From contig NZ_GL476318.1 in NCBI RefSeq assembly GCF_000148725.1, forward strand, positions 62,001 through 126,000: a DNA stretch of 64,000 bases, read 5' to 3'. The stretch comes from Roseibium sp. TrichSKD4 (GTDB lineage: Bacteria > Pseudomonadota > Alphaproteobacteria > Rhizobiales > Stappiaceae). This document shows positions 1 to 64,000 of the stretch, piece by piece. How positions within the stretch are numbered: position 1 is the stretch's first letter; the number at the start of each line of letters is the position of its first letter. The position numbers and the translations under genes were made by a program. The notes under the pieces were generated by a model. It searched no databases. It was given only the letters and a program-made list of their open reading frames with translations, and had not been told where the DNA came from.

Positions 1-2
1 TT

Positions 3-377
3 GACCGGTCCTTCATCCAAAATCTGGGCGAAGAACCAAGCCTAGACGCCGTGGTGACGGCAATCATCGGCCTCGGCCACTCTCTTGATGTCCAGATCAC
101 CGCTGAAGGCGTTGAGACCGAAGAACAGGTTATTTTGCTAAGATCTGCCGGATGTCATCTGGTGCAGGGCTTCTTGTTCGGTCGTCCCGGCACGGTCGCC
201 AGCCACGAAGCCCGGCGGGATCATTTCCAGCGTTCTCCAATCACAGGCAATGGAATGCTCAAGCGTTATCAGGACGCTGTTGAATTGCCTCACGACCCTC
301 TGCCAGAAACAGCCCTCGACAAAGCCTTTGAACTCGCCGATGTCGAGGAACCGTCAGAAGAGAAAGAGCATGGCTAA
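3..377 (+). CDS. EAL-domain protein (c-di-GMP phosphodiesterase), C-terminal part
   Basis: Open reading frame that enters from beyond the left edge; only the last 124 codons are visible. It carries the end of an EAL domain: DRSF near the start (the Lys-Ile-Asp region), AEGVETEEQ with the conserved metal-site Glu, and QGFLFGRP with the late conserved Gln. EAL domains hydrolyse cyclic di-GMP to pGpG. About 55 residues follow the domain, acidic and rich in Glu and Pro, with no recognisable motif. The gene converges on arsH with a 6-bp gap. Whether a GGDEF or sensor domain precedes it cannot be seen. The family call is firm; activity is unknown because the EAL motif itself lies outside the window. 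Confidence 0.85.
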   Translation, partial: DRSFIQNLGEEPSLDAVVTAIIGLGHSLDVQITAEGVETEEQVILLRSAGCHLVQGFLFGRPGTVASHEARRDHFQRSPITGNGMLKRYQDAVELPHDPLPETALDKAFELADVEEPSEEKEHG

Positions 378-383
378 GGCAAG

Positions 384-1076
384 TTAGGCGCGGATCTTCC
401 GGTCTGAATACCGCTCAACCAGGTAGTCTTTCTTGTCCCTCAAGAGCAGCGTGAACTTTACAAGCTCTTCCATAACATCAACCACACGGTCATATCGCGG
501 CGACGGCTTCATCCGCCCATCGTCGTCAAACTCTTGATATGCCATGGGGACCGATGACTGGTTGGGAATGGTGAACATCCGCATCCAGCGCCCCAAGATG
601 CGCATCTGGTTGACCGCATTGAAGGACTGGGAGCCTCCGGAAACCTGCATCAGGGCGAGTACTTTACCCTGGGTGGGGCGAATGGCACCCATATTTAGCG
701 GGATCCAGTCAATCTGTGTTTTAAGAATTCCCGTCATCGCCCCATGGCGTTCTGGCGAACACCAAACCTGTGCCTCCGACCAGTTGCACAGCTCGCGCAA
801 CTCCTGAACCTTTGGATGTTTGTCGTCCTCGCTGTCCGGTAATGGCAACCCCTCAGGATTAAACACGCGTGTCTCAGCACCGAGTGCCTTCAAAAGGCGC
901 TCTGCTTCATAGACCAGAAACCGGCTGTAAGACCGCTCGCGAAGAGAGCCGTACAACAGCAAGATACGCGGCGGATGAGCGTTGGACATCTCAACGCCCA
1001 GCCGATCACAATCGGTCATCAAAAACTTTTCAGGCTGGATATTGGGGAGGTCGTCCACTTCAGGTCTGTCAGCCAT
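384..1076 (-). CDS. arsH: ArsH, NADPH-dependent FMN reductase of arsenic resistance
   Basis: A 230-residue flavodoxin-like protein of the usual ArsH length. The FMN phosphate-binding loop is visible as [10 protein letters not shown] at residues 43-52, followed by PERHGAMTG and [14 protein letters not shown]. ArsH proteins are flavoenzymes reported to oxidise trivalent organoarsenicals to less toxic pentavalent forms and to reduce quinones. The gene is last in a minus-strand run arsR-arsC-arsH and overlaps arsC by 8 bp, which suggests translational coupling. The product is probably cytosolic. No arsenite efflux gene (arsB or acr3) accompanies it in this window. The name is confident. Confidence 0.93.
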
Positions 1077-1488
1077 TGTCTTTTGCTAATCCCAAGCTGA
1101 CGACTTCACCGTCTTCCTTGACGAATTTCTCAATCGTCTTCGGAAGCAAATCCAGAACCGTTTCGGAAGGGCGGCACAATCGGACACCTTTATCGCTGAC
1201 AACAATCGGACGATTGATCAAAATTGGATGTTCCATCATGAAGTCGATAAGCTGATCGTCACTCCATTTGTCATCTCCCAAGCCCAATTCTGCAAAAGGT
1301 GTCCCTTTTTCCCGCAGCAAATCGCGGACAGAAATCCCCATTTGCTCAATCAGTCCAACAAAGGTCTCGCGAGTGGGCGGTGTCTTCAGATATTCAATGA
1401 TCGTCGGCTCGACGCCACTTTCCCTGATCATCGCCAATGTGTTGCGTGACGTGCCGCATTTTGGATTGTGATAGATGGTTATGCTCAT
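1069..1488 (-). CDS. arsC: ArsC, glutaredoxin-coupled arsenate reductase
   Basis: A 139-residue thioredoxin-fold protein of the ArsC/Spx family. The catalytic Cys is Cys11 in [10 protein letters not shown], and NRPIVV supplies the arginine region that binds arsenate. It reduces arsenate to arsenite using glutathione and glutaredoxin. Length and motifs fit the plasmid R773-type enzyme rather than the low-molecular-weight phosphatase-type enzyme. The start overlaps the end of arsR by 4 bp and the end overlaps arsH by 8 bp, so the three genes are one transcription unit. Its product, arsenite, needs an exporter that is not in the visible operon. Confidence 0.93.
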
Positions 1489-1835
1489 TTCGGAGCGCCT
1501 TTTTCGGTTGGTAAGTCAGGTGGGCAAAAATCAGTCCCACAGATCTCTGGATGACCTGAACAGCAGTCTTCTGTCAGAAAAAGAAGAAGGTCGCGCATAT
1601 GCGCAAAGCAGATGGCGTAAAGGACTTTTCGGCCAACGCGCTTGGCAGAGACCAATCCACTTTTCTCCAAACTAGAAAGATGAAAGGACATCCGCGTCGG
1701 CGCTATGTCGAGCTGTTCCGCAATTTCACCAGACGGCAGTCCTTGCGGCCCAGCTTTGATTAACAAGCGGAACGCAGACAGCCGGTCTTTATGGGCAAGC
1801 GCCGTAAGCGCGTCGATAGCTGAGTCTTCAAACAT
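1485..1835 (-). CDS. arsR: ArsR-family arsenic-responsive repressor
   Basis: A 116-residue winged-helix repressor. The recognition helix region is IAEQLDIAPTRMSFHLSSLE (residues 38-57). The N-terminal ELCVCDL metal site of classical ArsR is missing. Instead the C-terminus holds Cys91, Cys92, Cys99 and Cys104, a Cys-Cys pair plus later cysteines. This resembles the independently evolved C-terminal arsenite site described for the Acidithiobacillus-type ArsR (Cys95, Cys96, Cys102), with one extra residue of spacing. It heads the arsRCH unit and should release its own promoter when arsenite binds. A candidate operator overlapping the -10 box lies 11 bp upstream. Confidence 0.88.
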   Translation of the reverse strand: MFEDSAIDALTALAHKDRLSAFRLLIKAGPQGLPSGEIAEQLDIAPTRMSFHLSSLEKSGLVSAKRVGRKVLYAICFAHMRDLLLFLTEDCCSGHPEICGTDFCPPDLPTEKGAPK

Positions 1836-1845
1836 ATTGAAACAC

Positions 1846-1861
1846 TACAATTATATTTGTA
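1846..1861 (-). promoter_or_regulatory. Candidate ArsR operator overlapping the ars -10 box
   Basis: The arms TACAA and TTGTA flank a 6-bp AT centre. Read on the minus strand the site contains TATAAT, a perfect -10 hexamer 15 bp before the arsR start. A repressor bound here would occlude the promoter. No strong -35 box is evident. Assignment to ArsR is inferred from position. Confidence 0.5.
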
Positions 1862-1893
1862 ATATTGCAATGTTTAGATATTAGTTATTTATT

Positions 1894-2235
1894 TCAGAAC
1901 TTTACAACATAAACATACGCTAAAACGGTATGATCACCAAGGTCAACGCTGGTCACAACACGCTCGTATCCTTCACCTTCAAAAGCATCCAACAGTGCCC
2001 AGTTCTCAGGTAACTCCGAGGACACGAGCAGGAAAACTTCAATTTCGGAAGCATTCTCGTCCAGAACCAAACCCGGATAGCCAAGAGCGGCTCCCCAGCC
2101 AGCATCGACCAATTTGCCCTTGATCGTGCCTTGCTTCCATTCTCCACCGAGAGGCTCAAGCTCGTGGAAATTAGCGCGGCCGGGCGCAAGTGTGCCATAC
2201 ACGGCCAACCGAGTTTCGCAAGAATTGTCAGCCAA
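1894..2235 (-). CDS. Gamma-glutamylcyclotransferase-like (AIG2/GGCT fold) protein
   Basis: A 113-residue protein with the GGCT-fold signature YGTLAPG at residues 13-19, which forms the substrate-binding loop, and DAFEGEGYER near residue 85, where the family's catalytic Glu normally sits. Such enzymes release 5-oxoproline (pyroglutamate) from gamma-glutamyl amino acids or amines. The start is TTG, preceded by GGAG with six bases of spacing. It lies 36 bp after the marR gene on the same strand, and that pair diverges from a 5-oxoprolinase, the enzyme that opens 5-oxoproline to glutamate. The fold is confident; the exact substrate is not. Confidence 0.75.
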   Translation of the reverse strand: MADNSCETRLAVYGTLAPGRANFHELEPLGGEWKQGTIKGKLVDAGWGAALGYPGLVLDENASEIEVFLLVSSELPENWALLDAFEGEGYERVVTSVDLGDHTVLAYVYVVKF

Positions 2236-2271
2236 ACCGATCTCCAGTTAGTCACCAATCAACAAGCAAGA

Positions 2272-2811
2272 TTACATCGCCGCAGCCGCGCGTGCGGCCT
2301 GATCGTAATGGCCGGAAACAAGCCGCATGGTGGCAGCAATCCGTGACAATTCCTTTTCATCCAGACCCAAGGCTTTCATCGGTTCAACAAGCAGACCTTC
2401 GCGAATTTTGCGATACTCCAAACACGCGGTCTCCCCTTCCGGTGTAATCTCCGCCGTTTTTTCCTTGCCGCGTTTACCCGATTGCACAAGGCCTGACTTT
2501 TCAAGCTTCTTGAGCGCGTAGGTAACCGTGTGCGTATCTTCGATATTCAAGACAAGGCAGATATCGGAAAGCGTCTTCGCCCGCCCTCGGTGGTTGACCG
2601 AGTGAAGGACCAAAGTCTCCAGAGGAGACAATCCATCCAGACCGCTGGCCGCCATACCTCGCACCATCCAGCGATGATAGGCATTCACCATCATGGTAAC
2701 CGCGAACTCGATTTCCGAGAGAGCCGGCAGCGCTCCAGAGGCCAGATGCGCTGCTGAAACAACCGGCCCGATTGGCGGCAACTCAGCATCTGATGTTTCT
2801 TCGTTTGACAT
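2272..2811 (-). CDS. MarR-family transcriptional regulator
   Basis: A 179-residue winged-helix protein. After an acidic lead of about 30 residues it shows the MarR arrangement: dimerisation helix (EFAVTMMVNAYHRWM), recognition region (SDICLVLNIEDTHTVTYALK) and wing (SGKRGKEKTAEITPEG). MarR proteins usually bind palindromes as dimers and let go when a small ligand binds. It diverges from the 5-oxoprolinase gene with 186 bp between starts, and that gap holds a perfect 22-bp palindrome, so it probably controls the oxoprolinase and its own operon with the cyclotransferase-like gene. The ligand is unknown; 5-oxoproline or a related acid is a guess from context. Confidence 0.85.
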   Translation of the reverse strand: MSNEETSDAELPPIGPVVSAAHLASGALPALSEIEFAVTMMVNAYHRWMVRGMAASGLDGLSPLETLVLHSVNHRGRAKTLSDICLVLNIEDTHTVTYALKKLEKSGLVQSGKRGKEKTAEITPEGETACLEYRKIREGLLVEPMKALGLDEKELSRIAATMRLVSGHYDQAARAAAAM

Positions 2812-2897
2812 GGCTCGCTCTCACTCAAAAGCTGATTCTTTGATCCCATGGTACAGGATCAAACCACCCTCAAAACAAATCATAAAAATTTTTCATT

Positions 2898-2927
2898 GAC
2901 ATTTTATCGATAAAATGTCGACATTTG
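2898..2927. promoter_or_regulatory. Overlapping palindromic operator between marR and 5-oxoprolinase
   Basis: Positions 2898-2919 form a perfect 22-bp palindrome built from GACATTTT and its complement around ATCGAT. A third half-site, GACATTTG, follows at 2920-2927, making a second palindrome AAATGTCGACATTT at 2913-2926. A TTGACA hexamer (2896-2901) overlaps the left arm. This fits two overlapping MarR dimer sites on the oxoprolinase promoter; the protein-site link is inferred. Confidence 0.65.
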
Positions 2928-2945
2928 CAAAATCAAAATCTGATC

Positions 2946-2982
2946 ACCGTCCCGAGTGCCAAGCTCTTTCGTCCGGGACGGT
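2946..2982 (+). promoter_or_regulatory. Leader hairpin just before the oxoprolinase ribosome-binding site
   Basis: ACCGTCCCG (2946-2954) and CGGGACGGT (2974-2982) are perfectly complementary over 9 bp with a 19-base loop. The stem ends 5 bases before the Shine-Dalgarno sequence GGAGGA (2988-2993). It could act as an operator in DNA or a translational element in RNA; neither is shown. Confidence 0.45.
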
Positions 2983-2997
2983 TAAATGGAGGACAGT

Positions 2998-5900
2998 ATG
3001 AGCGGACAATGGGATTTCTGGATCGATCGTGGCGGCACCTTTACCGATATCGTGGGCCGCGCTCCGGATGGCTCGGTTCACCCGCACAAAGTGCTGTCTG
3101 AGAACCCGGAAGCCTACCGGGATGCAGCCATTCAAGGCATTCGGGAACTTATGGGCCTAAAAGACGGCGCGAAAATCCCGTCAAATCAGGTCGCAACCGT
3201 CAAGATGGGCACCACCGTTGCCACCAATGCGCTTTTGGAACGGAAAGGTGAGCGCACGGCCCTGTTCATCACCAAGGGTTTTCGCGATGCGCTGGAAATC
3301 GGCTATCAGGCGCGACCAGACATTTTCGCCAAAGAAATCATCAAGCCGGAACTGCTCTATGAGGCCGTGTACGAGATCGATGAACGGGTTCGTTCAGACG
3401 GCACCGTAGAAATTGAGCTTGATGAGGATGCCGCGTATCAAGATATGCGCCGCGCCTTCAACGACGGTATTCGGTCAATCGCAATCGTCCTCATGCATTC
3501 CTACGCCTACCAGACGCACGAGCAGCGCCTTAAAGCGATTGCAGATTCTGTCGGTTTCCCGCAAATTTCCGTTTCTCACGAAACCTCTCCGCTGATGAAA
3601 CTCGTCGGACGCGGCGACACGACGGTTGTGGACGCATACCTGTCCCCGATCTTGCGGCGTTATGTGAACCAGGTTCAGGAAGAACTCGGCCAAGGCCCAC
3701 GCTTGATGTTCATGCAATCATCTGGCGGATTGACAGCTGCCGAACTTTTTCAGGGAAAAGACGCCATATTGTCCGGCCCGGCAGGCGGAGTTGTCGGCGC
3801 TGTTGAAACCTCCAAGATGGCTGGGTTCGACAAGATCATCGGCTTTGACATGGGCGGCACCTCAACCGATGTCTGCCATTTTGACGGCGATTATGAACGC
3901 GCGTTCGAGACAGAGGTCGCCGGTGTTCGCATGCGTGCGCCAATGATGATGATCCACACGGTTGCAGCAGGCGGTGGCTCCATCCTCCACTACAAGGACG
4001 GCCGCTTTCAGGTTGGACCAGATTCCGCTGGCGCCAATCCGGGACCAGCCTGCTATCGGCGTGGCGGTCCACTGACCGTGACCGATGCCAACCTGATGAC
4101 CGGCAAACTGGCCCCTGAATTTTTCCCGAAAATCTTCGGCCCGAACCGCGACGAGCCCTTGGATGCCGACGTGGTACGCCAAAAATTCGGCGCCATGGCC
4201 AAAGAGATAAATGACGGACGCTCTGCAGAAGACGTCGCAGAAGGGTTTTTGAAAATCGCCGTTGAAAACATGGCCAACGCGATCAAGAAAATTTCGGTCC
4301 AGCGCGGCTATGATGTCACCGAATACGCCCTTACCTGCTTTGGTGGTGCTGGTGGCCAAACCGGTTGCCGGGTTGCAGACACGCTCGGCATGACCACCGT
4401 CATTCTCCACCCCTTCTCCGGCATCCTTTCAGCCTATGGAATGGGTCTGGCGGACATTCGCGCCAACCGCCAACAAGCGGTCGTCAGGCAGTTGGACGAT
4501 GCCATTTTGAAGGACTTGCACAGCCTGCAGGCAGAACTGGCAAAAACAACGGAAGCGGAGCTTGAACAACAAGGGATAGACGACCAAAACCGCCGAACCG
4601 TAACCACAGCTCATCTGCGTTATGACGGAACCGACACCCCCCTTCCGGTGACATTAGCCGATGTTGAAACGATGCGTGCAGCCTTTGAAGACGCGCACCG
4701 CCAGCAATTCGGCTTTGCCTATGAGAACAAGCCGATTGTCGTGGAAGCCCTAGAGGTGGAAACCGCAGGCGGTGGCGCAGGCCTGAGCGAGCCGGACATC
4801 AGCCTTGTCACTGACAGCCCCAAAGCCTCCCATGATGCAAAAATGTTTGCAGATGGGATCTGGCGCGATGCCGGCATTTACAAACGCAGCAGCCTGAAGC
4901 CCGGCATGAAAGTGAAAGGCCCTGCCCTTATTATCGAGCCACACGCAACCATTGCAGTTGAAGATGGCTGGCAGGCAGAGGTGAACGCCAAGGACCACGT
5001 CATATTACGCCGGATCACCACCCTGCACCGTTCCAAGGCGATTGGAACCAAGGCCGACCCGGTCATGCTTGAGGTGTTCAACAACCTCTTCATGTCGATT
5101 GCAGAACAGATGGGTGTGACACTTCAAAACACCGCCTACTCCGTCAACATCAAGGAACGGCTCGATTTCTCCTGCGCCGTTTTTGATGCGGGTGGAGCAT
5201 TGGTCGCCAATGCGCCGCATATGCCAGTGCATTTGGGCTCAATGGACCGCTCCGTGGAAACGGTCATCAAGCTGAACCAGGGCAAGATCAAGCCTGGCGA
5301 CGTCTTTGCGCTGAACGCTCCTTACAATGGCGGCACCCACTTGCCCGACATTACCGTTGTCTCCCCGGTTTTTGATGATGCTGGCAACAAAATCCTGTTT
5401 TGGGCAGCTTCGCGTGGTCACCATGCCGATGTTGGCGGCTCTGCTCCCGGTTCCATGACCCCACGGGCCACTAATGTGGATGAAGAAGGCGTCCTGTTCG
5501 ACAATTTCAAAATTGTCGATGAGGGCCGTTTCTGCGAACAGGAACTGATCGAGCTTTTGACCGATCACGCCTATCCGGCGAGAAACCCGCACCAGAACGT
5601 AGCTGACCTGTCTGCCCAGATTGCCGCGAATGAAAAAGGCATTCAGGAATTGCGGAAGATGGTTTCCCATTTCGGCCTCAGCGTGGTTCAAGCCTATATG
5701 GGACACGTGCAGGACAACGCTGAGGAGAGCGTACGGCGGGTTATTTCGGCACTAAAAGACGCCGAATATTCCTATCCCACTGATCAGGGGGCCGAGATCA
5801 AGGTCAAGATCACGGTCAACAAGGAAAAGCGCGAAGCCACGGTCGACTTCACCGGAACAACCGATGTGAAACCGAACAACTTCAATGCGCCGGAACCGGT

Positions 5901-6585
5901 CACCCGTGCAGCGGTGCTCTATTGCTTCCGCGTGATGGTCGACGGTGACATCCCGATGAATGCGGGCTGCCTGAAACCCATCAACATCATCATTCCCGAA
6001 GGCTGCATGTTGCGTCCAACCTACCCCGCAGCTGTTGTTGCCGGGAATGTTGAAACCTCGCAGCATGTCACGAATGCGCTGTTTGCAGCCCTTGGGGCCA
6101 TGTCCAATGCACAAGGCACGATGAACAATCTGACATTCGGCAACGAAACCTATCAGTACTATGAAACCATCTGTTCCGGATCACCGGCAGGCCCCGATTT
6201 CAACGGGACTGACGGTGTCCATACCCATATGACCAACTCCCGCCTGACCGATCCGGAAGTGCTTGAATTCCGCTTCCCTGTGCTTCTGGAAGATTTCCAT
6301 ATCCGCAAGCGCTCTGGTGGACGAGGAAAATGGAATGCGGGAAATGGCACGCGCAGAACCTTGCGGTTTCTTGAAAAGATGGACTGCTCCATTCTCGGCT
6401 CTCATCGGACCATCAAGCCAAAAGGCATGGACGGCGGCGAGGATGGTCAGGTGGGGCGAACTGAAGTTCGTCGTCTGAATGGCAAAATCGAAGTTCTAGC
6501 AAGCTGCGATCAAACCGTTCTGGAAGCCGGCGAGGCTGTGACGGTTGTCACCCCAACAGCCGGCGGTTGGGGCGCGGCCGACTAA
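2998..6585 (+). CDS. 5-oxoprolinase (ATP-hydrolysing), fused A and B halves
   Basis: A 1195-residue protein joining both hydantoinase/oxoprolinase halves. The N-terminal HyuA-type ATPase half (to about residue 690) shows [11 protein letters not shown] at residues 10-20, [10 protein letters not shown] and [11 protein letters not shown]. The HyuB-type half (about 700-1195) shows [13 protein letters not shown] and RGHHADVGG. The enzyme opens 5-oxo-L-proline to glutamate at the cost of ATP. The start at 2998 is preferred over an in-frame ATG at 2986 because GGAGGA lies between them, 4 bases before 2998. Acetophenone carboxylases and N-methylhydantoinases share the fold, but single-chain fusion at this length and a nearby cyclotransferase-like gene favour oxoprolinase. 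Confidence 0.85.
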
Positions 6586-6594
6586 AACGCAATT

Positions 6595-6633
6595 CAGGCT
6601 GCACGGCCCCCAAGCTGCGCAGCCTGACCTTTT
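6595..6633 (+). terminator. Hairpin terminator after 5-oxoprolinase
   Basis: CAGGCTGC and GCAGCCTG pair perfectly over 8 bp with a 16-base loop and a short T run follows (TTTT at 6630-6633). It sits between convergent genes, 10 bp after the oxoprolinase stop. Confidence 0.6.
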
Positions 6634-6648
6634 GTGATAATTCCACAC

Positions 6649-8133
6649 TCAAGCGATTTTGCGTGAAGCTTCCTGCACGGCCCGCGTTTTGTATTCGATG
6701 TCAGAAGCCGATTGGGAAATCGACTGCATGTTTGAATTAACAAGTGCCACATTGTTGGCGGCAGTATCCATATTGCCCGAGATTTCATGAGAGACAGCTT
6801 CCTGTTCGATTACGGCAGACGAAATTCCCGAGGAGATATCATTGATCTGATTGATGATATCGACAATTGCCTCAAGCGCCTGAACGGCCTGCGTCGTCGT
6901 CTCCTGAACGGAGGCAACTTGCGATCCAATATCCTCAGTCGCTTTTGATGTTTGAGATGCAAGGCTTTTCACCTCGGATGCAACAACCGCAAACCCTTTA
7001 CCGGCCTCACCGGCCCGAGCAGCCTCGATTGTCGCGTTAAGCGCGAGAAGGTTCGTTTGATTTGCAATGCTATCAATGAGCTCGATCACCGTGCCGATTT
7101 CCTGCGCGTCTGCAGAAAGTCCAGCCATGATCTGATTGGATTGATCTGCTTCCGTCACCGCCTTCTGGGCAACTTCTTTGGCAAGCGTAACCTGGCGACC
7201 AATCTCACTGATGGAAGCAACCAACTCTTCTGCTGCTGCCGCCACAGTCTGAACGCTAGCGGCTGCTTCTTCAGACGCTCTCGAGGAAGTGGATGTAAGT
7301 TCTGCAGCAGAGCGGACAGACTCAGCAACATCGGTCAGATCGTCATCTATGGTCTTTTGTGTTTGCTGCCGGAACATTCGGTCCTGAACCATTTGGGTAA
7401 TGTCAGTCGCAAACTTGACCACCTTGAACGGTCGCCCGTTGTCATCGCAGATCGGGTTGTAGGTGGCTTGAATCCAGACTTCTTTACCGCCTTTTGCAAC
7501 GCGTTTGAATTCTCCGCCTTTGAATTGGCCGGCGCGGAGGTCTTCCCAGAACCTCTTGTAGTCCTGAGACTGAGCGACCCCCGCTTCGGCAAACATGCTG
7601 TGATGCTGGCCTTGAATCTCTTTCAGGGAGTATCCCATCGTTTGAAGGAAGTTTTCGTTCGCCTCGATAATCGTGCCATCCAGTTCGAAGTGAATAACAG
7701 CCTGAGACTTGTTAATCGCTTCCAACTGTCCGTTGGCATCTGCAGCCTTTAGTTTGGCGGCGGTAATATCAGATGCAATCTTGACGACGCCAGTCACTTC
7801 TCCGGACGAAGACAGGATTGGATTGTAGGAAGCTTGGATCCAGATCTCCTGACCGTCCTTTCGGAAACGGTTATACTCGCCAGATGCAAACTGCCCGGCA
7901 GCCAACTGCCGCCAGAAGTCAGCATATTCTGCAGATGACTTGTAGTCTTTATCTACAAATATCGAGTGATGTTTGCCAACGACCTCATCCAGGGTGTACC
8001 CGACGGCCCCGAGAAAGTTCTCATTCGCATTAACGATGGTCCCGTCAGGCTTGAATTCGATGATAGCCTGAGACCGCCCGAAGGCATCAAGGATGGCCTG
8101 CGCCCGGGAAGTGCTGAATAGTCTTTCAATCAT
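6649..8133 (-). CDS. Cytosolic methyl-accepting chemotaxis protein with two PAS domains
   Basis: A 494-residue chemoreceptor without a membrane segment or HAMP domain. Two closely similar PAS domains occupy about residues 20-125 and 140-245; each has the DGTI...ANENFL core and ends in an IWIQA/VWIQA-YNPI PAC-type segment. The signalling domain follows from about 260, with the conserved hairpin tip ([18 protein letters not shown]) that contacts CheA and CheW. PAS pairs of this type often sense redox state or oxygen through flavin or heme, but no cofactor residue can be named here. The gene is monocistronic and converges with the oxoprolinase gene. It has no convincing ribosome-binding site. 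Confidence 0.93.
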
Positions 8134-8152
8134 AACAATACCGAACCCTTAT

Positions 8153-8167
8153 CTACCCTAAGGGTAG
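8153..8167. promoter_or_regulatory. 15-bp palindrome upstream of the PAS chemoreceptor
   Basis: CTACCC-TAA-GGGTAG is a perfect inverted repeat with a 3-bp centre, 19 bp before the chemoreceptor start. It may be an operator or leader hairpin. No regulator is assigned. Confidence 0.35.
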
Positions 8168-8286
8168 TAAGAGTGCGAAAAAGATTATTTTCTCTTAATT
8201 GGAGCAAAAAAAGGCAATAATAAGCTATTTAACTTACTTAATAGGCAGGAATTCGAAGAAAATATTCGCCGTTTTCGATATTTATA

Positions 8287-9081
8287 TCAATTATTATCTG
8301 CAGAATTATGGTTTCGCGCCGTTTTTGCGAGCATAGCTAGCGCTTTTCTCAGATCGTTCGGAGATTGAAGCACGTCAATAAACCAAAAACGTGCAGTCTC
8401 ATCACCCGCACCCAGATCCCCTCCTTCTGGGTCAAGACCGGTCAAACGCCAATTGCCCGCAGGCGCTTTTGCTAAAACCTCAGCATAGAGACGAACAGCA
8501 TCGGCGTGGTCTTCGTTCATATGCGCAACGGCGCTCTCTTCAATCTCCATGAAATCGAGACTCAAGTCCTTCGGCAAAATGACGTCGCCAGCATGTAGCT
8601 CATAGGCCTTGCCAAATCCCCCGTTCAAACCTGCCCGTTCAACGTCCAGCCGGAAAAAGGCGAAGTCGCCAAAATCGACATAGAGCTCAGCTTTTGGATG
8701 ACGCGCCAGATACCTCCGACGAAGGCGTCCATGATCATCGCTTTTTCGGTCGATCCGCTCCGCCCTGCAAAACAGAGAGATACGTGGGTGCGCAAGCGGA
8801 TCCCCCTTCCCCGGTTCTCCGCACAAAAGCGAACAGCGATGATCGCTCATGATCGCAGATGTATGACCGGACAGGGTTGAAGTCAGAATGACTGGCGTTC
8901 CATCAACATCCGTTGCAAGTGCCACCCGGCTCACTTGCGGATGTCCGGTTTCGACCTCCAAGGCTCCCAGCGCGGCATATCGCGCGGTGCGGACAAGTGT
9001 CTTTGCTTGCCTCCGCGCGTCATCATCCACCTCACGAAGAACGTTTTTGTTGTTGTCTGATCCCACTGGGGCTTCAGTCAT
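8287..9081 (-). CDS. HugZ-like pyridoxamine 5'-phosphate oxidase-fold protein
   Basis: A 264-residue protein with an N-terminal split-barrel PNPOx-like domain (RTARYAALGALE, HPQVSRVALATD, TLSGHTSAIMSDHRCSLL, HPRISLFCRAERI) and a C-terminal DUF2470-type domain (AVAHMNEDHADAVRLYAE). This two-domain layout is that of HugZ, which binds heme and can degrade it to release iron, although many relatives are uncharacterised flavin or heme binders. No heme transporter genes adjoin it, so a role in iron acquisition is not supported by context. Family assignment is firm; function is uncertain. Confidence 0.8.
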   Translation of the reverse strand: MTEAPVGSDNNKNVLREVDDDARRQAKTLVRTARYAALGALEVETGHPQVSRVALATDVDGTPVILTSTLSGHTSAIMSDHRCSLLCGEPGKGDPLAHPRISLFCRAERIDRKSDDHGRLRRRYLARHPKAELYVDFGDFAFFRLDVERAGLNGGFGKAYELHAGDVILPKDLSLDFMEIEESAVAHMNEDHADAVRLYAEVLAKAPAGNWRLTGLDPEGGDLGAGDETARFWFIDVLQSPNDLRKALAMLAKTARNHNSADNN

Positions 9082-9348
9082 CGCCTTATTGTCCGTCTAT
9101 TTGTCCTGATGTTTCGATAATTGGGCATGCTGAGATTTTCTTCAACTCAACATCCGCAAACGCGTAAGTCTTCACACACCATAGGCGCTGCATTTCACCC
9201 TGCAACGTAAGGTAAACAAGAGCTGAATGTCAGATGAACAGGCATCTCAGAACCAGTTCAGCCGTGCTCCTCCATAGTCCGCTCATCAGATCACGAAACG
9301 GCGCATCGACCTCTGACGAGACCAGCGCCTATATCGATGGAGACACAA

Positions 9349-9810
9349 ATGGGAATTCTGACCAAACGCGTTCTAGCCGCCACTTTGGCCGGCGCTCTCA
9401 TGCTTCCAGCGCTCTCATCCGCACAGGCAGATCATCGCCGCGGTTGGAACAATGGGGGAGTTCACTATCATCAACACCACCACCGCCATGTTCACAAACA
9501 CAGGAAGCATCGCCGGTACAACAACAATGTTGGCGTTGCAGTGGCAGCTGGTGTGATCGGTCTAGCAGCAGGGGCAATTCTGTTGGGCTCTCAAAACCGC
9601 CGCGAATACATCCGCCCGCCGGTTCAACACTATCGCCCACCGGTCAACCACTACCGTCCTGCACCTGCGCCCGGCCCTGTCTATCATAATGTCCGCTTCG
9701 AACCGTGGACCCCGGCTTGGTATCGCTATTGTTCGCAAAAATTTCGCTCATTTGAGCCGCAATCAGGAACGTACATGACCTACCGGGGTGTCCGGAAATT
9801 CTGTCAGTGA
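9349..9810 (+). CDS. BA14K-family lectin-like secreted protein
   Basis: A 153-residue protein. A signal peptide ends at ALSSAQA around residue 26. A His- and Arg-rich segment with runs such as HYHQHHHRHVHKHRKHRR follows, then one hydrophobic stretch (VGVAVAAGVIGLAAGAILLG), a Pro/Tyr linker and the BA14K motif, whose core is RYCSQKFRSFEPQSGTY. BA14K from Brucella is an immunoreactive surface protein with lectin-like activity. The start at 9349 is preferred over 9337 because GGAGA lies 5 bases upstream of it. The His-rich stretch could bind metals, which is inference only. Confidence 0.85.
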   Translation: MGILTKRVLAATLAGALMLPALSSAQADHRRGWNNGGVHYHQHHHRHVHKHRKHRRYNNNVGVAVAAGVIGLAAGAILLGSQNRREYIRPPVQHYRPPVNHYRPAPAPGPVYHNVRFEPWTPAWYRYCSQKFRSFEPQSGTYMTYRGVRKFCQ

Positions 9811-9878
9811 GGCGCGCTTTGGTCATGGCGAAAAGGTGAGTGGACCTGACCAATAGCCATAAGGCCAGCACAGCCGGA

Positions 9879-9907
9879 GAAGGGCCGTCCCCCGCCAACG
9901 GCCCTTC
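9879..9907. other. Strong hairpin without T run downstream of the BA14K gene
   Basis: GAAGGGCCGT and ACGGCCCTTC pair perfectly over 10 bp around a 9-base loop, between the BA14K gene and the LysE gene. It could stabilise the BA14K transcript or act as a weak terminator. No T run follows. Confidence 0.5.
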
Positions 9908-10004
9908 AACGCCTCACGTCGAAACTCCCCTTTTAAAGACCTTGCTTCGATTTCCTGTCCGGTCCACTGTCGCCGCGTAAACACGCTTCGTATTTGGACT
10001 TCAG

Positions 10005-10631
10005 ATGACCCTGGAACTCTTTTCTGCATATGTTGTTGCAACCCTGATTTTGCTGGCTGTTCCCGGACCAACAATCATGTTGGTTATCAGCTACGCACTG
10101 CGCCATGGCCGTAAAACTGCAGCCGCTTGCGTGTTAGGTGTAGGTGTGGGAGATGCCACTGCCGCAACGGCTTCCCTTCTGGGGCTTGGAGCCATTCTCG
10201 CAACGTCTGCTACGCTCTTCTCTGCCTTGAAGTGGATAGGGGCGGCCTATTTGTTTTACCTTGGCCTGAAGATGTGGCTCTCCAAGCCGGAAGCGCTGGA
10301 AGAGCAGGATGTTCAAGAAGTCAACTCGCGGAAGATCTTCACGCACGCGTTCATCGTGACCGCCCTCAACCCAAAGGGCATCGTCTTTTTCATGGCGTTC
10401 CTGCCGCATTTTATCGCAACGGATGCAGCTATTGCCCCGCAACTGGTTTTACTGGGCACAACCTTCGTTGTTCTCGGCGTACTGAACGCTGCCATCTACG
10501 CGTTAATTGCAGCCGAAATCGGCTCGCGCCTGAAATCACCTTCGACAATGAAAGTCGTGAACAGGTTGGGGGGAGGTTTTCTGATGTTTGCCGCAGCGAT
10601 GACTGCCGGGCTTCGTCGCGCCGCGGCCTGA
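10005..10631 (+). CDS. LysE/RhtB-family amino-acid exporter
   Basis: A 208-residue inner-membrane protein with the family signature near the N-terminus (VPGPTIMLVISYALRHGRK) and about six hydrophobic helices. A further conserved loop is TALNPKGIVFFMAFLPHFI. Members export amino acids or homoserine lactone-like compounds by proton exchange. The gene stands alone, converging within 3 bp of the DUF2336 gene. The substrate cannot be predicted from sequence. Confidence 0.9.
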   Translation: MTLELFSAYVVATLILLAVPGPTIMLVISYALRHGRKTAAACVLGVGVGDATAATASLLGLGAILATSATLFSALKWIGAAYLFYLGLKMWLSKPEALEEQDVQEVNSRKIFTHAFIVTALNPKGIVFFMAFLPHFIATDAAIAPQLVLLGTTFVVLGVLNAAIYALIAAEIGSRLKSPSTMKVVNRLGGGFLMFAAAMTAGLRRAAA

Positions 10632-10633
10632 TT

Positions 10634-11701
10634 TCAGGCTGGGCCCACCGACCCTTGAATGGCCTTCAATGAGCGCTCAGCGCCTTCTACACTTAGCGCA
10701 CCAAACCTCGACATCGCAGCTTCCAGATCATTGGCACCTAGCCCGAGCTGTTTGGCGCGTAGATCGAGAATTTCGCGAAACGCACGTTCAGTCACGCCAT
10801 TCGCCTTGCACAGAATGATCAGCGCCTTGTCGCTTGCGCTATAGATCAGCTTCGATACAGCCGAGACCGGGAGCTCGCTCATTTTAGCGAGCAATATTCC
10901 AACTTCAGCGGAACTGCTGGATTTAACGAAGCTGGAGACCGCTTCATCAATCTCCATGGCTCCATTTTGAACGTCGGCAATGACTTTTTGCGATTGCTCG
11001 TGACTGCTCTCAATCCCTTGCGAGCGAGCAACCACTTCTTCCGCTGCCCGTTCAGCAATGAGGCCTAGCAGAACCCCATTCGACCCAAGTTCGCCGACAC
11101 GCTTGCACAGCTCTTCAGATAGCATCGGAATCAGGATCTTTGCAGCATCCTCCGGCAAGTCTTGTCGGTGTATCAAGGCGGACTGAATTTCCACGGACGC
11201 TTTGGCCTTTTCAACGAGTCGGTGGAAGCACTCGCTTGCAAACCGCGCACCGCTGTTTTCAGCAACTTTGGTAAGAACAGCATCATTTCCGCGCTCCACC
11301 AAAACCTCTGTGATGCTTTCTTCCACTGAAGGACGACCGGCTATGGCATCCAAGTGATCCATCGAGGCGGACTGAGCGACATCAACCAGATCATCAGCCG
11401 TCAGGACGGGAGAGTTTTCCAGAACTGGGCGCGCAACTTCAATCGTGTCTCTCGCAAGTTCATTCATCAACGGATGCGGAGCCATCTCATTTGCACTGAT
11501 CCGGACAGCAAGCGTTGCCCGCGCCTCTTGCTCGAGTTGCCCGAGAACAGCCATAACAATGTCGCCGAACATCAGGCTAACCTGATCGGCATGGTCGTTA
11601 TCGGCGGACAAGAACATGTCAGTGAGTGCGCTGACCAGAGTTTTACGTCCCGCAGCACTCTTGTCTTTGGCAAATTCCGTGAGTTTTTGAAAACTCAGCA
11701 T
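10634..11701 (-). CDS. DUF2336 domain-containing protein (first copy)
   Basis: A 355-residue, mostly alpha-helical protein of the DUF2336 family, common in Hyphomicrobiales and of unknown function. The conserved block includes LARDTIEVARPVLENSPVL, DLVDVAQS and a repeated helical pattern resembling HEAT-like repeats. It has no signal peptide or membrane span, so it is probably cytosolic. GGAG lies about 10 bases before the start. A paralogue at 25376-26461 keeps the same core (AADTIEVAEPILIRSTVLRE). The gene is monocistronic, between LysE and a 357-bp gap. Confidence 0.8.
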   Translation of the reverse strand: MLSFQKLTEFAKDKSAAGRKTLVSALTDMFLSADNDHADQVSLMFGDIVMAVLGQLEQEARATLAVRISANEMAPHPLMNELARDTIEVARPVLENSPVLTADDLVDVAQSASMDHLDAIAGRPSVEESITEVLVERGNDAVLTKVAENSGARFASECFHRLVEKAKASVEIQSALIHRQDLPEDAAKILIPMLSEELCKRVGELGSNGVLLGLIAERAAEEVVARSQGIESSHEQSQKVIADVQNGAMEIDEAVSSFVKSSSSAEVGILLAKMSELPVSAVSKLIYSASDKALIILCKANGVTERAFREILDLRAKQLGLGANDLEAAMSRFGALSVEGAERSLKAIQGSVGPA

Positions 11702-12058
11702 TCGGCAGATGCTCCGTCCTGACCTGTCATGTGCTATGTCCCATTATTCACAAGGACCTTAAGTTTGGCCTTACACAATCGAAAAACCCAGCATCACATT
11801 CAACACTGTAAAATTTGCGCGAACAGACCAATACCAGATTAACTTTTTTGTCCAGTCCTACCCAGAATCAGAATGACAGCGTCTCATGAAAGTTTCGCCT
11901 AATAAGATCTTCATTTCAGCTACATTTTGCCGAAATACACAATTTCAAACCCTTGGGCCTGGCCACCTTTTGGTTGCAGCGCACAATGTTTTTCGCTTCG
12001 CTTTCACGCTGCCGTGATTTAGGGTCGTCGCTGTCATAAAGGTACGCGGGAGGCACAA
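11702..12058. other. 357-bp gap upstream of the microprotein gene
   Basis: No coding sequence is supported. The gap holds the divergent control regions of the DUF2336 gene and the 27-codon gene at 12059. It is AT-richer in its first half. I see no long repeat or clear consensus promoter. Confidence 0.5.
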
Positions 12059-12142
12059 ATGACCTATGCACGTAACCTGAACATGATCGCTACTATCGTT
12101 GCTTTCGTCTTCGTCGCAGGAATTATTGTTGGCGTGTTTTAA
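12059..12142 (+). CDS. 27-residue single-helix membrane microprotein
   Basis: ATG is preceded by GGGAGG five bases upstream, an excellent ribosome-binding site. The product is a short polar head (MTYARNLN) followed by about 19 hydrophobic residues (MIATIVAFVFVAGIIVGVF) ending directly at TAA. That composition predicts one membrane-spanning helix with the N-terminus inside. A strong intrinsic terminator ends 103 bp downstream, so the gene looks like an independent short transcription unit. No family is recognised. Such microproteins often modulate a larger membrane complex, but no partner gene adjoins it. Confidence 0.65.
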   Translation: MTYARNLNMIATIVAFVFVAGIIVGVF

Positions 12143-12214
12143 TCGCCTCGAAATGCAACCAATACAAAGGTAATTGAGTTTCGCCGTTTCACAGCAGAAT
12201 ATCGGCATCGATTC

Positions 12215-12245
12215 CACCGGCAGAGCCTATTCTGCCGGTGTTTTT
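12215..12245 (+). terminator. Intrinsic terminator of the microprotein gene
   Basis: CACCGGCAGA and TCTGCCGGTG form a perfect 10-bp stem with a 6-base loop, followed by TTTTT (12241-12245). The orientation fits termination of plus-strand transcription from the 27-codon gene, and it also insulates it from azoR. Confidence 0.85.
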
Positions 12246-12289
12246 ATTGGTAAATACAGGTTTCCCTTAAAAACTGAGCACGCAAATCC

Positions 12290-12898
12290 TCAGGCTGCCA
12301 GAGGAGTGATCTTGCTGATTTCGTTCAAAGCTTCGACTTGACGGTTCCCATCCATCATCAATTGGTCTGCGAATACGATCGTGACATCGTGAATGCCAAT
12401 AAAACCGAGCACATGCTTGAGGTATCCGGAGGCAAAGTCGGTATCAGAACCGATCTTGGTCCCACCTGAGGCGAGAACAACATACGCTTTCTTGCCCTCC
12501 AACAGACCGACCGGTCCATTTTCGGTGTATTTGAACGTCACCCGAGCCCGAGCAACAAGGTCAATCCAGGCCTTCAAGCTCGCTGGAATGCCGAAATTAT
12601 AAACCCGCACACCAATCACCAGGACATCTGCTGACCGCAGTTCTTCAATCAGCTCATCAGACAGCTTCAGAGCATTTTTCTGCTCGTCGCTGCGCTCGGC
12701 TGCATCGGTGAAATTGGCCCCAATCCATGTCTCATCGATCACTGGCAAGCCAGAGGCAACATCTCGCGTTACAACATGAGAGTCTGAAACGTCAGCTATC
12801 AAACGCGAGATAAGGGTGTCCGTTAGCTCTCGAGTAACAGACCCCGTCTTTCGGGCTGATGCGTCTATTTTCAAAATCGTCTGCGAGGTGTTCGACAT
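12290..12898 (-). CDS. azoR: FMN-dependent NADH:quinone/azo reductase (AzoR)
   Basis: A 202-residue flavodoxin-fold protein. It shows the AzoR pattern: KIDASARKTGSVTREL at the FMN phosphate loop, RVYNFGIPASLKAWIDLVAR in the middle and VLASGG toward the C-terminal third. It reduces quinones and azo compounds by two electrons and guards against thiol stress. The start at 12898 is chosen over an in-frame codon at 12928 because AGGAG lies 7 bases upstream. An IS66 element is inserted 57-64 bp upstream of this start, probably separating the gene from part of its original promoter, so present expression may depend on the element. Confidence 0.88.
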   Translation of the reverse strand: MSNTSQTILKIDASARKTGSVTRELTDTLISRLIADVSDSHVVTRDVASGLPVIDETWIGANFTDAAERSDEQKNALKLSDELIEELRSADVLVIGVRVYNFGIPASLKAWIDLVARARVTFKYTENGPVGLLEGKKAYVVLASGGTKIGSDTDFASGYLKHVLGFIGIHDVTIVFADQLMMDGNRQVEALNEISKITPLAA

Positions 12899-12954
12899 GA
12901 TGCTTCTCCTAGTCAATGAAGGCGACAAACGCCTTTGCGCTCACTGAAATAGGA

Positions 12955-12962
12955 GGTAATTA
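12955..12962. repeat. Left 8-bp target-site duplication of the IS66 element
   Basis: GGTAATTA immediately precedes the left inverted repeat and is repeated exactly at 15421-15428. Eight-base duplications are typical of the IS66 family. Confidence 0.95.
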
Positions 12963-13026
12963 GTGAGCGTTCGGTATTCCCGCTCTGACGGGGAGCGCAG
13001 TGGGGTGATAATGTCCATTTTCGTTA

Positions 13027-13434
13027 ATGGACATTGTGAGGCACATTTTGGGTACGAAGAAGGGCAGCAAGAAGCGGTTTTGGTCGGATGACGAGAAGCG
13101 GTCGATCTGTTTGCAGGCCAGAGTGCCGGGGGTTTCGGTTGCGCAGGTTGCGCGCCGCTCTGCGATGAATGCGAACCTGATCCACAACTGGCTGCGTGAT
13201 GAGCGGTTTGCGCCAGAAGACAGCGATTGCGTCCTTGATGGAGCGGCGTTTCTACCAGTGGAGATAGAGGGCCCGCAGGCCGCACCAGGCCACCAGATCG
13301 CGGCGCTTGCCTCGGATATGCCGTTGTCGGCTCAGCGGGTTGATATCACGCTGTCGGACGGGCGGCGGGTATTGGTGGAAGGGACGACGGCGCTGCCGAC
13401 GGTGCTGGCTTTGGTTGAAGGTCTAATGCCGTGA
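13027..13434 (+). CDS. tnpA: IS66 TnpA (DNA-binding accessory protein)
   Basis: A 135-residue protein with an N-terminal helix-turn-helix of the IS66/IS3 Orf1 type: [18 protein letters not shown], then [20 protein letters not shown], which ends in the recognition helix. The C-terminal half is variable. TnpA is needed for efficient IS66 transposition. Its stop overlaps the tnpB GTG start (GTGA), suggesting coupled translation. The start could also be a downstream TTG; the ATG is kept by default. Confidence 0.88.
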
Positions 13435-13778
13435 TCCCCGTGCCGTCCAACGCGCGGGTTTGGCTGGCTGCCGGGGTGACGGACATGCGGCGCGGGTTCA
13501 ACACTTTGGCGGCTCAGGCGGAGAAGGTTCTGGAGCTTGAACCCTATTCTGGACATCTGTTTGTGTTCCGGGGACGGCGCGGTGATCTGCTGAAGATCAT
13601 CTGGTGGGATCGACAGGGCGCATGCCTGTTCAGCAAGCGCCTTGAGAAGGGCCGGTTTGTTTGGCCTGCTGCGAAGGACGGTAAGGTCAGCGTGACGCCC
13701 GCGCAATTGTCGATGTTGCTTGAAGGCATAGACTGGCGGATGCCGCAAAAAACATGGCGGCCCCTGAGCGTCGGATAG
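13431..13778 (+). CDS. tnpB: IS66 TnpB (Orf2 accessory protein)
   Basis: A 115-residue protein with the highly conserved IS66 Orf2 signature: a [12 protein letters not shown] stretch near residues 17-28, then [19 protein letters not shown] and the LEKGRFVWP motif. The biochemical role is unknown, though it is required for transposition. The start is GTG, overlapping the end of tnpA by 4 bases. Length matches the family. Confidence 0.93.
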
Positions 13779-13847
13779 GCCAATATATTGGCGTTTGCGC
13801 GCCTCTCGGGATTCAACTTACGCCCTTGATCTGATATAAGATCGAAG

Positions 13848-15374
13848 ATGCTGAAGGACCTTGATATCACCCCGGAGGACCCCGCCGAATTGAGGGCGGT
13901 GAACCGCCTTCTGGCCGACGAGGTCAAGGCTCTGAGCCTCAAGGTCGAGCAGCTTCAACACCAGTTGCACGGGGCCAATCGGCATCGGTTCGGCTCCAAG
14001 TCTGAGGGTCTGGATCAGCTCAATCTCGATCTGCTCGAGGACGCCGAGATTGTTGAGGCCGCTGAAGACCAGGCAAAACAGCCCGCCCCGTCGCAGGAGG
14101 GAGTTGATCCAAAGCCGAAGCGCAAACACAGCCGCAAGCCCTTGCCGGATCATCTGGATCGGGAAGACGAGGAGCTCTCTCCCGGTGATGAATGTGGTCG
14201 TTGTGGTGGCAACTTGCGCACCCTGGGTGAGGATGTCACCGAAGAGTTGGAATACGTGCCGGGACGCTTCAAGGTGAAGCGGATCATCCGGCCCCGCAAA
14301 GCCTGTTCATGGTGCGAGGCGATTGTGCAAGCGCCGCTGCCATCGCGCCCCATTGAGCGTGGGCGGCCCGGACCGGGATTGTTGGCCCATGTTCTGGTAA
14401 GCAAATATGCCGATCATTTACCCCTCTATCGCCTGAGCCAGATCTTTGCCCGTGAAGGCGTCGATCTGGACCGCTCGACCATGGCCGACTGGGTTGGTCG
14501 CTCGACGGCCCTGCTGGAACCTCTTGCCGATGCCATCGGACGGATGGTGCGGCAAGGACCTGCGCTTTTTGCCGACGATACGCCCATCAAAATGCTGGCC
14601 CCCGGCAACAAGAAGACCAAAACGGCGCGGGTCTGGACCTATGTGCGGGATGAGCGTGCCTGGTCTGGCCAATCGCCACCCTGTGCATGGTATCAGTTCA
14701 CGGTGGATCGCAAAGGAGAGCATCCCGTTGCTCATTTGTCGGGATACAAGGGCTGGGTCCATGCGGATGGATATTCCGGGTTCAACGGTGTGTTCGGTGA
14801 CGACAAAGCCGATGAGATGGCCTGCATGGCGCATGTACGACGCAAGTTCGTGGATGTCTTCTCCTCGCAGGGCAGCGCCATTGCCGAAGAAGTCATCCGC
14901 CGGATTGCTGAGCTTTACGCTATCGAGAAAGAGATCAGGGGCATGCCCCCCGAAGACCGCGCTACCATCCGGCAGGCTAGGGCAAAACCGATCTTTGACG
15001 CCTTGGAAGAATGGTTGCAGACGCAATTGCCCAAAATCTCGGGAAAGTCACCACTCGCGCAGGCCATCCGCTATGCCTTGGGCCGAATGCCGAAAGCACG
15101 CCCATACCTTGAGCTCGGCCATCTGGAATTGGATAACAACACCGCCGAGCGCGCCGTTAAACCCGTCGCCATCGGACGCAAAAATTGGATGTTCTCAGGC
15201 TCCCAAGGCGGCGGCAAAGCCATGGCTATCGCTTATACCCTGATCGAAACGGCCAAGCTCAACGGTGTTGACCCTCAGGCCTGGCTGACCTGGGTCCTCG
15301 GTCAAGTCGCCGACCACAAAATCACACGCCTCGACGAACTTCTGCCCTGGCGTTACGCTGCTCAGGCAGCGTAA
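13848..15374 (+). CDS. tnpC: IS66 TnpC transposase (DDE)
   Basis: A 508-residue transposase. An N-terminal leucine-rich coiled coil (about residues 10-45) precedes a Zn-ribbon-like CGRCGGNLR and CSWCEA pair. The catalytic core shows [10 protein letters not shown] (first Asp), [11 protein letters not shown] (second Asp) and [10 protein letters not shown] with the conserved Glu, followed by [11 protein letters not shown]. It should cut and join element ends, giving the 8-bp duplications seen here. No frameshift or internal stop is present, so the enzyme may be active. Confidence 0.95.
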
Positions 15375-15420
15375 CAGGCCGCATCGGTGTCGCGCCAGAG
15401 CGCCTTCGCCGGACGGTCAC

Positions 15421-15428
15421 GGTAATTA
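15421..15428. repeat. Right 8-bp target-site duplication of the IS66 element
   Basis: GGTAATTA follows the right inverted repeat directly and matches the left copy at 12955-12962. Confidence 0.95.
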
Positions 15429-15498
15429 GTCGTATAATTCAAAACTAGGCGTTTATTTGTGAACAATACGTTCACCCCTTACAGGCCTCCCGAGCATA

Positions 15499-15529
15499 TG
15501 AAAAAGGCCGGAGAACATGCCCCGACCTT
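15499..15529 (-). terminator. Intrinsic terminator of the metH operon
   Basis: Read on the minus strand, AAGGTCGGGG and CTCCGGCCTT form a 10-bp stem (two G-U pairs) with loop CATGTT, followed by TTTTT. It lies 28 bp after the metH stop and before the IS66 element. Confidence 0.8.
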
Positions 15530-15557
15530 TCGAAATCCACTCACCACAACTGCCAAA

Positions 15558-18500
15558 TCACTCTGCTGCAATCAACCGAGCCGGATCATAGTTTAGGATC
15601 GGAGCAAGCCAGCGTTCAGCGTAGGCAAGATCCCAGCCCTTGCGCATGGCGTAATCTTCCACCTGGTCCTTTTCGATTTTCCCGACACCAAAATAGTGGC
15701 TGTCAGGATGACCGAAATAAAGACCGGACACGGATGAACCCGGAGCCATGGCGTAGCTTTCGGTTAGCTGAATACCCGTCAAGCGCTCTGCATCCAGCAA
15801 TCGGAACAAGGTTTCCTTTTCCGTATGATCGGGCTGGGCCGGATAGCCGGGAGCCGGGCGAATGCCTTGATACTTCTCGGCAATGATCTCCTCATTGCTG
15901 AGAGTCTCATTGGCGGCATAGCCCCAAAGCTCGGTACGTACGATCTGGTGCAGCTTTTCAGCGAAGGCTTCTGCCAAACGGTCGGCAAGAGCCTGACTGA
16001 GGATCTTGTTATAGTCATCCCCCGCCTTGGCGTAGCGCCCCGCAAGCTCATCTTCGCCATGCCCTGCGGTCACGGCAAAACCACCGACATAGTCCGCAAG
16101 ACCGCTCGCCTCGGGAGCAACAAAATCGGACAGCGCGACATTTGCACGGCCACCAGCTGTACGAGCCATCTGCTGGCGCAATGTATAGAAAGTCGCCAAT
16201 TCTTCGCTGCGGCTGTCGTCCTTGAAGAGGACAATATCATCGCCGCGCCCTGCCGCTGGCCAAAGTGCCGCCATGCCACGCGCAGTCAGCAGCTTTTTCT
16301 CAACAATCTCATCCAGCATCCGGCGCGCATCGTCATAAAGACCCTTGGCCGCCGGGCCATAACGATTGTCCGTCAGGACGTCCGGATAACGACCCTTGAT
16401 TTCCCAAGTCGCAAAGAACGGCGTCCAGTCGATCAAGGGAACGAGATCTTCTAGCGGGAAATCGTCATAGACCTTACTGCCAAGCTGCTTCGGCTTGACC
16501 GGCCTGTGAGTCTTGAAATCCGGCTTGAAGGCGTTCTCGCGTGCAGCTTCAATTGACACCCGCTGGGAAGTTCCACGGGATGCTGCATGCTTTTCGGCGA
16601 TGGTCGCATATTTGCCGCGCACTTCCTCGAAATAAGGTGTGCGTTGTCCGTCGCTCATGAGGCGTGAAGCAACCCCGACCGCACGGCCAGCATCAGTCAC
16701 ATAAATCGCCTGACCGCGCGCGTAGTTCGGGTGAATCTTAACGGCTGTGTGAACTTCGGACGTTGTCGCACCGCCGATCAGCAACGGTACATCCAGTCCC
16801 TCGCGCTCCAGCTCCCCGGCCACATGGCACATTTCGTCAAGAGACGGTGTGATCAAGCCGGACAGGCCGATGATATCAACCTTCTCCTCTTTCGCGACTT
16901 CGAGGATCTTGGCCGCCGGAACCATCACCCCAAGGTCGATTACCTCGAAGTTATTACACTGGAGCACCACGCCGACAATGTTCTTGCCGATGTCATGCAC
17001 ATCGCCCTTTACGGTCGCCATCAGGATCTTGCCGTTGGAAGAAGCTCCTTCCAAGCCCTGCTCTTCCTTTTCCTTCTCCATGAAAGGCATCAGATAGGCG
17101 ACGGCCTTCTTCATCACGCGGGCAGACTTCACCACTTGCGGCAGAAACATCTGGCCGGACCCAAATAGGTCACCCACGACGTTCATGCCGTCCATCAACG
17201 GACCTTCGATCACATGCAGCGGACGGTCGAACTGGGTGCGGGCTTCCTCCGTATCCTCGACGACATATTCGTCGATCCCGTTCACCAGCGCATGTTCCAG
17301 CCGCTTGGCAACCGGCAGTTCGCGCCAGGAGAGGTCCACTTCCCGCTTTTTGCCGCCCTCACCTTTCCATCGCTCAGCTGCTTCCAGCATGTTGTCGGTC
17401 GCATCCGGCGTGCGGTTGAGAACCACATCCTCACAAAGATCGCGCAATTCCTTGTCGAGCTTGTCATAAACCGCAAGCTGCCCGGCATTGACGATGCCCA
17501 TATCCATGCCCTTCTTGATGGCATGGTAGAGGAACACCGAGTGCATCGCTTCACGCACACCTTCGTTGCCCCGGAATGAGAAGGAGAGGTTCGAAACACC
17601 GCCCGAGACATGCGCATGCGGCAGGTTCTCGCGAATCCAGCCCGTCGCCTCAATGAAGTCGACGCCGTAGTTGTTGTGCTCTTCAATACCGGTCGCAACG
17701 GCAAAGATGTTCGGATCGAAAATGATATCTTCCGGCGGGAAGCCAACTTTCTCCACCAGCACATCATAGGAGCGCTTGCAGATTTCGATCTTGCGCTCAA
17801 ACGTATCGGCCTGACCCTGCTCGTCAAACGCCATGATGACAACAGCCGCGCCATAGCGGCGGATCAAGTTGGCCTGCTCAATAAAGTTCTCTTCGCCTTC
17901 TTTCAGCGAAATGGAGTTCACCACTCCCTTGCCCTGAAGGCATTTGAGACCAGCTTCAATCACGCTCCACTTGGAACTGTCGACCATCACCGGCACTTTG
18001 GAGATATCCGGCTCTGCCGCCATCAAATTGAGGAACGTGACCATCGCCTCTTCGGAATCGAGCAGGCCCTCATCCATGTTGACGTCGATGATCTGAGCAC
18101 CGTTTTCCACCTGATCCCGCGCCACATCCAGAGCCGTGGTGTAATCTCCGGTCTTGATGAGTTTCCGGAACCGGGCAGACCCGGTCACGTTTGTGCGCTC
18201 GCCCACATTGACGAAATTCACTTCCGGCGTCAGCGTGAATGGCTCCAGACCGGACAAGCGCATATGCACCGGCGGCTCTGCGATCTTGCGCGGTGCCTTG
18301 TCCTTCACTGCTTCTGCAATGGCTCGAATGTGGGCAGGTGTTGAACCACAGCATCCACCGACAACATTGACCAAACCTGCTTCCGCGAACTCTTCAATGA
18401 GGCTCGCCATATATTCCGGGCTCTCATCATATTCGCCAAACTCATTCGGCAGGCCTGCATTTGGGTAGGCGCAGACAAGCGTATCGGCAACACGTGAAAT

Positions 18501-19286
18501 TTCGGCCAAATGCGCACGCATTTCCTTCGCGCCCAACGCGCAGTTCAGGCCGATGGTCAGCGGATTGGAATGGCGGACAGAGTTCCAGAAGGCTTCCGGA
18601 GTTTGGCCGGAAAGCGTACGACCAGACAAGTCGGTGATCGTCCCGGAAATCATGACCGGAACAGCTTTATCGCGTTCTTCAAACACCTCATCGATGGCAA
18701 AAAGCGCTGCCTTTGCGTTGAGTGTGTCGAAGATGGTTTCGACAAGCAGGATATCCGCTCCGCCTTCCAAAAGGCCGCGCACGGCTTCTGCGTAAGCGAT
18801 GCGGAGATCATCGAATGAGACAGCGCGGTATCCTGGATTGTTCACGTCCGGTGAAATGGAAGCAGTCCGGTTGGTCGGCCCAAGCGCCCCGGCGACGAAA
18901 CGCGGACGGCTTGTGTCTTTCGCCTCAACGATATCACAGGCCTGACGGGCCAGCTTCGCGCTTTCCACGTTCAGCTCAAAGGCCAGCTCTTCCATGCCAT
19001 AATCGGCTTGGGCAATCGTTGTTGAGGAGAACGTATTCGTCTCAACAATATCCGCTCCAGCTTCCAGATAGTCGACATGAATCTTGCGAATGGCATCAGG
19101 CTGGCTGAGGCTCAAAATGTCATTGTTTCCGGCAAGGTCAGACGGCCAATCCTTAAACCGGTCACCCCGAAAATCATCTTCCTTCAGCTTCAAAAGCTGA
19201 AGTTCTGTCCCCATCGCCCCGTCAAGCACGAGAATACGGGACTGAGCCGCTTCTTGAATTCGCTCAAAGGCTTCTGATTTCAGCAC
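15558..19286 (-). CDS. metH: Cobalamin-dependent methionine synthase (MetH)
   Basis: A 1242-residue four-module enzyme. It moves a methyl group from methyltetrahydrofolate to homocysteine through cobalamin. Visible from the chosen start: [11 protein letters not shown] and zinc ligands Cys249, Cys312 and Cys313 (homocysteine module); [11 protein letters not shown] (folate module); DVHDIG at 762-767 with His764 as the expected lower cobalt ligand; and a C-terminal reactivation module with [19 protein letters not shown]. The GTG start at 19286 is preferred because GGAAGGA sits 8 bases before it; an ATG 54 bases upstream would add an atypical N-terminus. Last gene of the operon with metF and the ArsR-methyltransferase fusion. 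Confidence 0.97.
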
Positions 19287-19321
19287 GGGGTTTGTCCTTC
19301 CAATAACGTCCTCAAGCCACA

Positions 19322-19367
19322 GCTTGCTAAAGTTGAGCAAGCAGCAACCGGCATCGGTTCACCGATG
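19322..19367 (-). promoter_or_regulatory. Two adjacent hairpins in the metF-metH intergenic leader
   Basis: On the minus strand, CATCGG-TGAA-CCGATG (19352-19367) is followed by GCTTGCT-CAACTTT-AGCAAGC (19322-19342), ending 36 bases before the metH start. Both stems are perfect. They may tune metH translation. They do not match a SAM, SAH or cobalamin riboswitch core that I can recognise. Confidence 0.45.
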
Positions 19368-19475
19368 TGTGCACTTCTTGACCGGCGGGCCGGCCAACGC
19401 AAACAGCAATCGCAAATTGTACCCGCCTTTTCCGCAACAGTTCCCGTTTTGGCAAAGCGGCGGGCAAAACTGGCG

Positions 19476-20390
19476 TTAGGCTGCGACCTTGTTCTCGCTC
19501 TCAATGCCCATACCGAGCATCCGACAGATCGCATAAGTGAGGTCAGCCCGGTTCATGGTGTAAAAGTGAAAATCCTCAACACCGCGATCCACGAGATCCA
19601 TCACTTGCTCACAGGCAATGCCTGCCCCAACGAGCTTGCGCGTTTCAGGGTCATTTTGCAGACCAGTAAACCGCCGAGCGACCCAATCCGGAATGGACGC
19701 GCCGCATTTGGCCGAAAACACCATTGTCTGCTCAAAATTATGGATCGGCAGGATGCCCGGAATAACCGGAATTGTGATCCCCGCTATTGCAAGGCGCTCG
19801 CGATACGCGTCGAACAGATCATTGTCGAAGAAGTATTGCGTCACAATACGGTCAGCGCCCGCATCCACTTTGCGCTTCAAGTTTTCAATTTCCATGTCCC
19901 AACCAGAGCTTTCCGGGTGGCGCTCTGGATATCCGGAGACAGAAACATCGAAATCAGCGATCTTCTTGATGCCTTCAACCAAATCGGAGGCATAGGCATA
20001 GCCCTCAGGGTGCGGCTTGTAGGTAGCCCCGATGCCTTCTACAGGGTCGCCGCGCAACGCAACGATCCGGCGCACACCAAGTTGCCAGTAATCTTTGACA
20101 ATGGCATCAATTTCCTCGCGAGAGGCAGCCACACAGGTTAGATGCGCAGCCGTATCAAGCCGTGCTTCTTTCAAAATACGCTCAACAGTCTTGTGAGTGC
20201 GCTCTCGGGTGGACCCACCTGCACCGTAGGTTACCGATACAAATTCCGGGTTCAGAGGAGCCAGACGCTCAACCGTATTCCAGAGACTTTCAGCCATTTT
20301 TTCATTTTTCGGCGGGAAGAACTCAAAACTCGCATTCAGCGGGCCTTGCAACTGTTGGCGGGAACGACGAATGGGAAGAGTGGACGTCAT
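19476..20390 (-). CDS. metF: 5,10-methylenetetrahydrofolate reductase (MetF)
   Basis: A 304-residue TIM-barrel flavoprotein. It has FEFFPPKNEKM near the N-terminus, YGAGGSTRERT and ALRGDPVEG in the middle, and QYFFDND further on, all in family order. It reduces methylene-THF to methyl-THF, the methyl donor used by MetH encoded 189 bp downstream. The gene begins 2 bp after the stop of the ArsR-methyltransferase gene, so the two are co-transcribed. Length matches bacterial MetF (about 300). Confidence 0.96.
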   Translation of the reverse strand: MTSTLPIRRSRQQLQGPLNASFEFFPPKNEKMAESLWNTVERLAPLNPEFVSVTYGAGGSTRERTHKTVERILKEARLDTAAHLTCVAASREEIDAIVKDYWQLGVRRIVALRGDPVEGIGATYKPHPEGYAYASDLVEGIKKIADFDVSVSGYPERHPESSGWDMEIENLKRKVDAGADRIVTQYFFDNDLFDAYRERLAIAGITIPVIPGILPIHNFEQTMVFSAKCGASIPDWVARRFTGLQNDPETRKLVGAGIACEQVMDLVDRGVEDFHFYTMNRADLTYAICRMLGMGIESENKVAA

Positions 20391-20392
20391 GA

Positions 20393-21403
20393 TTACGCGA
20401 CCTCTTGACGAGATGGGGTGACTGGCAGGTCAGTGACGATACGGCGATCGCGGGCCAACCAGAGTGTGACAGTGAGTTGTGTTCCAGAATCGGTCTGAGG
20501 CTCGAGGTCAGACACGGCCTCAAGATCCAGATCAAGGGTTTCGAGCCAACGCTCCATATGATCGCGAGCAATGCCGAGGCGGCGATGCGCATGGGCATCG
20601 CGCAGGAACTCCAGCGTGTGGGGAGCAAAGTCGATGACCAGCAATCGGCCACCCGGGCGGAGAGCGCGCGCCGCTTCTGATAATGCGCGTTGCGGATCAT
20701 CCAGAAAATGCAGCACCTGATGAAGCGTCACCAGATCAAACGATCGCGGCGGAACATTCAAAGCATAGATATCACCATGACGAACCTGCGCTTTGGACAA
20801 ACCGGCTTTAGCAAGGTTTGCCCGTGCAACCGCAAGCATGTCATGGGAGGCATCAATGCCAAGTCCCGAGACGTATTGATCAGAAAAGAGTTCAAGCAAA
20901 CGTCCGGTACCGGTTCCAAGATCGAGAAACGATTGGAAGGGCTTTTCACCGACAACCTTCAGCATGGCCGCCTCAACGTCGGTGTCGGATGCATGAAGGG
21001 TCCGCTCTTTGTCCCAGGTCAGCGCCTTTTGGGCAAAGTAGTTGGCAGCTTCTTCTGCCTTTGCCTTTCTCAATCTGGCAAAGCGTTCGCTATCCGCAGA
21101 AAGAACAGCATCTTCTGACCACATCCGCGCGACAACATCCCGTGCCAGAGCACCGCGTGGGCTGTCAGCTAAGCGATAATAGACCCATGAGCCTTCCGGA
21201 AAACGGAGAATGACACCAGCTTCGGTGAGTAGTTTCAGATGGCGGGAAATTCTCGGCTGGCTTTGGCCAAGGATAGCCGTTGCATCCTTCACCGTCATCT
21301 CGCTTTCAGCGAGCAGCGCAATCAACCGCAAACGCGTCGCCTCACCCACCGCGCGAAGAACGGCAAGTGTGTCATCAACGGAAAGGGTTTGATCGTTCGG
21401 CAT
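20393..21403 (-). CDS. ArsR-type regulator fused to an SAM-dependent methyltransferase
   Basis: A 336-residue two-domain protein. Residues 1-95 are an ArsR winged helix (VKDATAILGQSQPRISRHLK). Residues about 125-320 are a class I methyltransferase fold with motif I FLDLGTGTGR (159-168), GIDAS (182-186) and an HQVLHFLDDP loop. The cysteine metal sites of arsenic or cadmium sensors are absent, so the ligand is probably not a metal. As first gene of the metF-metH operon it is a plausible sensor of SAM or S-adenosylhomocysteine that uses the methyltransferase fold as its receptor. Whether it still methylates anything is unknown. A near-perfect operator candidate lies 30 bp upstream. Confidence 0.85.
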   Translation of the reverse strand: MPNDQTLSVDDTLAVLRAVGEATRLRLIALLAESEMTVKDATAILGQSQPRISRHLKLLTEAGVILRFPEGSWVYYRLADSPRGALARDVVARMWSEDAVLSADSERFARLRKAKAEEAANYFAQKALTWDKERTLHASDTDVEAAMLKVVGEKPFQSFLDLGTGTGRLLELFSDQYVSGLGIDASHDMLAVARANLAKAGLSKAQVRHGDIYALNVPPRSFDLVTLHQVLHFLDDPQRALSEAARALRPGGRLLVIDFAPHTLEFLRDAHAHRRLGIARDHMERWLETLDLDLEAVSDLEPQTDSGTQLTVTLWLARDRRIVTDLPVTPSRQEVA

Positions 21404-21433
21404 CAGCTCTCACAACAGCATCTCGAATATCGA

Positions 21434-21451
21434 TATAAAGATATCTTTATA
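21434..21451. promoter_or_regulatory. 18-bp perfect palindrome upstream of the ArsR-methyltransferase gene
   Basis: TATAAAGATATCTTTATA is a perfect palindrome 31-48 bp before the start of the operon. The AAGATATCTT core resembles operators proposed for ArsR-family regulators of the methionine cycle such as SahR; that comparison is from memory. Autoregulation is inferred. Confidence 0.65.
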
Positions 21452-21663
21452 CGAAATTTAAGCTCGTCGCAAGCGCGGATTGGTTCACGCGATCTCCAAC
21501 ACGGGGCGTGGTTAAAAGTATTTTACGGAATTCGCTCAATTGCGCTCATGTCGAAAAAACCGGCGAAAGCCTATAAAAAGCCCAAGGAAATCCCGTTATC
21601 TGAAGTGTAACAACAAGTCCCGGCTCAAACGTTAAATCGCTGGGCTGCGTTTAATCAAACCGG

Positions 21664-22713
21664 TTAAACCGTTTTCCAGATCCGGAATTTCGCACGCAGA
21701 AACTTCTGTTGGAGTTTCCGCTTCACCTTAAAACCTCGACTTAGATGGAGGCTATCTGCCGAATAACGCTCCGATAGGAAGACGTCATCGAACCTACGCA
21801 TGACCTCGTTTGGAGCATATTTCAAAACAGAAGATCGGGCCAGCTCCTGGTCCGCACTGTCTGGATGATAAGTCGTCAACAACCGAAAGAGATCATTGCC
21901 TGTCTTGTAGCACCATTCCTTCTTGGGGCTCACGTGAACATGGTTTTGATCCATTCCCCCGGCCCAACTGAACACCGGCTTGCCAAGCAACAGAAACTCC
22001 GCGATTGCCAATCCAAAACTCTCACCGATTTTTTTGGCATTTAATCCGACATCGCAGGTTGCAATGAAACGCGCCTTTTCAGCAAGCGTGATGACCGAAG
22101 GAAGAAAGAGTGCGCGCGGATGATCAATGAATCGCTCTGTATTGACGAAAACGCAGTAGAGATCTGATCTGGCCTCCAACGCACGAGCAACTGCCGTTTG
22201 CGCCATAGGCACATTGAATTGATCAAACCCGCCATACCGTCCGGCAACAAAGGCGTCTTTCGGAATGGCCAGCTCCTCACGCATGTCCCCTTCGGGCGTA
22301 GGAAGGGTTACAATATGCGGCACCGCGGATGCGAGACTTCCTGTCATCCAATCAGCCAACCAATCAGAAACATAGGCGTAAACGCTTCCGTGCGGCTCAA
22401 AATGCCGAAATACAGCGTGGACACCAATTCTCTTTGCCGCGATGGGAAGTGGATGCCGTTTTCCATTGCCTATCGTGTAACAAAAATCGAGATCATAAGG
22501 TTCTGATAGCTTTTGAAGTTCACCACGGTCTTCAAACGGAACCATTCGAAGCCCGCTTGAAAATTTCTCAACCACAGCCGCATTGCTTCGCGCAGGTGAA
22601 TAGAAAACAACGGCCTCATGGCCAAGGTGCTCCTGGACACCCGTTGCATAATCAAAAAGCGCGACACTCATGCCGCGCTCATTGATCGCATCTGCGTCAA
22701 ATCCAATCCACAT
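21664..22713 (-). CDS. GT-B fold glycosyltransferase-like protein
   Basis: A 349-residue protein with a group-1 glycosyltransferase look. The N-terminal half begins WIGFDADAINERGMSVALFDYA, as in Rossmann donor or acceptor domains. The C-terminal half has GLNAKKIGESFGLAIAEFL, matching the family's E-x7-E motif that binds the nucleotide-sugar phosphates. The C-terminus is basic (KVKRKLQQKFLRAKFRIWK), which could seat it on the membrane. No other polysaccharide genes adjoin it, so acceptor and donor are unknown. ATG at 22713 is used in preference to a TTG 12 bases upstream. It could also be a sugar-binding relative lacking activity. Confidence 0.6.
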   Translation of the reverse strand: MWIGFDADAINERGMSVALFDYATGVQEHLGHEAVVFYSPARSNAAVVEKFSSGLRMVPFEDRGELQKLSEPYDLDFCYTIGNGKRHPLPIAAKRIGVHAVFRHFEPHGSVYAYVSDWLADWMTGSLASAVPHIVTLPTPEGDMREELAIPKDAFVAGRYGGFDQFNVPMAQTAVARALEARSDLYCVFVNTERFIDHPRALFLPSVITLAEKARFIATCDVGLNAKKIGESFGLAIAEFLLLGKPVFSWAGGMDQNHVHVSPKKEWCYKTGNDLFRLLTTYHPDSADQELARSSVLKYAPNEVMRRFDDVFLSERYSADSLHLSRGFKVKRKLQQKFLRAKFRIWKTV

Positions 22714-22760
22714 TCTAGTGCTCAAACTCCAAATTTATCTCAGCGAAACACTGGAAGCAG

Positions 22761-22793
22761 AGACTTGGCCGCCCGTTCGTGCGGTCAAGTCTC
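22761..22793. other. 12-bp hairpin between mscS and the glycosyltransferase-like gene
   Basis: AGACTTGGCCGC and GCGGTCAAGTCT pair over 12 bp with a single G-T mismatch and an 8-base loop. It lies 12 bp after the mscS stop and could end or protect that transcript. There is no T run. Confidence 0.5.
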
Positions 22794-22804
22794 ATCCAAT
22801 GGAG

Positions 22805-25186
22805 TTAGAGCTGATCCGCCGCGTTTTCGCCACCGGCACCCGCCTCTTCCTCCTCAGCAAGTGCACCAGCCGCACCGGCACCTGCAAGAGCCGCAGCTTT
22901 TAGCGCGTCCTGTGACACGGGTTTCGCCGGGGCGTCTCCGTCTGCGTCCTCATCGGTATTTGCAACTCGAACAGTGACCTGCTTATGAGCGAATTTAATG
23001 CCGTTCTTCTCAAACAAGTCCTGCAAACCAGCATAGACAACCTTGCGAAGCTCGAATTGCTTGCCAGGCTTGGTCATGAACTTCACGCGGGCAATCATGG
23101 CGGAGTCTTCCATCGCCATAATACCTTGTGACTTCAAAGGCTGCAGGAACATCGGTCCATAATACTCGTCGGCCAACAGTTCTTGACCAAACTTCTTGAT
23201 GATCTTGCGCATCTTGTCGACATCCGTGTCATAAGTCACACGGAAGGCAAGCTTCATCATTGCCCAGTCACGCGAGAAGTTCTCGACGTGCTGGATTTCG
23301 CCAAACGGAACCGTCGTTAGAGCACCACGGTGATGACGAAGCTGCATGGAACGGATGGATATCTTCTCCACAACACCCTTGGCGCTGCCGATATCGATAT
23401 ATTCCCCTTTACGGAAAGCATCATCAATCAGGTAAAACGCACCGGAGAAGATATCGCGGATCAACGTCTGAGCACCAAAACCAACAGCCAAACCGACAAC
23501 ACCGGCACCGGCAAAGAGTGGCGCAATATTGACGCCAATTTCAGACAGAACCAGCATCACAACGATTACAAAGATCGTAATCAGTAGGAAGTTTCGGAAG
23601 ATGGGCAGCAGCGTTGCAATGCGGCTTTCACCCGCCCCGCCAATCTCAGCCTCTTCATCCTGTTCTGACGGACTTTCTTTGGCGATTTTCTGATCAATGA
23701 GGATCTTGACCGCTTCATAGGCCATATATCCGAGGAAGATGATAAGCACGAGTTCGACAAAGTCACCGACGATCGTATTGCCATCGGTCAGCGCATGACC
23801 GCTCCACATGAAGCCCAGTAACTCAAGAGCAATAAATGCAACAAGGATCCGAGCCCCCTTATCCAAAAGCTCTCTAAAGGGCGCACGGTCGGCCTCCTTT
23901 TCAGCAACACTTGCTTGGGCCTCAGCGGTCGCGCTGTCTTCGTCAAAGTCTTCGCCCTGCGCCTCTGCTTCTTTGCGAAGCGCATCAACTGCTTTGGCTA
24001 GCTTCTTCGGCGAATCCTGACGCGGTAACAAGAGCCGGTCAATCACTAGGATCATCAGCCCATATGCAGCGGACGCAACCAAAGCCAGCTGGATCGGCGC
24101 TGCGACCAATCCTGTCGTCTCACCAACATTCAGTAGAATTCGAATGGACGACGCCAACCAAGCGAAGATGAAGTAGAGCATGATTGGGATGTGCCATCCG
24201 CCGGCAAGCACTCGGCGCCAAAGCGGAACCGGCGCTTCAGCTCCGTGGACGAACAGCGCTCCAATCACTTTTCTGAAATAGAAGGTGTTGAAACTGAGTG
24301 CCAACATGGAGAGGGCCGAAGCAAAAATGAGAGCAAGCTTATGCGCATCCTCAGGCAGTCCAAGACGATGCATCCAATCGCAAACGGCAAGAGCCAAGAA
24401 TGAAATGGCCGCACCAGCGACAAGGAACCAATAGAGCTTGCTTGCGTCCTTTTCGGCGATCGGCGGAATTCGATACTGCGGCGTGTCAGGCGCAATAACG
24501 CTAAACAAGACAATTCGAATAAAGCGGAACCAGACATAGGTGCTGACGGCAACAATAGCCGTTTGATTAGCGGCTTCTGGCCCACGATTGAGGATCAGGA
24601 TCGTCAAACCCGCCACAATCACGAACACGGTCAATCCGACGGTCATGATGACAGCGCGAATGAAGAGATAGGAAATCTTGTCGGCGCGTTCGAAAACCTC
24701 GTCTTTATAGAGGTAGCCGAAATATGACCGCCCCCACTGATAAAACAGGCGAAGCGCAAGCGACCCGGCGATGATACCCGCAATAACAACCAGAACCGAA
24801 GTGAGAACCCAATCAGTTGTGCCATCCTCACCATGAGATGCGAGCGTTTCCATCATCTTTTGATGGAGTGTCGGGCCTTCTGATAGGATGCGTTTGAATT
24901 CATCTCTGGCACGAAGTGCACCATGAGCGATCTTGTTGATTGTCAATCCAGCTTCTTCAATAACGGCCTCCTCCTCCGGAGCAGAGTTCGCCGCAGGAGA
25001 TACCGGTGTGGTAGAGGTGTCAGATGACGTTTCGCTTGTCGTTGCATTTATGACGGACAAGATACCTTGCGCCTGAACCGAGCCCAAAAGCCCTGAGCTC
25101 AGCAACAAAAACATTAACAGCAAGGGTAAAATTGCTTTCTTGCTCAAAAGCTTGATTTTATCAGAGAATGGAAAAGATTGTCGCAC
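22805..25186 (-). CDS. Large MscS-family mechanosensitive channel
   Basis: A 793-residue inner-membrane protein. A hydrophobic leader (LPLLLMFLLLSSGLLGSVQA, ending near residue 40) is followed by an extracytoplasmic region rich in Ser and Thr, then a series of membrane helices. The C-terminal MscS core is clear: the pore helix AGAGVVGLAVGFGAQTLIRD and then the beta domain (RKGEYIDIGSAKGVVEKI). The tail after about residue 745 is Ala- and Glu-rich and disordered. Channels of this large class gate on membrane tension to release solutes on osmotic downshift; some also act in periplasmic homeostasis. The gene is monocistronic. Confidence 0.92.
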   Translation of the reverse strand: MRQSFPFSDKIKLLSKKAILPLLLMFLLLSSGLLGSVQAQGILSVINATTSETSSDTSTTPVSPAANSAPEEEAVIEEAGLTINKIAHGALRARDEFKRILSEGPTLHQKMMETLASHGEDGTTDWVLTSVLVVIAGIIAGSLALRLFYQWGRSYFGYLYKDEVFERADKISYLFIRAVIMTVGLTVFVIVAGLTILILNRGPEAANQTAIVAVSTYVWFRFIRIVLFSVIAPDTPQYRIPPIAEKDASKLYWFLVAGAAISFLALAVCDWMHRLGLPEDAHKLALIFASALSMLALSFNTFYFRKVIGALFVHGAEAPVPLWRRVLAGGWHIPIMLYFIFAWLASSIRILLNVGETTGLVAAPIQLALVASAAYGLMILVIDRLLLPRQDSPKKLAKAVDALRKEAEAQGEDFDEDSATAEAQASVAEKEADRAPFRELLDKGARILVAFIALELLGFMWSGHALTDGNTIVGDFVELVLIIFLGYMAYEAVKILIDQKIAKESPSEQDEEAEIGGAGESRIATLLPIFRNFLLITIFVIVVMLVLSEIGVNIAPLFAGAGVVGLAVGFGAQTLIRDIFSGAFYLIDDAFRKGEYIDIGSAKGVVEKISIRSMQLRHHRGALTTVPFGEIQHVENFSRDWAMMKLAFRVTYDTDVDKMRKIIKKFGQELLADEYYGPMFLQPLKSQGIMAMEDSAMIARVKFMTKPGKQFELRKVVYAGLQDLFEKNGIKFAHKQVTVRVANTDEDADGDAPAKPVSQDALKAAALAGAGAAGALAEEEEAGAGGENAADQL

Positions 25187-25304
25187 GATCTGCCCCCGCT
25201 CGAAACATTTGACACCGTCAAAGTGGCTGACGCCTTAAAAGCACGAATTCCGTCCTCGTTAAAGCCCCTACATCTGCGGAAACAGCGCAATCCTTACGGG
25301 ATGT

Positions 25305-25333
25305 AAAAAGCCCGACACAAAATGCCGGGCTTT
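25305..25333 (-). terminator. Intrinsic terminator of the second DUF2336 gene
   Basis: On the minus strand AAAGCCCG and CGGGCTTT pair perfectly over 8 bp and the T run continues for 5 bases. It lies 42 bp past the DUF2336 stop. Confidence 0.8.
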
Positions 25334-25375
25334 AAACCAATCGAAATCTGGGAAATTGCAACCATGGGCTGGACC

Positions 25376-26461
25376 CTAGCTTGCAACCTTGTTGTTCCAA
25401 TGCGCAACCATCTTCCGGGCTTCTGAAGGTGTAAGCGTTTCGTATTTGCGCATGGCGAGGGCCCGAAGCTTCTTGCTAAGCCGATGCTTCCATGGCCCAA
25501 CAGTCAAAAGCGCGCTCACTGCCGAAGTTGAAAGCCCAACAGCCTTGGCCACCACTAGAAAAGGTTGTGGATCAGGCCGCACCAACCAAAGGCTGGCTTC
25601 TTCTATTCCACACCTGGCCATCCAAGCAAAACATGCGACCACTTCCGCGAACCGGTCTTCAGATGCGAAACGCAGCAGGATCGATTCAGTAATAATTGTC
25701 TTCTTGGAAAGACTGAGCACCCGAGCACGAGCCGTTTCAAAGTCGTACCGGTTCAACCAATACTGGTTGGACATTCGTTGCTCGGCCATTTGCCGAGCCT
25801 CGTGCAGGCGGGAGGCTTCAATGATCTCCCCTTGCATCGTCAGCTTGCGGCGCACCTCTTCCCCGGCGACTTGAACCAACGCTTGAATATGCTTGTCCGC
25901 GAGGTCCGGTCTATCGCTCAAATACTGCTGCAGGCTAGCATCTGCGGAGGCCTCGGAGATCAAATTCCGCATGCCGGTATCAGACAACTTGGCTCCCGAA
26001 TTACCGGCAACCTTCCTCTTCACACTCAAGTCGCCACGCTGAACCAAGACATCCGTGACGTCGCTCGACAATATGTCCCGCTGCGCAATTGCGAACAAAT
26101 GATCATTCGTCTTTGTGGAAGCAACCTTGATAAGGTCCGTTTCGCGCAAAACGGTCGAGCGGATCAAAATTGGCTCGGCAACTTCAATCGTGTCAGCGGC
26201 GAGCTTGCGAACTGTTTCCTCTGGGCCTCGACGCAATCCGGCCATTTGTTGGGCGACAAAGACGCGAACTTCGTCCTCGACCATTTCAACCAGTCTTGAG
26301 AGAACGGAATCGTAAATATCAACTTGTTCGTCTGAACAGCGATCCGAAGTCAGTGCGAATAAACTTGCGACATGGCGGGTCAGCTCCGCTCGCCGCCCTT
26401 TTCCGCCTTCTCCAGTCAATTGTGCGAAGTTAACAAGTTCAGTTTTAGCGCCCGTAGACAT
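25376..26461 (-). CDS. DUF2336 domain-containing protein (second copy)
   Basis: A 361-residue helical protein related to the one at 10634-11701. The shared core includes KLAADTIEVAEPILIRSTVL, DLIKVAST, a run of Val- and Glu-rich helices, and a C-terminal part with LSKKTIITESILLRFASEDRF. Predicted cytosolic. The start is taken at the ATG giving MSTGAKTELVNF; the 45 codons upstream are low-complexity and unlike the family. No good ribosome-binding site is visible. An imperfect inverted repeat covers the leader. Function unknown. Confidence 0.78.
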   Translation of the reverse strand: MSTGAKTELVNFAQLTGEGGKGRRAELTRHVASLFALTSDRCSDEQVDIYDSVLSRLVEMVEDEVRVFVAQQMAGLRRGPEETVRKLAADTIEVAEPILIRSTVLRETDLIKVASTKTNDHLFAIAQRDILSSDVTDVLVQRGDLSVKRKVAGNSGAKLSDTGMRNLISEASADASLQQYLSDRPDLADKHIQALVQVAGEEVRRKLTMQGEIIEASRLHEARQMAEQRMSNQYWLNRYDFETARARVLSLSKKTIITESILLRFASEDRFAEVVACFAWMARCGIEEASLWLVRPDPQPFLVVAKAVGLSTSAVSALLTVGPWKHRLSKKLRALAMRKYETLTPSEARKMVAHWNNKVAS

Positions 26462-26810
26462 GACTTGCAGCCAATTGTTCGAATTGCTCTGCTTCGAAAA
26501 TTGGCTTGAAAAATAAAAAAGAGACGAACCGGCTGGATTGAATTCGAGTAAATTGTAAATAAAATTTGAAAATACACTCCCGAACGAACCCTTCACCCCG
26601 CTCAGCTGATTGTTTTTACGAACGTTTTTTCTCTCACATTAAGGCAACGAAGGGAGGACTTAACCATCCAGTTTTTACAGAAAAATCTTGGAAAATTAGG
26701 GCAAAGCAAAGCTCCCCAACGGCACCTGGAACTGCAAATCTACCAATATACTGTCATCGTGTGAGACAGAGAGCTGAATGCGCAATTATGTCGAGAGCCT
26801 TTGAAACTCA
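26462..26810. other. 349-bp gap with an inverted repeat upstream of the DUF2336 gene
   Basis: No coding sequence is supported. At 26471-26504, CCAATTGTTCGAA and TTCGAAAATTGG form an inverted repeat (one bulged base) only 9 bp before the DUF2336 start; it may be an operator or a hairpin that hides the ribosome-binding site. The rest is AT-rich without a clear motif. Confidence 0.5.
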
Positions 26811-27431
26811 CTAGGCAGGGTGCGCCACAGCCCAGTCTAGTGCCGCCTCAAGTCGGTCGTCACCCCAGAACAGCTCATTATCATCGGTCGTAAAGCTGGG
26901 TGCTCCAAAAATTCCGAGAGATTGGGCGTCCTCAGTGTTTTGGCGCAATTCATCCTTGATCTGCTGATTTGTTTTGATGCTTTCAAAGCATAGACTTGGT
27001 TCAAGCCCCAGATCAGCAAGGATTGATGCCAGGTCTTCAGGTTGGGCTATCGGCAACCCGTCACCGAATTGTCGCCGGTACACAGCCAAAATGAACAGCT
27101 CTCCCCAACCGTCCCTGAGGCCAAGCAATGCCAAACGAGCTGCAAGAAGTCCATTTTGTGGGAACTCTGTTGGCCGACGAAATGGCGAGAGTCCGAGAGC
27201 GAGGGATCTGCGTTCCAGATCTCGCCACATATACCGTCCCTTCGCCGCATAGATATTGAAAGGTGAAGTGTCCCAACCCTGAGATTTGAAAATCGGTCCC
27301 AGTAGGAACGGACGCCAAACGATGTCCACTCCGCTCTCAGTTGCCAACGCCTTAATGCGCGCTGCTGATAAAGCAGAATAAGTCGAGGCAAACTCAAACC
27401 AGAACGTCAGCTTGGGCAACATCCCCTCCAC
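26811..27431 (-). CDS. 2-hydroxychromene-2-carboxylate isomerase-like (DsbA/kappa-GST fold)
   Basis: A 206-residue thioredoxin-fold protein. The N-terminal LTFWFEFASTYSALSAARI holds the Ser used by this family in place of the CXXC of DsbA. Family segments FKSQGW, IYAAKGRYMWRDLER and IFGAPSFTTDDNELFWGDDRLE follow in order. Members isomerise 2-hydroxychromene-2-carboxylate with glutathione in naphthalene-type degradation, but many act on unknown substrates. No ring-cleavage genes adjoin it. The start is GTG at 27431 with AGGA upstream; an ATG at 27422 is too close to its GGAGG. Confidence 0.8.
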   Translation of the reverse strand: MEGMLPKLTFWFEFASTYSALSAARIKALATESGVDIVWRPFLLGPIFKSQGWDTSPFNIYAAKGRYMWRDLERRSLALGLSPFRRPTEFPQNGLLAARLALLGLRDGWGELFILAVYRRQFGDGLPIAQPEDLASILADLGLEPSLCFESIKTNQQIKDELRQNTEDAQSLGIFGAPSFTTDDNELFWGDDRLEAALDWAVAHPA

Positions 27432-27508
27432 GTATTCCTAAAGTCTCACTTTTCAATCGCTTCAAGCGACCTTCCGACTGGAACCCGAATAGAGTAAACG
27501 ACGTCACA

Positions 27509-28147
27509 TCAAGCGGCTCTGCTGGCTTTTGGAGTAATTCGATAAACGCATCGACGATCACCAGACAAGAGATGCTCTTCGCGCACGACATTCACGTCCT
27601 GCCCAAACACATTTTGAAACAGTTTCAGTTCGGACCGACAAAACCCCTGACAAGCCGCCGCAGCTGCACAAATTGAACAGTGGTTCTCAATCAGCAGATA
27701 CCTATCACCGACGTCCTCCACCTCAGCCATATAGCCTTCGCTGCTGCGCAGATCGGCAAGCGCCTCAACCTTCGCCTTCAAGGTCTCAACACCGGAAAGG
27801 GAATTTGCGTATAACTGCTCTGACTGTTTCTCACGATGTGCAATGAGGGCGTCGATCCCGTCTTCGCCAAAAATATCTGTCACACCATCCAAGAGGCCTA
27901 CAATCAGGTTGGAATGACTGTCCGGGAACTGCTGGTGCCCCACGGCGGTCAATGACCAGACTCGCTTTGGGCGCCCTACCGAGCCCTTGATATCTTCAAA
28001 CTTGACCAATTCCTCCTCAAGCAGCCCATCAAGGTGCTGACGAATGGCCACAGACGTCACCTCAAGATGCTTTCCCAGCGCCACAGCCGTTTGTGGCCCG
28101 GAGGACTTGAGCGCATTTAGAAGTCGGGTTCGTGTTCGATCAACCAT
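27509..28147 (-). CDS. SufR-like winged-helix regulator with a C-terminal Cys cluster
   Basis: A 212-residue regulator. The N-terminal winged helix (TAVALGKHLEVTSVAIRQHL) resembles SufR and related ArsR-like repressors. The C-terminal domain carries Cys157, Cys160, Cys166 and Cys170 in NHCSICAAAAACQGFC, followed by RSELKLFQNVFG. In SufR similar cysteines hold an iron-sulphur cluster that reports Fe-S supply. Here the suf genes are not in view, so the target is unknown. It diverges from a DUF1127-like small gene with about 130 bp between. An in-frame TTG lies 6 bases upstream of the chosen ATG. Confidence 0.75.
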   Translation of the reverse strand: MVDRTRTRLLNALKSSGPQTAVALGKHLEVTSVAIRQHLDGLLEEELVKFEDIKGSVGRPKRVWSLTAVGHQQFPDSHSNLIVGLLDGVTDIFGEDGIDALIAHREKQSEQLYANSLSGVETLKAKVEALADLRSSEGYMAEVEDVGDRYLLIENHCSICAAAAACQGFCRSELKLFQNVFGQDVNVVREEHLLSGDRRCVYRITPKASRAA

Positions 28148-28275
28148 GGTCAACCTATAGCACGGGCAATCTTTTAAAAAAATATTTTTCTTTTTTTATT
28201 GCAAAGCGCATTCCCGACCTCATAATAAAGAAAGTTTTTTATTTCTAAATAGGAGATTGAAGGGATGAAGGAACA

Positions 28276-28494
28276 TTGCTTCAGGGTGATTTCGCAACAC
28301 GGATAGTGAGTTGGGCTCAAAGAGTGGTCGCAAGGTTCACATTTCGCAGATCGTTGAAAAGAGTCCCAACTGATTTACTGGCTGATGTGATCCCGGACCA
28401 AAATGTAATCGACAAAGAGCAAACACTGCGGAGAAACGAGTTTGCTCGCGCCACATGGATCACCTACTCTGTGCCAGATTGGAGATCGCACTAG
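28276..28494 (+). CDS. DUF1127-like small protein, start possibly frameshifted
   Basis: A 72-codon reading frame. Residues about 25-55 (RRSLKRVPTDLLADV...TLRRNEFARATW) follow the DUF1127 pattern found in small Arg-rich alphaproteobacterial proteins linked to RNA turnover and phosphate metabolism. The only upstream start is TTG at 28276. A better ATG with AAGGG sits at 28265 but in another frame, where it stops after 13 codons. One extra T near 28275 would join the two into a well-initiated protein. It may therefore be a one-base frameshift pseudogene. Promoter-like TTGCAA and CATAAT (16-bp spacer) lie at 28199-28226. Confidence 0.5.
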   Translation: MLQGDFATRIVSWAQRVVARFTFRRSLKRVPTDLLADVIPDQNVIDKEQTLRRNEFARATWITYSVPDWRSH

Positions 28495-28502
28495 GTGGAT
28501 TA

Positions 28503-28826
28503 ATGGCAGGTGGAACGAAAAGACAAAAAGAAGCCCGCAAGGCCCTGCGAACCCTCATACCTCGCGTTCCTTTTTCAGATGCCGAGGCCGTGCTTGAAAA
28601 AGCTCTAAGCGGTCATTTGCGTCACCTGCCGCCCTCAATCGCGGTATGGCAGGCAACAACAAGTTACATCCGCCACGAGCACACCGATTACGACAGCCTT
28701 CTTGACGAAGGATACGACCGTGATGCCGCCCGTTTTTTTGTCATAGATGCAATGAATGATGTTTTGGAAAGTTGGGGCAGCGGACAACGATTAGACGCTG
28801 ATGAAGAAACCACAATTTCGTTCTAA
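28503..28826 (+). CDS. DUF2293 domain-containing protein
   Basis: A 107-residue protein of the DUF2293 family. The core LPPSIAVWQATTSYIRHEHT, DYDSLLDEGYDRDAARFF and a nearby KALRTLIPRVPFSDAEAVL are all in family order. The start is placed at 28503, with AGGTGG 4 bases upstream, rather than at an in-frame ATG at 28455 that would overlap the preceding small gene. It follows that gene by 8 bp and is probably co-transcribed. Function unknown; likely cytosolic. Confidence 0.8.
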   Translation: MAGGTKRQKEARKALRTLIPRVPFSDAEAVLEKALSGHLRHLPPSIAVWQATTSYIRHEHTDYDSLLDEGYDRDAARFFVIDAMNDVLESWGSGQRLDADEETTISF

Positions 28827-28836
28827 AGAACGGAAC

Positions 28837-29481
28837 TTACAGCTTTAAATGCCCATAAAGCCGCTCAAAACAGGCAGGGCAGAACCCGTGGGAAATCTGG
28901 TGGTCCTTGAGATAGTCTTCAATCGACACCCAACCCTCGGCATGTGACGGATCATTGGTTTCTTCAACCCGCACCGACTTGCAAACCGAGCACATCGGGA
29001 GAAACGTGGCCAGAGCCTGCTCGGTAATTCGGCTATGAGATATATCCTTCGCCGACCCCACTATCCGCACCACGCCTGAACGAGTGCGAATTGGCATAAG
29101 CGACGTGGACCACCACCCCATCCCACTGGGCAGGTCCAGTTCTTCAACGTAACTGACCTGCTCCCAAGTGTCAGTGGCTAGGCCATAGTTTTCAAACAAA
29201 AGAACACGGGTTTCACGAGGACACCAGCTGCTCATCGGCTGTCCCACTTCATCCTTAAGTCCCGTAAGAGAAGCGTGAAGATGGTTGAGCGCAATGACTG
29301 TCCAGTCGACTGGCGATCTTGATGTTTGTTCAACAACGAACATGGCCGTTGGAATAGCTTCTATCAAAATCTTCAGGGGCGAAGTGACATCCCCGTGGCC
29401 ATCGACATGGCTGAATAAGATATGGTCATCGTCAAGGGTCTGGCCATGAACACCCGTATGAACCAAGCCGAGACGACGCAT
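28837..29481 (-). CDS. PAS-domain protein with a C-terminal two-CXXC zinc-like motif
   Basis: A 214-residue protein. Residues about 40-155 form a PAS-like domain (AIPTAMFVVEQTSRS near its start, STSLMPIRTRSGVVRIVG and SAKDIS at the PAC end). The tail reads MCSVCKSVR, then GWVSIEDYLKDH, then SHGFCPACFERLYG. This CXXC...CXXC tail is a recurrent ending of PAS and response-regulator proteins in many bacteria and probably binds zinc. There is no kinase, GGDEF or DNA-binding domain, so output is unclear. The start has GAGGG 6 bases upstream. The gene converges with the DUF2293 gene. Confidence 0.7.
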   Translation of the reverse strand: MRRLGLVHTGVHGQTLDDDHILFSHVDGHGDVTSPLKILIEAIPTAMFVVEQTSRSPVDWTVIALNHLHASLTGLKDEVGQPMSSWCPRETRVLLFENYGLATDTWEQVSYVEELDLPSGMGWWSTSLMPIRTRSGVVRIVGSAKDISHSRITEQALATFLPMCSVCKSVRVEETNDPSHAEGWVSIEDYLKDHQISHGFCPACFERLYGHLKL

Positions 29482-29723
29482 CTCAATCCCTCACGAAAAT
29501 GCAGGAAGAACCAACATAAGTACTAAGTATAATTACGTGCTAAAGAATAGGCACATAACTGAAGGGAGGAAATACACCAGAGGTAGAAATGCACTTTAAC
29601 TCAATATTTTGCAAACAAAATTAAATCAAACAACTGAATAAACTAAACCCACACCTGAGGAAGGAGCGGAAATCCACCCCATCCCTCCGCAACTAAGAAG
29701 AATTCGCGCGTACAGCGGGGCAC

Positions 29724-30341
29724 TCAAACGTAAATCCACTGCTCGGGGATGTGCGCCGTAACGCTTTCACCTGCTTTCAAAACACCTGGCTTTTCAACAT
29801 AACCAACAAGCCCTCGCAGCTTCTGCGCCGCCTTAGGGAACAACAAGTCGAGACCTTCCCGACCCGGGAAATTCTGACCAATTGCATTTCCGGCAATACG
29901 GCAGGGCGCATTGTCCCCATCTACACGGATGACAACACCGCCTTCAAACACCAGTCTGGTGCGCGGGGGAACCAGAGACAGGCTCGGTATGCCGGAAACA
30001 AGAATGTTTCCACCAATCCATTCCGCTTTCAGGTCAGGAATGTCCATACGCCGCGCAATCGCCCGAAGCTCTTCCGTCGACAGAATGGAGATCTGGCGCT
30101 CATTACACATCTCTGTACCACGCGGATACCAAGGCTCCCGCCCACCAGACAGACGCGTAAACCCACCGTGCCGATCCCCCGGGATGCCTTCGAAGGTCAG
30201 CTCCAATTCGTCGATTGGAGACGTTTGAAACTCCTCGACAGAAGTTGTCGCAAACACACCCTTTGTCTTGCCGGTAACTTTCTGCGCACGCGTGTGGTGA
30301 CGCAGCTCAATCTCTTCTTCGCCAAATAAATCGGTCGGCAT
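29724..30341 (-). CDS. MOSC domain-containing protein
   Basis: A 205-residue MOSC-domain protein. Features: ELTFEGIPGDRHGGFTR, RQISILSTEELRAIARRM, AEWIGGNILVSGI and the C-terminal PCRIAGNAIGQ. MOSC domains bind molybdenum cofactor or carry sulphur; stand-alone members can reduce N-hydroxylated compounds. This type lacks the conserved Cys of the C-terminal MOSC of MoCo sulphurases as far as I can see, though the Cys in PCRIAG is a candidate ligand. The start at 30341 is preferred because GAGGG precedes it by 6 bases. A molybdenum hydroxylase is encoded at the far end of the window but is not adjacent. Confidence 0.85.
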   Translation of the reverse strand: MPTDLFGEEEIELRHHTRAQKVTGKTKGVFATTSVEEFQTSPIDELELTFEGIPGDRHGGFTRLSGGREPWYPRGTEMCNERQISILSTEELRAIARRMDIPDLKAEWIGGNILVSGIPSLSLVPPRTRLVFEGGVVIRVDGDNAPCRIAGNAIGQNFPGREGLDLLFPKAAQKLRGLVGYVEKPGVLKAGESVTAHIPEQWIYV

Positions 30342-30625
30342 TGAATTCCCTCTCATTTTTCGCGCCAACCTTATTCGAGCCAAAAGCGCGAAACAAATGA
30401 ATGAGTTTGATCGATCTCAGAAATTTTTTGATTGAACCCGCGACGAATCCACCGATCACTTTGTAGTATTTATACTTACAAAATAAACGCTTCTATTGAA
30501 GTAATCGCGTAATACTCAACGTAAATTGAAAATTTACTCGAATTTAAACCCCTTATAACAACCTAAAATTGCAGACTCGAAAGGAAACTGCCGAAGAGTA
30601 ATTACCCCCACTGGAAGGACCCTCC

Positions 30626-30906
30626 ATGCCCGGTCGTCGGAACAGCAAAGCGAACAACGCTTTGTCTTGGCTAAACCAAGTGAAAACCAAACCGAAGATC
30701 CTGTTTGGGATGGGTCTACCACTTGTTTTAACTACCGCTCTCGGTGCCTACGCCCTCTTCGACATAGAAAAGATTGTCCAGACAAACAAATGGGTCAATC
30801 ACACTCAAAATGTGCTTGCTAAATCCAATGGGATAATTGGCTCTGCAGTCGACATGGAAACCGGCATGCGTGGATATTTGCTCGCAGGCAAGGAGGGTTT
30901 TCGGAT
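30626..30906 (+). pseudogene. 5' fragment of a chemoreceptor gene split by IS1380
   Basis: Codons 1-94 of a methyl-accepting chemotaxis protein: basic cytosolic head, one membrane helix (LFGMGLPLVLTTALGAYALF, residues 31-50), then the start of a CHASE3-like periplasmic domain ending in [24 protein letters not shown] 7 bases before the ATG is a good ribosome-binding site. The reading frame runs into the IS1380 inverted repeat and stops at TAA (30917-30919) inside it. The remaining gene continues at 32553. The break makes the receptor inactive as encoded. Confidence 0.88.
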
Positions 30907-32552
30907 ATTTCCCAAGTAACTGTGTGTTGCGACGAGGTTGACCGTTTTCACGGACGTTTGCAACTCTGACGGCAGCGTTGTCGGGGCGATTATCGATTTT
31001 GACGGTTACGTAAGCGCGGTTTTTGAGCTTTTCGTGGACTTTATCCCGTTTGGGCTGCGACAAGACACAGCTGTGGAGCCGCATTTGTGTTGGTTTCGTT
31101 GTTTGGAGCGTCATGCAGGCCTCGGCGGGGGCTTGAGGGCGCGGATTGCGGCGAGGATTCGTCCGAAGACGTAGCCTGATACAGCCACCTCTGCCAGTTG
31201 GAACGTGATTTTGCGCGCATGGCGTACGACCTTTGCCCCGATTTTGATGAGGCGGCTCTGGATACTTGTCAGCGACCAGTCGGCGACCTCTTCCGGGAGG
31301 TCTAGCCCTTGCAGGAAGACACCAAGGTTATACGCCAATGCGTGAAGCTGAAGCCGGACCTCATTGTCACAGAACCGCTTGCAGGACAGGCGGGTCCAAG
31401 TGATGGCGTTCTTGCCTTCTTTGATGTGCTGTTCGGCTGTGCCGCGCTGATTGTAGAAGCGGATGATCCATTCCGGCTCCATCGGCAAGTTGGTGACGAC
31501 AAAACCCACGCGAGGGAATAGATCACCGGGATACCATTCGATCTTGGCAACCACCTGACGGGGCTTGCTCCATGAAGCAGCCTGATACTCAAAAACCTCA
31601 TAGAAGCGCTTGATCTTTGTCTTTGAGGGACGTCCCACGGGGCGGGTCAGCTGATGGCTGATCTTCTCTTCCAGCACAGCGTTCTTTTTGAGGCGGATGG
31701 CGTAGCGGTACCCTTCAGCCTCTAAAGTCTCGTAAAGTTCCGGAATGGCAAAGGCGGCATCAGCGCGAAAGAAGCGCATGATGTCGCGCTCTGCATAGCG
31801 CGCAATGACGGGTATCAGAAGAGCCTTCCAGTCATCCGCGCTGTGGACGCTGCCATTGCGCAGGGCACAGCGTTCCAAGTGGCCAAACTGATTGAAGATG
31901 AACAATGGGTGATAGCAGTTGCAGCCGAAATGCCCGTTCCATGCGGTTCCCTCCTGAGCGCCATGGGTGGGGCTGACAGAGCTATCCATGTCCAAGGTGA
32001 TGTAGTTCAGTCCTTGGCGACCATGCACCGCATCAATCCATTGACCGGGCATATCGGCCAAGGCTTCCCTGTTGGCGGCAGTCGCGAGCACCTCAGTCTC
32101 AAAGCGGCCCATCTGGGAGGAGGATGCCGCCTGAGTGTCAACGGCACGGCCCCCGATAATCTGGCGCATTACCGGGTCACGCGACAGACGCACGGCATCA
32201 TTCACATCTTCATAGCCCGCAAGGCGACCAAATATCGATTGGCGCAGCAGGCCCATCAAGGTGTGAACGCCATTCTTACCTTTGCGGGTATCCCGAAGGA
32301 ACCGAACCGCTTTGCCGAAAAGGCCAAGGGCGTCATCAAGCTCCCGGTAAAGCAGAAGACCGCCATCAGAACTGATCTTTGAACCGTGGAATTCCAACCG
32401 CACCCGAGGGTCAAAATCCAGCCGAAAATCGCTCTCAGAACCCGCACCCGTTGGGTGTGCCATTTTTCAGCCCTCCGTCATCAAGTAACACGCTGTAATA
32501 TAAAGAGAAAAATAGGATAGAAGAAGCTAAATCAGCTGACTACTTGGGAAAT
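30907..32552 (-). mobile_element. IS1380-family insertion sequence, about 1.65 kb
   Basis: A single transposase gene on the minus strand is bounded by the 12-bp inverted repeat ATTTCCCAAGTA (30907-30918) and its complement (32541-32552). No matching 4-bp direct repeat flanks the ends, and about 115 bp of the host gene is missing at the junction. This points to an adjacent deletion or recombination between two copies after insertion. Exact outer ends are uncertain by a few bases. Confidence 0.85.
31111..32463 (-). CDS. IS1380-family transposase
   Basis: A 450-residue DDE transposase. The N-terminus contains FHGSKISSDGGLLLYRELD and IFGRLAGYEDVNDAVRLSRD, typical of IS1380. Catalytic residues fit LDMDSSVSPTHG (Asp), FRADAAFAIPE (Asp) and YNQRGTAEQHIKEGKNAI (Glu). 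The frame is open throughout, so the enzyme may be functional. It is read opposite to the chemoreceptor gene it interrupts. Confidence 0.95.
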   Translation of the reverse strand: MAHPTGAGSESDFRLDFDPRVRLEFHGSKISSDGGLLLYRELDDALGLFGKAVRFLRDTRKGKNGVHTLMGLLRQSIFGRLAGYEDVNDAVRLSRDPVMRQIIGGRAVDTQAASSSQMGRFETEVLATAANREALADMPGQWIDAVHGRQGLNYITLDMDSSVSPTHGAQEGTAWNGHFGCNCYHPLFIFNQFGHLERCALRNGSVHSADDWKALLIPVIARYAERDIMRFFRADAAFAIPELYETLEAEGYRYAIRLKKNAVLEEKISHQLTRPVGRPSKTKIKRFYEVFEYQAASWSKPRQVVAKIEWYPGDLFPRVGFVVTNLPMEPEWIIRFYNQRGTAEQHIKEGKNAITWTRLSCKRFCDNEVRLQLHALAYNLGVFLQGLDLPEEVADWSLTSIQSRLIKIGAKVVRHARKITFQLAEVAVSGYVFGRILAAIRALKPPPRPA

Positions 32553-34387
32553 CCGGGCTCATCAATGATTGGGTTGCGAATGTAATTGAGCCCGGCATGA
32601 AGCTCCGGGCTCGAGTGCAACGCGGGGCACGTTCCCATGCCGAAGTAGACACTTATGTGTCAGCTCAAAAGGGCAAAACCTATTTCGACGGCTTCAGAAC
32701 GATCATGGCCGAATTCTACGCGATTGAAGAAGGTTTGATCGAAGAGCGCAAGGCGGCTGCCGCAACCGCCAGCTTGAACATGGAAAAAGCCCTGAAGGTT
32801 CTGGATGAGACCCAACGCTGGACCGTTCATACGTATAAGGTCATTGCTCAGGCCAACGACATCATTGCGTCCGCTGTCGATATGGAAACCGGCATGCGCG
32901 GCTACCTGTTGGCGGGACAGGACGCGTTCTTAGCTCCCTATGAGCAAGGTGGCATTCGTTTCAGCGATCAGGTCGCCAGCTTGAGCAAAACCGTCAGCGA
33001 CAACCCTGCTCAAGTCTCGCTCCTAGAGGACGTTTCTGCCACCATCGCCAACTGGAAGTCAGATGTAACAGAACCGATGATCGCGCTCCGCCGCGACATT
33101 GGCGATGCAAAAACGATGGACGACATGGCAGACCTTGTCGGTAAAGCGCGAGGCAAACAGTATTTTGATCAGTTCCGTCAAATCATGGCTGATTTTAATG
33201 CCGAGGAAGAGGCACTGATGATCAGCCGTCAGGCAGAGAACTCTGAAACAGTCTCAGAAGCTTACCTCTTTATTGGTATTGGTGTCGCAAGCGCCATTGG
33301 TATCGGCCTCGGAATGGCCGTGCTTGTTGGCAACGGCATAGCCAATCCAATTATTCGCATTACGAGTGCGATGGAGACGTTGGCAGGCGGCAACAACAAT
33401 ATCGAAGTCGAGGGTCAGGAGCGCAAGGACGAAATTGGCGGCATCGCTCGTGCAACACAGGTCTTCAAAGACAATGCGATCGAAAAAGAGCGCCTGTCAA
33501 AAGAAGCTAAGGAAGCGGAAGCAAAGGCCAAGGAACAACAGCGCCAGAACCGTTACAACATGGCTGACCAGTTGGAGCGCGAAGTAAAAACCGTGATCCA
33601 ACAGATTGCGTCGTCATCTACCGAGATGAGAACAGTCGCTGGCGGATTGGCAAATCAGGCCGCAGAGGCAAATTCTCAGTCTACGGTCGCGGCGAGCGCA
33701 ACCGGCGAAGCAGCCCAAAATGTGGAAGCCATTGCAGCAGCGACGGAAGAGCTATCTGCATCGATCTCGGAAGTTGCGCAACAAGCGTCGAACTCACGAG
33801 AAATCACCGCAGACGCTCAGCAAACTACTGAACAAGCTGCTGACTCTATGCAAAACCTTGCCAACATGGCGCAAAAAGTCGGTGATGTGGTCAACCTCAT
33901 TCAGGCAATTGCAGAGCAAACAAACCTGCTGGCGCTGAATGCGACGATCGAGGCTGCCCGTGCTGGTGAGGCGGGCAAAGGATTTGCTGTTGTTGCCTCG
34001 GAGGTCAAGGACCTCGCAAGCCAGACAGCAAAAGCCACTGAGGAGATCTCAAACCAGATCACCAACATGCAAACCGCCACGAGTGGTTCGGTCAACGCTA
34101 TCGAACAAATCCGTTCGGTAATGTCGACACTTGGTGAGAACGCCGTATCGATCGCCGCAGCCGTTGACCAACAGCTGGCATCGACACAGGAGATCTCTCG
34201 CAGCGTTCAACAAACCGCATCTGGCACTCGAGATGTCTCCGGCAACATCGAACAAGTTCAGTCAGCAATTGGTGAAACAGACAGTGCGGCCGCACAGGTG
34301 TTGACTGCCGCAAGTGAGCTTTCCCAAAATTCAGAAGTTCTAGACGAACAGATGGATGCAGTGCTCCGCGAGCTGCGAGTAGCATAA
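32553..34387 (+). pseudogene. 3' part of the IS1380-split chemoreceptor (second CHASE3, TM, HAMP, MCP)
   Basis: The frame is open from the IS end: [11 protein letters not shown] just inside it aligns with [11 protein letters not shown] of the second sensor repeat, showing host coding sequence. Then come the end of the first CHASE3-like domain, a complete second CHASE3-like domain with its own [13 protein letters not shown], a membrane helix ([20 protein letters not shown]), HAMP, and the MCP signalling domain with [15 protein letters not shown]. An internal ATG at 32597 could start a 596-residue protein lacking the first membrane helix. The original receptor had two tandem CHASE3 domains. About 38 codons between KEGF and INDW are gone. 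Confidence 0.85.
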
Positions 34388-34410
34388 GCCAGTAGAAAAA
34401 TTAGCTCTCA

Positions 34411-34439
34411 AAAGGCGAGGCTTCAGGCCTCGCCTTTTT
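34411..34439 (+). terminator. Intrinsic terminator after the split chemoreceptor
   Basis: GGCGAGG and CCTCGCC form a GC-rich stem around a 7-base loop, flanked by AAAA and TTTTT. It lies 24 bp past the stop codon and may work on both strands. Confidence 0.85.
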
Positions 34440-34586
34440 CGTTTATTCCCCCAACTTCACAACTCGCCGCTTCAAACGTCTATCTTTTCAAAGAGACCTT
34501 GAAGCGGACGCAGCACATCTGGGATCTAGCGCTTAAATGGCCTTAACCTCTTCCTGCGCCACCGTTATGAATTACAAGGAAACCCC

Positions 34587-35942
34587 ATGGCCATTACGAT
34601 CAAACTGGACGACAAGACAAATTTTCCGGCTGAGAGCACCTCGGCAGTATGGGTTCCCGGATGGATTAACGGCGGCGATGCCAGTACATTCCAAACCCTT
34701 CAGGCGAATGGAAGCTTTGGCCCGCCTTCCGCCACTCTACCATTTTACAAGGTGGAGAACCTTGCCGAAATAACGCTAGTTTCGGCAACGAATGGATCAG
34801 ATCGGCTTGTTTTCGTGGCCAGCGACACAACGCCAGGTGATTTGAACATCACGGATCATTCTCCGGTTGAATACGCTCAATATCCTTATGCAGGAGAGCC
34901 GACGAGCACCGTAACCCCGCCCGGCCCGTTTGATATTTTCGAGTTCAGCATGGATGCTGAGTTCAACTTGAGCGCCGTCAGCGGGTTCGGCCTGAACCTC
35001 TCCTTCTCCGCAACGCCTGATGGGAGCAGCACAGCGCAGAATTTCGGTGTTCAGCCAAACATCACCCGCGCCGAGATTGCCAGCGCTTGGTCGTCATTCA
35101 TCGTCAATGAAACAAAGACTTACCCTCCTGCAGCTGCATTTGAAGGGCTGCTATATAAAGAACCGCTTCCCGGCCAAAGCTGGATACCTCCACTAGTCGG
35201 CGATCAGTTTTTCGCGCTCTGCGACCCCAACGACATGCTGGCAGCGAGGTCAAACAACTACACCGGAACCACGAGCGATCCGCTGGCTACCTTCTGGGAC
35301 AAAACGCTGGATGATTTCTTTTGCGAGGGAAATTTCCTGTCCATCAATCTTGGATCAGACACCGCTCAAAACATCTATCAAGGTATGGCGCGGGCTATGG
35401 TCAACCCGAAAACCGGTGTGCAATCTGTCGCCTATCACCTGTCGAATGGAAGCAATTCCTATTCATTCTTCAAGCCGGTTTCCGCACAAGGCACCTCACC
35501 CGGCCTGACGGGGGCCGCCTATGTGTTCCAACAAGCTTTTGGCGACCTGACACCCGATGGAAGTAATGGAGATGCCGGACTACTGCAGGACTGCATTTGG
35601 GAAGCTCTGTGCCGAGGTGTGGCTCTCGATGGCGTGTTGGAAGTCTGTGCCACAGACGCCTCCTTGAGCGGTTACACCACCCGTGCCTGGAACAACTGGA
35701 AAAACTGGTATCCATCCGGAAAGCCATCGCATTTTTACGCCAAGTTCCTGCATTGCAGCGACAAGGATGGCAATGACAGCCGTATTACCGGCAAACCACC
35801 GATCTTCTACGGCGGCGCGGCTTACGGGTTCTCGATGGACGAAACCCCAATCGGCCCCTATTCCGGCCCCAACGTGCCCTCCAAAACCGTCGGGTCTATC
35901 TCAAACGGCACAGTTACAATCACCGTCGGGCCTTGGGGGTGA
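34587..35942 (+). CDS. GH64-like (thaumatin-like fold) protein, possibly non-catalytic
   Basis: A 451-residue protein that I align by eye to GH64 beta-1,3-glucanases: FDIFEFSMDAEFNLSAVSGF, SYSFFKPVSAQ, a variable loop, AAYVFQQAFGD, LLQDCIWEALCRGV, FYAKFLH and AAYGFSMDETP fall in the family's order. In the laminaripentaose-producing enzyme the catalytic pair is Glu154 and Asp170. Here Glu119 matches the first, but the second position is Ser132. No signal peptide is present, although relatives are secreted. AAGGA lies 6 bases before the ATG. It may be a glucan-binding protein, a diverged enzyme or an intracellular protein. The alignment rests on memory. Confidence 0.55.
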   Translation: MAITIKLDDKTNFPAESTSAVWVPGWINGGDASTFQTLQANGSFGPPSATLPFYKVENLAEITLVSATNGSDRLVFVASDTTPGDLNITDHSPVEYAQYPYAGEPTSTVTPPGPFDIFEFSMDAEFNLSAVSGFGLNLSFSATPDGSSTAQNFGVQPNITRAEIASAWSSFIVNETKTYPPAAAFEGLLYKEPLPGQSWIPPLVGDQFFALCDPNDMLAARSNNYTGTTSDPLATFWDKTLDDFFCEGNFLSINLGSDTAQNIYQGMARAMVNPKTGVQSVAYHLSNGSNSYSFFKPVSAQGTSPGLTGAAYVFQQAFGDLTPDGSNGDAGLLQDCIWEALCRGVALDGVLEVCATDASLSGYTTRAWNNWKNWYPSGKPSHFYAKFLHCSDKDGNDSRITGKPPIFYGGAAYGFSMDETPIGPYSGPNVPSKTVGSISNGTVTITVGPWG

Positions 35943-35950
35943 AAAATGCC

Positions 35951-35998
35951 GTCATTCCGGACAAACGACGCGTAGGCGGAGTGCTGATCCGGAATGAC
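35951..35998. repeat. REP-like palindrome after the GH64-like gene
   Basis: GTCATTCCGGA and TCCGGAATGAC are perfect 11-bp inverted repeats around a 26-base centre. It is a different type from the repeats at 37948 and 40434 but shares the GTCAT...CCGGA theme. Confidence 0.7.
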
Positions 35999-36010
35999 GC
36001 AGGTTCACAA

Positions 36011-36038
36011 AAAAGGCGGAGCCGCTGGCCCCGCCTTT
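36011..36038 (-). terminator. Intrinsic terminator of ettA
   Basis: On the minus strand AAAGGCGG and CCGCCTTT form the stem and a run of T follows. It ends 24 bp beyond the ettA stop. Confidence 0.8.
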
Positions 36039-36061
36039 CGTAACTCTCAAATCAGACCATC

Positions 36062-37714
<1,653 letters not shown>

Positions 37715-37947
37715 GGGGCTCCGCTTCTCCACGTTTTTGGATGTTGGGATTCTGCTCAAAATCTGCCGCGTGTTTTATGCGAAACTTGGCGTCGGGGCAA
37801 TGGGGGAGATGCGAGCCAATTGGTGAAGACTAGCGGAATGAGCCCAAACGCCAACTCCATCCGCCGCAAAGCCTCCAATTTTTTGAGTAATCAATATTCC
37901 CGCCAAAATACGCCAAACCATTTTTTTAGCGTGTTCAACCATCCCCC

Positions 37948-38080
37948 GATAGATCACGGTATGGATCCCGGATCACGCTGCGCTTGTCCGGGATGACGAT
38001 GTGAAGGGGATGCGTGGGGATGTACCCAGCCTCAATTGTCATCCCATGGCTATGACCATGGGATCCATTCCGTTTTCTTT
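37948..38080 (+). repeat. Direct repeat A (about 130 bp) left of the repeat-protein gene
   Basis: The sequence from GATAGATCACGGT to CATTCCGTTTT recurs at 40434-40565 in the same orientation with about a dozen differences. Each copy holds two palindromes: CCCGGATC...GTCCGGG and ATCCCATGG-CTATGA-CCATGGGAT. It looks like an intergenic REP-type element. Much of the 521-bp gap 37715-38235 is this copy; the remainder shows nothing else I can name. Confidence 0.85.
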
Positions 38081-38235
38081 CAGCTTGCTCAGGAAACCAA
38101 ATGAACCAGTGAAATCATCCTGTCCGATCAACTCACATCTGAAACCTGCAAGATACGGGAAAACCGACCACATGAGATTGTTTGATGAGCGCCATCAACC
38201 TACGCTGGCCAAAATTTCTTTTACGAGATTGAGAC

Positions 38236-40389
38236 ATGTTGATTACGTCTTACGCCCAAATCGAGGAACTGATTGAAAACGGCGAGCTCACTAACGCTGA
38301 GCAAAAACTGCTAGAGGGCTGCAAAAATGGCAGGTTAGTCGTCGTTGGCGATGGTCAACTTCCAAATAAACGTACGGAAGAAAACGCAGTTCGTGCAGGT
38401 TTGCTGCGTTATCTTATGTGCGGCGGATGCGAGACCTATCGGCCGCATGATCACGGTGTGGAACTCGTCGGGGCATGGGTCGAAGGAGAGCTGGATATCG
38501 AATTCGCCAAGACAAGGGGCAACAATCATCTCGTTGCTTGTTCGTTTCATGAAGTAATCAACGCCTTTCAGATGGTCGGCGATGCAATCAACCTGACCAG
38601 AAGCCGGTTTCCGGGATTGTTCGCCCAAGGCGCGAAGATCGCTGGCGGTGTTTTCCTGCGTGAGGCCGTGTCGGAGAGCAGAGTCTCTTTTTCAGGCGCG
38701 AAAATCGCAGAGGACGTATTCCTGAGCGACACCACATCAGAGGGCACAGTCTCTTTTGCGGGCGCCGAGATTGGCGGCCAGTTTTCTTGCAATAAAACCA
38801 AGCTGAAGGGCGACGACGGCAAGGCCCTGAACGCCCAAGGCGCGAAGATCACTGGTGACGTTTTCCTGCACGAGGCCACATCAGAGGGCGAAGTCTCACT
38901 TGCGGGCGCGGAGATTGGCGGACAGCTATCATGCAATAAAGCCAAGCTGAAGGGCGGCGACCACAAGGCCCTGAATGCCCAAAGCGCGAAAATCGCACAG
39001 GGTGTTTTCCTGACCAACACCATATCAAAGGGCGAAATCTCTTTAGCGGGCGCCGAGATTGGCGGCCAGCTTTCTTGCCATGAAGCCAAACTGAAGGGTG
39101 GCAACCACAAGGCTCCGAATGCACAGGGTGCGAAGATCGCAAGTGATGTTTTCCTGACCGACGCCATATCGGAAGGCGAAGTCTCTTTTGCGGGCGCTGA
39201 GATTGACGGCCGGCTTGCATGCGAAAACGCCATACTGGCGGGCAACACGGGCGATGCACTCAACGCCCAGCGGCTGGTAGTGAAAGCAGGCTTTTTCTGG
39301 CGAGAGGTAGACTCTGTTTCAGGTTTAATTGATCTCGCCTCCGCTCATGTGGGCGATTTGGTAGACGACAAGGAAAGTTGGGACAAGGTTGAACAGCTAG
39401 AGCTCTCGGGCTTCACGTATGACACGCTGCATGGCTCGACGGATTTGGCGTTTCGAAAAGACTGGCTCAAAAAGGGTGCCAGACCAAACGGAGCGTTTCA
39501 CCCCCAACCCTATCAGCAATATGCCAAGGTGTTGCGGACCAGCGGGCACAGGGCTGAGGCAAGGGACATACTGGTTGAAAAGGAAATTCAGCAGCGGCGG
39601 GCACGGCGCAGTGTCTGGCGAAACTCCATCCGATTTATGCGGTCTCTAAATAACCTCATCCAGCAGAAAGGTAGAGACGCGGAAACTCGAAGAGCAGCAG
39701 CGCAAACAGCCGCTGCCGCCGCTGCTGAAGCCCCTGAAATTCGTGCGAAATTTAATGACGTTTTCTTTAGGCGCTTCGGATCTAACCCAACACGCTCCGA
39801 CTGTGATGCTTTTGAAAACCGGTGGGCACAGCAGGATTTCCAAAATCAGTTGCTTATTGACCGTTCTTGGAATGCCCTGTGCATTTCGTGGAACACAATC
39901 TGGGATCGTGTGCTGAGATTTGTTGCAGGATATGGCTACAAACCCTGGCGAAGCTTAGGTTGGCTTTTCGCCATGATCATGATCGTAGCTGGATTGGCCC
40001 ACCTGACTTGGCAAGCCGGTGATTTCGCGCCCAATTCCGATGTAATTCTGACATCGGAAAACTGGAAGTCCTATGCCGATGCAGTGAACGAAGACGGCGC
40101 GCCCACCTATGCCAATCCGGCAGAAGTCCGGTCCAAAACGCCAGATCAACAAGCCGTTGGTCACGGACGTGATTATGAGACCTTTGACTCCATTTTCTAT
40201 GCCATGGACGTGGTCGTCCCGATCATTGATCTCGGCCAGACAGATGCCTGGGCTCCCTCAACCTCCCGTGGGCAAACAGGCTTCTGGATGTTTTATCTGC
40301 AAAAAGTCTTCATCATTCTCGGATGGGTCATCACCGCCATCGCTGCCGCAGCGATTACCGGCATTATTCGGAACAATGACGAGGTTTGA
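38236..40389 (+). CDS. Repeat protein with two-helix channel-like C-terminus
   Basis: A 717-residue protein of unknown function. Residues 1-131 are globular (LLRYLMCGGCETYRPHDHG, GVELVGAWVEGELD). Residues 132-345 are a half unit and four 48-residue repeats (GAKI...VFL...GEVSLAGAEIGGQLSC...LNAQ), likely a beta-solenoid. A helical, Ala-rich linker (about 425-540) follows. The C-terminus has one membrane helix (572-594), a loop of about 90 residues whose end reads FYAMDVVVPIIDLGQTDAW (655-672), and a second helix (684-711). This helix-loop-helix layout recalls two-helix ion channels, with PIIDLGQ where a filter would lie. Related proteins are often labelled membrane-associated oxidoreductase without evidence. 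The start has only a weak GAGA upstream. Confidence 0.7.
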   Translation: MLITSYAQIEELIENGELTNAEQKLLEGCKNGRLVVVGDGQLPNKRTEENAVRAGLLRYLMCGGCETYRPHDHGVELVGAWVEGELDIEFAKTRGNNHLVACSFHEVINAFQMVGDAINLTRSRFPGLFAQGAKIAGGVFLREAVSESRVSFSGAKIAEDVFLSDTTSEGTVSFAGAEIGGQFSCNKTKLKGDDGKALNAQGAKITGDVFLHEATSEGEVSLAGAEIGGQLSCNKAKLKGGDHKALNAQSAKIAQGVFLTNTISKGEISLAGAEIGGQLSCHEAKLKGGNHKAPNAQGAKIASDVFLTDAISEGEVSFAGAEIDGRLACENAILAGNTGDALNAQRLVVKAGFFWREVDSVSGLIDLASAHVGDLVDDKESWDKVEQLELSGFTYDTLHGSTDLAFRKDWLKKGARPNGAFHPQPYQQYAKVLRTSGHRAEARDILVEKEIQQRRARRSVWRNSIRFMRSLNNLIQQKGRDAETRRAAAQTAAAAAAEAPEIRAKFNDVFFRRFGSNPTRSDCDAFENRWAQQDFQNQLLIDRSWNALCISWNTIWDRVLRFVAGYGYKPWRSLGWLFAMIMIVAGLAHLTWQAGDFAPNSDVILTSENWKSYADAVNEDGAPTYANPAEVRSKTPDQQAVGHGRDYETFDSIFYAMDVVVPIIDLGQTDAWAPSTSRGQTGFWMFYLQKVFIILGWVITAIAAAAITGIIRNNDEV
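38695..39270 (+). repeat. Four in-frame 144-bp tandem repeats
   Basis: Four consecutive 144-bp units encode the 48-residue repeats at residues 154-201, 202-249, 250-297 and 298-345 of the channel-like repeat protein; a half unit precedes them. DNA identity between units is high enough (for example in GCGAAGATC and GGCGCGGAGATTGGCGG) to allow unequal recombination. Confidence 0.85.
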
Positions 40390-40433
40390 AATTATCAAAG
40401 CCCGTTTTTCTGCAGAGAGCTCAACTATCCGCA

Positions 40434-40565
40434 GATAGATCACGGTAAGGATCCCGGATCGCGCTGCGCTTGTCCGGGACGACGATGTGATGGGGATGCG
40501 GGGGCTTTGCCCTGCCCCAATTGTCATCCCATGGCTATGACCATGGGATCCATTCCGTTTTTTTT
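40434..40565 (+). repeat. Direct repeat B (about 130 bp) right of the repeat-protein gene
   Basis: Second copy of the element at 37948-38080, same orientation, starting 45 bp past the repeat-protein stop. Both palindromes are preserved. Together with copy A it brackets a single gene; a recombination between them would remove about 2.49 kb. Confidence 0.85.
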
Positions 40566-40667
40566 CAACTGGTGAAGGTGCTCGGGGGAACGTCACGTTA
40601 TATATCCGCGATCAAATCGGGGAAGACGATCGAGGCTGGGGCACGATCCCGGCAAAACACTCAGGCC

Positions 40668-40710
40668 GTCATCCCGGACAAGCAAAGCGCGATCCGGGAT
40701 CCCCATTCCG
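40668..40710 (-). repeat. Third, partial REP-like element in opposite orientation
   Basis: GTCATCCCGGACAAGC...GCGCGATCCGGGATCC corresponds to the first palindrome of copies A and B read on the other strand. It lies in the same gap (40390-40805), which otherwise shows no gene. Confidence 0.75.
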
Positions 40711-40805
40711 ATCACTGTCAGCTTGCTCATACATTTCAAGACAGCTTGTGATTTGGACCACGGAACCCTGTCGCCAATGACGCCCAAAACCACAACCCGT
40801 TTTCC

Positions 40806-42224
40806 CTAAACCCACGGCACGTTCTCCACCCAGTTTGTAGCCTGATGATAGGCGTGGCCGAGTCGGAGGAGTTTGAGGTCCGCGCCTTTGGGGCCGATCA
40901 GTTGCAAGCCCATAGGAAGACCCGATGCAGTGAAACCGACGGGCACGTTGAGCGCAGGCACACCGACCAAAGAGGCAGGAATGACGACTTCCATCCACTG
41001 GTGATAGGTGGCCATGGGCCTCCCCGCAATCTCGGACGGCCAATGGGTGTCTGCATCAAACGGAAACACCTGAGCGGACGGAAGCGCCAGAACGTCAAAC
41101 CGCTCAAAAGCGCGAGCAAGCTGCCTGTACCAGCTGGAGCGGACTGTGCTGGCTTCAAATACCTCCATGCTCGACAGCGCAAGACCGCACTCGATCTCCC
41201 AAATGGCTTCTGGCTTGAGTTTCGCCCGCGTTGACGGTTTGTCATAAAGCGCCTTGAGACCGCCTGCAATGGCAAAAGAGCGCAAGGTGAGCCACGAGTT
41301 CCAAATCTTCTCCGGGGCGAAGGAGGGAACAAACGGCTCGACCTCAACCCCAAGATCGGCGAACGCGGCAAAGGCCCCTTCGCACTGATCCAGCACACCA
41401 GCCTCCATGGCATAATGTCCGTTCCAATCGCCAATCCAGCCGATCTTGAGGCCCTTCACGTCACCATCTAGGAGGCCGGTGAATTTGGGTACCTCAGCGT
41501 GGGAATGCGGCAAACGCGGATCAGGACCGGCGATCACATCCATCAAAAATGCTAGATCCTCCACGGATCGGGCCATTGGGCCATCCGTCGCCAGCTGATT
41601 GAAAAAGCTCTCTTTTCGCGGATCACCCGGCACCAGCCCAAAGGTTGGGCGAAAACCATAGACATTGCAGAACGCTGCCGGATTGCGCAGTGAGCCCATC
41701 ATGTCGGACCCGTCAGCAAGCGGCACCAGACGCGCTGCTAATGCAGCGGCTGCTCCGCCCGATGACCCGCCCGCCGTTTTGGTTATGTCATAAGGATTGC
41801 GCGTGACCCCATGAACCGGATTGTAGCTCTGCGAGCCCATGCCGAATTCCGGCGTATTTGTCTTGCCAATGAAGATCGCCCCTGCGGCGCGCAAACGTTC
41901 AGCCAAAAGGTCATCTTGTGCTGGCACATGATCGGCAAAGATCGGAGACCCATGGGTGGAGCGCAGGCCCTTCACTTCCACCAGATCCTTCACCACAAAG
42001 GGAAGACCGCGGAGCGGGCCCGTTCGAGGGGTATTGTCTGCCGCCTTTGCGGCCGCCATCAGCGTATCCCGGTCTGGCATAGAGACAATAGCGTTGATCG
42101 CCGGATTAACCGCATCAACCCGCGCCAACACCGCCTCCATCACCTCCGCACAGGATATTTCTTTCCGCACCATCAACCTCAAGAGGTCCACAGCATCGAG
42201 AAGAGTAAGGTCGGTCGCAGTCAT
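40806..42224 (-). CDS. Amidase-signature family amidase
   Basis: A 472-residue hydrolase with the amidase signature. The catalytic Lys is in FVVKDLVEVKG, the cis-Ser in TAGGSSGGAAAALAARLVPL and the nucleophile Ser in ADGSDMMGSLRNPA region, consistent with the Ser-cisSer-Lys triad. It hydrolyses amides or acts in transamidation; lack of GatB or GatC nearby argues against GatA. The start at MTATDLTLLDAVDLL is placed by similarity; an upstream start at 42296 would add 24 atypical residues and no ribosome-binding site supports either. It is last in a minus-strand run with a GNAT and two FAD oxidoreductases, suggesting catabolism of an amide or amine. Confidence 0.85.
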   Translation of the reverse strand: MTATDLTLLDAVDLLRLMVRKEISCAEVMEAVLARVDAVNPAINAIVSMPDRDTLMAAAKAADNTPRTGPLRGLPFVVKDLVEVKGLRSTHGSPIFADHVPAQDDLLAERLRAAGAIFIGKTNTPEFGMGSQSYNPVHGVTRNPYDITKTAGGSSGGAAAALAARLVPLADGSDMMGSLRNPAAFCNVYGFRPTFGLVPGDPRKESFFNQLATDGPMARSVEDLAFLMDVIAGPDPRLPHSHAEVPKFTGLLDGDVKGLKIGWIGDWNGHYAMEAGVLDQCEGAFAAFADLGVEVEPFVPSFAPEKIWNSWLTLRSFAIAGGLKALYDKPSTRAKLKPEAIWEIECGLALSSMEVFEASTVRSSWYRQLARAFERFDVLALPSAQVFPFDADTHWPSEIAGRPMATYHQWMEVVIPASLVGVPALNVPVGFTASGLPMGLQLIGPKGADLKLLRLGHAYHQATNWVENVPWV

Positions 42225-42314
42225 GGGAGGGTCCGTGTTGGTTAACAGGCAAGCATCAAAAGATGACCACAGCAACAGGCACTCCCGCAATGGCAATTTG
42301 AGCGAAAGGACCGG

Positions 42315-42920
42315 TCAAAGTCGGCAACCGCACCACACTGTAGCAGGTCGATCATCGCGGACAATTCCGAGGCCCTTGGCGGTCCAGAAGGCAGGACCAT
42401 CAGAATTGGATGGGGCAACACCCGCGTGAACACCGCTTGCGCCATGGTCTTTGAGGTTATCAAGAAACAGCGACAACAACCTTGATCCGAAACCCTTGCC
42501 TTGGGTGCGGGGCATCACGTTCATGTGAATATGAGCGGGATAATCTAAAAGAAGGTCTGGCGTGGTTTTAACCGGGTGATGGATGAACTGCACACGTTTT
42601 TCATCCAAGGACCCGTCAGCAAATTTAGTGTTCGACAGGGGATAGCGGCGACGCAATTCCGGCCACCACTCAACCTCCAGCGCTGTTTCAAACGCAACTG
42701 TATCCGTCGCACCGACAACATAGCCGCAAATGCCTTCTTCATCCTCGGCAACATACCCAAACCCGCCTGAAACACTGACATAGGGGAGCGCATAAATCTG
42801 CGCCAACAAGGTCGTGTCCTGATAAAGGGCGGTTGCGTCTTTGCCAGCGTCACCGGTCTTCAAACACACGTTAGCCAGACCGTTTTCGTCCCTGGCCTCA
42901 ACTGGACGCAACTTCATCAT
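42315..42920 (-). CDS. GNAT-family N-acetyltransferase
   Basis: A 201-residue acetyltransferase. The acetyl-CoA motif region is HIHMNVMPRTQGKGFGSRLL (motif A, Q/R-x-x-G-x-G). C-terminally LDNLKDHGASGVHAGVAPSN and AFWTAKGLGIV fit motif B. The start at 42920 is an ATG pair with GAGA about 6 bases upstream; the longer frame to 43187 only overlaps the preceding gene. It sits 28 bp after the FAD oxidoreductase gene and 90 bp before the amidase. The substrate is unknown; the operon context suggests an amino compound. Confidence 0.82.
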   Translation of the reverse strand: MMKLRPVEARDENGLANVCLKTGDAGKDATALYQDTTLLAQIYALPYVSVSGGFGYVAEDEEGICGYVVGATDTVAFETALEVEWWPELRRRYPLSNTKFADGSLDEKRVQFIHHPVKTTPDLLLDYPAHIHMNVMPRTQGKGFGSRLLSLFLDNLKDHGASGVHAGVAPSNSDGPAFWTAKGLGIVRDDRPATVWCGCRL

Positions 42921-42948
42921 CAAATTCTCTGAACTTCGAACTCCGGAC

Positions 42949-44262
42949 TTACATCCGATCACGCAAGCCATACCACCAGTAGGCGAGCTGAAGATAGGCC
43001 AACCGAAGTGGCGGAAAGGGAAACCTTCGGAAGGGAGCGCGCATGACTGCAGGGACCTCCGAGGAAGTGAGGTGTCCACAGGCCAGATCCGCAACCTTCT
43101 CGCCAGACAAGGATGCCATGGCGATACCACTGCCGTGCCAAGCCATCGCTGTATAGACACCCTCAGATTCGGGGATCTCGCCAACAAAGGGTGTCAGGTT
43201 CCAGGAAAGGCAGACGTGACCGTACCAGGAGTGTTCGCTTTCGACATGCCGCCACGCGGGAAACATCCGGTCGAAATCCCTACGCCCTGTATTTTTCATG
43301 GCTTCAAGGGAGCCCGGCGTTTCCACCAAACCTCCGCGCGTTCCAAACAGGAACCGACGATCCGGCATCAACCTGAAATAATGCAAGAGTATTCGCGTGT
43401 CTGCCGCCATCAAGTCCGAGGTCCAGCCTTGGTCAGCAAGCTCCGTGTCGGTCAAAGGCCGTGTGACATGAACGGACGACATGACCGGTAGAGTTCGCCC
43501 GTAGAGCCATTTGGGAAGGCTCTCATCACGGTACCCATTGCCCGCTAAAATCACCTTGTTGGCGGTCACTGTTCCTCGGCCTGTCTGCAAACGCCATTTC
43601 GCACCCTGACGGCTGAGCTTCTTCACGGGAGACGTTCCAAATATCCGAACCCCGGCCTCTCGCGCCTTTTGCGCAAGCGCCAACACATACTTCATCGGGT
43701 TCAATGCAAATCCATAAGCGACGTGAAATCCACCATGAAACTCTGGCCCTGACAGTCCCTCGTCCTGCAAATCTGATTTGGACAATACCCGAGCAGAAAG
43801 CCCAAAAGTCTCCTTTAGATAGGATGCTTCTGCGGCAAAGCCATCAACATCCCGCTTTCGATGCGCAAGGATCACTTCTCCTTTTGAATGTCGATCTGCA
43901 TGAACACCCCAATCGTCCAGGCGCGCCCGAACGGTCTCAATCGCTTCACATTGATAGCGAACGAAGGCTTTTGCTTCTTCGAGACCGTAATGCCGGACAA
44001 GGTCGGTTTCCGATTTCTTCGTGCCTCCAAAACAGCAAAACCCACCATTTCTGCCCGACGCGCCCCAGCCGACATGCTTTGCTTCCAATATGGCGACAGA
44101 ATGCCCCTGCTTTGCCAGACGCAAGGCCGCGCTTAATCCCGTATACCCTGCCCCGACAATAGCGAACTCCGCAGATACGTCATCCTGAAGCATCGGGTCC
44201 TGCGGCAGATGATCGACGCTTGCCTCCCAGTAGCTGCCAATTTTGTGCTGAGTGTTTTCCAT
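42949..44262 (-). CDS. FAD-dependent oxidoreductase (DAO family), second of a pair
   Basis: A 437-residue flavoprotein. The FAD-binding N-terminus has AIVGAGYTGLSAALRLAK, and HVGWGASGRNGGF follows, typical of glycine-oxidase/gamma-glutamylputrescine-oxidase relatives. The C-terminal part has TAMAWHGSGIAMASLSGEKV, which closes the FAD site. It begins 2 bp after the stop of the upstream paralogue; an alternative TTG start 6 bases upstream would overlap it. Likely oxidises an amine or N-methyl amino acid, releasing hydrogen peroxide. Substrate not predictable. Confidence 0.85.
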   Translation of the reverse strand: MENTQHKIGSYWEASVDHLPQDPMLQDDVSAEFAIVGAGYTGLSAALRLAKQGHSVAILEAKHVGWGASGRNGGFCCFGGTKKSETDLVRHYGLEEAKAFVRYQCEAIETVRARLDDWGVHADRHSKGEVILAHRKRDVDGFAAEASYLKETFGLSARVLSKSDLQDEGLSGPEFHGGFHVAYGFALNPMKYVLALAQKAREAGVRIFGTSPVKKLSRQGAKWRLQTGRGTVTANKVILAGNGYRDESLPKWLYGRTLPVMSSVHVTRPLTDTELADQGWTSDLMAADTRILLHYFRLMPDRRFLFGTRGGLVETPGSLEAMKNTGRRDFDRMFPAWRHVESEHSWYGHVCLSWNLTPFVGEIPESEGVYTAMAWHGSGIAMASLSGEKVADLACGHLTSSEVPAVMRAPFRRFPFPPLRLAYLQLAYWWYGLRDRM

Positions 44263-44264
44263 CC

Positions 44265-45584
44265 TCAAATTCCAAGCCGATCCCGCATGGCAAACCAGGT
44301 CATCGCCAACACCAACAAAGGATACCGGAACCGAACACCGCCGGGAAAAGCCGGTAGATTGATCTGTTCAAACACATCAAACCGACTTGCAGTTCCATCA
44401 ACGGCTTCCGCGCAGATTTGCCCGGCCAGTGTTGCCATGGCCACACCATGACCGGAATAGCCGGATGCGGACAGGATATTGGGGGTAAGCCTTGCAAAAT
44501 AGGGCATGCGCTTTGTGGTGATGGCAAGAGTTCCGCCCCACCCATATTCGATCTTTACATCCTTCAATTGAGGGAAGATCTCCAACATGGGCTTGCGCAC
44601 GAAGGATTTGATGTCCGTGGGAAAGTCGTACTTGTAGGTTTCTCCGCCGCCAAACAGCAGGCGACGATCCGCAGACATCCGAAAATAGTTGATCACAAAC
44701 TTCGTATCGGCCACTGCCCGCCCTTTGGCGATCAACTTCTCGGCTTCGCTTTCCGAAAAAGGTTCGGTGGCAATGATGTAGTTGTTAATCGGCATGATGT
44801 GACGCGCAGTCGTGGGGTCCAGCTCTCCCAGATATCCATTGCAGCCGAGCACAACATGCTTTGCTCTCACGGCACCTGTTTCCAAATGCACCCTCACTGT
44901 GTCTCCAGGGTCAATCCGGGTCACACGCGAGGTTTCAAAAAGCTTGGCGCCGGCAGCCTCAGCTGCACTCGCAAGGCCCAACGCGAAATTCAGCGGATGC
45001 AGATGTCCGCCGCCGTGGTTCAAAGCACCTGCGAAATAAGCAGGACTGTCAACATAATCGCGGATTTTTGTCCCATTCAGAAACTCGATCTGATCATAGC
45101 CATAGGTGTCGCGGTAATGATCCAAGTCTTCTTTTAGTTCATCGACCCAGTCCTTGCGATGCACCGCCTCGATCAGACCGGGTGTGAAGTCACACTTGAT
45201 ATGATGGGTTTTGATCAACGAGTGCAGCAACTCCATGGATTGTAGCGAAAGATCCCACAGCTCTTTTGCATGAGCCGCGCCGTGTCGCTTTTCAAGGGTT
45301 GTCTGACCGACCCGTTGTCCGGGGCTCACTTGTCCGCCGTTCCGGCCGGACGCCCCCCAACCGACGCGGTTGGCTTCCAGAAGAACCACATCATAGCCCC
45401 GTTCAGCCAAGTGAAGTGCCGTCGAAAGCCCGGTGTACCCCCCACCGACCACGCAAACATCGCAAGAAACGTCACCCGCCAGCTGCGGATAGTTCGTTTT
45501 GGTATCGGCCGTTGCCGAATAAAAGGAGGCTGCGTGCTGGCCAGGGACATCGTTGGCGGTAAGAAGGTCGGGGCTGAAAGTCAT
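44265..45584 (-). CDS. FAD-dependent oxidoreductase (PuuB-like), first of a pair
   Basis: A 439-residue DAO-fold enzyme. It shows VVGGGYTGLSTALHLAERGYD, ANRVGWGASGRNGGQVSPGQ, and SGYSGHGVAMATLAGQICAEA near the C-terminus. These match gamma-glutamylputrescine oxidase PuuB, and less closely the next gene. PuuB oxidises gamma-glutamylputrescine in polyamine breakdown. The rest of a puu set (puuA, puuC, puuD) is not in view; the amidase three genes along could fill a hydrolase step. First gene of the four-gene minus-strand operon. Confidence 0.85.
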   Translation of the reverse strand: MTFSPDLLTANDVPGQHAASFYSATADTKTNYPQLAGDVSCDVCVVGGGYTGLSTALHLAERGYDVVLLEANRVGWGASGRNGGQVSPGQRVGQTTLEKRHGAAHAKELWDLSLQSMELLHSLIKTHHIKCDFTPGLIEAVHRKDWVDELKEDLDHYRDTYGYDQIEFLNGTKIRDYVDSPAYFAGALNHGGGHLHPLNFALGLASAAEAAGAKLFETSRVTRIDPGDTVRVHLETGAVRAKHVVLGCNGYLGELDPTTARHIMPINNYIIATEPFSESEAEKLIAKGRAVADTKFVINYFRMSADRRLLFGGGETYKYDFPTDIKSFVRKPMLEIFPQLKDVKIEYGWGGTLAITTKRMPYFARLTPNILSASGYSGHGVAMATLAGQICAEAVDGTASRFDVFEQINLPAFPGGVRFRYPLLVLAMTWFAMRDRLGI

Positions 45585-45780
45585 GCAGGTCTGTCACTCT
45601 GTCAGGCAGCGGATATTTTGTGATCACATTTGAACAAATTCAACAGTCCGACGACACGCTTTTAAAGGCAAGCGTAATTTTGACAGGTAGCAGAAGGTAG
45701 AGTGGACCGCGTTTGGAAAAAGGCCTAGAAATTTGAAGTGTTGTGGTATTTTAGAATTTGTCTGCACTCAGGAGAATTGC

Positions 45781-45993
45781 GTGTTTGCTCCAGAACCTCA
45801 TCCCTTCTTCGACCCACTTTGGCGGCGTATTGCGCTGATCACTCTTTGTGTTGTTTGGGCAGGTGTTGAGTTCTATCACCAAAAAATGGTGTGGGGCGCA
45901 CTGGTCTTGGCCATCACGGCTCAAGCTACCTGGTCCTATTTGTTGAAATACAAGCGGACGGACGAAGCTTCGGCAGACAAATCTGAAGGCTAA
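45781..45993 (+). CDS. Small membrane protein (DUF3329-like)
   Basis: A 70-residue protein. After PHPFFDPLWRRIA come two hydrophobic stretches (LITLCVVWAGVEFY and WGALVLAITAQATWSYLL) and a charged tail. The HPFF-PLWRR-type head resembles small DUF3329 proteins of alphaproteobacteria. The start is GTG at 45781 with AGGAG 6 bases upstream; a longer frame from 45733 has no ribosome-binding site. It converges with the MHYT gene with a 18-bp gap. Function unknown. Confidence 0.7.
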   Translation: MFAPEPHPFFDPLWRRIALITLCVVWAGVEFYHQKMVWGALVLAITAQATWSYLLKYKRTDEASADKSEG

Positions 45994-46011
45994 TGCCTTT
46001 TTGCCGCATGA

Positions 46012-48066
46012 TCAGCCAACAAGGGACAGTGCCGGGCGCATTGGACGAGCATTGGTGATCTTGCGAAGTTCCTCAACGGGCATCGGCCTCCCGAATAGAT
46101 ACCCCTGAGCTTCACCACATCCTTCGCTCGCCAGAAACTGAAGTTGCTCTTCAGTCTCAACTCCTTCTGCCAGAACCGGGATATCGAGGCTCTCTGCGAG
46201 AATAATCGTTGAGCGAATAATAGCTGCCGAATGCTTGTTTTTGCCAAGGTCTTTCACGAACTCGCGGTCGATCTTGATTTTGTCGAACGGGAACATTTGA
46301 AGGGTGGCCAGAGACGAATAGCCGGTCCCAAAGTCATCCATCGCAATTCCGACGCCAAGGCTCTTGAGATCCTGGATTACCTGCATGGCGTGGTTCCGAT
46401 CATCCAGCAGACCGCTCTCCGTGATTTCCAGTTCCAACCGTGCAGGATCAAGGCCACTACTGCGAAAAACCCTTGCCACGATATCGGCAAACCCGTCCTT
46501 TGAGAGCTGAACCGAGGAAACGTTCACAGCAATCTTGAGCGGCATATCCCAACTCGCTGCCTCTTTACATGCCGTATGCAGGATCCACGGACCAAAGGCA
46601 TTGATAAGCCCCGTTTCCTCTGCAATCGGGATAAACTTGTAAGGTGGCACCATTCCGAGTTTGTCATGCTTCCATCGCAGCAGAACTTCGGCACCGGTCA
46701 CTTCGCGCGTATTGACGTTGTTCTGAATCTGGTAATACAGCTCCAATTCACCGCGCTCTTCCGCGTGACTGAGATCGATACTCAGCGCCCCTCTTTCCTT
46801 GGCTGTTTTACCCAGACTTTCCTTGAATGGAGCAACCGTTCCCGGACCGCTGCGGCAGGCATGCTTCATTGCCTGCTCTGCCTTGTCGATCAGCTCTCCG
46901 GCTTCCCGCGCATTGGAGGGAAAAAACGCGTATCCGAAGGCAGCTCGTACGGGCAGAACGCCACCGCCCCACCTAAACGATGTTCCCAACACTGCTTCGA
47001 TGCGTGCGCAAAGCGCGTTCACTTCCCGATTGTTGTAAACATCGCTCGCCAGAACAAGAAACTCACAGTCTCCCACACGGCCAAGGCTTTCATTTTCGCC
47101 AAGGCAGCCAGACACCAGCTTTGCCACATGCCTTAGCATGCTGTCAGTCGCCTTTTGGCCATGAGCGTCCCGAATATCGAGAAACCGATCCAAAGAGAAC
47201 GAAATCACTGCAGCTGCGGAAGGACTGGAGGTCGCCCTCTGCAATACAGTCGCCACAGCTGAATTCATGCCCGACCGGTTCAGCAATCCAGTCAGCGCAT
47301 CATGTTCAAAAATCCGGTGTATCCGGCCGTCGGTCGCTTCCTCTGTCTTGGCATCAATCATGTAGGCCATGAAAACGGACAAGAACAACAAGGCCATCAC
47401 GAGGAGGACAGCAATTGCTAGCACTCCTTTTGAGTCGAATGCAATGGTTTCAGCGCCACTCCCCGACGGAACGATCGCCGTCCCGGTCATCGACACGAAA
47501 TGAACGGATGTGACACAAAGCACAAAAAGGACCACCGCAACATGCCCGCAAAAACGGGAGCATTGTTTTGAGATGCGGTTGAGCATCAACGCTGAGAAAA
47601 ACCCACCAAGCAAAACGGAAGCGATCACATAATTTGGCTCAACAATGACACGACCAGAGACCTCCATGGCTGCCAGTCCGATGTAATGCATCGTGGACGC
47701 AGAAAGACCCACAATTGCACCACCCGCCTCGATAGACAATGGCTTGTCTGTGATGTCAGAAATCAAAAAGCCGAGGCAAACACCGGCGATGACTACAACC
47801 AGCGACAATACCGTCAAGCCAAGGCTGTATCCATGAATAAGATCGCTCTCGTAGGCCAGCATCGAGAGAAAATGGGTTGTCCAAATTGTCCCGCCACCGA
47901 TGAGGCCTGCCATCACAACCCACAAGAGTTTTACGGTCCCTACGGAACGTCGCACACGGGCATAGAGTCGCAAGGTGAAATAGCCGCCGTTCGTCAAAAC
48001 CAGCACAGCCAATGCCAAGTAAAACGGGTCGTGTTCATACGCGATGCATGACAGAACGCTTAGCAT
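46012..48066 (-). CDS. MHYT-GGDEF-EAL membrane protein (c-di-GMP phosphodiesterase)
   Basis: A 684-residue membrane protein. Residues 1-235 are the MHYT sensor: about seven helices with TTHFLSM, STMHYIG and SVHFVSM at conserved spots, proposed to bind copper and sense gases. The GGDEF domain (about 250-400) has VGDCEF (331-336) in place of GGDEF, so cyclase activity is probably lost. The EAL domain (about 425-675) keeps EVLLRW, NVSSVQL, EITESGLL, DDFGTGYSS, KIDREFV, AEGVETEEQ and QGYLFGRP, all residues expected for catalysis. The likely net function is hydrolysis of c-di-GMP, perhaps with GTP as allosteric ligand. Confidence 0.93.
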   Translation of the reverse strand: MLSVLSCIAYEHDPFYLALAVLVLTNGGYFTLRLYARVRRSVGTVKLLWVVMAGLIGGGTIWTTHFLSMLAYESDLIHGYSLGLTVLSLVVVIAGVCLGFLISDITDKPLSIEAGGAIVGLSASTMHYIGLAAMEVSGRVIVEPNYVIASVLLGGFFSALMLNRISKQCSRFCGHVAVVLFVLCVTSVHFVSMTGTAIVPSGSGAETIAFDSKGVLAIAVLLVMALLFLSVFMAYMIDAKTEEATDGRIHRIFEHDALTGLLNRSGMNSAVATVLQRATSSPSAAAVISFSLDRFLDIRDAHGQKATDSMLRHVAKLVSGCLGENESLGRVGDCEFLVLASDVYNNREVNALCARIEAVLGTSFRWGGGVLPVRAAFGYAFFPSNAREAGELIDKAEQAMKHACRSGPGTVAPFKESLGKTAKERGALSIDLSHAEERGELELYYQIQNNVNTREVTGAEVLLRWKHDKLGMVPPYKFIPIAEETGLINAFGPWILHTACKEAASWDMPLKIAVNVSSVQLSKDGFADIVARVFRSSGLDPARLELEITESGLLDDRNHAMQVIQDLKSLGVGIAMDDFGTGYSSLATLQMFPFDKIKIDREFVKDLGKNKHSAAIIRSTIILAESLDIPVLAEGVETEEQLQFLASEGCGEAQGYLFGRPMPVEELRKITNARPMRPALSLVG

Positions 48067-48397
48067 TCATTCTTCCCGATCAGAACGGCTGACTTCACCG
48101 TTGACTCAAAAGGTTGGACCTTTTGTTCACGGCATAGCGGCATAAGAAAAGACCTTTATGCAACCAGCCACAAACACAACCATTGATAGGTACTACATAC
48201 AAATGAACACTTAACTTACCAAAGGGAAGAATACTCGAGGAATGCAAAACGATTCATTTACTTAAATTCACAGAAACATCGCAAAGGACATATCAAGATT
48301 TGATTGAGTCTTAATATTTTTAACAAACAGGATCACTTAGGAATTGGAAATATAAATAGGGTTAGCACCGAGGCGCTTATAAGGGATGCAAACATCA
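48067..48397. other. 331-bp gap between hutC and the MHYT gene
   Basis: AT-rich; no gene supported. CAAAAGGT-TGG-ACCTTTTG at 48107-48125 is a perfect 8-bp inverted repeat 41-59 bp before the MHYT start and could be an operator. Nothing else stands out. Confidence 0.55.
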
Positions 48398-49102
48398 TCA
48401 GATGTCTGATCGCAGTCGATAGCCCGGAGCATAAACCAGTCTGACATGCGTGATCGGCAGATCTCCAGTCCAGGTGATCCGCTCCAGAGCAAACAAGGCG
48501 CCACCAGCGACCGTATCCAAAACGGCTGCAAGCTCGTCCGTTGCATTCACCGCAAACAAAGAGAGATCCCCATGGCTGTAAGGCGCGTTGTGGACGAGCC
48601 ACTCATTGGCGCTGATCGTATCAAACGCCATGTCCCGAGCCTCTGGAGCCGCATCCAGATTGATGTGACGCTCTTCATAAGCAAAGGGGCGATCATCAGC
48701 GAAATGAACTGTCTTTAAGAACAGCACATTATCTGAAAGCGCAACCTGAAAGGCCCCGTGCAACATTGGCGGAAGCGGACGTAACTCGCGAAACACAAGA
48801 CTGTGCCGATAAGAACGCCCCAGCGCCTCAACCTCTTCACGGATGACGGGGATCGTCAGCGTCGCCTTTTGCGGTGGATTAAGCGCGACACGGGTGCCTG
48901 CACGGCGCTTACGGATGACCAGCCCGCTTTCCGCCAGATCGCGTAGGGCCCGATTGACCGTTGTTCTTGCACAGCCAAACTCTTCGGCAAGATCTGCCTC
49001 GTGCGGAATCTGCTCGCCCGGCTGCCATTCGCGCTCGTGGATCCGCCGCAGCAATTCCTCGCGAATACCGGTCCAGGAATTGGTTTCCACCAAAGACACT
49101 GG
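48398..49102 (-). CDS. hutC: HutC, GntR-family repressor of histidine utilisation
   Basis: A 234-residue GntR/HutC regulator. The winged helix shows REREWQPGEQIPHEADLAEE, then CARTTVNRALRDLAESGLVI and RRAGTRVA. The C-terminal UTRA domain (from about residue 90) ends with TWTGDLPITHVRLVYAPGYR, where urocanate binds in characterised HutC. Binding of urocanate frees the operator. The start at GTG 49102 has AAGG 5 bases upstream; a longer frame would overlap hutF. It follows hutF by 14 bp on the same strand. The likely operator lies in the hutF-hutI gap. Confidence 0.92.
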   Translation of the reverse strand, partial: PVSLVETNSWTGIREELLRRIHEREWQPGEQIPHEADLAEEFGCARTTVNRALRDLAESGLVIRKRRAGTRVALNPPQKATLTIPVIREEVEALGRSYRHSLVFRELRPLPPMLHGAFQVALSDNVLFLKTVHFADDRPFAYEERHINLDAAPEARDMAFDTISANEWLVHNAPYSHGDLSLFAVNATDELAAVLDTVAGGALFALERITWTGDLPITHVRLVYAPGYRLRSDI

Positions 49103-49116
49103 TGCCTTGCCTCTCT

Positions 49117-50496
49117 TTACAACCGCTCGCGTAGAGCCTTCATTGTCACCCGGTAGCGGTTGCGGATTTCCGCTCCACGTACATGCCGCCCCCCTGTTAC
49201 CACATGTCGGCCTGCAGACCAGACATCCACCACCATGCAATCATCACCGGTAAAGACGAAGGCATCGAGAACGTCATCACCGACACGGCCCTCCAGATCA
49301 ATGGCATTGCCATCAAGGGCAACCAGATCAGCGAACTGGCCTTCTGAAATTGCGCCCGATTTTCGCCCGGTAGCTTGTGCGCCACCAGCGACAACAGCGT
49401 CGAATAACACCCGACCCGTTGACTTGATTTCCGTTGCGACGGAAGCCCTGCACTTGTCACGTAGGCGCTGGGAATATTCCAGCGTTCTGAGTTCTTCCGA
49501 CAGGGATATGCGAATGTTGGAATCCGACCCGATACCGAACCGGCCTCCGTTGTCCAGATACCGCACCCCATCAAAGATGCCGTCACCAAGGCTGGACTCG
49601 GTGATCGGGCAGAGCCCGACAACGGCTCCCGTTTGCGCAAGTCCCACAGTCTCTCGCGGTGTCATCTGCGTACAGTGGATCAGGCACCAGCGCTCGTTCA
49701 CATCCTGATTGTCCAGCAGCCACTCCACCGGACGTTGATTCAAACTCGCAAGAACCTCGTCGACTTCCGCAACCTGTTCTGCCAAATGCATGTGGATTGG
49801 GCCGTTTCCGACATAATCCACAACCTGACTTAAATCTTCAGCTGAAACCGCGCGCAGCGAATGAGGCGCGACACCAAGCACCGCATCTTCGGGCAATGCT
49901 TGAAGAGCCTTGCCTGCTTCCTGATGAAGTTTGGCGAAGCGGTCGAAATCACTGCCAAAACGAACCTGCCCTTGCGTTAACGGGCGACCATCAAGGCCAC
50001 CATATTGATAGAAGACAGGCAGAAGCGTCAGCCCGATGCCTGTTGTTTGTGCAGCCGCTACAATTCGCGCGGACAATTCCCCAAGAGACGCATAAGGCAC
50101 ACCGCCCGGCTGATGATGCAAGTAGTGAAACTCGGCTACAGCAGAATATCCGGCTTCCAGCATTTCCATCTGCACAAAAGCTGCGATCGCCTCGACATCT
50201 TCCGGCCTGAAGACATCCAGAAAGCAGAACATGATTTGCCGCCAGGTCCAGAACGTATCGCGTGGTTCAGGCCCTCGGCGTTCGCTCATGCCTGCCATGG
50301 CTCGTTGAAACGCGTGGCTGTGCAGGTTGCTTGGGGATGGCAGCAAAACCGCAATTGCGCGCCCCGCCGGTTCAGCATTCGATTCAACGCGGGTAATCCG
50401 GCCATCCGCAGAAAACTCGACCACAACATTTCGGGCCCACCCATCGGGCAAGAGGGCCTGTTTCGCGAAAAGCGTGGTTTGCGTTGAAGCAGACAT
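49117..50496 (-). CDS. hutF: HutF, N-formimidoyl-L-glutamate deiminase
   Basis: A 459-residue amidohydrolase. The zinc site opens with LPSPSNLHSHAFQRAMAG, and conserved HLAEQVAEVDEVL, HCTQM and GIGSDSNIRISL follow. It converts N-formimidoyl-glutamate to N-formyl-glutamate and ammonia, step four of the five-step histidine route; HutG supplies the last step. Its presence shows that this organism uses the deiminase branch rather than direct formimidoylglutamase. It diverges from hutI with an 82-bp control region. Confidence 0.95.
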   Translation of the reverse strand: MSASTQTTLFAKQALLPDGWARNVVVEFSADGRITRVESNAEPAGRAIAVLLPSPSNLHSHAFQRAMAGMSERRGPEPRDTFWTWRQIMFCFLDVFRPEDVEAIAAFVQMEMLEAGYSAVAEFHYLHHQPGGVPYASLGELSARIVAAAQTTGIGLTLLPVFYQYGGLDGRPLTQGQVRFGSDFDRFAKLHQEAGKALQALPEDAVLGVAPHSLRAVSAEDLSQVVDYVGNGPIHMHLAEQVAEVDEVLASLNQRPVEWLLDNQDVNERWCLIHCTQMTPRETVGLAQTGAVVGLCPITESSLGDGIFDGVRYLDNGGRFGIGSDSNIRISLSEELRTLEYSQRLRDKCRASVATEIKSTGRVLFDAVVAGGAQATGRKSGAISEGQFADLVALDGNAIDLEGRVGDDVLDAFVFTGDDCMVVDVWSAGRHVVTGGRHVRGAEIRNRYRVTMKALRERL

Positions 50497-50512
50497 GGGC
50501 GATCTTCCCTCG

Positions 50513-50563
50513 TTGACACATTAATATGTGCATGCATATAATCTTTTATCGCAATCTAATCAA
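50513..50563. promoter_or_regulatory. Divergent hut promoters sharing a -10 region, with inverted repeat
   Basis: Plus strand: TTGACA (50513-50518), 18-bp spacer, TATAAT (50537-50542), driving hutI. Minus strand: TTGATT (50558-50563), 17-bp spacer, TATATG (50535-50540), driving hutF-hutC. The two -10 boxes overlap. Between the plus -35 and -10 lies ATATG-TGCATG-CATAT, a likely HutC operator. One bound dimer would block both promoters. Promoter elements are visible; repressor binding is inferred. Confidence 0.8.
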
Positions 50564-50578
50564 GTTTGGAGTTCACCG

Positions 50579-51784
50579 TTGTCCCAACGTCTGCTGACCA
50601 ACGCCTCCATTGTCACATTCGCTGAAACCGGCGCGCCCTATGGAATGATCGAAGACGGCGCGCTTGTGCTCGACGGTGAAAAAATCGAGTGGGTTGGACG
50701 GACCGCGGAGCTGCCACAGAACTATGCCTCTCTGGCAGCGGAAGACCTTGGCGGGCGCCTGGTGACCCCCAGCCTGATCGACTGTCACACTCATGTAGTT
50801 TTTGGCGGTAATCGCGCGCGCGAATTTGAAATGCGGCTGGAAGGCGCATCGTATGAAGAAGTCGCCCGTGCAGGCGGCGGCATCATCTCAACGGTTTTGG
50901 CAACCCGGAGCGCTTCGGAAGACGAGTTGCTTGCATCAGCACTGATCCGGGTGGATGCGCTGATCTCCGAAGGCGTCACGACCCTCGAAATTAAGTCCGG
51001 CTACGGCCTTGACCACGACACCGAGCTTCGCATGCTGCGCGTGGCACGAAAGATCGCAGAAGCCCGGCCGATCCACGTCCTAACCACGTTCCTTGGCGCC
51101 CATGCGGTTCCCCCGGAATACAAGGACCGAGCAGACGCCTATCTCGATGAAGTCTGCCTGCCGACACTCGAAGCTGCCCACAAGGAAGGCCTTGTGGATG
51201 CAGTCGACGGCTTTTGCGAGGGCATTGCCTTCTCGCCCGATCAGATGACCCGTGTGTTCGACAAAGCATCCGACTTGGGCTTGCCGATCAAACTTCATGC
51301 CGAACAACTATCGAACCTTGGCGGAGCAGCGCTCGCGGCGTCCCGCAAGGCGCTTTCGGCAGACCATCTTGAGTATCTGGATGAGACCGGCGTCAAGGCG
51401 ATGGCGGACAATAACACAGTCGCCGTTCTCCTGCCCGGTGCCTTCTACACGCTCCGCGAGACGCAATATCCGCCGCTGAACCTGTTGCGTCAGCACAAGG
51501 TGCCGATTGCCCTTGCCACTGACTGCAACCCCGGCTCCTCTCCGCTCCTTTCCCTACTGCTGACCATGAACATGGGCTGCACGCTGTTCCGCATGACGCC
51601 GGAAGAAGCGCTCGCCGGTGTGACGCGGGAAGCAGCACGCGCGCTGGGACTGATCGACGTTGGCACTATCGAGGCCGGGAAACGCGCAGACCTTGCCATC
51701 TGGAACGTTTCTCACCCGGCTGAACTTTCTTATCGCATCGGCTTCAACGCCCTCGAAAAACGTATTTTTGGAGGCTCCAGATGA
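50579..51784 (+). CDS. hutI: HutI, imidazolonepropionase
   Basis: A 401-residue amidohydrolase. The metal site begins at [21 protein letters not shown], then [30 protein letters not shown] and TDCNPGSSP follow. It hydrolyses imidazolone-5-propionate to N-formimidoyl-glutamate. The start is a TTG at 50579 with GGAG 7 bases upstream; the longer frame from 50528 starts inside the promoter. It overlaps hutH by 4 bases (ATGA), so translation is coupled. Confidence 0.96.
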
Positions 51785-53337
51785 ACACCCTCACCCTTGT
51801 CCCCGGAACAGTCACTCTCGGGGATCTTGAACGCATCTATCGCAAGCAATCACCTGTCCAGATCGAACGGTCGGCCAAGGCGGCGATTGATCTTGCCGCA
51901 GAACGCGTGGCAGAAGCTGCCCGCGGTGAAGCGGCTGTCTATGGCGTCAACACCGGCTTCGGCAAGCTTGCCAGTGTGAAGATCGCCTCAGAGAAAACCG
52001 CGACCTTGCAGCGCAATCTCATTCTCTCCCATTGCTGCGGCGTCGGCGAGGCCATGGACCGGGCAACCACACGCCTCATGATGGTCTTGAAACTGCTTTC
52101 CCTCGGACGTGGTGCATCCGGTGTTCGGTTCGAGGTTCTAGAACTGATCGAGGCCTGCCTTGAAAAGAACGTGACGCCGGTCATTCCCTCGCAAGGCTCC
52201 GTCGGCGCATCTGGCGATCTCGCGCCCCTTGCCCACATGACAGCCGTGCTGATCGGCGAAGGCGAAGCCGAATATGAAGGCGCGCGCATGCCCAGCGGCG
52301 AAGCCTTGGCCAAGGCAGGACTGACCCCGGTTGTTCTCGGTCCCAAGGAAGGCCTTGGCCTCATCAACGGCACGCAGTTCTCGACTGCTTGCGCCCTCAC
52401 TGGCCTCTTCGACGCCTGGCGTCTTGCCGAGGCAACCATGGTGACAGCCAGCCTCTCGACGGACGCGATCATGGGCTCGACGGCCCCACTTCTGCCCGAA
52501 ATCCACGCTCTGCGCGGCCACCGTGGCCAGATTGAAGTCGCCAAGTCCATGCGGGACATCATGGAAGGTTCGGAGATTCGCGAAAGCCACCGTGAAGGCG
52601 ACACCCGCGTTCAGGACCCTTACTGCATTCGCTGCCAACCGCAGGTGGCCGGTGCCTGCGTTGATCTCCTGCGCATGGCCGCAACGACGCTCGAAATCGA
52701 GGCCAACGCCGCCACCGACAACCCGCTCGTTCTGGTGGATGAAGGCCGCATCGTATCTGGCGGCAACTTCCACGCCGAACCGGTTGCGTTTGCCGCAGAC
52801 CAGGTCGCCCTAGCCATTGCCGAAATCGGAGCTATCGCCCAGCGCCGGATTGCGCTGATGGTCGACCCAACTTTATCCTTCGATCTGCCGCCGTTTCTGG
52901 CGCAGGACCCTGGCCTCAATTCCGGCATGATGATCGCCGAAGTGACCACAGCGGCCCTGATGAGCGAGAACAAGCATCTAGCTAATCCATGTTCAACAGA
53001 TTCCACTCCGACCAGTGCCAATCAGGAAGACCATGTGTCTATGGCAGCCCACGGCGCACGACGTTTGGAGCGCATGAACAAGAACCTTTCCCACATTCTG
53101 GGCGTCGAACTCCTCTGCGCTGCAGAAGGCGTGGGGCATCGCGCACCGCTCAAAACCAGCGCAGCCCTTCAGTCGGTGATTGCGACCCTTCACGAGGCCG
53201 TCGCTCCGCTGACAGAAGACCGCTACATGGCACCGGATCTCGAAGTGGCGGCCGAACTGGTCCGCTCCCGTACAATTGTTGCGAAAGTCTCTGCCGATCT
53301 GATGATCAAGCTGGGGGACAGCCATGAAGCCTGTTGA
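51781..53337 (+). CDS. hutH: HutH, histidine ammonia-lyase
   Basis: A 518-residue lyase of normal length. The Ala-Ser-Gly of [14 protein letters not shown] cyclises to the MIO cofactor. [23 protein letters not shown] and the C-terminal [14 protein letters not shown] are family motifs. It removes ammonia from L-histidine, giving urocanate. GGAGG lies 6 bases before the start. The end overlaps hutG by 14 bp. Operon order is hutI-hutH-hutG-hutU. Confidence 0.97.
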
Positions 53338-54124
53338 GGTGACCCGTGGCGACAGCCCGATCGTGCTCGGCGTTCCCCATTCGGGGACCTTTATACCCGA
53401 AGACATCTGGGTGAAGCTGAATCACAACGGGAAGCTGCTCGCCGACACAGACTGGCATGTAGATCGGCTTTATTCGGATCTTCTGCCCGGAGCCACCATG
53501 GTGCGGGCAAATTTCCATCGCTATGTGATCGACGCCAATCGCGATCCCGAAGGGGTGAGCCTTTATCCGGGTCAGAATACAACGACGCTCTGCCCGACAA
53601 CCGACTTTGACGGGCTGGCCATCTATCACGATGGCGAGGAGCCAGATGCAGAGGAAATCGAAAGCCGTCGATTGGCGTGGCATGCGCCCTATCACGCCGC
53701 GCTGGAAGCTGAACTGGGCCGCGTTCGCGAACAGAATGGCGTTGCCCTTCTCTATGACTGCCATTCCATCCGCTCTGTCGTGCCTTACCTTTTCGAGGGC
53801 ATCTTGCCGGATTTCAACACCGGCACCAACAACGGCACAACTTGCGACAAGCAGATCGAGACGGCTGTGGTCGACGTGACCGAGGCTGCTGAAGGCTACA
53901 GTTCTGTCCTAAATGGTCGTTTCAAAGGCGGCTGGACCACGCGCCACTATGGCAAGCCAGAGACCGGAACGCACGCTATCCAGATGGAACTGGCCCAGTC
54001 CACACATCTGGAAAGCCAGTCTCCCCCATTTGCCTATGACGAAGAGAAGGCCGCGAAATTGCGCCAGCATGTCGCCACCATCCTCACCAATCTCAACAAA
54101 CTCGCTGCAGCGCTCCCGCGCTAG
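53324..54124 (+). CDS. hutG: HutG, N-formylglutamate deformylase
   Basis: A 266-residue N-formylglutamate amidohydrolase. [47 protein letters not shown], and [10 protein letters not shown] are the conserved blocks with metal-binding His, Asp and Glu. It cleaves N-formyl-glutamate to glutamate and formate, completing the route with HutF. It overlaps hutH by 14 bp, an unusually deep overlap that implies tight coupling. It is not the arginase-type HutG. Confidence 0.95.
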
Positions 54125-54147
54125 ACCGACAGACCAAGGATCCAACC

Positions 54148-55821
54148 ATGGTAGACCGCCGCCATAACGCACGAGACGTTTTTCCGCCAACCGGCACGGA
54201 ACTCAACACCAAGTCCTGGCTGACCGAAGCACCGTTGCGCATGCTGATGAACAACCTGCATCCGGATGTAGCTGAAAACCCGCATGAACTGGTTGTTTAT
54301 GGCGGCATTGGCCGCGCAGCCCGCACGTGGGAGGACTTCGATCGCATCGTCGCGGCACTGAAAGAGCTCAACGAAGACGAAACCTTGATGGTTCAGTCCG
54401 GCAAACCAGTCGGCGTCTTCAAGACCCACCAGGATGCCCCGCGCGTTTTGATCGCCAACTCCAATCTGGTGCCGAACTGGGCAAACTGGGACCATTTCCA
54501 CGAACTGGATAAGAAGGGTCTGGCCATGTATGGCCAGATGACAGCCGGGTCGTGGATCTATATCGGCACGCAGGGCATTGTTCAGGGCACGTATGAAACC
54601 TTCATGGAAGCTGGACGCCAGCACTATGAAGGCAACCTGAAGGGCCGCTGGATCCTGACCGGTGGCCTTGGCGGCATGGGCGGTGCCCAGCCTCTGGCCG
54701 CTGTCATGGCCGGGGCTTGCTGTCTTGCCGTTGAATGCGACGAAAAGAGCGCCGATTTCCGCCTGCGCACCCGTTATGTCGATGAAAAAACCCACTCCCT
54801 TGACGAGGCCCTGGCGCTGATCGAGCGCTGGACCAAGGCGGGCGAAGCAAAGTCCGTTGCCCTGATCGGCAATGCAGCCGAAGTGTTCGCTGAACTCGTC
54901 AAACGCGGCGTGAAGCCGGATATCGTCACCGATCAAACGTCCGCCCATGACCCGGTCAACGGTTATCTGCCAATTGGCTGGTCGGTTGCCGAATGGCGCG
55001 CCAAGGCTGAAACTGATCCGAAAGTGGTCGAAAAGGCTGCCCGCGCCTCAATGAAGGTTCATGTTCAGGCGATGGTCGATTTCTGGAACGCAGGCGTTCC
55101 AACCCTCGATTATGGCAACAACATCCGTCAGGTCGCGTTGGAAGAAGGCTTGGAAAGCGCCTTTGCCTTCCCCGGATTTGTTCCGGCCTATATCCGTCCG
55201 CTTTTCTGCCGCGGCATCGGCCCGTTCCGCTGGTGCGCGCTCTCTGGAGACCCGGAGGATATCTACAAAACAGACGCCAAGGTGAAGGAACTCATTCCCG
55301 ACGACCAGCACCTGCACAACTGGCTGGATATGGCCCGCGAGCGCATTGCCTTTCAGGGGCTCCCAGCCCGCATTTGTTGGGTCGGCCTTGGCTTGCGGCA
55401 CCGGCTCGGCCTTGCGTTCAATGAAATGGTCAAGAACGGCGAACTGAAAGCACCGATCGTGATCGGTCGCGACCATCTGGACAGCGGCTCCGTTGCCTCG
55501 CCGAACCGCGAGACGGAAGCAATGAAGGACGGATCAGATGCCGTTTCCGACTGGCCGCTGCTGAACGCACTGCTGAACACCGCCTCCGGAGCGACATGGG
55601 TCTCGCTCCATCATGGCGGCGGCGTCGGCATGGGCTTCTCGCAGCATTCCGGCATGGTGATCTGCTGTGATGGCACGGACGATGCGGCCCGCCGCGTGGA
55701 GCGCGTTCTCTGGAATGACCCGGCAACGGGCGTGATGCGCCATGCCGATGCAGGCTACGACATCGCCCTCGAGTGTGCCCGCGAGCAGGGCCTGAAATTG
55801 CCTGGCATCCTCGGAAACTGA
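54148..55821 (+). CDS. hutU: HutU, urocanate hydratase
   Basis: A 557-residue NAD-dependent hydratase of typical length. [15 protein letters not shown] contacts [20 protein letters not shown] and [20 protein letters not shown] are conserved, the last holding the Cys of the active site. It turns urocanate into imidazolone-propionate. Placed after hutG by 23 bp and before the TRAP genes by 31 bp. AAGGA is a moderate ribosome-binding site. Confidence 0.97.
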
Positions 55822-55852
55822 GTATCTTCTTGAAATAAAATGGGAGGTTGAA

Positions 55853-56941
55853 ATGAAAAGACGTGATTTTCTGAAAGCTGGTGCCATTGGTGCAGCAGCG
55901 ACCACTTTGACGGCTCCAGCAATCGCGCAGGACATTCGCCAGTGGAAGATGGTCACTGCGTGGCCGAAGAACCTGCCGGGACCAGGTGTAGCAGCTCAAA
56001 TGCTGGCAGACCGGATCTCGGTTCTGTCTGGTGGTCGCATTGAGGTAAAACTCTTCGCCGCTGGCGAAATCGTTCCCGGCAACGGTGTCTTTGATGCGGT
56101 CGGTCAGGGAACGGCCGATCTCTATCACGCCGTTCCGGCCTATTGGGGGTCCAAATCCAAAGGCATCTTGCTGTTCGGTTCACAGCCCTTTGGTCTGACA
56201 GCACCGGAACAAGCTGGCTGGCTGATCCATGGCGGTGGTCAGGCGCTCTATGACGAGATCTACGCGCGCTTCAACCTGAAGCCATTCTTGTGCGGTAACT
56301 CCGGTCCGCAATGGGCTGGCTGGTTCCGCAACGAGATCAACTCGGTCGACGACCTCAAGGGCCTGAAGTTCCGCTCAACGGGGCTTGCGTCTGAAATGTG
56401 TGCCAAGCTTGGCATGGCCGTTCAGGCCATGAGCGGTCCGGCCATGTTCCAAGCCCTGCAGTCCGGCGCATTGGATGCGGGCGAGTTCATTGGTCCGTGG
56501 ACAGACAGTGCTCTCGGCTACTACCAGATCGCCAAGAACTACTACTGGCCAGGTGTTGGGGAACCTTCTTCTGCAGAAGAATGCGCGGTCAATCTGGATA
56601 CATTCAACGCTCTTCCAGACGATCTGAAGGCAGCTGTCACGCAGGCTTGCTCCAGCCTCTACAATGACGTGCTGACCGAGTACAATACCAAACACGCTCA
56701 GGCTCTGAACCAGTTGGTTGCTGAGCACGACGTCAAGGTTCGCAAGCTCCCGGACGACGTGATCGTGGCCATGGGGAATGCCGCTGGCGAAGTGATCGCA
56801 GATCTCAAGTCCGATGAGGACGAGCTGGTCCGCCGGATCACCGACAGCTTCCTTGCCTATCGCAAGCTGATGAAGGACTACATGCCGTATGCCGACAACG
56901 GACAGATGAACGCCCGTTTGCTCGACTACAAATACGACTGA
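55853..56941 (+). CDS. TRAP transporter substrate-binding protein (DctP-type)
   Basis: A 362-residue periplasmic receptor. The leader KRRDFLKAGAIGAAATTL carries a twin-arginine pattern and a cleavage site after AIAQ, suggesting Tat export of the folded protein. WPKNLPGPGVAAQMLADRI, the RSTGLASEMCAKLG loop with the ligand-binding Arg, and EFIGPWTDSALGYY resemble the TakP-like class that binds 2-oxo acids. GGGAGG lies 5 bases before the start. It follows hutU by 31 bp and precedes the permease genes, so the ligand may be urocanate, histidine or a related imidazole acid. That is inferred from context. Confidence 0.85.
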   Translation: MKRRDFLKAGAIGAAATTLTAPAIAQDIRQWKMVTAWPKNLPGPGVAAQMLADRISVLSGGRIEVKLFAAGEIVPGNGVFDAVGQGTADLYHAVPAYWGSKSKGILLFGSQPFGLTAPEQAGWLIHGGGQALYDEIYARFNLKPFLCGNSGPQWAGWFRNEINSVDDLKGLKFRSTGLASEMCAKLGMAVQAMSGPAMFQALQSGALDAGEFIGPWTDSALGYYQIAKNYYWPGVGEPSSAEECAVNLDTFNALPDDLKAAVTQACSSLYNDVLTEYNTKHAQALNQLVAEHDVKVRKLPDDVIVAMGNAAGEVIADLKSDEDELVRRITDSFLAYRKLMKDYMPYADNGQMNARLLDYKYD

Positions 56942-56963
56942 TTGTTCCCTCACGCCAGAGCGA

Positions 56964-56986
56964 GGGTCGGCGCGGCGCGCTGACCC
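56964..56986 (+). other. Intercistronic hairpin between TRAP receptor and permeases
   Basis: GGGTCGGCGC-GGC-GCGCTGACCC pairs over 10 bp with one G-T. A short T run (TTTC) follows. It lies in the 78-bp gap after the receptor gene. Such hairpins commonly let a receptor mRNA accumulate above the permease mRNA. Confidence 0.65.
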
Positions 56987-57019
56987 TTTCGCTATTTCTT
57001 CTGAGAAAGCCTATTTGCG

Positions 57020-57523
57020 ATGGAAAAACTGGCCGACGCGCTGGAGCGCATCAATCGGATCATCGGGCACGGACTATGCTGGGCCGCTCTGGCTATGCTG
57101 CTTCTGCAGTTTGTCATTGTGCTGTTGCGCTATGTCTTCGGCTACAGCTTCATTTTCCTCGATGAAGGCGTTCTCTACTTCCACGCGGCCATATTCATGC
57201 TGGGAGCCGGATACACGTTTTTGGTCAACGGCCATGTTCGGGTCGACATCTTCTATTCCGGCATGACACCCCGCAATAAGGCACTGGTCGACATCTTCGG
57301 ACACCTGTTTCTGCTGGCCCCGGCCCTCCTCGTACTGATCTGGTATTCGTGGCCGTCTGTGCGTGGCAGTTGGGCCATTTTGGAAGGACCGATTTCGGTT
57401 GGCGGCATTCCGGCCTCTTTCCTGCTAAAAAGCCTCATTCCCGCCTATTGCGTCCTGCTGCTTGTGCAGGGACTTGCCGTCTTGCTCCGTGACATTCTCC
57501 ACCTGAAGGAGACAAAGGCATGA
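57020..57523 (+). CDS. TRAP transporter small permease (DctQ-type)
   Basis: A 167-residue membrane protein with four predicted helices (AALAMLLLQFVIVLLRYVF, then AAIFMLGAGYTFLVNG, HLFLLAPALLVLIWYSW and a last near AYCVLLLVQGLAVLL). The motif LRYVFGYSFIFLDEG and HVRVDIFYSGM are typical of DctQ. It pairs with the large permease encoded next (4-base overlap) to move solute with sodium. Ribosome-binding site weak. Confidence 0.92.
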   Translation: MEKLADALERINRIIGHGLCWAALAMLLLQFVIVLLRYVFGYSFIFLDEGVLYFHAAIFMLGAGYTFLVNGHVRVDIFYSGMTPRNKALVDIFGHLFLLAPALLVLIWYSWPSVRGSWAILEGPISVGGIPASFLLKSLIPAYCVLLLVQGLAVLLRDILHLKETKA

Positions 57524-59070
57524 CCCTGCCCCTCGACCTCCTGATGTTCGGCGCATTGGTCGCCTTCATTCTTCTTGGATATCCCGTCGCCTTCACAATT
57601 GCAGGTGTCGCCACCGGCTTTGCCGTTCTCGGCTTTGCGCTCGGACAGTTCGATCTGCAATTCATGGGCGCCATGGGCCAACGCTTTTTTGGCGTGTTGA
57701 CCAACCCGGTCCTGACCGCAATTCCACTTTTTGTCCTGATGGGGATCATCCTCGAAAAAAGCCGGATCGCTGAAGACCTGCTCGAAACGATGGGACGGCT
57801 GTTCGGGCGCATGAACGGCGGCCTTGGCGTCTCCGTTATTCTGGTCGGCGCACTTTTGGCCGCCTCTACTGGCATCGTAGGCGCAACGGTCGTTGCCATG
57901 GGCCTGATCGCCCTACCAACCATGCTGCGCAACGGATATGATCCGAAACTCGCCTCCGGCATGGTCTGCACGGCAGGCACCCTCGGCCAGATCATCCCGC
58001 CATCCACCCTGCTGATCATCCTGGCGGACGTTATGTCCAACGCATTCCAGCAGGCGCAATATGCGCAAGGGAAATTCTCCATCGAAACCATTTCAGTTGG
58101 TCAGACCTTTGCCGCAGCCATGGTGCCCGGACTGCTGCTGGTTCTGATCTACTGCCTCTACATCCTTGGGCGCGCCTGGATATCGCCGTCCGATGCTCCG
58201 GCAATGACCGAGCAGGTCGAAAAACCAACCTTTCAGGAAGTTGTCAGCGCAGTCATCCCGCCGATCCTGCTGATTGTTGCGGTTCTCGGTTCTATTCTGG
58301 GCGGCATTGCCTCGCCGAATGAAGCTGCTTCCGTTGGCGCAATTGGAGCGATCCTTCTTGCCGGTCGCCGACTTGGCGTTTCCACGAATATCATCATTCT
58401 GGCGACCGCAGCACTTCTCATCCTTGCCATCGCCGCAACGCTTATGCCCGTGCGCCTGCAGCGTTCGGATGTCACGGCTGGCGGTTACATACTGGCGGTG
58501 CTCTACGCCGGTTCGGCGCTGTTCGCGTTTGATATCGTGCTGCGCATTCTTTTGGTGGCCATCAAGGACGGCCTCTTGAAGGCGGCTCTTCTATCGACCA
58601 TGACGGTCACTTCGATGATCTTCGCAACGATCCTCATGGCTAGCTTCTTCAGCCTCGTATTTGTTGGCCTTGGCGGCGAGGACCGGGTTCATGAAATCCT
58701 CAAGGAAATGCCGGGCGGCGCGACCGGTGCGCTGATTTTCGCGATGCTGTTCGTCTTCGTTCTAGGCTTCTTCCTCGATTTCGTGGAGATCTCGGTGATC
58801 CTGCTGCCCGTCCTGATCCCGCCCCTCATCCTGATAGGCATTGACCCGATCTGGCTGACGGTGCTGATTGCCATCAATCTGCAGACATCGTTCCTGACGC
58901 CTCCCTTTGGCTTTTCGCTGTTTTACTTGCGCGGCGCGGCACCAAAGGAAATCACGACAGGCCAGATCTATCGCGGTGTGGTGCCATTTATCGTCCTGCA
59001 AATCGCAGCCGTCGCAATTCTGTGGCTGTTCCCGACAATCGCCACCTGGCTGCCTTGCTGGCTCTACTGA
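57520..59070 (+). CDS. TRAP transporter large permease (DctM-type)
   Basis: A 516-residue membrane protein with about 12-14 helices. It carries FALGQFDLQFMGAMGQRFFG near the start, ASTGIVGATVVAMGLIALP and GTLGQIIPPSTLLIILADV in the first half, and LGFFLDFVEISVILLPVLIP later. At 516 residues it is longer than standard DctM (about 425), with added helices between residues about 220 and 370 as in TakM-like permeases. AAGGAG precedes the start. It is the last gene of the hut-TRAP run. Confidence 0.93.
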   Translation: MTLPLDLLMFGALVAFILLGYPVAFTIAGVATGFAVLGFALGQFDLQFMGAMGQRFFGVLTNPVLTAIPLFVLMGIILEKSRIAEDLLETMGRLFGRMNGGLGVSVILVGALLAASTGIVGATVVAMGLIALPTMLRNGYDPKLASGMVCTAGTLGQIIPPSTLLIILADVMSNAFQQAQYAQGKFSIETISVGQTFAAAMVPGLLLVLIYCLYILGRAWISPSDAPAMTEQVEKPTFQEVVSAVIPPILLIVAVLGSILGGIASPNEAASVGAIGAILLAGRRLGVSTNIIILATAALLILAIAATLMPVRLQRSDVTAGGYILAVLYAGSALFAFDIVLRILLVAIKDGLLKAALLSTMTVTSMIFATILMASFFSLVFVGLGGEDRVHEILKEMPGGATGALIFAMLFVFVLGFFLDFVEISVILLPVLIPPLILIGIDPIWLTVLIAINLQTSFLTPPFGFSLFYLRGAAPKEITTGQIYRGVVPFIVLQIAAVAILWLFPTIATWLPCWLY

Positions 59071-59074
59071 CGCA

Positions 59075-59100
59075 AAAACCCGCTGGATTGCGGGCTTTTT
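59075..59100 (+). terminator. Intrinsic terminator of the hut-TRAP operon
   Basis: CCCGC and GCGGG form the stem with loop TGGATT; AAAAA precedes and TTTTT follows. It lies 4 bp after the dctM stop, ending the plus-strand unit. Confidence 0.8.
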
Positions 59101-59121
59101 GATACACACATCAATCTAAAC

Positions 59122-59973
59122 TCAGACAGACAAGAACATATCGTGCTGCACGAGGAGCCGCACAGCGTCTCGGGCAATCAAAAACTCATTGATCGAAACA
59201 CAACCGGCATCAACATTCACGAACATCAGTTTTTCAGGGTGACTGGCCAGCGCACGAGCCAACAGTGCAGAACCAATGCCCTTGCGTCGCCAATCCCGGT
59301 GAACGGCCAATTCAGGCGTTGCTCCATCCTCAAAAACGGCCTGCCAACCGACGAGATCGTTACCGTAATAAGCGGCAAAGACCCGGACAGTTCCGGGTAA
59401 CGCGTGCATCGCTGATCGCTGATTTTGCCGGGTTGGATGTGTGTCAAAAAACCGGCTGACGTCGTCCGGTAGCCGGTGCAAAGCGATCTCGCGGATCTTA
59501 ATATTTGTTGGCGCTGTTTCAATCGGCTTGAGCTGCTCAAGCTTATAGACGTTCAAGTTCCGGATGATCTGGAAACCGAAGCTTTGATAGCCTCGAAGGG
59601 CAACCTCGTTGGAAGATATGACTTCCAGGTGAATACCTGCTCCCCCATCATGACGATGCTTTTCCAACATCGCTTCAAACAAATGCCGCAGTAACCCTCG
59701 CCTACGGAATTCGGGCAAAACGCCCGCTGACAGGCAGTAGGCCCGATACTCCATAGCGGTTTCTGGGGCCGAAGAAAACCAAAAGCCTGCGACCTGATTT
59801 CCATCCATCGCGAGAAAGGAGTGAGCTTCTGAGTAGCCGCGGCGGCTGGTAATTTCCCGAAACTGCGCGTCTGTCAGCTGCAATGGCACAACATAATCAG
59901 AAAAAGCATCATTCATGGCCTTTGCCAAACGGTCGATGGGCATACCTGTGCAGGGTTGAATTTGGATCGTCAT
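59122..59973 (-). CDS. Two-domain GNAT acetyltransferase
   Basis: A 283-residue protein with two GNAT-like halves. The first (about 1-145) has YCLSAGVLPEFRRRGLLRHLFEAML, matching motif A. The second (about 150-283) has TPELAVHRDWRRKGIGSALLARAL, also motif A, with VNVDAGCVSINEFL near the end. Such double-GNAT proteins acetylate small amines or antibiotics, substrate unknown. It converges with dctM and is not part of the hut unit. Confidence 0.82.
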   Translation of the reverse strand: MTIQIQPCTGMPIDRLAKAMNDAFSDYVVPLQLTDAQFREITSRRGYSEAHSFLAMDGNQVAGFWFSSAPETAMEYRAYCLSAGVLPEFRRRGLLRHLFEAMLEKHRHDGGAGIHLEVISSNEVALRGYQSFGFQIIRNLNVYKLEQLKPIETAPTNIKIREIALHRLPDDVSRFFDTHPTRQNQRSAMHALPGTVRVFAAYYGNDLVGWQAVFEDGATPELAVHRDWRRKGIGSALLARALASHPEKLMFVNVDAGCVSINEFLIARDAVRLLVQHDMFLSV

Positions 59974-60092
59974 GGAATTGGTCGGTCTTTTGAAATCAAA
60001 GTACCCTGCCAGATGCGAAAAGACTTTGCAGGGTCATGAAAAGATACTGCCCATTTTGAGCGATCAGGTCCTGCGAAACAACAGCCACAACG

Positions 60093-60123
60093 AAAAAGGG
60101 CTGCGCCATTCGAGCGCAGCCCT
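60093..60123 (-). terminator. Intrinsic terminator of the symporter gene
   Basis: On the minus strand AGGGCTGCGC-TCGAATG-GCGCAGCCCT is a perfect 10-bp stem followed by TTTT. It begins 22 bp after the symporter stop. Confidence 0.88.
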
Positions 60124-60145
60124 CCATTTTCAAAGCGCCTAGAGC

Positions 60146-61687
60146 TTATTTGAACTTCTTGATCTCGCCGGTTTTCAAGCGGGACAGGTAGCTGTCGAGC
60201 TCTGCCTTCACCACTGGCATCAGGAAGTAGAGGCCAATGATGTTGACGACGGCCATTGCAAAGATCGCAGCATCGGAGAAGTCAATAACCGGACCAAGGC
60301 TGGCCGCAGCGCCGATGACAACAAAGATGCAGAAGATGATCTTGAACACCAGTTCCTTCGTTTTGCCTTCACCAAACAGGAAGGTCCAAGCCTTGAGGCC
60401 ATAGTAGGACCAGCTGATCATGGTGGAGAAGGCAAACAGAACAACCGCGATGGCCAGAATGTACTTAAACCAGCCAAAGGATGACGAGAACGCTGCAGAT
60501 GTCAGAGCCACACCTGTGTTGCCATCAACTGTTTGAATGACAGTGCTGCCTTCACTCAGCAGATAGGAACCGGTTGCCGGATCGCTGATCAGCTGACCAG
60601 TGATGATGATCACCAGAGCGGTCATGGTGCAGATGACAACCGTGTCGATGAACGGCTCAAGCAGGGAAACGAACCCTTCCGTGATCGGCTCTTTTGTCCG
60701 AACGGCGGAGTGGGCAATCGCTGCAGAACCAACACCAGCTTCGTTGGAGAATGCTGCCCGTTTGAAACCCTGGATCAGCGCGCCGACCATACCACCAGCA
60801 ACACCAAGGCCTGTGAAAGCACCAGCAAAGATCTGGCCAAAGGCCCAACCGATCTTGTCAGCATTCATCAGCAGGATGACCAGAGCTGTCAGGACGTAGA
60901 GCACACCCATGAACGGAACGACTTTTTCCGTAACACTGGCAATGGACTTCAGACCACCAACGATCACCGCAAACACGATCCCGGCGAAGATGACACCCGT
61001 AATCCAGCCCGGATAGTCGCCAACCACATTGCTGATCTGAGCGTGGGCCTGGTTCGCTTGGAACATGTTGCCGCCACCAAGAGCGCCAAGAATACAGAAG
61101 ATGGAGAATAGAACCGCAAGGATCTTGCCAGCCGGAAGCCCACGCTCTTCAAACCCTTTTGTGAGGTAGTACATCGGACCACCGGAGACCGTGCCGTCTT
61201 CATACTCGTTCCGGTATTTCACGCCGAGCGTACACTCTGTGAACTTGGACGCCATGCCCATAAGGCCAGCCAAGATCATCCAGAAAGTTGCGCCCGGACC
61301 GCCAATGCTGACCGCAACGGCCACACCGGCGATGTTACCGAGACCAACCGTACCTGAAAGCGCAGTTGCAAGCGCCTGAAAGTGGCTGACTTCACCCGCA
61401 TCATTCGGATCAGAGTAATCTCCCTTCACAAGCGAGATGGAATGCGGAAATGCGCGGAACTGAATGAAGCCGAAATAAAGAGTGAACACGGTTGCCGCGA
61501 TCACCAACCAAGCAACGATCCAGGGAAAGGACGTACCGGGAAACGGGCTAAAAATAAAACTGACAAACCAACCGGTAGAGCTGGCAAACAGGCTGTTGAC
61601 TGTTTCATCGACGGATTGGGCCATCGCCGGTGCAGACGCAACCAGCATGCCCGTTGCGGCCAGAGCCGCAGCATGGAACTTTTTCAT
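60146..61687 (-). CDS. Sodium:alanine/glycine symporter (AGCS family)
   Basis: A 513-residue membrane transporter. The family signature is TVGLGNIAGVAVAVSIGGPG and FWMILAGLMGMASKFTECTLG follows. Unlike classic AGCS proteins it begins with a signal-like stretch (AAALAATGMLVASAPAMAQ), which may be cleaved or form an extra helix. It takes up alanine, glycine or related amino acids with sodium. It starts 21 bp after uspA and is divergent from an Lrp regulator, so amino-acid control is likely. Confidence 0.92.
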   Translation of the reverse strand: MKKFHAAALAATGMLVASAPAMAQSVDETVNSLFASSTGWFVSFIFSPFPGTSFPWIVAWLVIAATVFTLYFGFIQFRAFPHSISLVKGDYSDPNDAGEVSHFQALATALSGTVGLGNIAGVAVAVSIGGPGATFWMILAGLMGMASKFTECTLGVKYRNEYEDGTVSGGPMYYLTKGFEERGLPAGKILAVLFSIFCILGALGGGNMFQANQAHAQISNVVGDYPGWITGVIFAGIVFAVIVGGLKSIASVTEKVVPFMGVLYVLTALVILLMNADKIGWAFGQIFAGAFTGLGVAGGMVGALIQGFKRAAFSNEAGVGSAAIAHSAVRTKEPITEGFVSLLEPFIDTVVICTMTALVIIITGQLISDPATGSYLLSEGSTVIQTVDGNTGVALTSAAFSSSFGWFKYILAIAVVLFAFSTMISWSYYGLKAWTFLFGEGKTKELVFKIIFCIFVVIGAAASLGPVIDFSDAAIFAMAVVNIIGLYFLMPVVKAELDSYLSRLKTGEIKKFK

Positions 61688-61708
61688 TTTTGTGTCGCTT
61701 CTGGAACG

Positions 61709-62143
61709 TTACGGGACTATGGTGACGGGAACGGATGCGGCTTGAGCAAGGCTGCCGGCAACCGATCCAAATAGGCGGGATGACAGTTGTGAGTGTCCAT
61801 TTCGGCCAATCACGATCTGGTCCACGCCCTCATCGGTGGCGATCATGTTGAGAGTTTCAGCAATGTGGCCGTATTTCAGAACGCATTTTGCTGTCACGCC
61901 TTCTTCTTCCAACTTGCCCATAACCGGCTTGATCACTGCGGATTCAGCCCGTTCCAGCTCTTCAGTACGACGCTTGTGACGTTCTTCAATTTCCGTTGGC
62001 GTCAGGAATGAATAGGGCGACCATTCCAGAACATGAGCAATCACAAGCTCCGCTCCACTTGCCTTGGCAAGCGTGACCGCAAACTCAAGCGCTCCCCCCG
62101 CACTGTCACTGCCATCGTAGCCGACGGCTATCTTCTTTGACAT
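61709..62143 (-). CDS. Universal stress protein (UspA family)
   Basis: A 144-residue single Usp domain. The N-terminal VGYDGSDSAGGALEFAV and the ATP motif IGRNGHSQLSSRLFGSVA (G-2X-G-9X-G-S) are intact, so it probably binds ATP. The start at 62143 has GGGGAG 6 bases upstream. It is co-transcribed with the symporter gene, 21 bp away, a pairing seen for other transporters in which Usp proteins regulate transport. Confidence 0.9.
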   Translation of the reverse strand: MSKKIAVGYDGSDSAGGALEFAVTLAKASGAELVIAHVLEWSPYSFLTPTEIEERHKRRTEELERAESAVIKPVMGKLEEEGVTAKCVLKYGHIAETLNMIATDEGVDQIVIGRNGHSQLSSRLFGSVAGSLAQAASVPVTIVP

Positions 62144-62225
62144 TTTGTACTCCCCTGTCATGCGGCATTTTGCCGTAGAGAAAACTTACCCTGATAATTA
62201 AAAGAGAGCTTCCCTATTTTCAGCC

Positions 62226-62248
62226 ATATTCGAATAGTTTATGAATAT
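62226..62248. promoter_or_regulatory. Inverted repeat in the uspA-lrp intergenic region
   Basis: ATATTC and GAATAT arms with an 11-bp AT-rich centre lie between the two divergent genes. It may be an Lrp-type binding site. The match is weak. Confidence 0.35.
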
Positions 62249-62284
62249 TTATCGAAAAGTGACGCAAAGTTCGGAAATTTTCCT

Positions 62285-62743
62285 ATGGATAGCCTCGATT
62301 TAAAAATTCTTGATGCACTTCAAAATGACAGTCGAATTTCGATGGCAAAGCTCTCCGAACAGGTCGGACTGTCCTTGTCGGCCTGCCACCGCAGGGTCAA
62401 AATTCTCGAGGCCAATGGAATTGTTTCCGGTTACACCGTGCGCCTGGATCGCAACGCGCTGAACTTGGAAATTCAGGTTTTTATCGAGGTGAAGCTGACC
62501 AGCCAGCGCAAAGACGACATCAATGCGTTTGAACGCGCAATCGCGTTCATGCCAGAGGTTCTGGAGTGCCATCTGATATCAGGTGAGTTTGATTACCTCA
62601 TTCGGCTGATCACCAAAAACACCGCCGCCTATGAAGAACTTTACCGGAACCGGCTGTCCCAAATTCCATCCGTCTCACAGATGAAAACCCTCCTGAGCCT
62701 CAGCACAGTGAAGGAATTCAAAGGCCTTCATCTGGATTTCTAG
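62285..62743 (+). CDS. Lrp/AsnC-family transcriptional regulator
   Basis: A 152-residue regulator. It starts with LKILDALQNDSRISMAKLSE and has the helix-turn-helix LSLSACHRRVKILEANGIV; the RAM domain follows (from about residue 70, VFIEVKLTSQRK and ECHLISGEFDYLIRL) where amino acids bind. It diverges from uspA and the AGCS symporter, 141 bp between starts, so it probably senses an amino acid and controls its uptake. Confidence 0.92.
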   Translation: MDSLDLKILDALQNDSRISMAKLSEQVGLSLSACHRRVKILEANGIVSGYTVRLDRNALNLEIQVFIEVKLTSQRKDDINAFERAIAFMPEVLECHLISGEFDYLIRLITKNTAAYEELYRNRLSQIPSVSQMKTLLSLSTVKEFKGLHLDF

Positions 62744-62808
62744 TTTAATCCGGATGGCCGTGTTCTTTTTGGCGCGATTGTTCAAGACCACGCAACAGCC
62801 AGCTCCTA

Positions 62809-62825
62809 CCTCTTTGCGAAAGAGG
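62809..62825 (+). promoter_or_regulatory. Hairpin before the molybdenum-hydroxylase small-subunit gene
   Basis: CCTCTTT-GCG-AAAGAGG is a perfect 7-bp stem, ending 4 bases before the ribosome-binding site AGGAG at about 62829. It may influence translation. Confidence 0.4.
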
Positions 62826-62839
62826 ACAGGAGAATAGTC

Positions 62840-63298
62840 ATGTCATTTGTTCTAAACGGTGAAAAACACAGCATCCCCGCTGAGTGGGCTGATGAGCCCC
62901 TGCTTCATTTTTTACGAGAGCACCACGGATTGGTCGGCGCCAAGTTTGGCTGCGGACGCGGTGAATGCGGCGCCTGTACGGTGATTATCGACGGTGTGGC
63001 GATGCGGTCTTGCATAACCAGTGCCGCAGATGTCGAAGACAGCGAGGTTCGCACGATTGAAGGCTTGGCAGACAGAGAAACACTCCACCCGGTGCAATCG
63101 GCCTGGCTGGAAGAAGCCGTGCCGCAATGTGGCTATTGCCAAGCTGGGCAAATCATGTCCGCAGTCGCCCTTTTGGAAGAAAACCCAGCTCCGAGTGACG
63201 ACGACATAACCGCAGCAATGGACGGCAACCTTTGCCGCTGTGGAACTTATCAGCGCATTCGCAAAGCCATTCAACGCGCAGCGGAGGCCTCCGCATGA
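62840..63298 (+). CDS. (2Fe-2S) small subunit of a molybdenum hydroxylase (IorA-like)
   Basis: A 152-residue iron-sulphur protein. The plant-ferredoxin-type cluster ligands are in [17 protein letters not shown], and the second cluster in [13 protein letters not shown] and [15 protein letters not shown]. It passes electrons from the molybdenum subunit encoded next (4-base overlap). AGGAG lies 7 bases before the start. Relatives include isoquinoline 1-oxidoreductase alpha and nicotinate or aldehyde dehydrogenase small subunits, so the substrate is open. Confidence 0.93.
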
Positions 63299-64000
63299 AA
63301 CGCAGAACCTTTCTGAAAGTTACTGGCGGGAGCTTGGTTGCCTTATTCGGCACAGGCGCAGCTATCTGGTCGCAAATGCCGGTTCTACCAACACGACCTG
63401 CTCCTGATGCCCAAGCCGCTGCGGGCTGGATTTCCCACAAGGACGGAAAATACATCCTAACCCTTCCCCGCATAGAAATGGGACAAAACATAACCACAAG
63501 CCTGAAGCAAATCGCCTGTACGGAGCTAGGAGCGGCTTGGAATGCGGTTGAGGTCAAACTGCATAACACATCCATGCAAAAGGTTCGTTCGACCGTGGGT
63601 AGTGAGTCCATTCAATACTTTGCCGAACCGTTGGCGCAAGCCTGCGCAGCCTTACGAGACGCTTTGACCAACGGCAAAACTGTTCGCGATGGCGAAAGGA
63701 TCGACCCTCGCCCGGTCGGTGAACTCAAGTCTTTTCAAAGAAGTGCATTTGACCGCCAAAGCCCTGAACTCGTCCACGGACGAGAGATCGTTACGGGCAA
63801 ACCACTTTATGCCGCCGATATCCATCGTCCAGGCTTGGTTTACGGACGCGTTCTTCGCGCTCCCAGTTCCAGCGAGGTGACGTCCAAGCCGAAAAGCTGG
63901 AACATAAACGCCGCCCACGTAGTACCAGGCTTTTTCGGAGTTATTGAGGATTGCGGCCCGGCAATTGGAAAAGCAACAGGCCTCGGAATTGTTGCCAGTC
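63295..64000 (+). CDS. Large subunit of a molybdenum hydroxylase (IorB-like), N-terminal part
   Basis: The frame begins at ATG 63295, overlapping the small-subunit gene by 4 bases, and runs off the right edge after 235 codons. A twin-arginine leader is visible ([20 protein letters not shown]), so the enzyme is probably exported to the periplasm with its cofactor. [21 protein letters not shown] is the start of the isoquinoline-oxidoreductase beta-type domain, and [17 protein letters not shown] matches the first aldehyde-oxidase-like domain. The molybdopterin-binding portion is not visible. Substrate unknown. Confidence 0.85.

Follow-up and report, generated by a model that had tools for sequence, protein, structure and literature searches.

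The locus described here lies in a 64-kb stretch of DNA (the window) and centers on a gene for a 717-amino acid (aa) protein, with a conserved ABC-F gene, which we take to be ettA, on its left and an amidase gene on its right (Table 1). As an earlier note on this DNA had proposed, the gene stands alone between two direct repeats; the other ORFs listed between the repeats are short or overlap the 717-aa ORF. The two repeats align over 151 columns with 90% identity (202 bits, spacing ~2486), for which the term ‘near-identical’ used in that note is a little strong. No IS, integron or phage carrying the gene was noticed by eye among the surrounding ORFs, and the plasmid collection contains no DNA resembling window positions 37760-40805. 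Promoter and terminator scans gave counts within the range of shuffled sequences (2 vs. 1.9, sd 1.5, and 6 vs. 4.4, sd 2.4, respectively), and the single Rfam match at E ≤ 1, to ncS16, has 20.5 bits, far under the gathering score of 48. At E ≤ 0.01, Pfam yields nothing for a 451-aa ORF adjoining ettA (34587-35942). Judged by sequence, the host is close to Roseibium; in a comparison of 10 genomes its EttA-type protein shares 97% identity with the R. denhamense (G003) protein and 89% with the Stappia (G001) one.

Table 1. Features at the locus, in window coordinates.
Feature	Coordinates	Strand	Description	Basis
ABC-F gene	36062..37759	-	left flank, conserved	
Palindromic repeat, copy 1	37935..38085		inverted arms at ends, 37948-37969 / 38060-38081	
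717-aa gene	38236..40389	+	N-terminal cap, pentapeptide beta-solenoid, helical linker, two-helix membrane hairpin	ORF, Pfam, AlphaFold2
Beta-solenoid	38461..39432	+	residues ~76-399	PF13576, 144-bp repeats, AlphaFold2 strands
First membrane helix (predicted)	39943..40014	+	residues 570-593	AlphaFold2; hydropathy window from 573
Re-entrant-type short helix and loop (predicted)	40189..40272	+	residues 652-679	AlphaFold2 helix 652-660, then loop; conservation, 49 rows
Second membrane helix (predicted)	40273..40359	+	residues 680-708	AlphaFold2; hydropathy window from 693
Palindromic repeat, copy 2	40421..40570		direct orientation, 90% identical to copy 1	
Third partial copy, repeat modules	40620..40702		inverted	
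Amidase gene	40806..42296	-	right flank	81% with G029

The 717-aa protein matches a single Pfam family, PF13576 (50.9 bits, cut-off 27), and nothing in NCBIfam at E ≤ 1. Its predicted fold is the right-handed beta-helix of this family, and 46 of the 49 family members in our alignment match the same Pfam family (E ≤ 0.1). The beta-solenoid of 48-residue repeats that had been read from the sequence is confirmed by a 144-bp period in the DNA (38696-39269, 77-80% identity), by PF13576 and by the strands of an AlphaFold2 model built on the 49-row alignment (mean pLDDT 91.5, pTM 0.81). These repeats vary in number between relatives (window, L117, L118, L121), and the window protein and its seven nearest rows range in length from 548 to 724 aa. 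In the model, helices (404-567) occupy the region between the solenoid and the membrane, and an outer segment (594-651) separates the membrane helices. A phmmer search with the full protein gave one chain, at E 0.45, and Foldseek found nothing at E ≤ 0.001 for the whole model; the VIA-align structural search with the whole model gave matches on the solenoid side only (residues 9-414). Members of this widespread, unnamed family combine pentapeptide repeats (PF13576) with a membrane hairpin of two helices.

The C-terminal helix-loop-helix described earlier is recovered in the model as a re-entrant membrane hairpin, with PIIDLGQ (residues 662-668) in its loop. The hairpin carries the motif Y-x-x-D-x-x-x-P-x-x-x-x-G-Q-x-x-x-W-x-P (residues 652-679), which has no Pfam match. 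Across the 49 rows, position 658 is always D or E and W672 is invariant, and P662 (47/49), Q668 (45/49) and G667 (40/49) are largely conserved; G696 and K/R712 are found in all 49. Two cysteines are present in the outer loop of 42 rows, an arrangement that fits a periplasmic location; in the remaining rows (the window, L009, L010 and L117-L120) there is one or none. Among 12 more distant plasmid proteins read for the motif, it is kept in six of seven Streptomyces members and lost in the seventh, kept in the Acaryochloris member with H replacing G, and departed from in all four Rhodococcus members examined. A PDB profile search with the hairpin reached E 0.82 at best, for CydC.

The earlier note had called the protein channel-like, and profile tests give no support for its membership of known channels. 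Twelve Pfam families match any of the 49 members at E ≤ 0.1, and Ion_trans_2 is absent from them. Of ten distant C-termini, one matches Ion_trans_2 below the cut-off (E 0.17; 12.3 bits vs. 22.5), in a stretch that takes in TVGYG plus the first membrane helix. Homology to K+ channels received hhalign probabilities of 0.3% and 1.2%. As a set, 16 C-termini reached 16.7 with the channel profile and at most 17.7 with single channels, where the top score among 64 single-sequence decoys was 17.2; six from Streptomyces reached 20.2 and at most 20.7, respectively, with a best decoy of 16.0, and their score spans six residues, TVGYG and its neighbor, ahead of the first membrane helix. Between the short and the last helix a TVGYG-type filter is missing, and PIIDLGQ is found there. 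K+ channels make up seven of the 50 Foldseek matches listed, all weak (probability 0.03-0.20).

TVGYG stands directly before the first membrane helix in seven of the 12 plasmid members (L247-L249, L253-L255, L257) and in four of the 49 rows of the main alignment, and the window has AGYGYKP. The full signature is probably a chance occurrence, since only Y566 (48/49), G567 and P570 (both 49/49) are conserved around this position. The literature, as far as its text was available to us (PMC7159879 and PMC8145042 included), holds no account of the family as a channel or beside Mrp, which is not proof of absence.

At window positions 37803-37812, ~50 bp upstream of ettA, the similarity to three sister genomes (G017, G048, G029) breaks off. 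At 45 ettA loci (44 genus genomes and Stappia), for which ORFs were called mechanically and are in part spurious, no constant first gene lies beyond ettA; a dehydrogenase-like cluster (23 ORFs) is common there, at varied distance. The R. denhamense contig stops inside ettA. A full-length match to the amidase is present in G029 alone of 45 genus genomes (DNA, E ≤ 1e-20), in a search that scored at most six candidates per genome and could thus miss diverged copies. G029 has no relative of the 717-aa protein (E ≤ 1e-10). Its contig C31 holds, in order, the amidase, repeat modules and the start of a SIR2-like ORF, and its contig C24 opens with the tail of a SIR2-like ORF and continues into ettA; the modules are on the amidase side only, with the contig gap between. 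We infer that these contig ends join and that a SIR2-like gene lies between ettA and the amidase in G029. A precise deletion of the 2.49-kb segment that leaves a single repeat was not seen; in G029 the site spans the contig gap. The absence of the gene from this sister, together with its occurrence in few genomes of the bacterial family (8 of 87, E ≤ 1e-25), supports the earlier view of an accessory gene at a variable site.

Five of 45 genus genomes contain a relative of the protein (E ≤ 1e-10). A contig scan with a four-sequence alignment and two peptide patterns yielded 113 relatives among 140 candidate stretches, of which the best 80 were retained. The plasmid collection adds 34 matching records, all with <60% identity (18 Streptomyces, 8 Rhodococcus, 1 Acaryochloris and the rest mainly alphaproteobacteria), and the protein family occurs in alpha- and betaproteobacteria, cyanobacteria and actinobacteria. 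In a tree of the 49 rows, the window protein is sister to the R. denhamense copy (support 98/98) within a set of eight rows, seven of Stappiaceae type and one from Rhizobium; this set is nested in 11 rows (100/99) that add one unplaced and two betaproteobacterial metagenome genomes. The window and R. denhamense copies share 56% identity vs. 97% for EttA, indicating that, unless evolution of the gene is very rapid, the two are more than a simple pair of recent orthologs. Both the anatomy of the protein and the patchy, accessory nature of its gene are well supported.

The first repeat has inverted arms at both ends (82% identity) and is therefore a palindromic, MITE/ERIC-like element. As single-stranded DNA, copies 1 and 2 fold somewhat better than shuffles (z -2.1 and -2.3, respectively). 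Two modules of the repeat, A and B, have three and two matches in the 64 kb (≤3 mismatches), all of them at the locus, with 0.00 expected by chance (100 shuffles); the third module A copy is inverted (40672-40702), and window positions 40523-40702 are found again beside the amidase in G029 (82.5%). The sister genomes G029, G003, G048 and G017 have 20, 28, 2 and 1 module matches, respectively, in counts where one palindrome can score twice. The earlier note had held that repeats dispersed over many unrelated loci would speak against its reading, and this is partly the case, for short modules in G029 and G003.

Bracketing was assessed in 500-bp flanks, where a gene counted if direct repeats scoring 45 bits or more lay on both its sides, with genes of G092, G029, the window and the clade loci as controls. 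Such repeats are present in 4 of the 12 clade members (window, L117, L204, L012) vs. 7 of 584 control genes, or 3 of the 115 controls whose gaps are no shorter than 100 bp; this clade was picked after the repeats had been seen, and its numbers are small. L011, short of upstream sequence, was omitted, and second copies of a genome already represented (L010, L206) were left uncounted. At 60 bits the figures are 3/12 (L204 is lost) vs. 5/584 and 3/115, and without the window, at the first threshold, 3 of 11 clade members remain (Fisher’s test, p = 0.0005 vs. the 584 and p = 0.009 vs. the 115). For the whole protein family, with some genomes counted twice, 4 of 89 places are bracketed vs. 2 of 405 controls, and without the window 3 of 88 vs. 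2 of 405 (p = 0.04). One of the four clade hits is only 31 bp long (48 bits). The clade repeats are unrelated to each other and all four are palindromic by eye; those of the window, L117 and L012 fold better than shuffles, and that of L204 does not. The G039 relative (L117) has its own, different direct repeat of ~110-130 bp on both sides, with no further match in that assembly (E ≤ 0.001).

In the betaproteobacterial relative L012 the palindromic element measures 73-76 bp (5826-5898 and 8181-8256; first copy z -6.1). Two other genes, both on contig C40 of G029, also lie between direct repeats: an MscS-type channel gene (L238 16810-19059; 233 bp, 94% identical) and an Imm11 immunity-type gene (L242 918-1556; ~230 bp, 85% identical).

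Repeat-mediated exchange of the gene is plausible on these data. The alternative is that an ordinary gene sits in a repeat-rich gap, where dispersed REP/MITE-type palindromes flank it by chance and take no part in its gain or loss. The bracketing may indeed be coincidence, because palindromic modules are dispersed in sister genomes; controls are bracketed at times too, and the elements sit within the divergent segment (limits 37812 and 40805) rather than at its limits. We consider this alternative rather unlikely; bracketing is enriched in the clade and brought about by unrelated repeats, one of which, in G039, is found nowhere else in its assembly.

The neighborhoods of relatives were searched with ten query proteins taken from frequent neighbors (tblastn, E ≤ 1e-8) at 92 loci, two of which, L010 and L121, are from one genome. 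Mrp antiporter subunits are encoded at 30 loci, an SLC13 permease at 40, AbgT at 38, an M20 peptidase at 28, RND pump parts at 40 and any of the ten at 76, where the families were chosen for their frequency, many loci share ancestry, and weak MrpA matches (e.g., L062) may represent different NuoL-type proteins. We assigned the names by reading the sequences, and only a part of them is backed by record annotation. None of the ten queries has a match in the 64 kb of the window. Mrp genes are near relatives in Stappiaceae (L008, L117-L120, with L120 at the locus edge) and Rhizobiaceae, on two distant branches of the tree.

Our preferred reading, with a probability of about 0.45, is that of an exchangeable accessory locus on the ettA side, encoding a membrane-anchored pentapeptide-repeat protein that probably serves ion or membrane homeostasis. 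This task is the best guess because transport genes surround many relatives. The place beside ettA would be an exchangeable accessory position, at which the palindromic elements may supply the homology through which the gene is gained, lost or exchanged. The beta-solenoid rod, presumably cytoplasmic, would be linked by the helices to the two membrane helices and the re-entrant hairpin. The hairpin might oligomerize into a pore or ion-handling module, a function suggested by predicted topology and conservation, and the solenoid might sense or dock a partner and gate the hairpin, with ion or membrane homeostasis under stress as the putative outcome.

The protein could instead be a membrane-anchored scaffold or regulator and no channel, in which the hairpin does no more than anchor the rod, and transporters or other partners are bound and tuned by the rod. 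Binding rods are known among pentapeptide repeat proteins, transporters are the recurrent neighbors, and channel profiles do not match; however, the conservation between the helices (D/E658, P662, Q668, W672) and the well-predicted short re-entrant helix both go beyond the needs of an anchor, and we hold this version to be rather improbable as well.

A defence role is possible. The solenoid would sense infection or a partner and the hairpin would open the inner membrane in an abortive response, with the ettA site acting as a defence slot. The patchy distribution of the gene is consistent with such a role, as are the SIR2-like pieces at the matching G029 contig ends, with moderate PADLOC matches (PDC-S21, E 2.5e-6; SIR2, E 0.0037) and weak Pfam matches under the cut-off (E 0.0041 and 0.14); PADLOC is, however, unspecific here, as the EttA-type protein matches 69 of its families (best E 8.8e-56). 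Fifteen annotated plasmid regions, from 18 taken of the 34 matching records (flanks of 2.5 to 6 kb), bear on the same point. Seven contain a transposase. In Rhodococcus qingshengii pLP337 (L249 488-6413) the relative has an AbiEi/AbiEii pair on one side and, with one short ORF intervening, a SIR2 family gene on the other, and the Acaryochloris relative has a caspase family gene nearby. These two are the only regions with a clear defence- or conflict-type neighbor, or three if a RES-domain gene ~5.5 kb from the relative in one region is counted, and most alphaproteobacterial loci have transport neighbors. The 717-aa protein itself matches no PADLOC family at E ≤ 1 and no phage record, and viral contigs contain no confirmed relative; we think a defence effector, among the possibilities raised earlier, unlikely.

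Ion or membrane homeostasis from an exchangeable locus remains our choice. Its boldest form would make the family ion pores of a type outside the channel profiles, with a D...P....GQ...W re-entrant loop and the pentapeptide rod as gate, and would have the gene travel as a single-gene cassette for which palindromic elements already in the genome provide the homology to land or be exchanged; we regard this combination as a long shot. Were the pore real, pentapeptide rods would gain a role as channel sensors. The hairpin matters as a conserved membrane motif without a Pfam match in a family that spans four bacterial groups, and, since unrelated palindromes bracket the gene repeatedly, the exchange of single genes through resident repeats can be put to the test here.

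The hairpin shares with two-helix K+ channels (PF07885, Ion_trans_2) the order of helix, short re-entrant helix, loop and helix. KcsA has an acidic residue in the short helix, as does the window hairpin. K+ channels have a TVGYGD-type filter in the loop, whereas the window loop lacks one and has no profile match above the cut-off; the likeness thus appears to be one of layout only. The window repeats resemble ERIC/REPIN/MITE-type elements, as these are commonly described, in their ~130-150 bp length, inverted ends, intergenic position and dispersed modules.

Several plasmid members are annotated as ‘oxidoreductase’ or ‘membrane-associated oxidoreductase’, and others as hypothetical. The Streptomyces plasmid proteins so named belong to the same family (tblastn), and those read share the linker and the hairpin motif; unlike the window protein they have a short outer loop, and their name has no support in our analysis. 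HglK of heterocystous cyanobacteria, as described in PMC8145042, has 727 aa with four predicted helices and 36 repeats. Going by that description, HglK and the window protein both combine a long pentapeptide solenoid with membrane helices in one chain; in HglK, as described there, the helices are N-terminal and the repeats C-terminal, whereas in the window protein the solenoid comes first and the two-helix re-entrant hairpin last.
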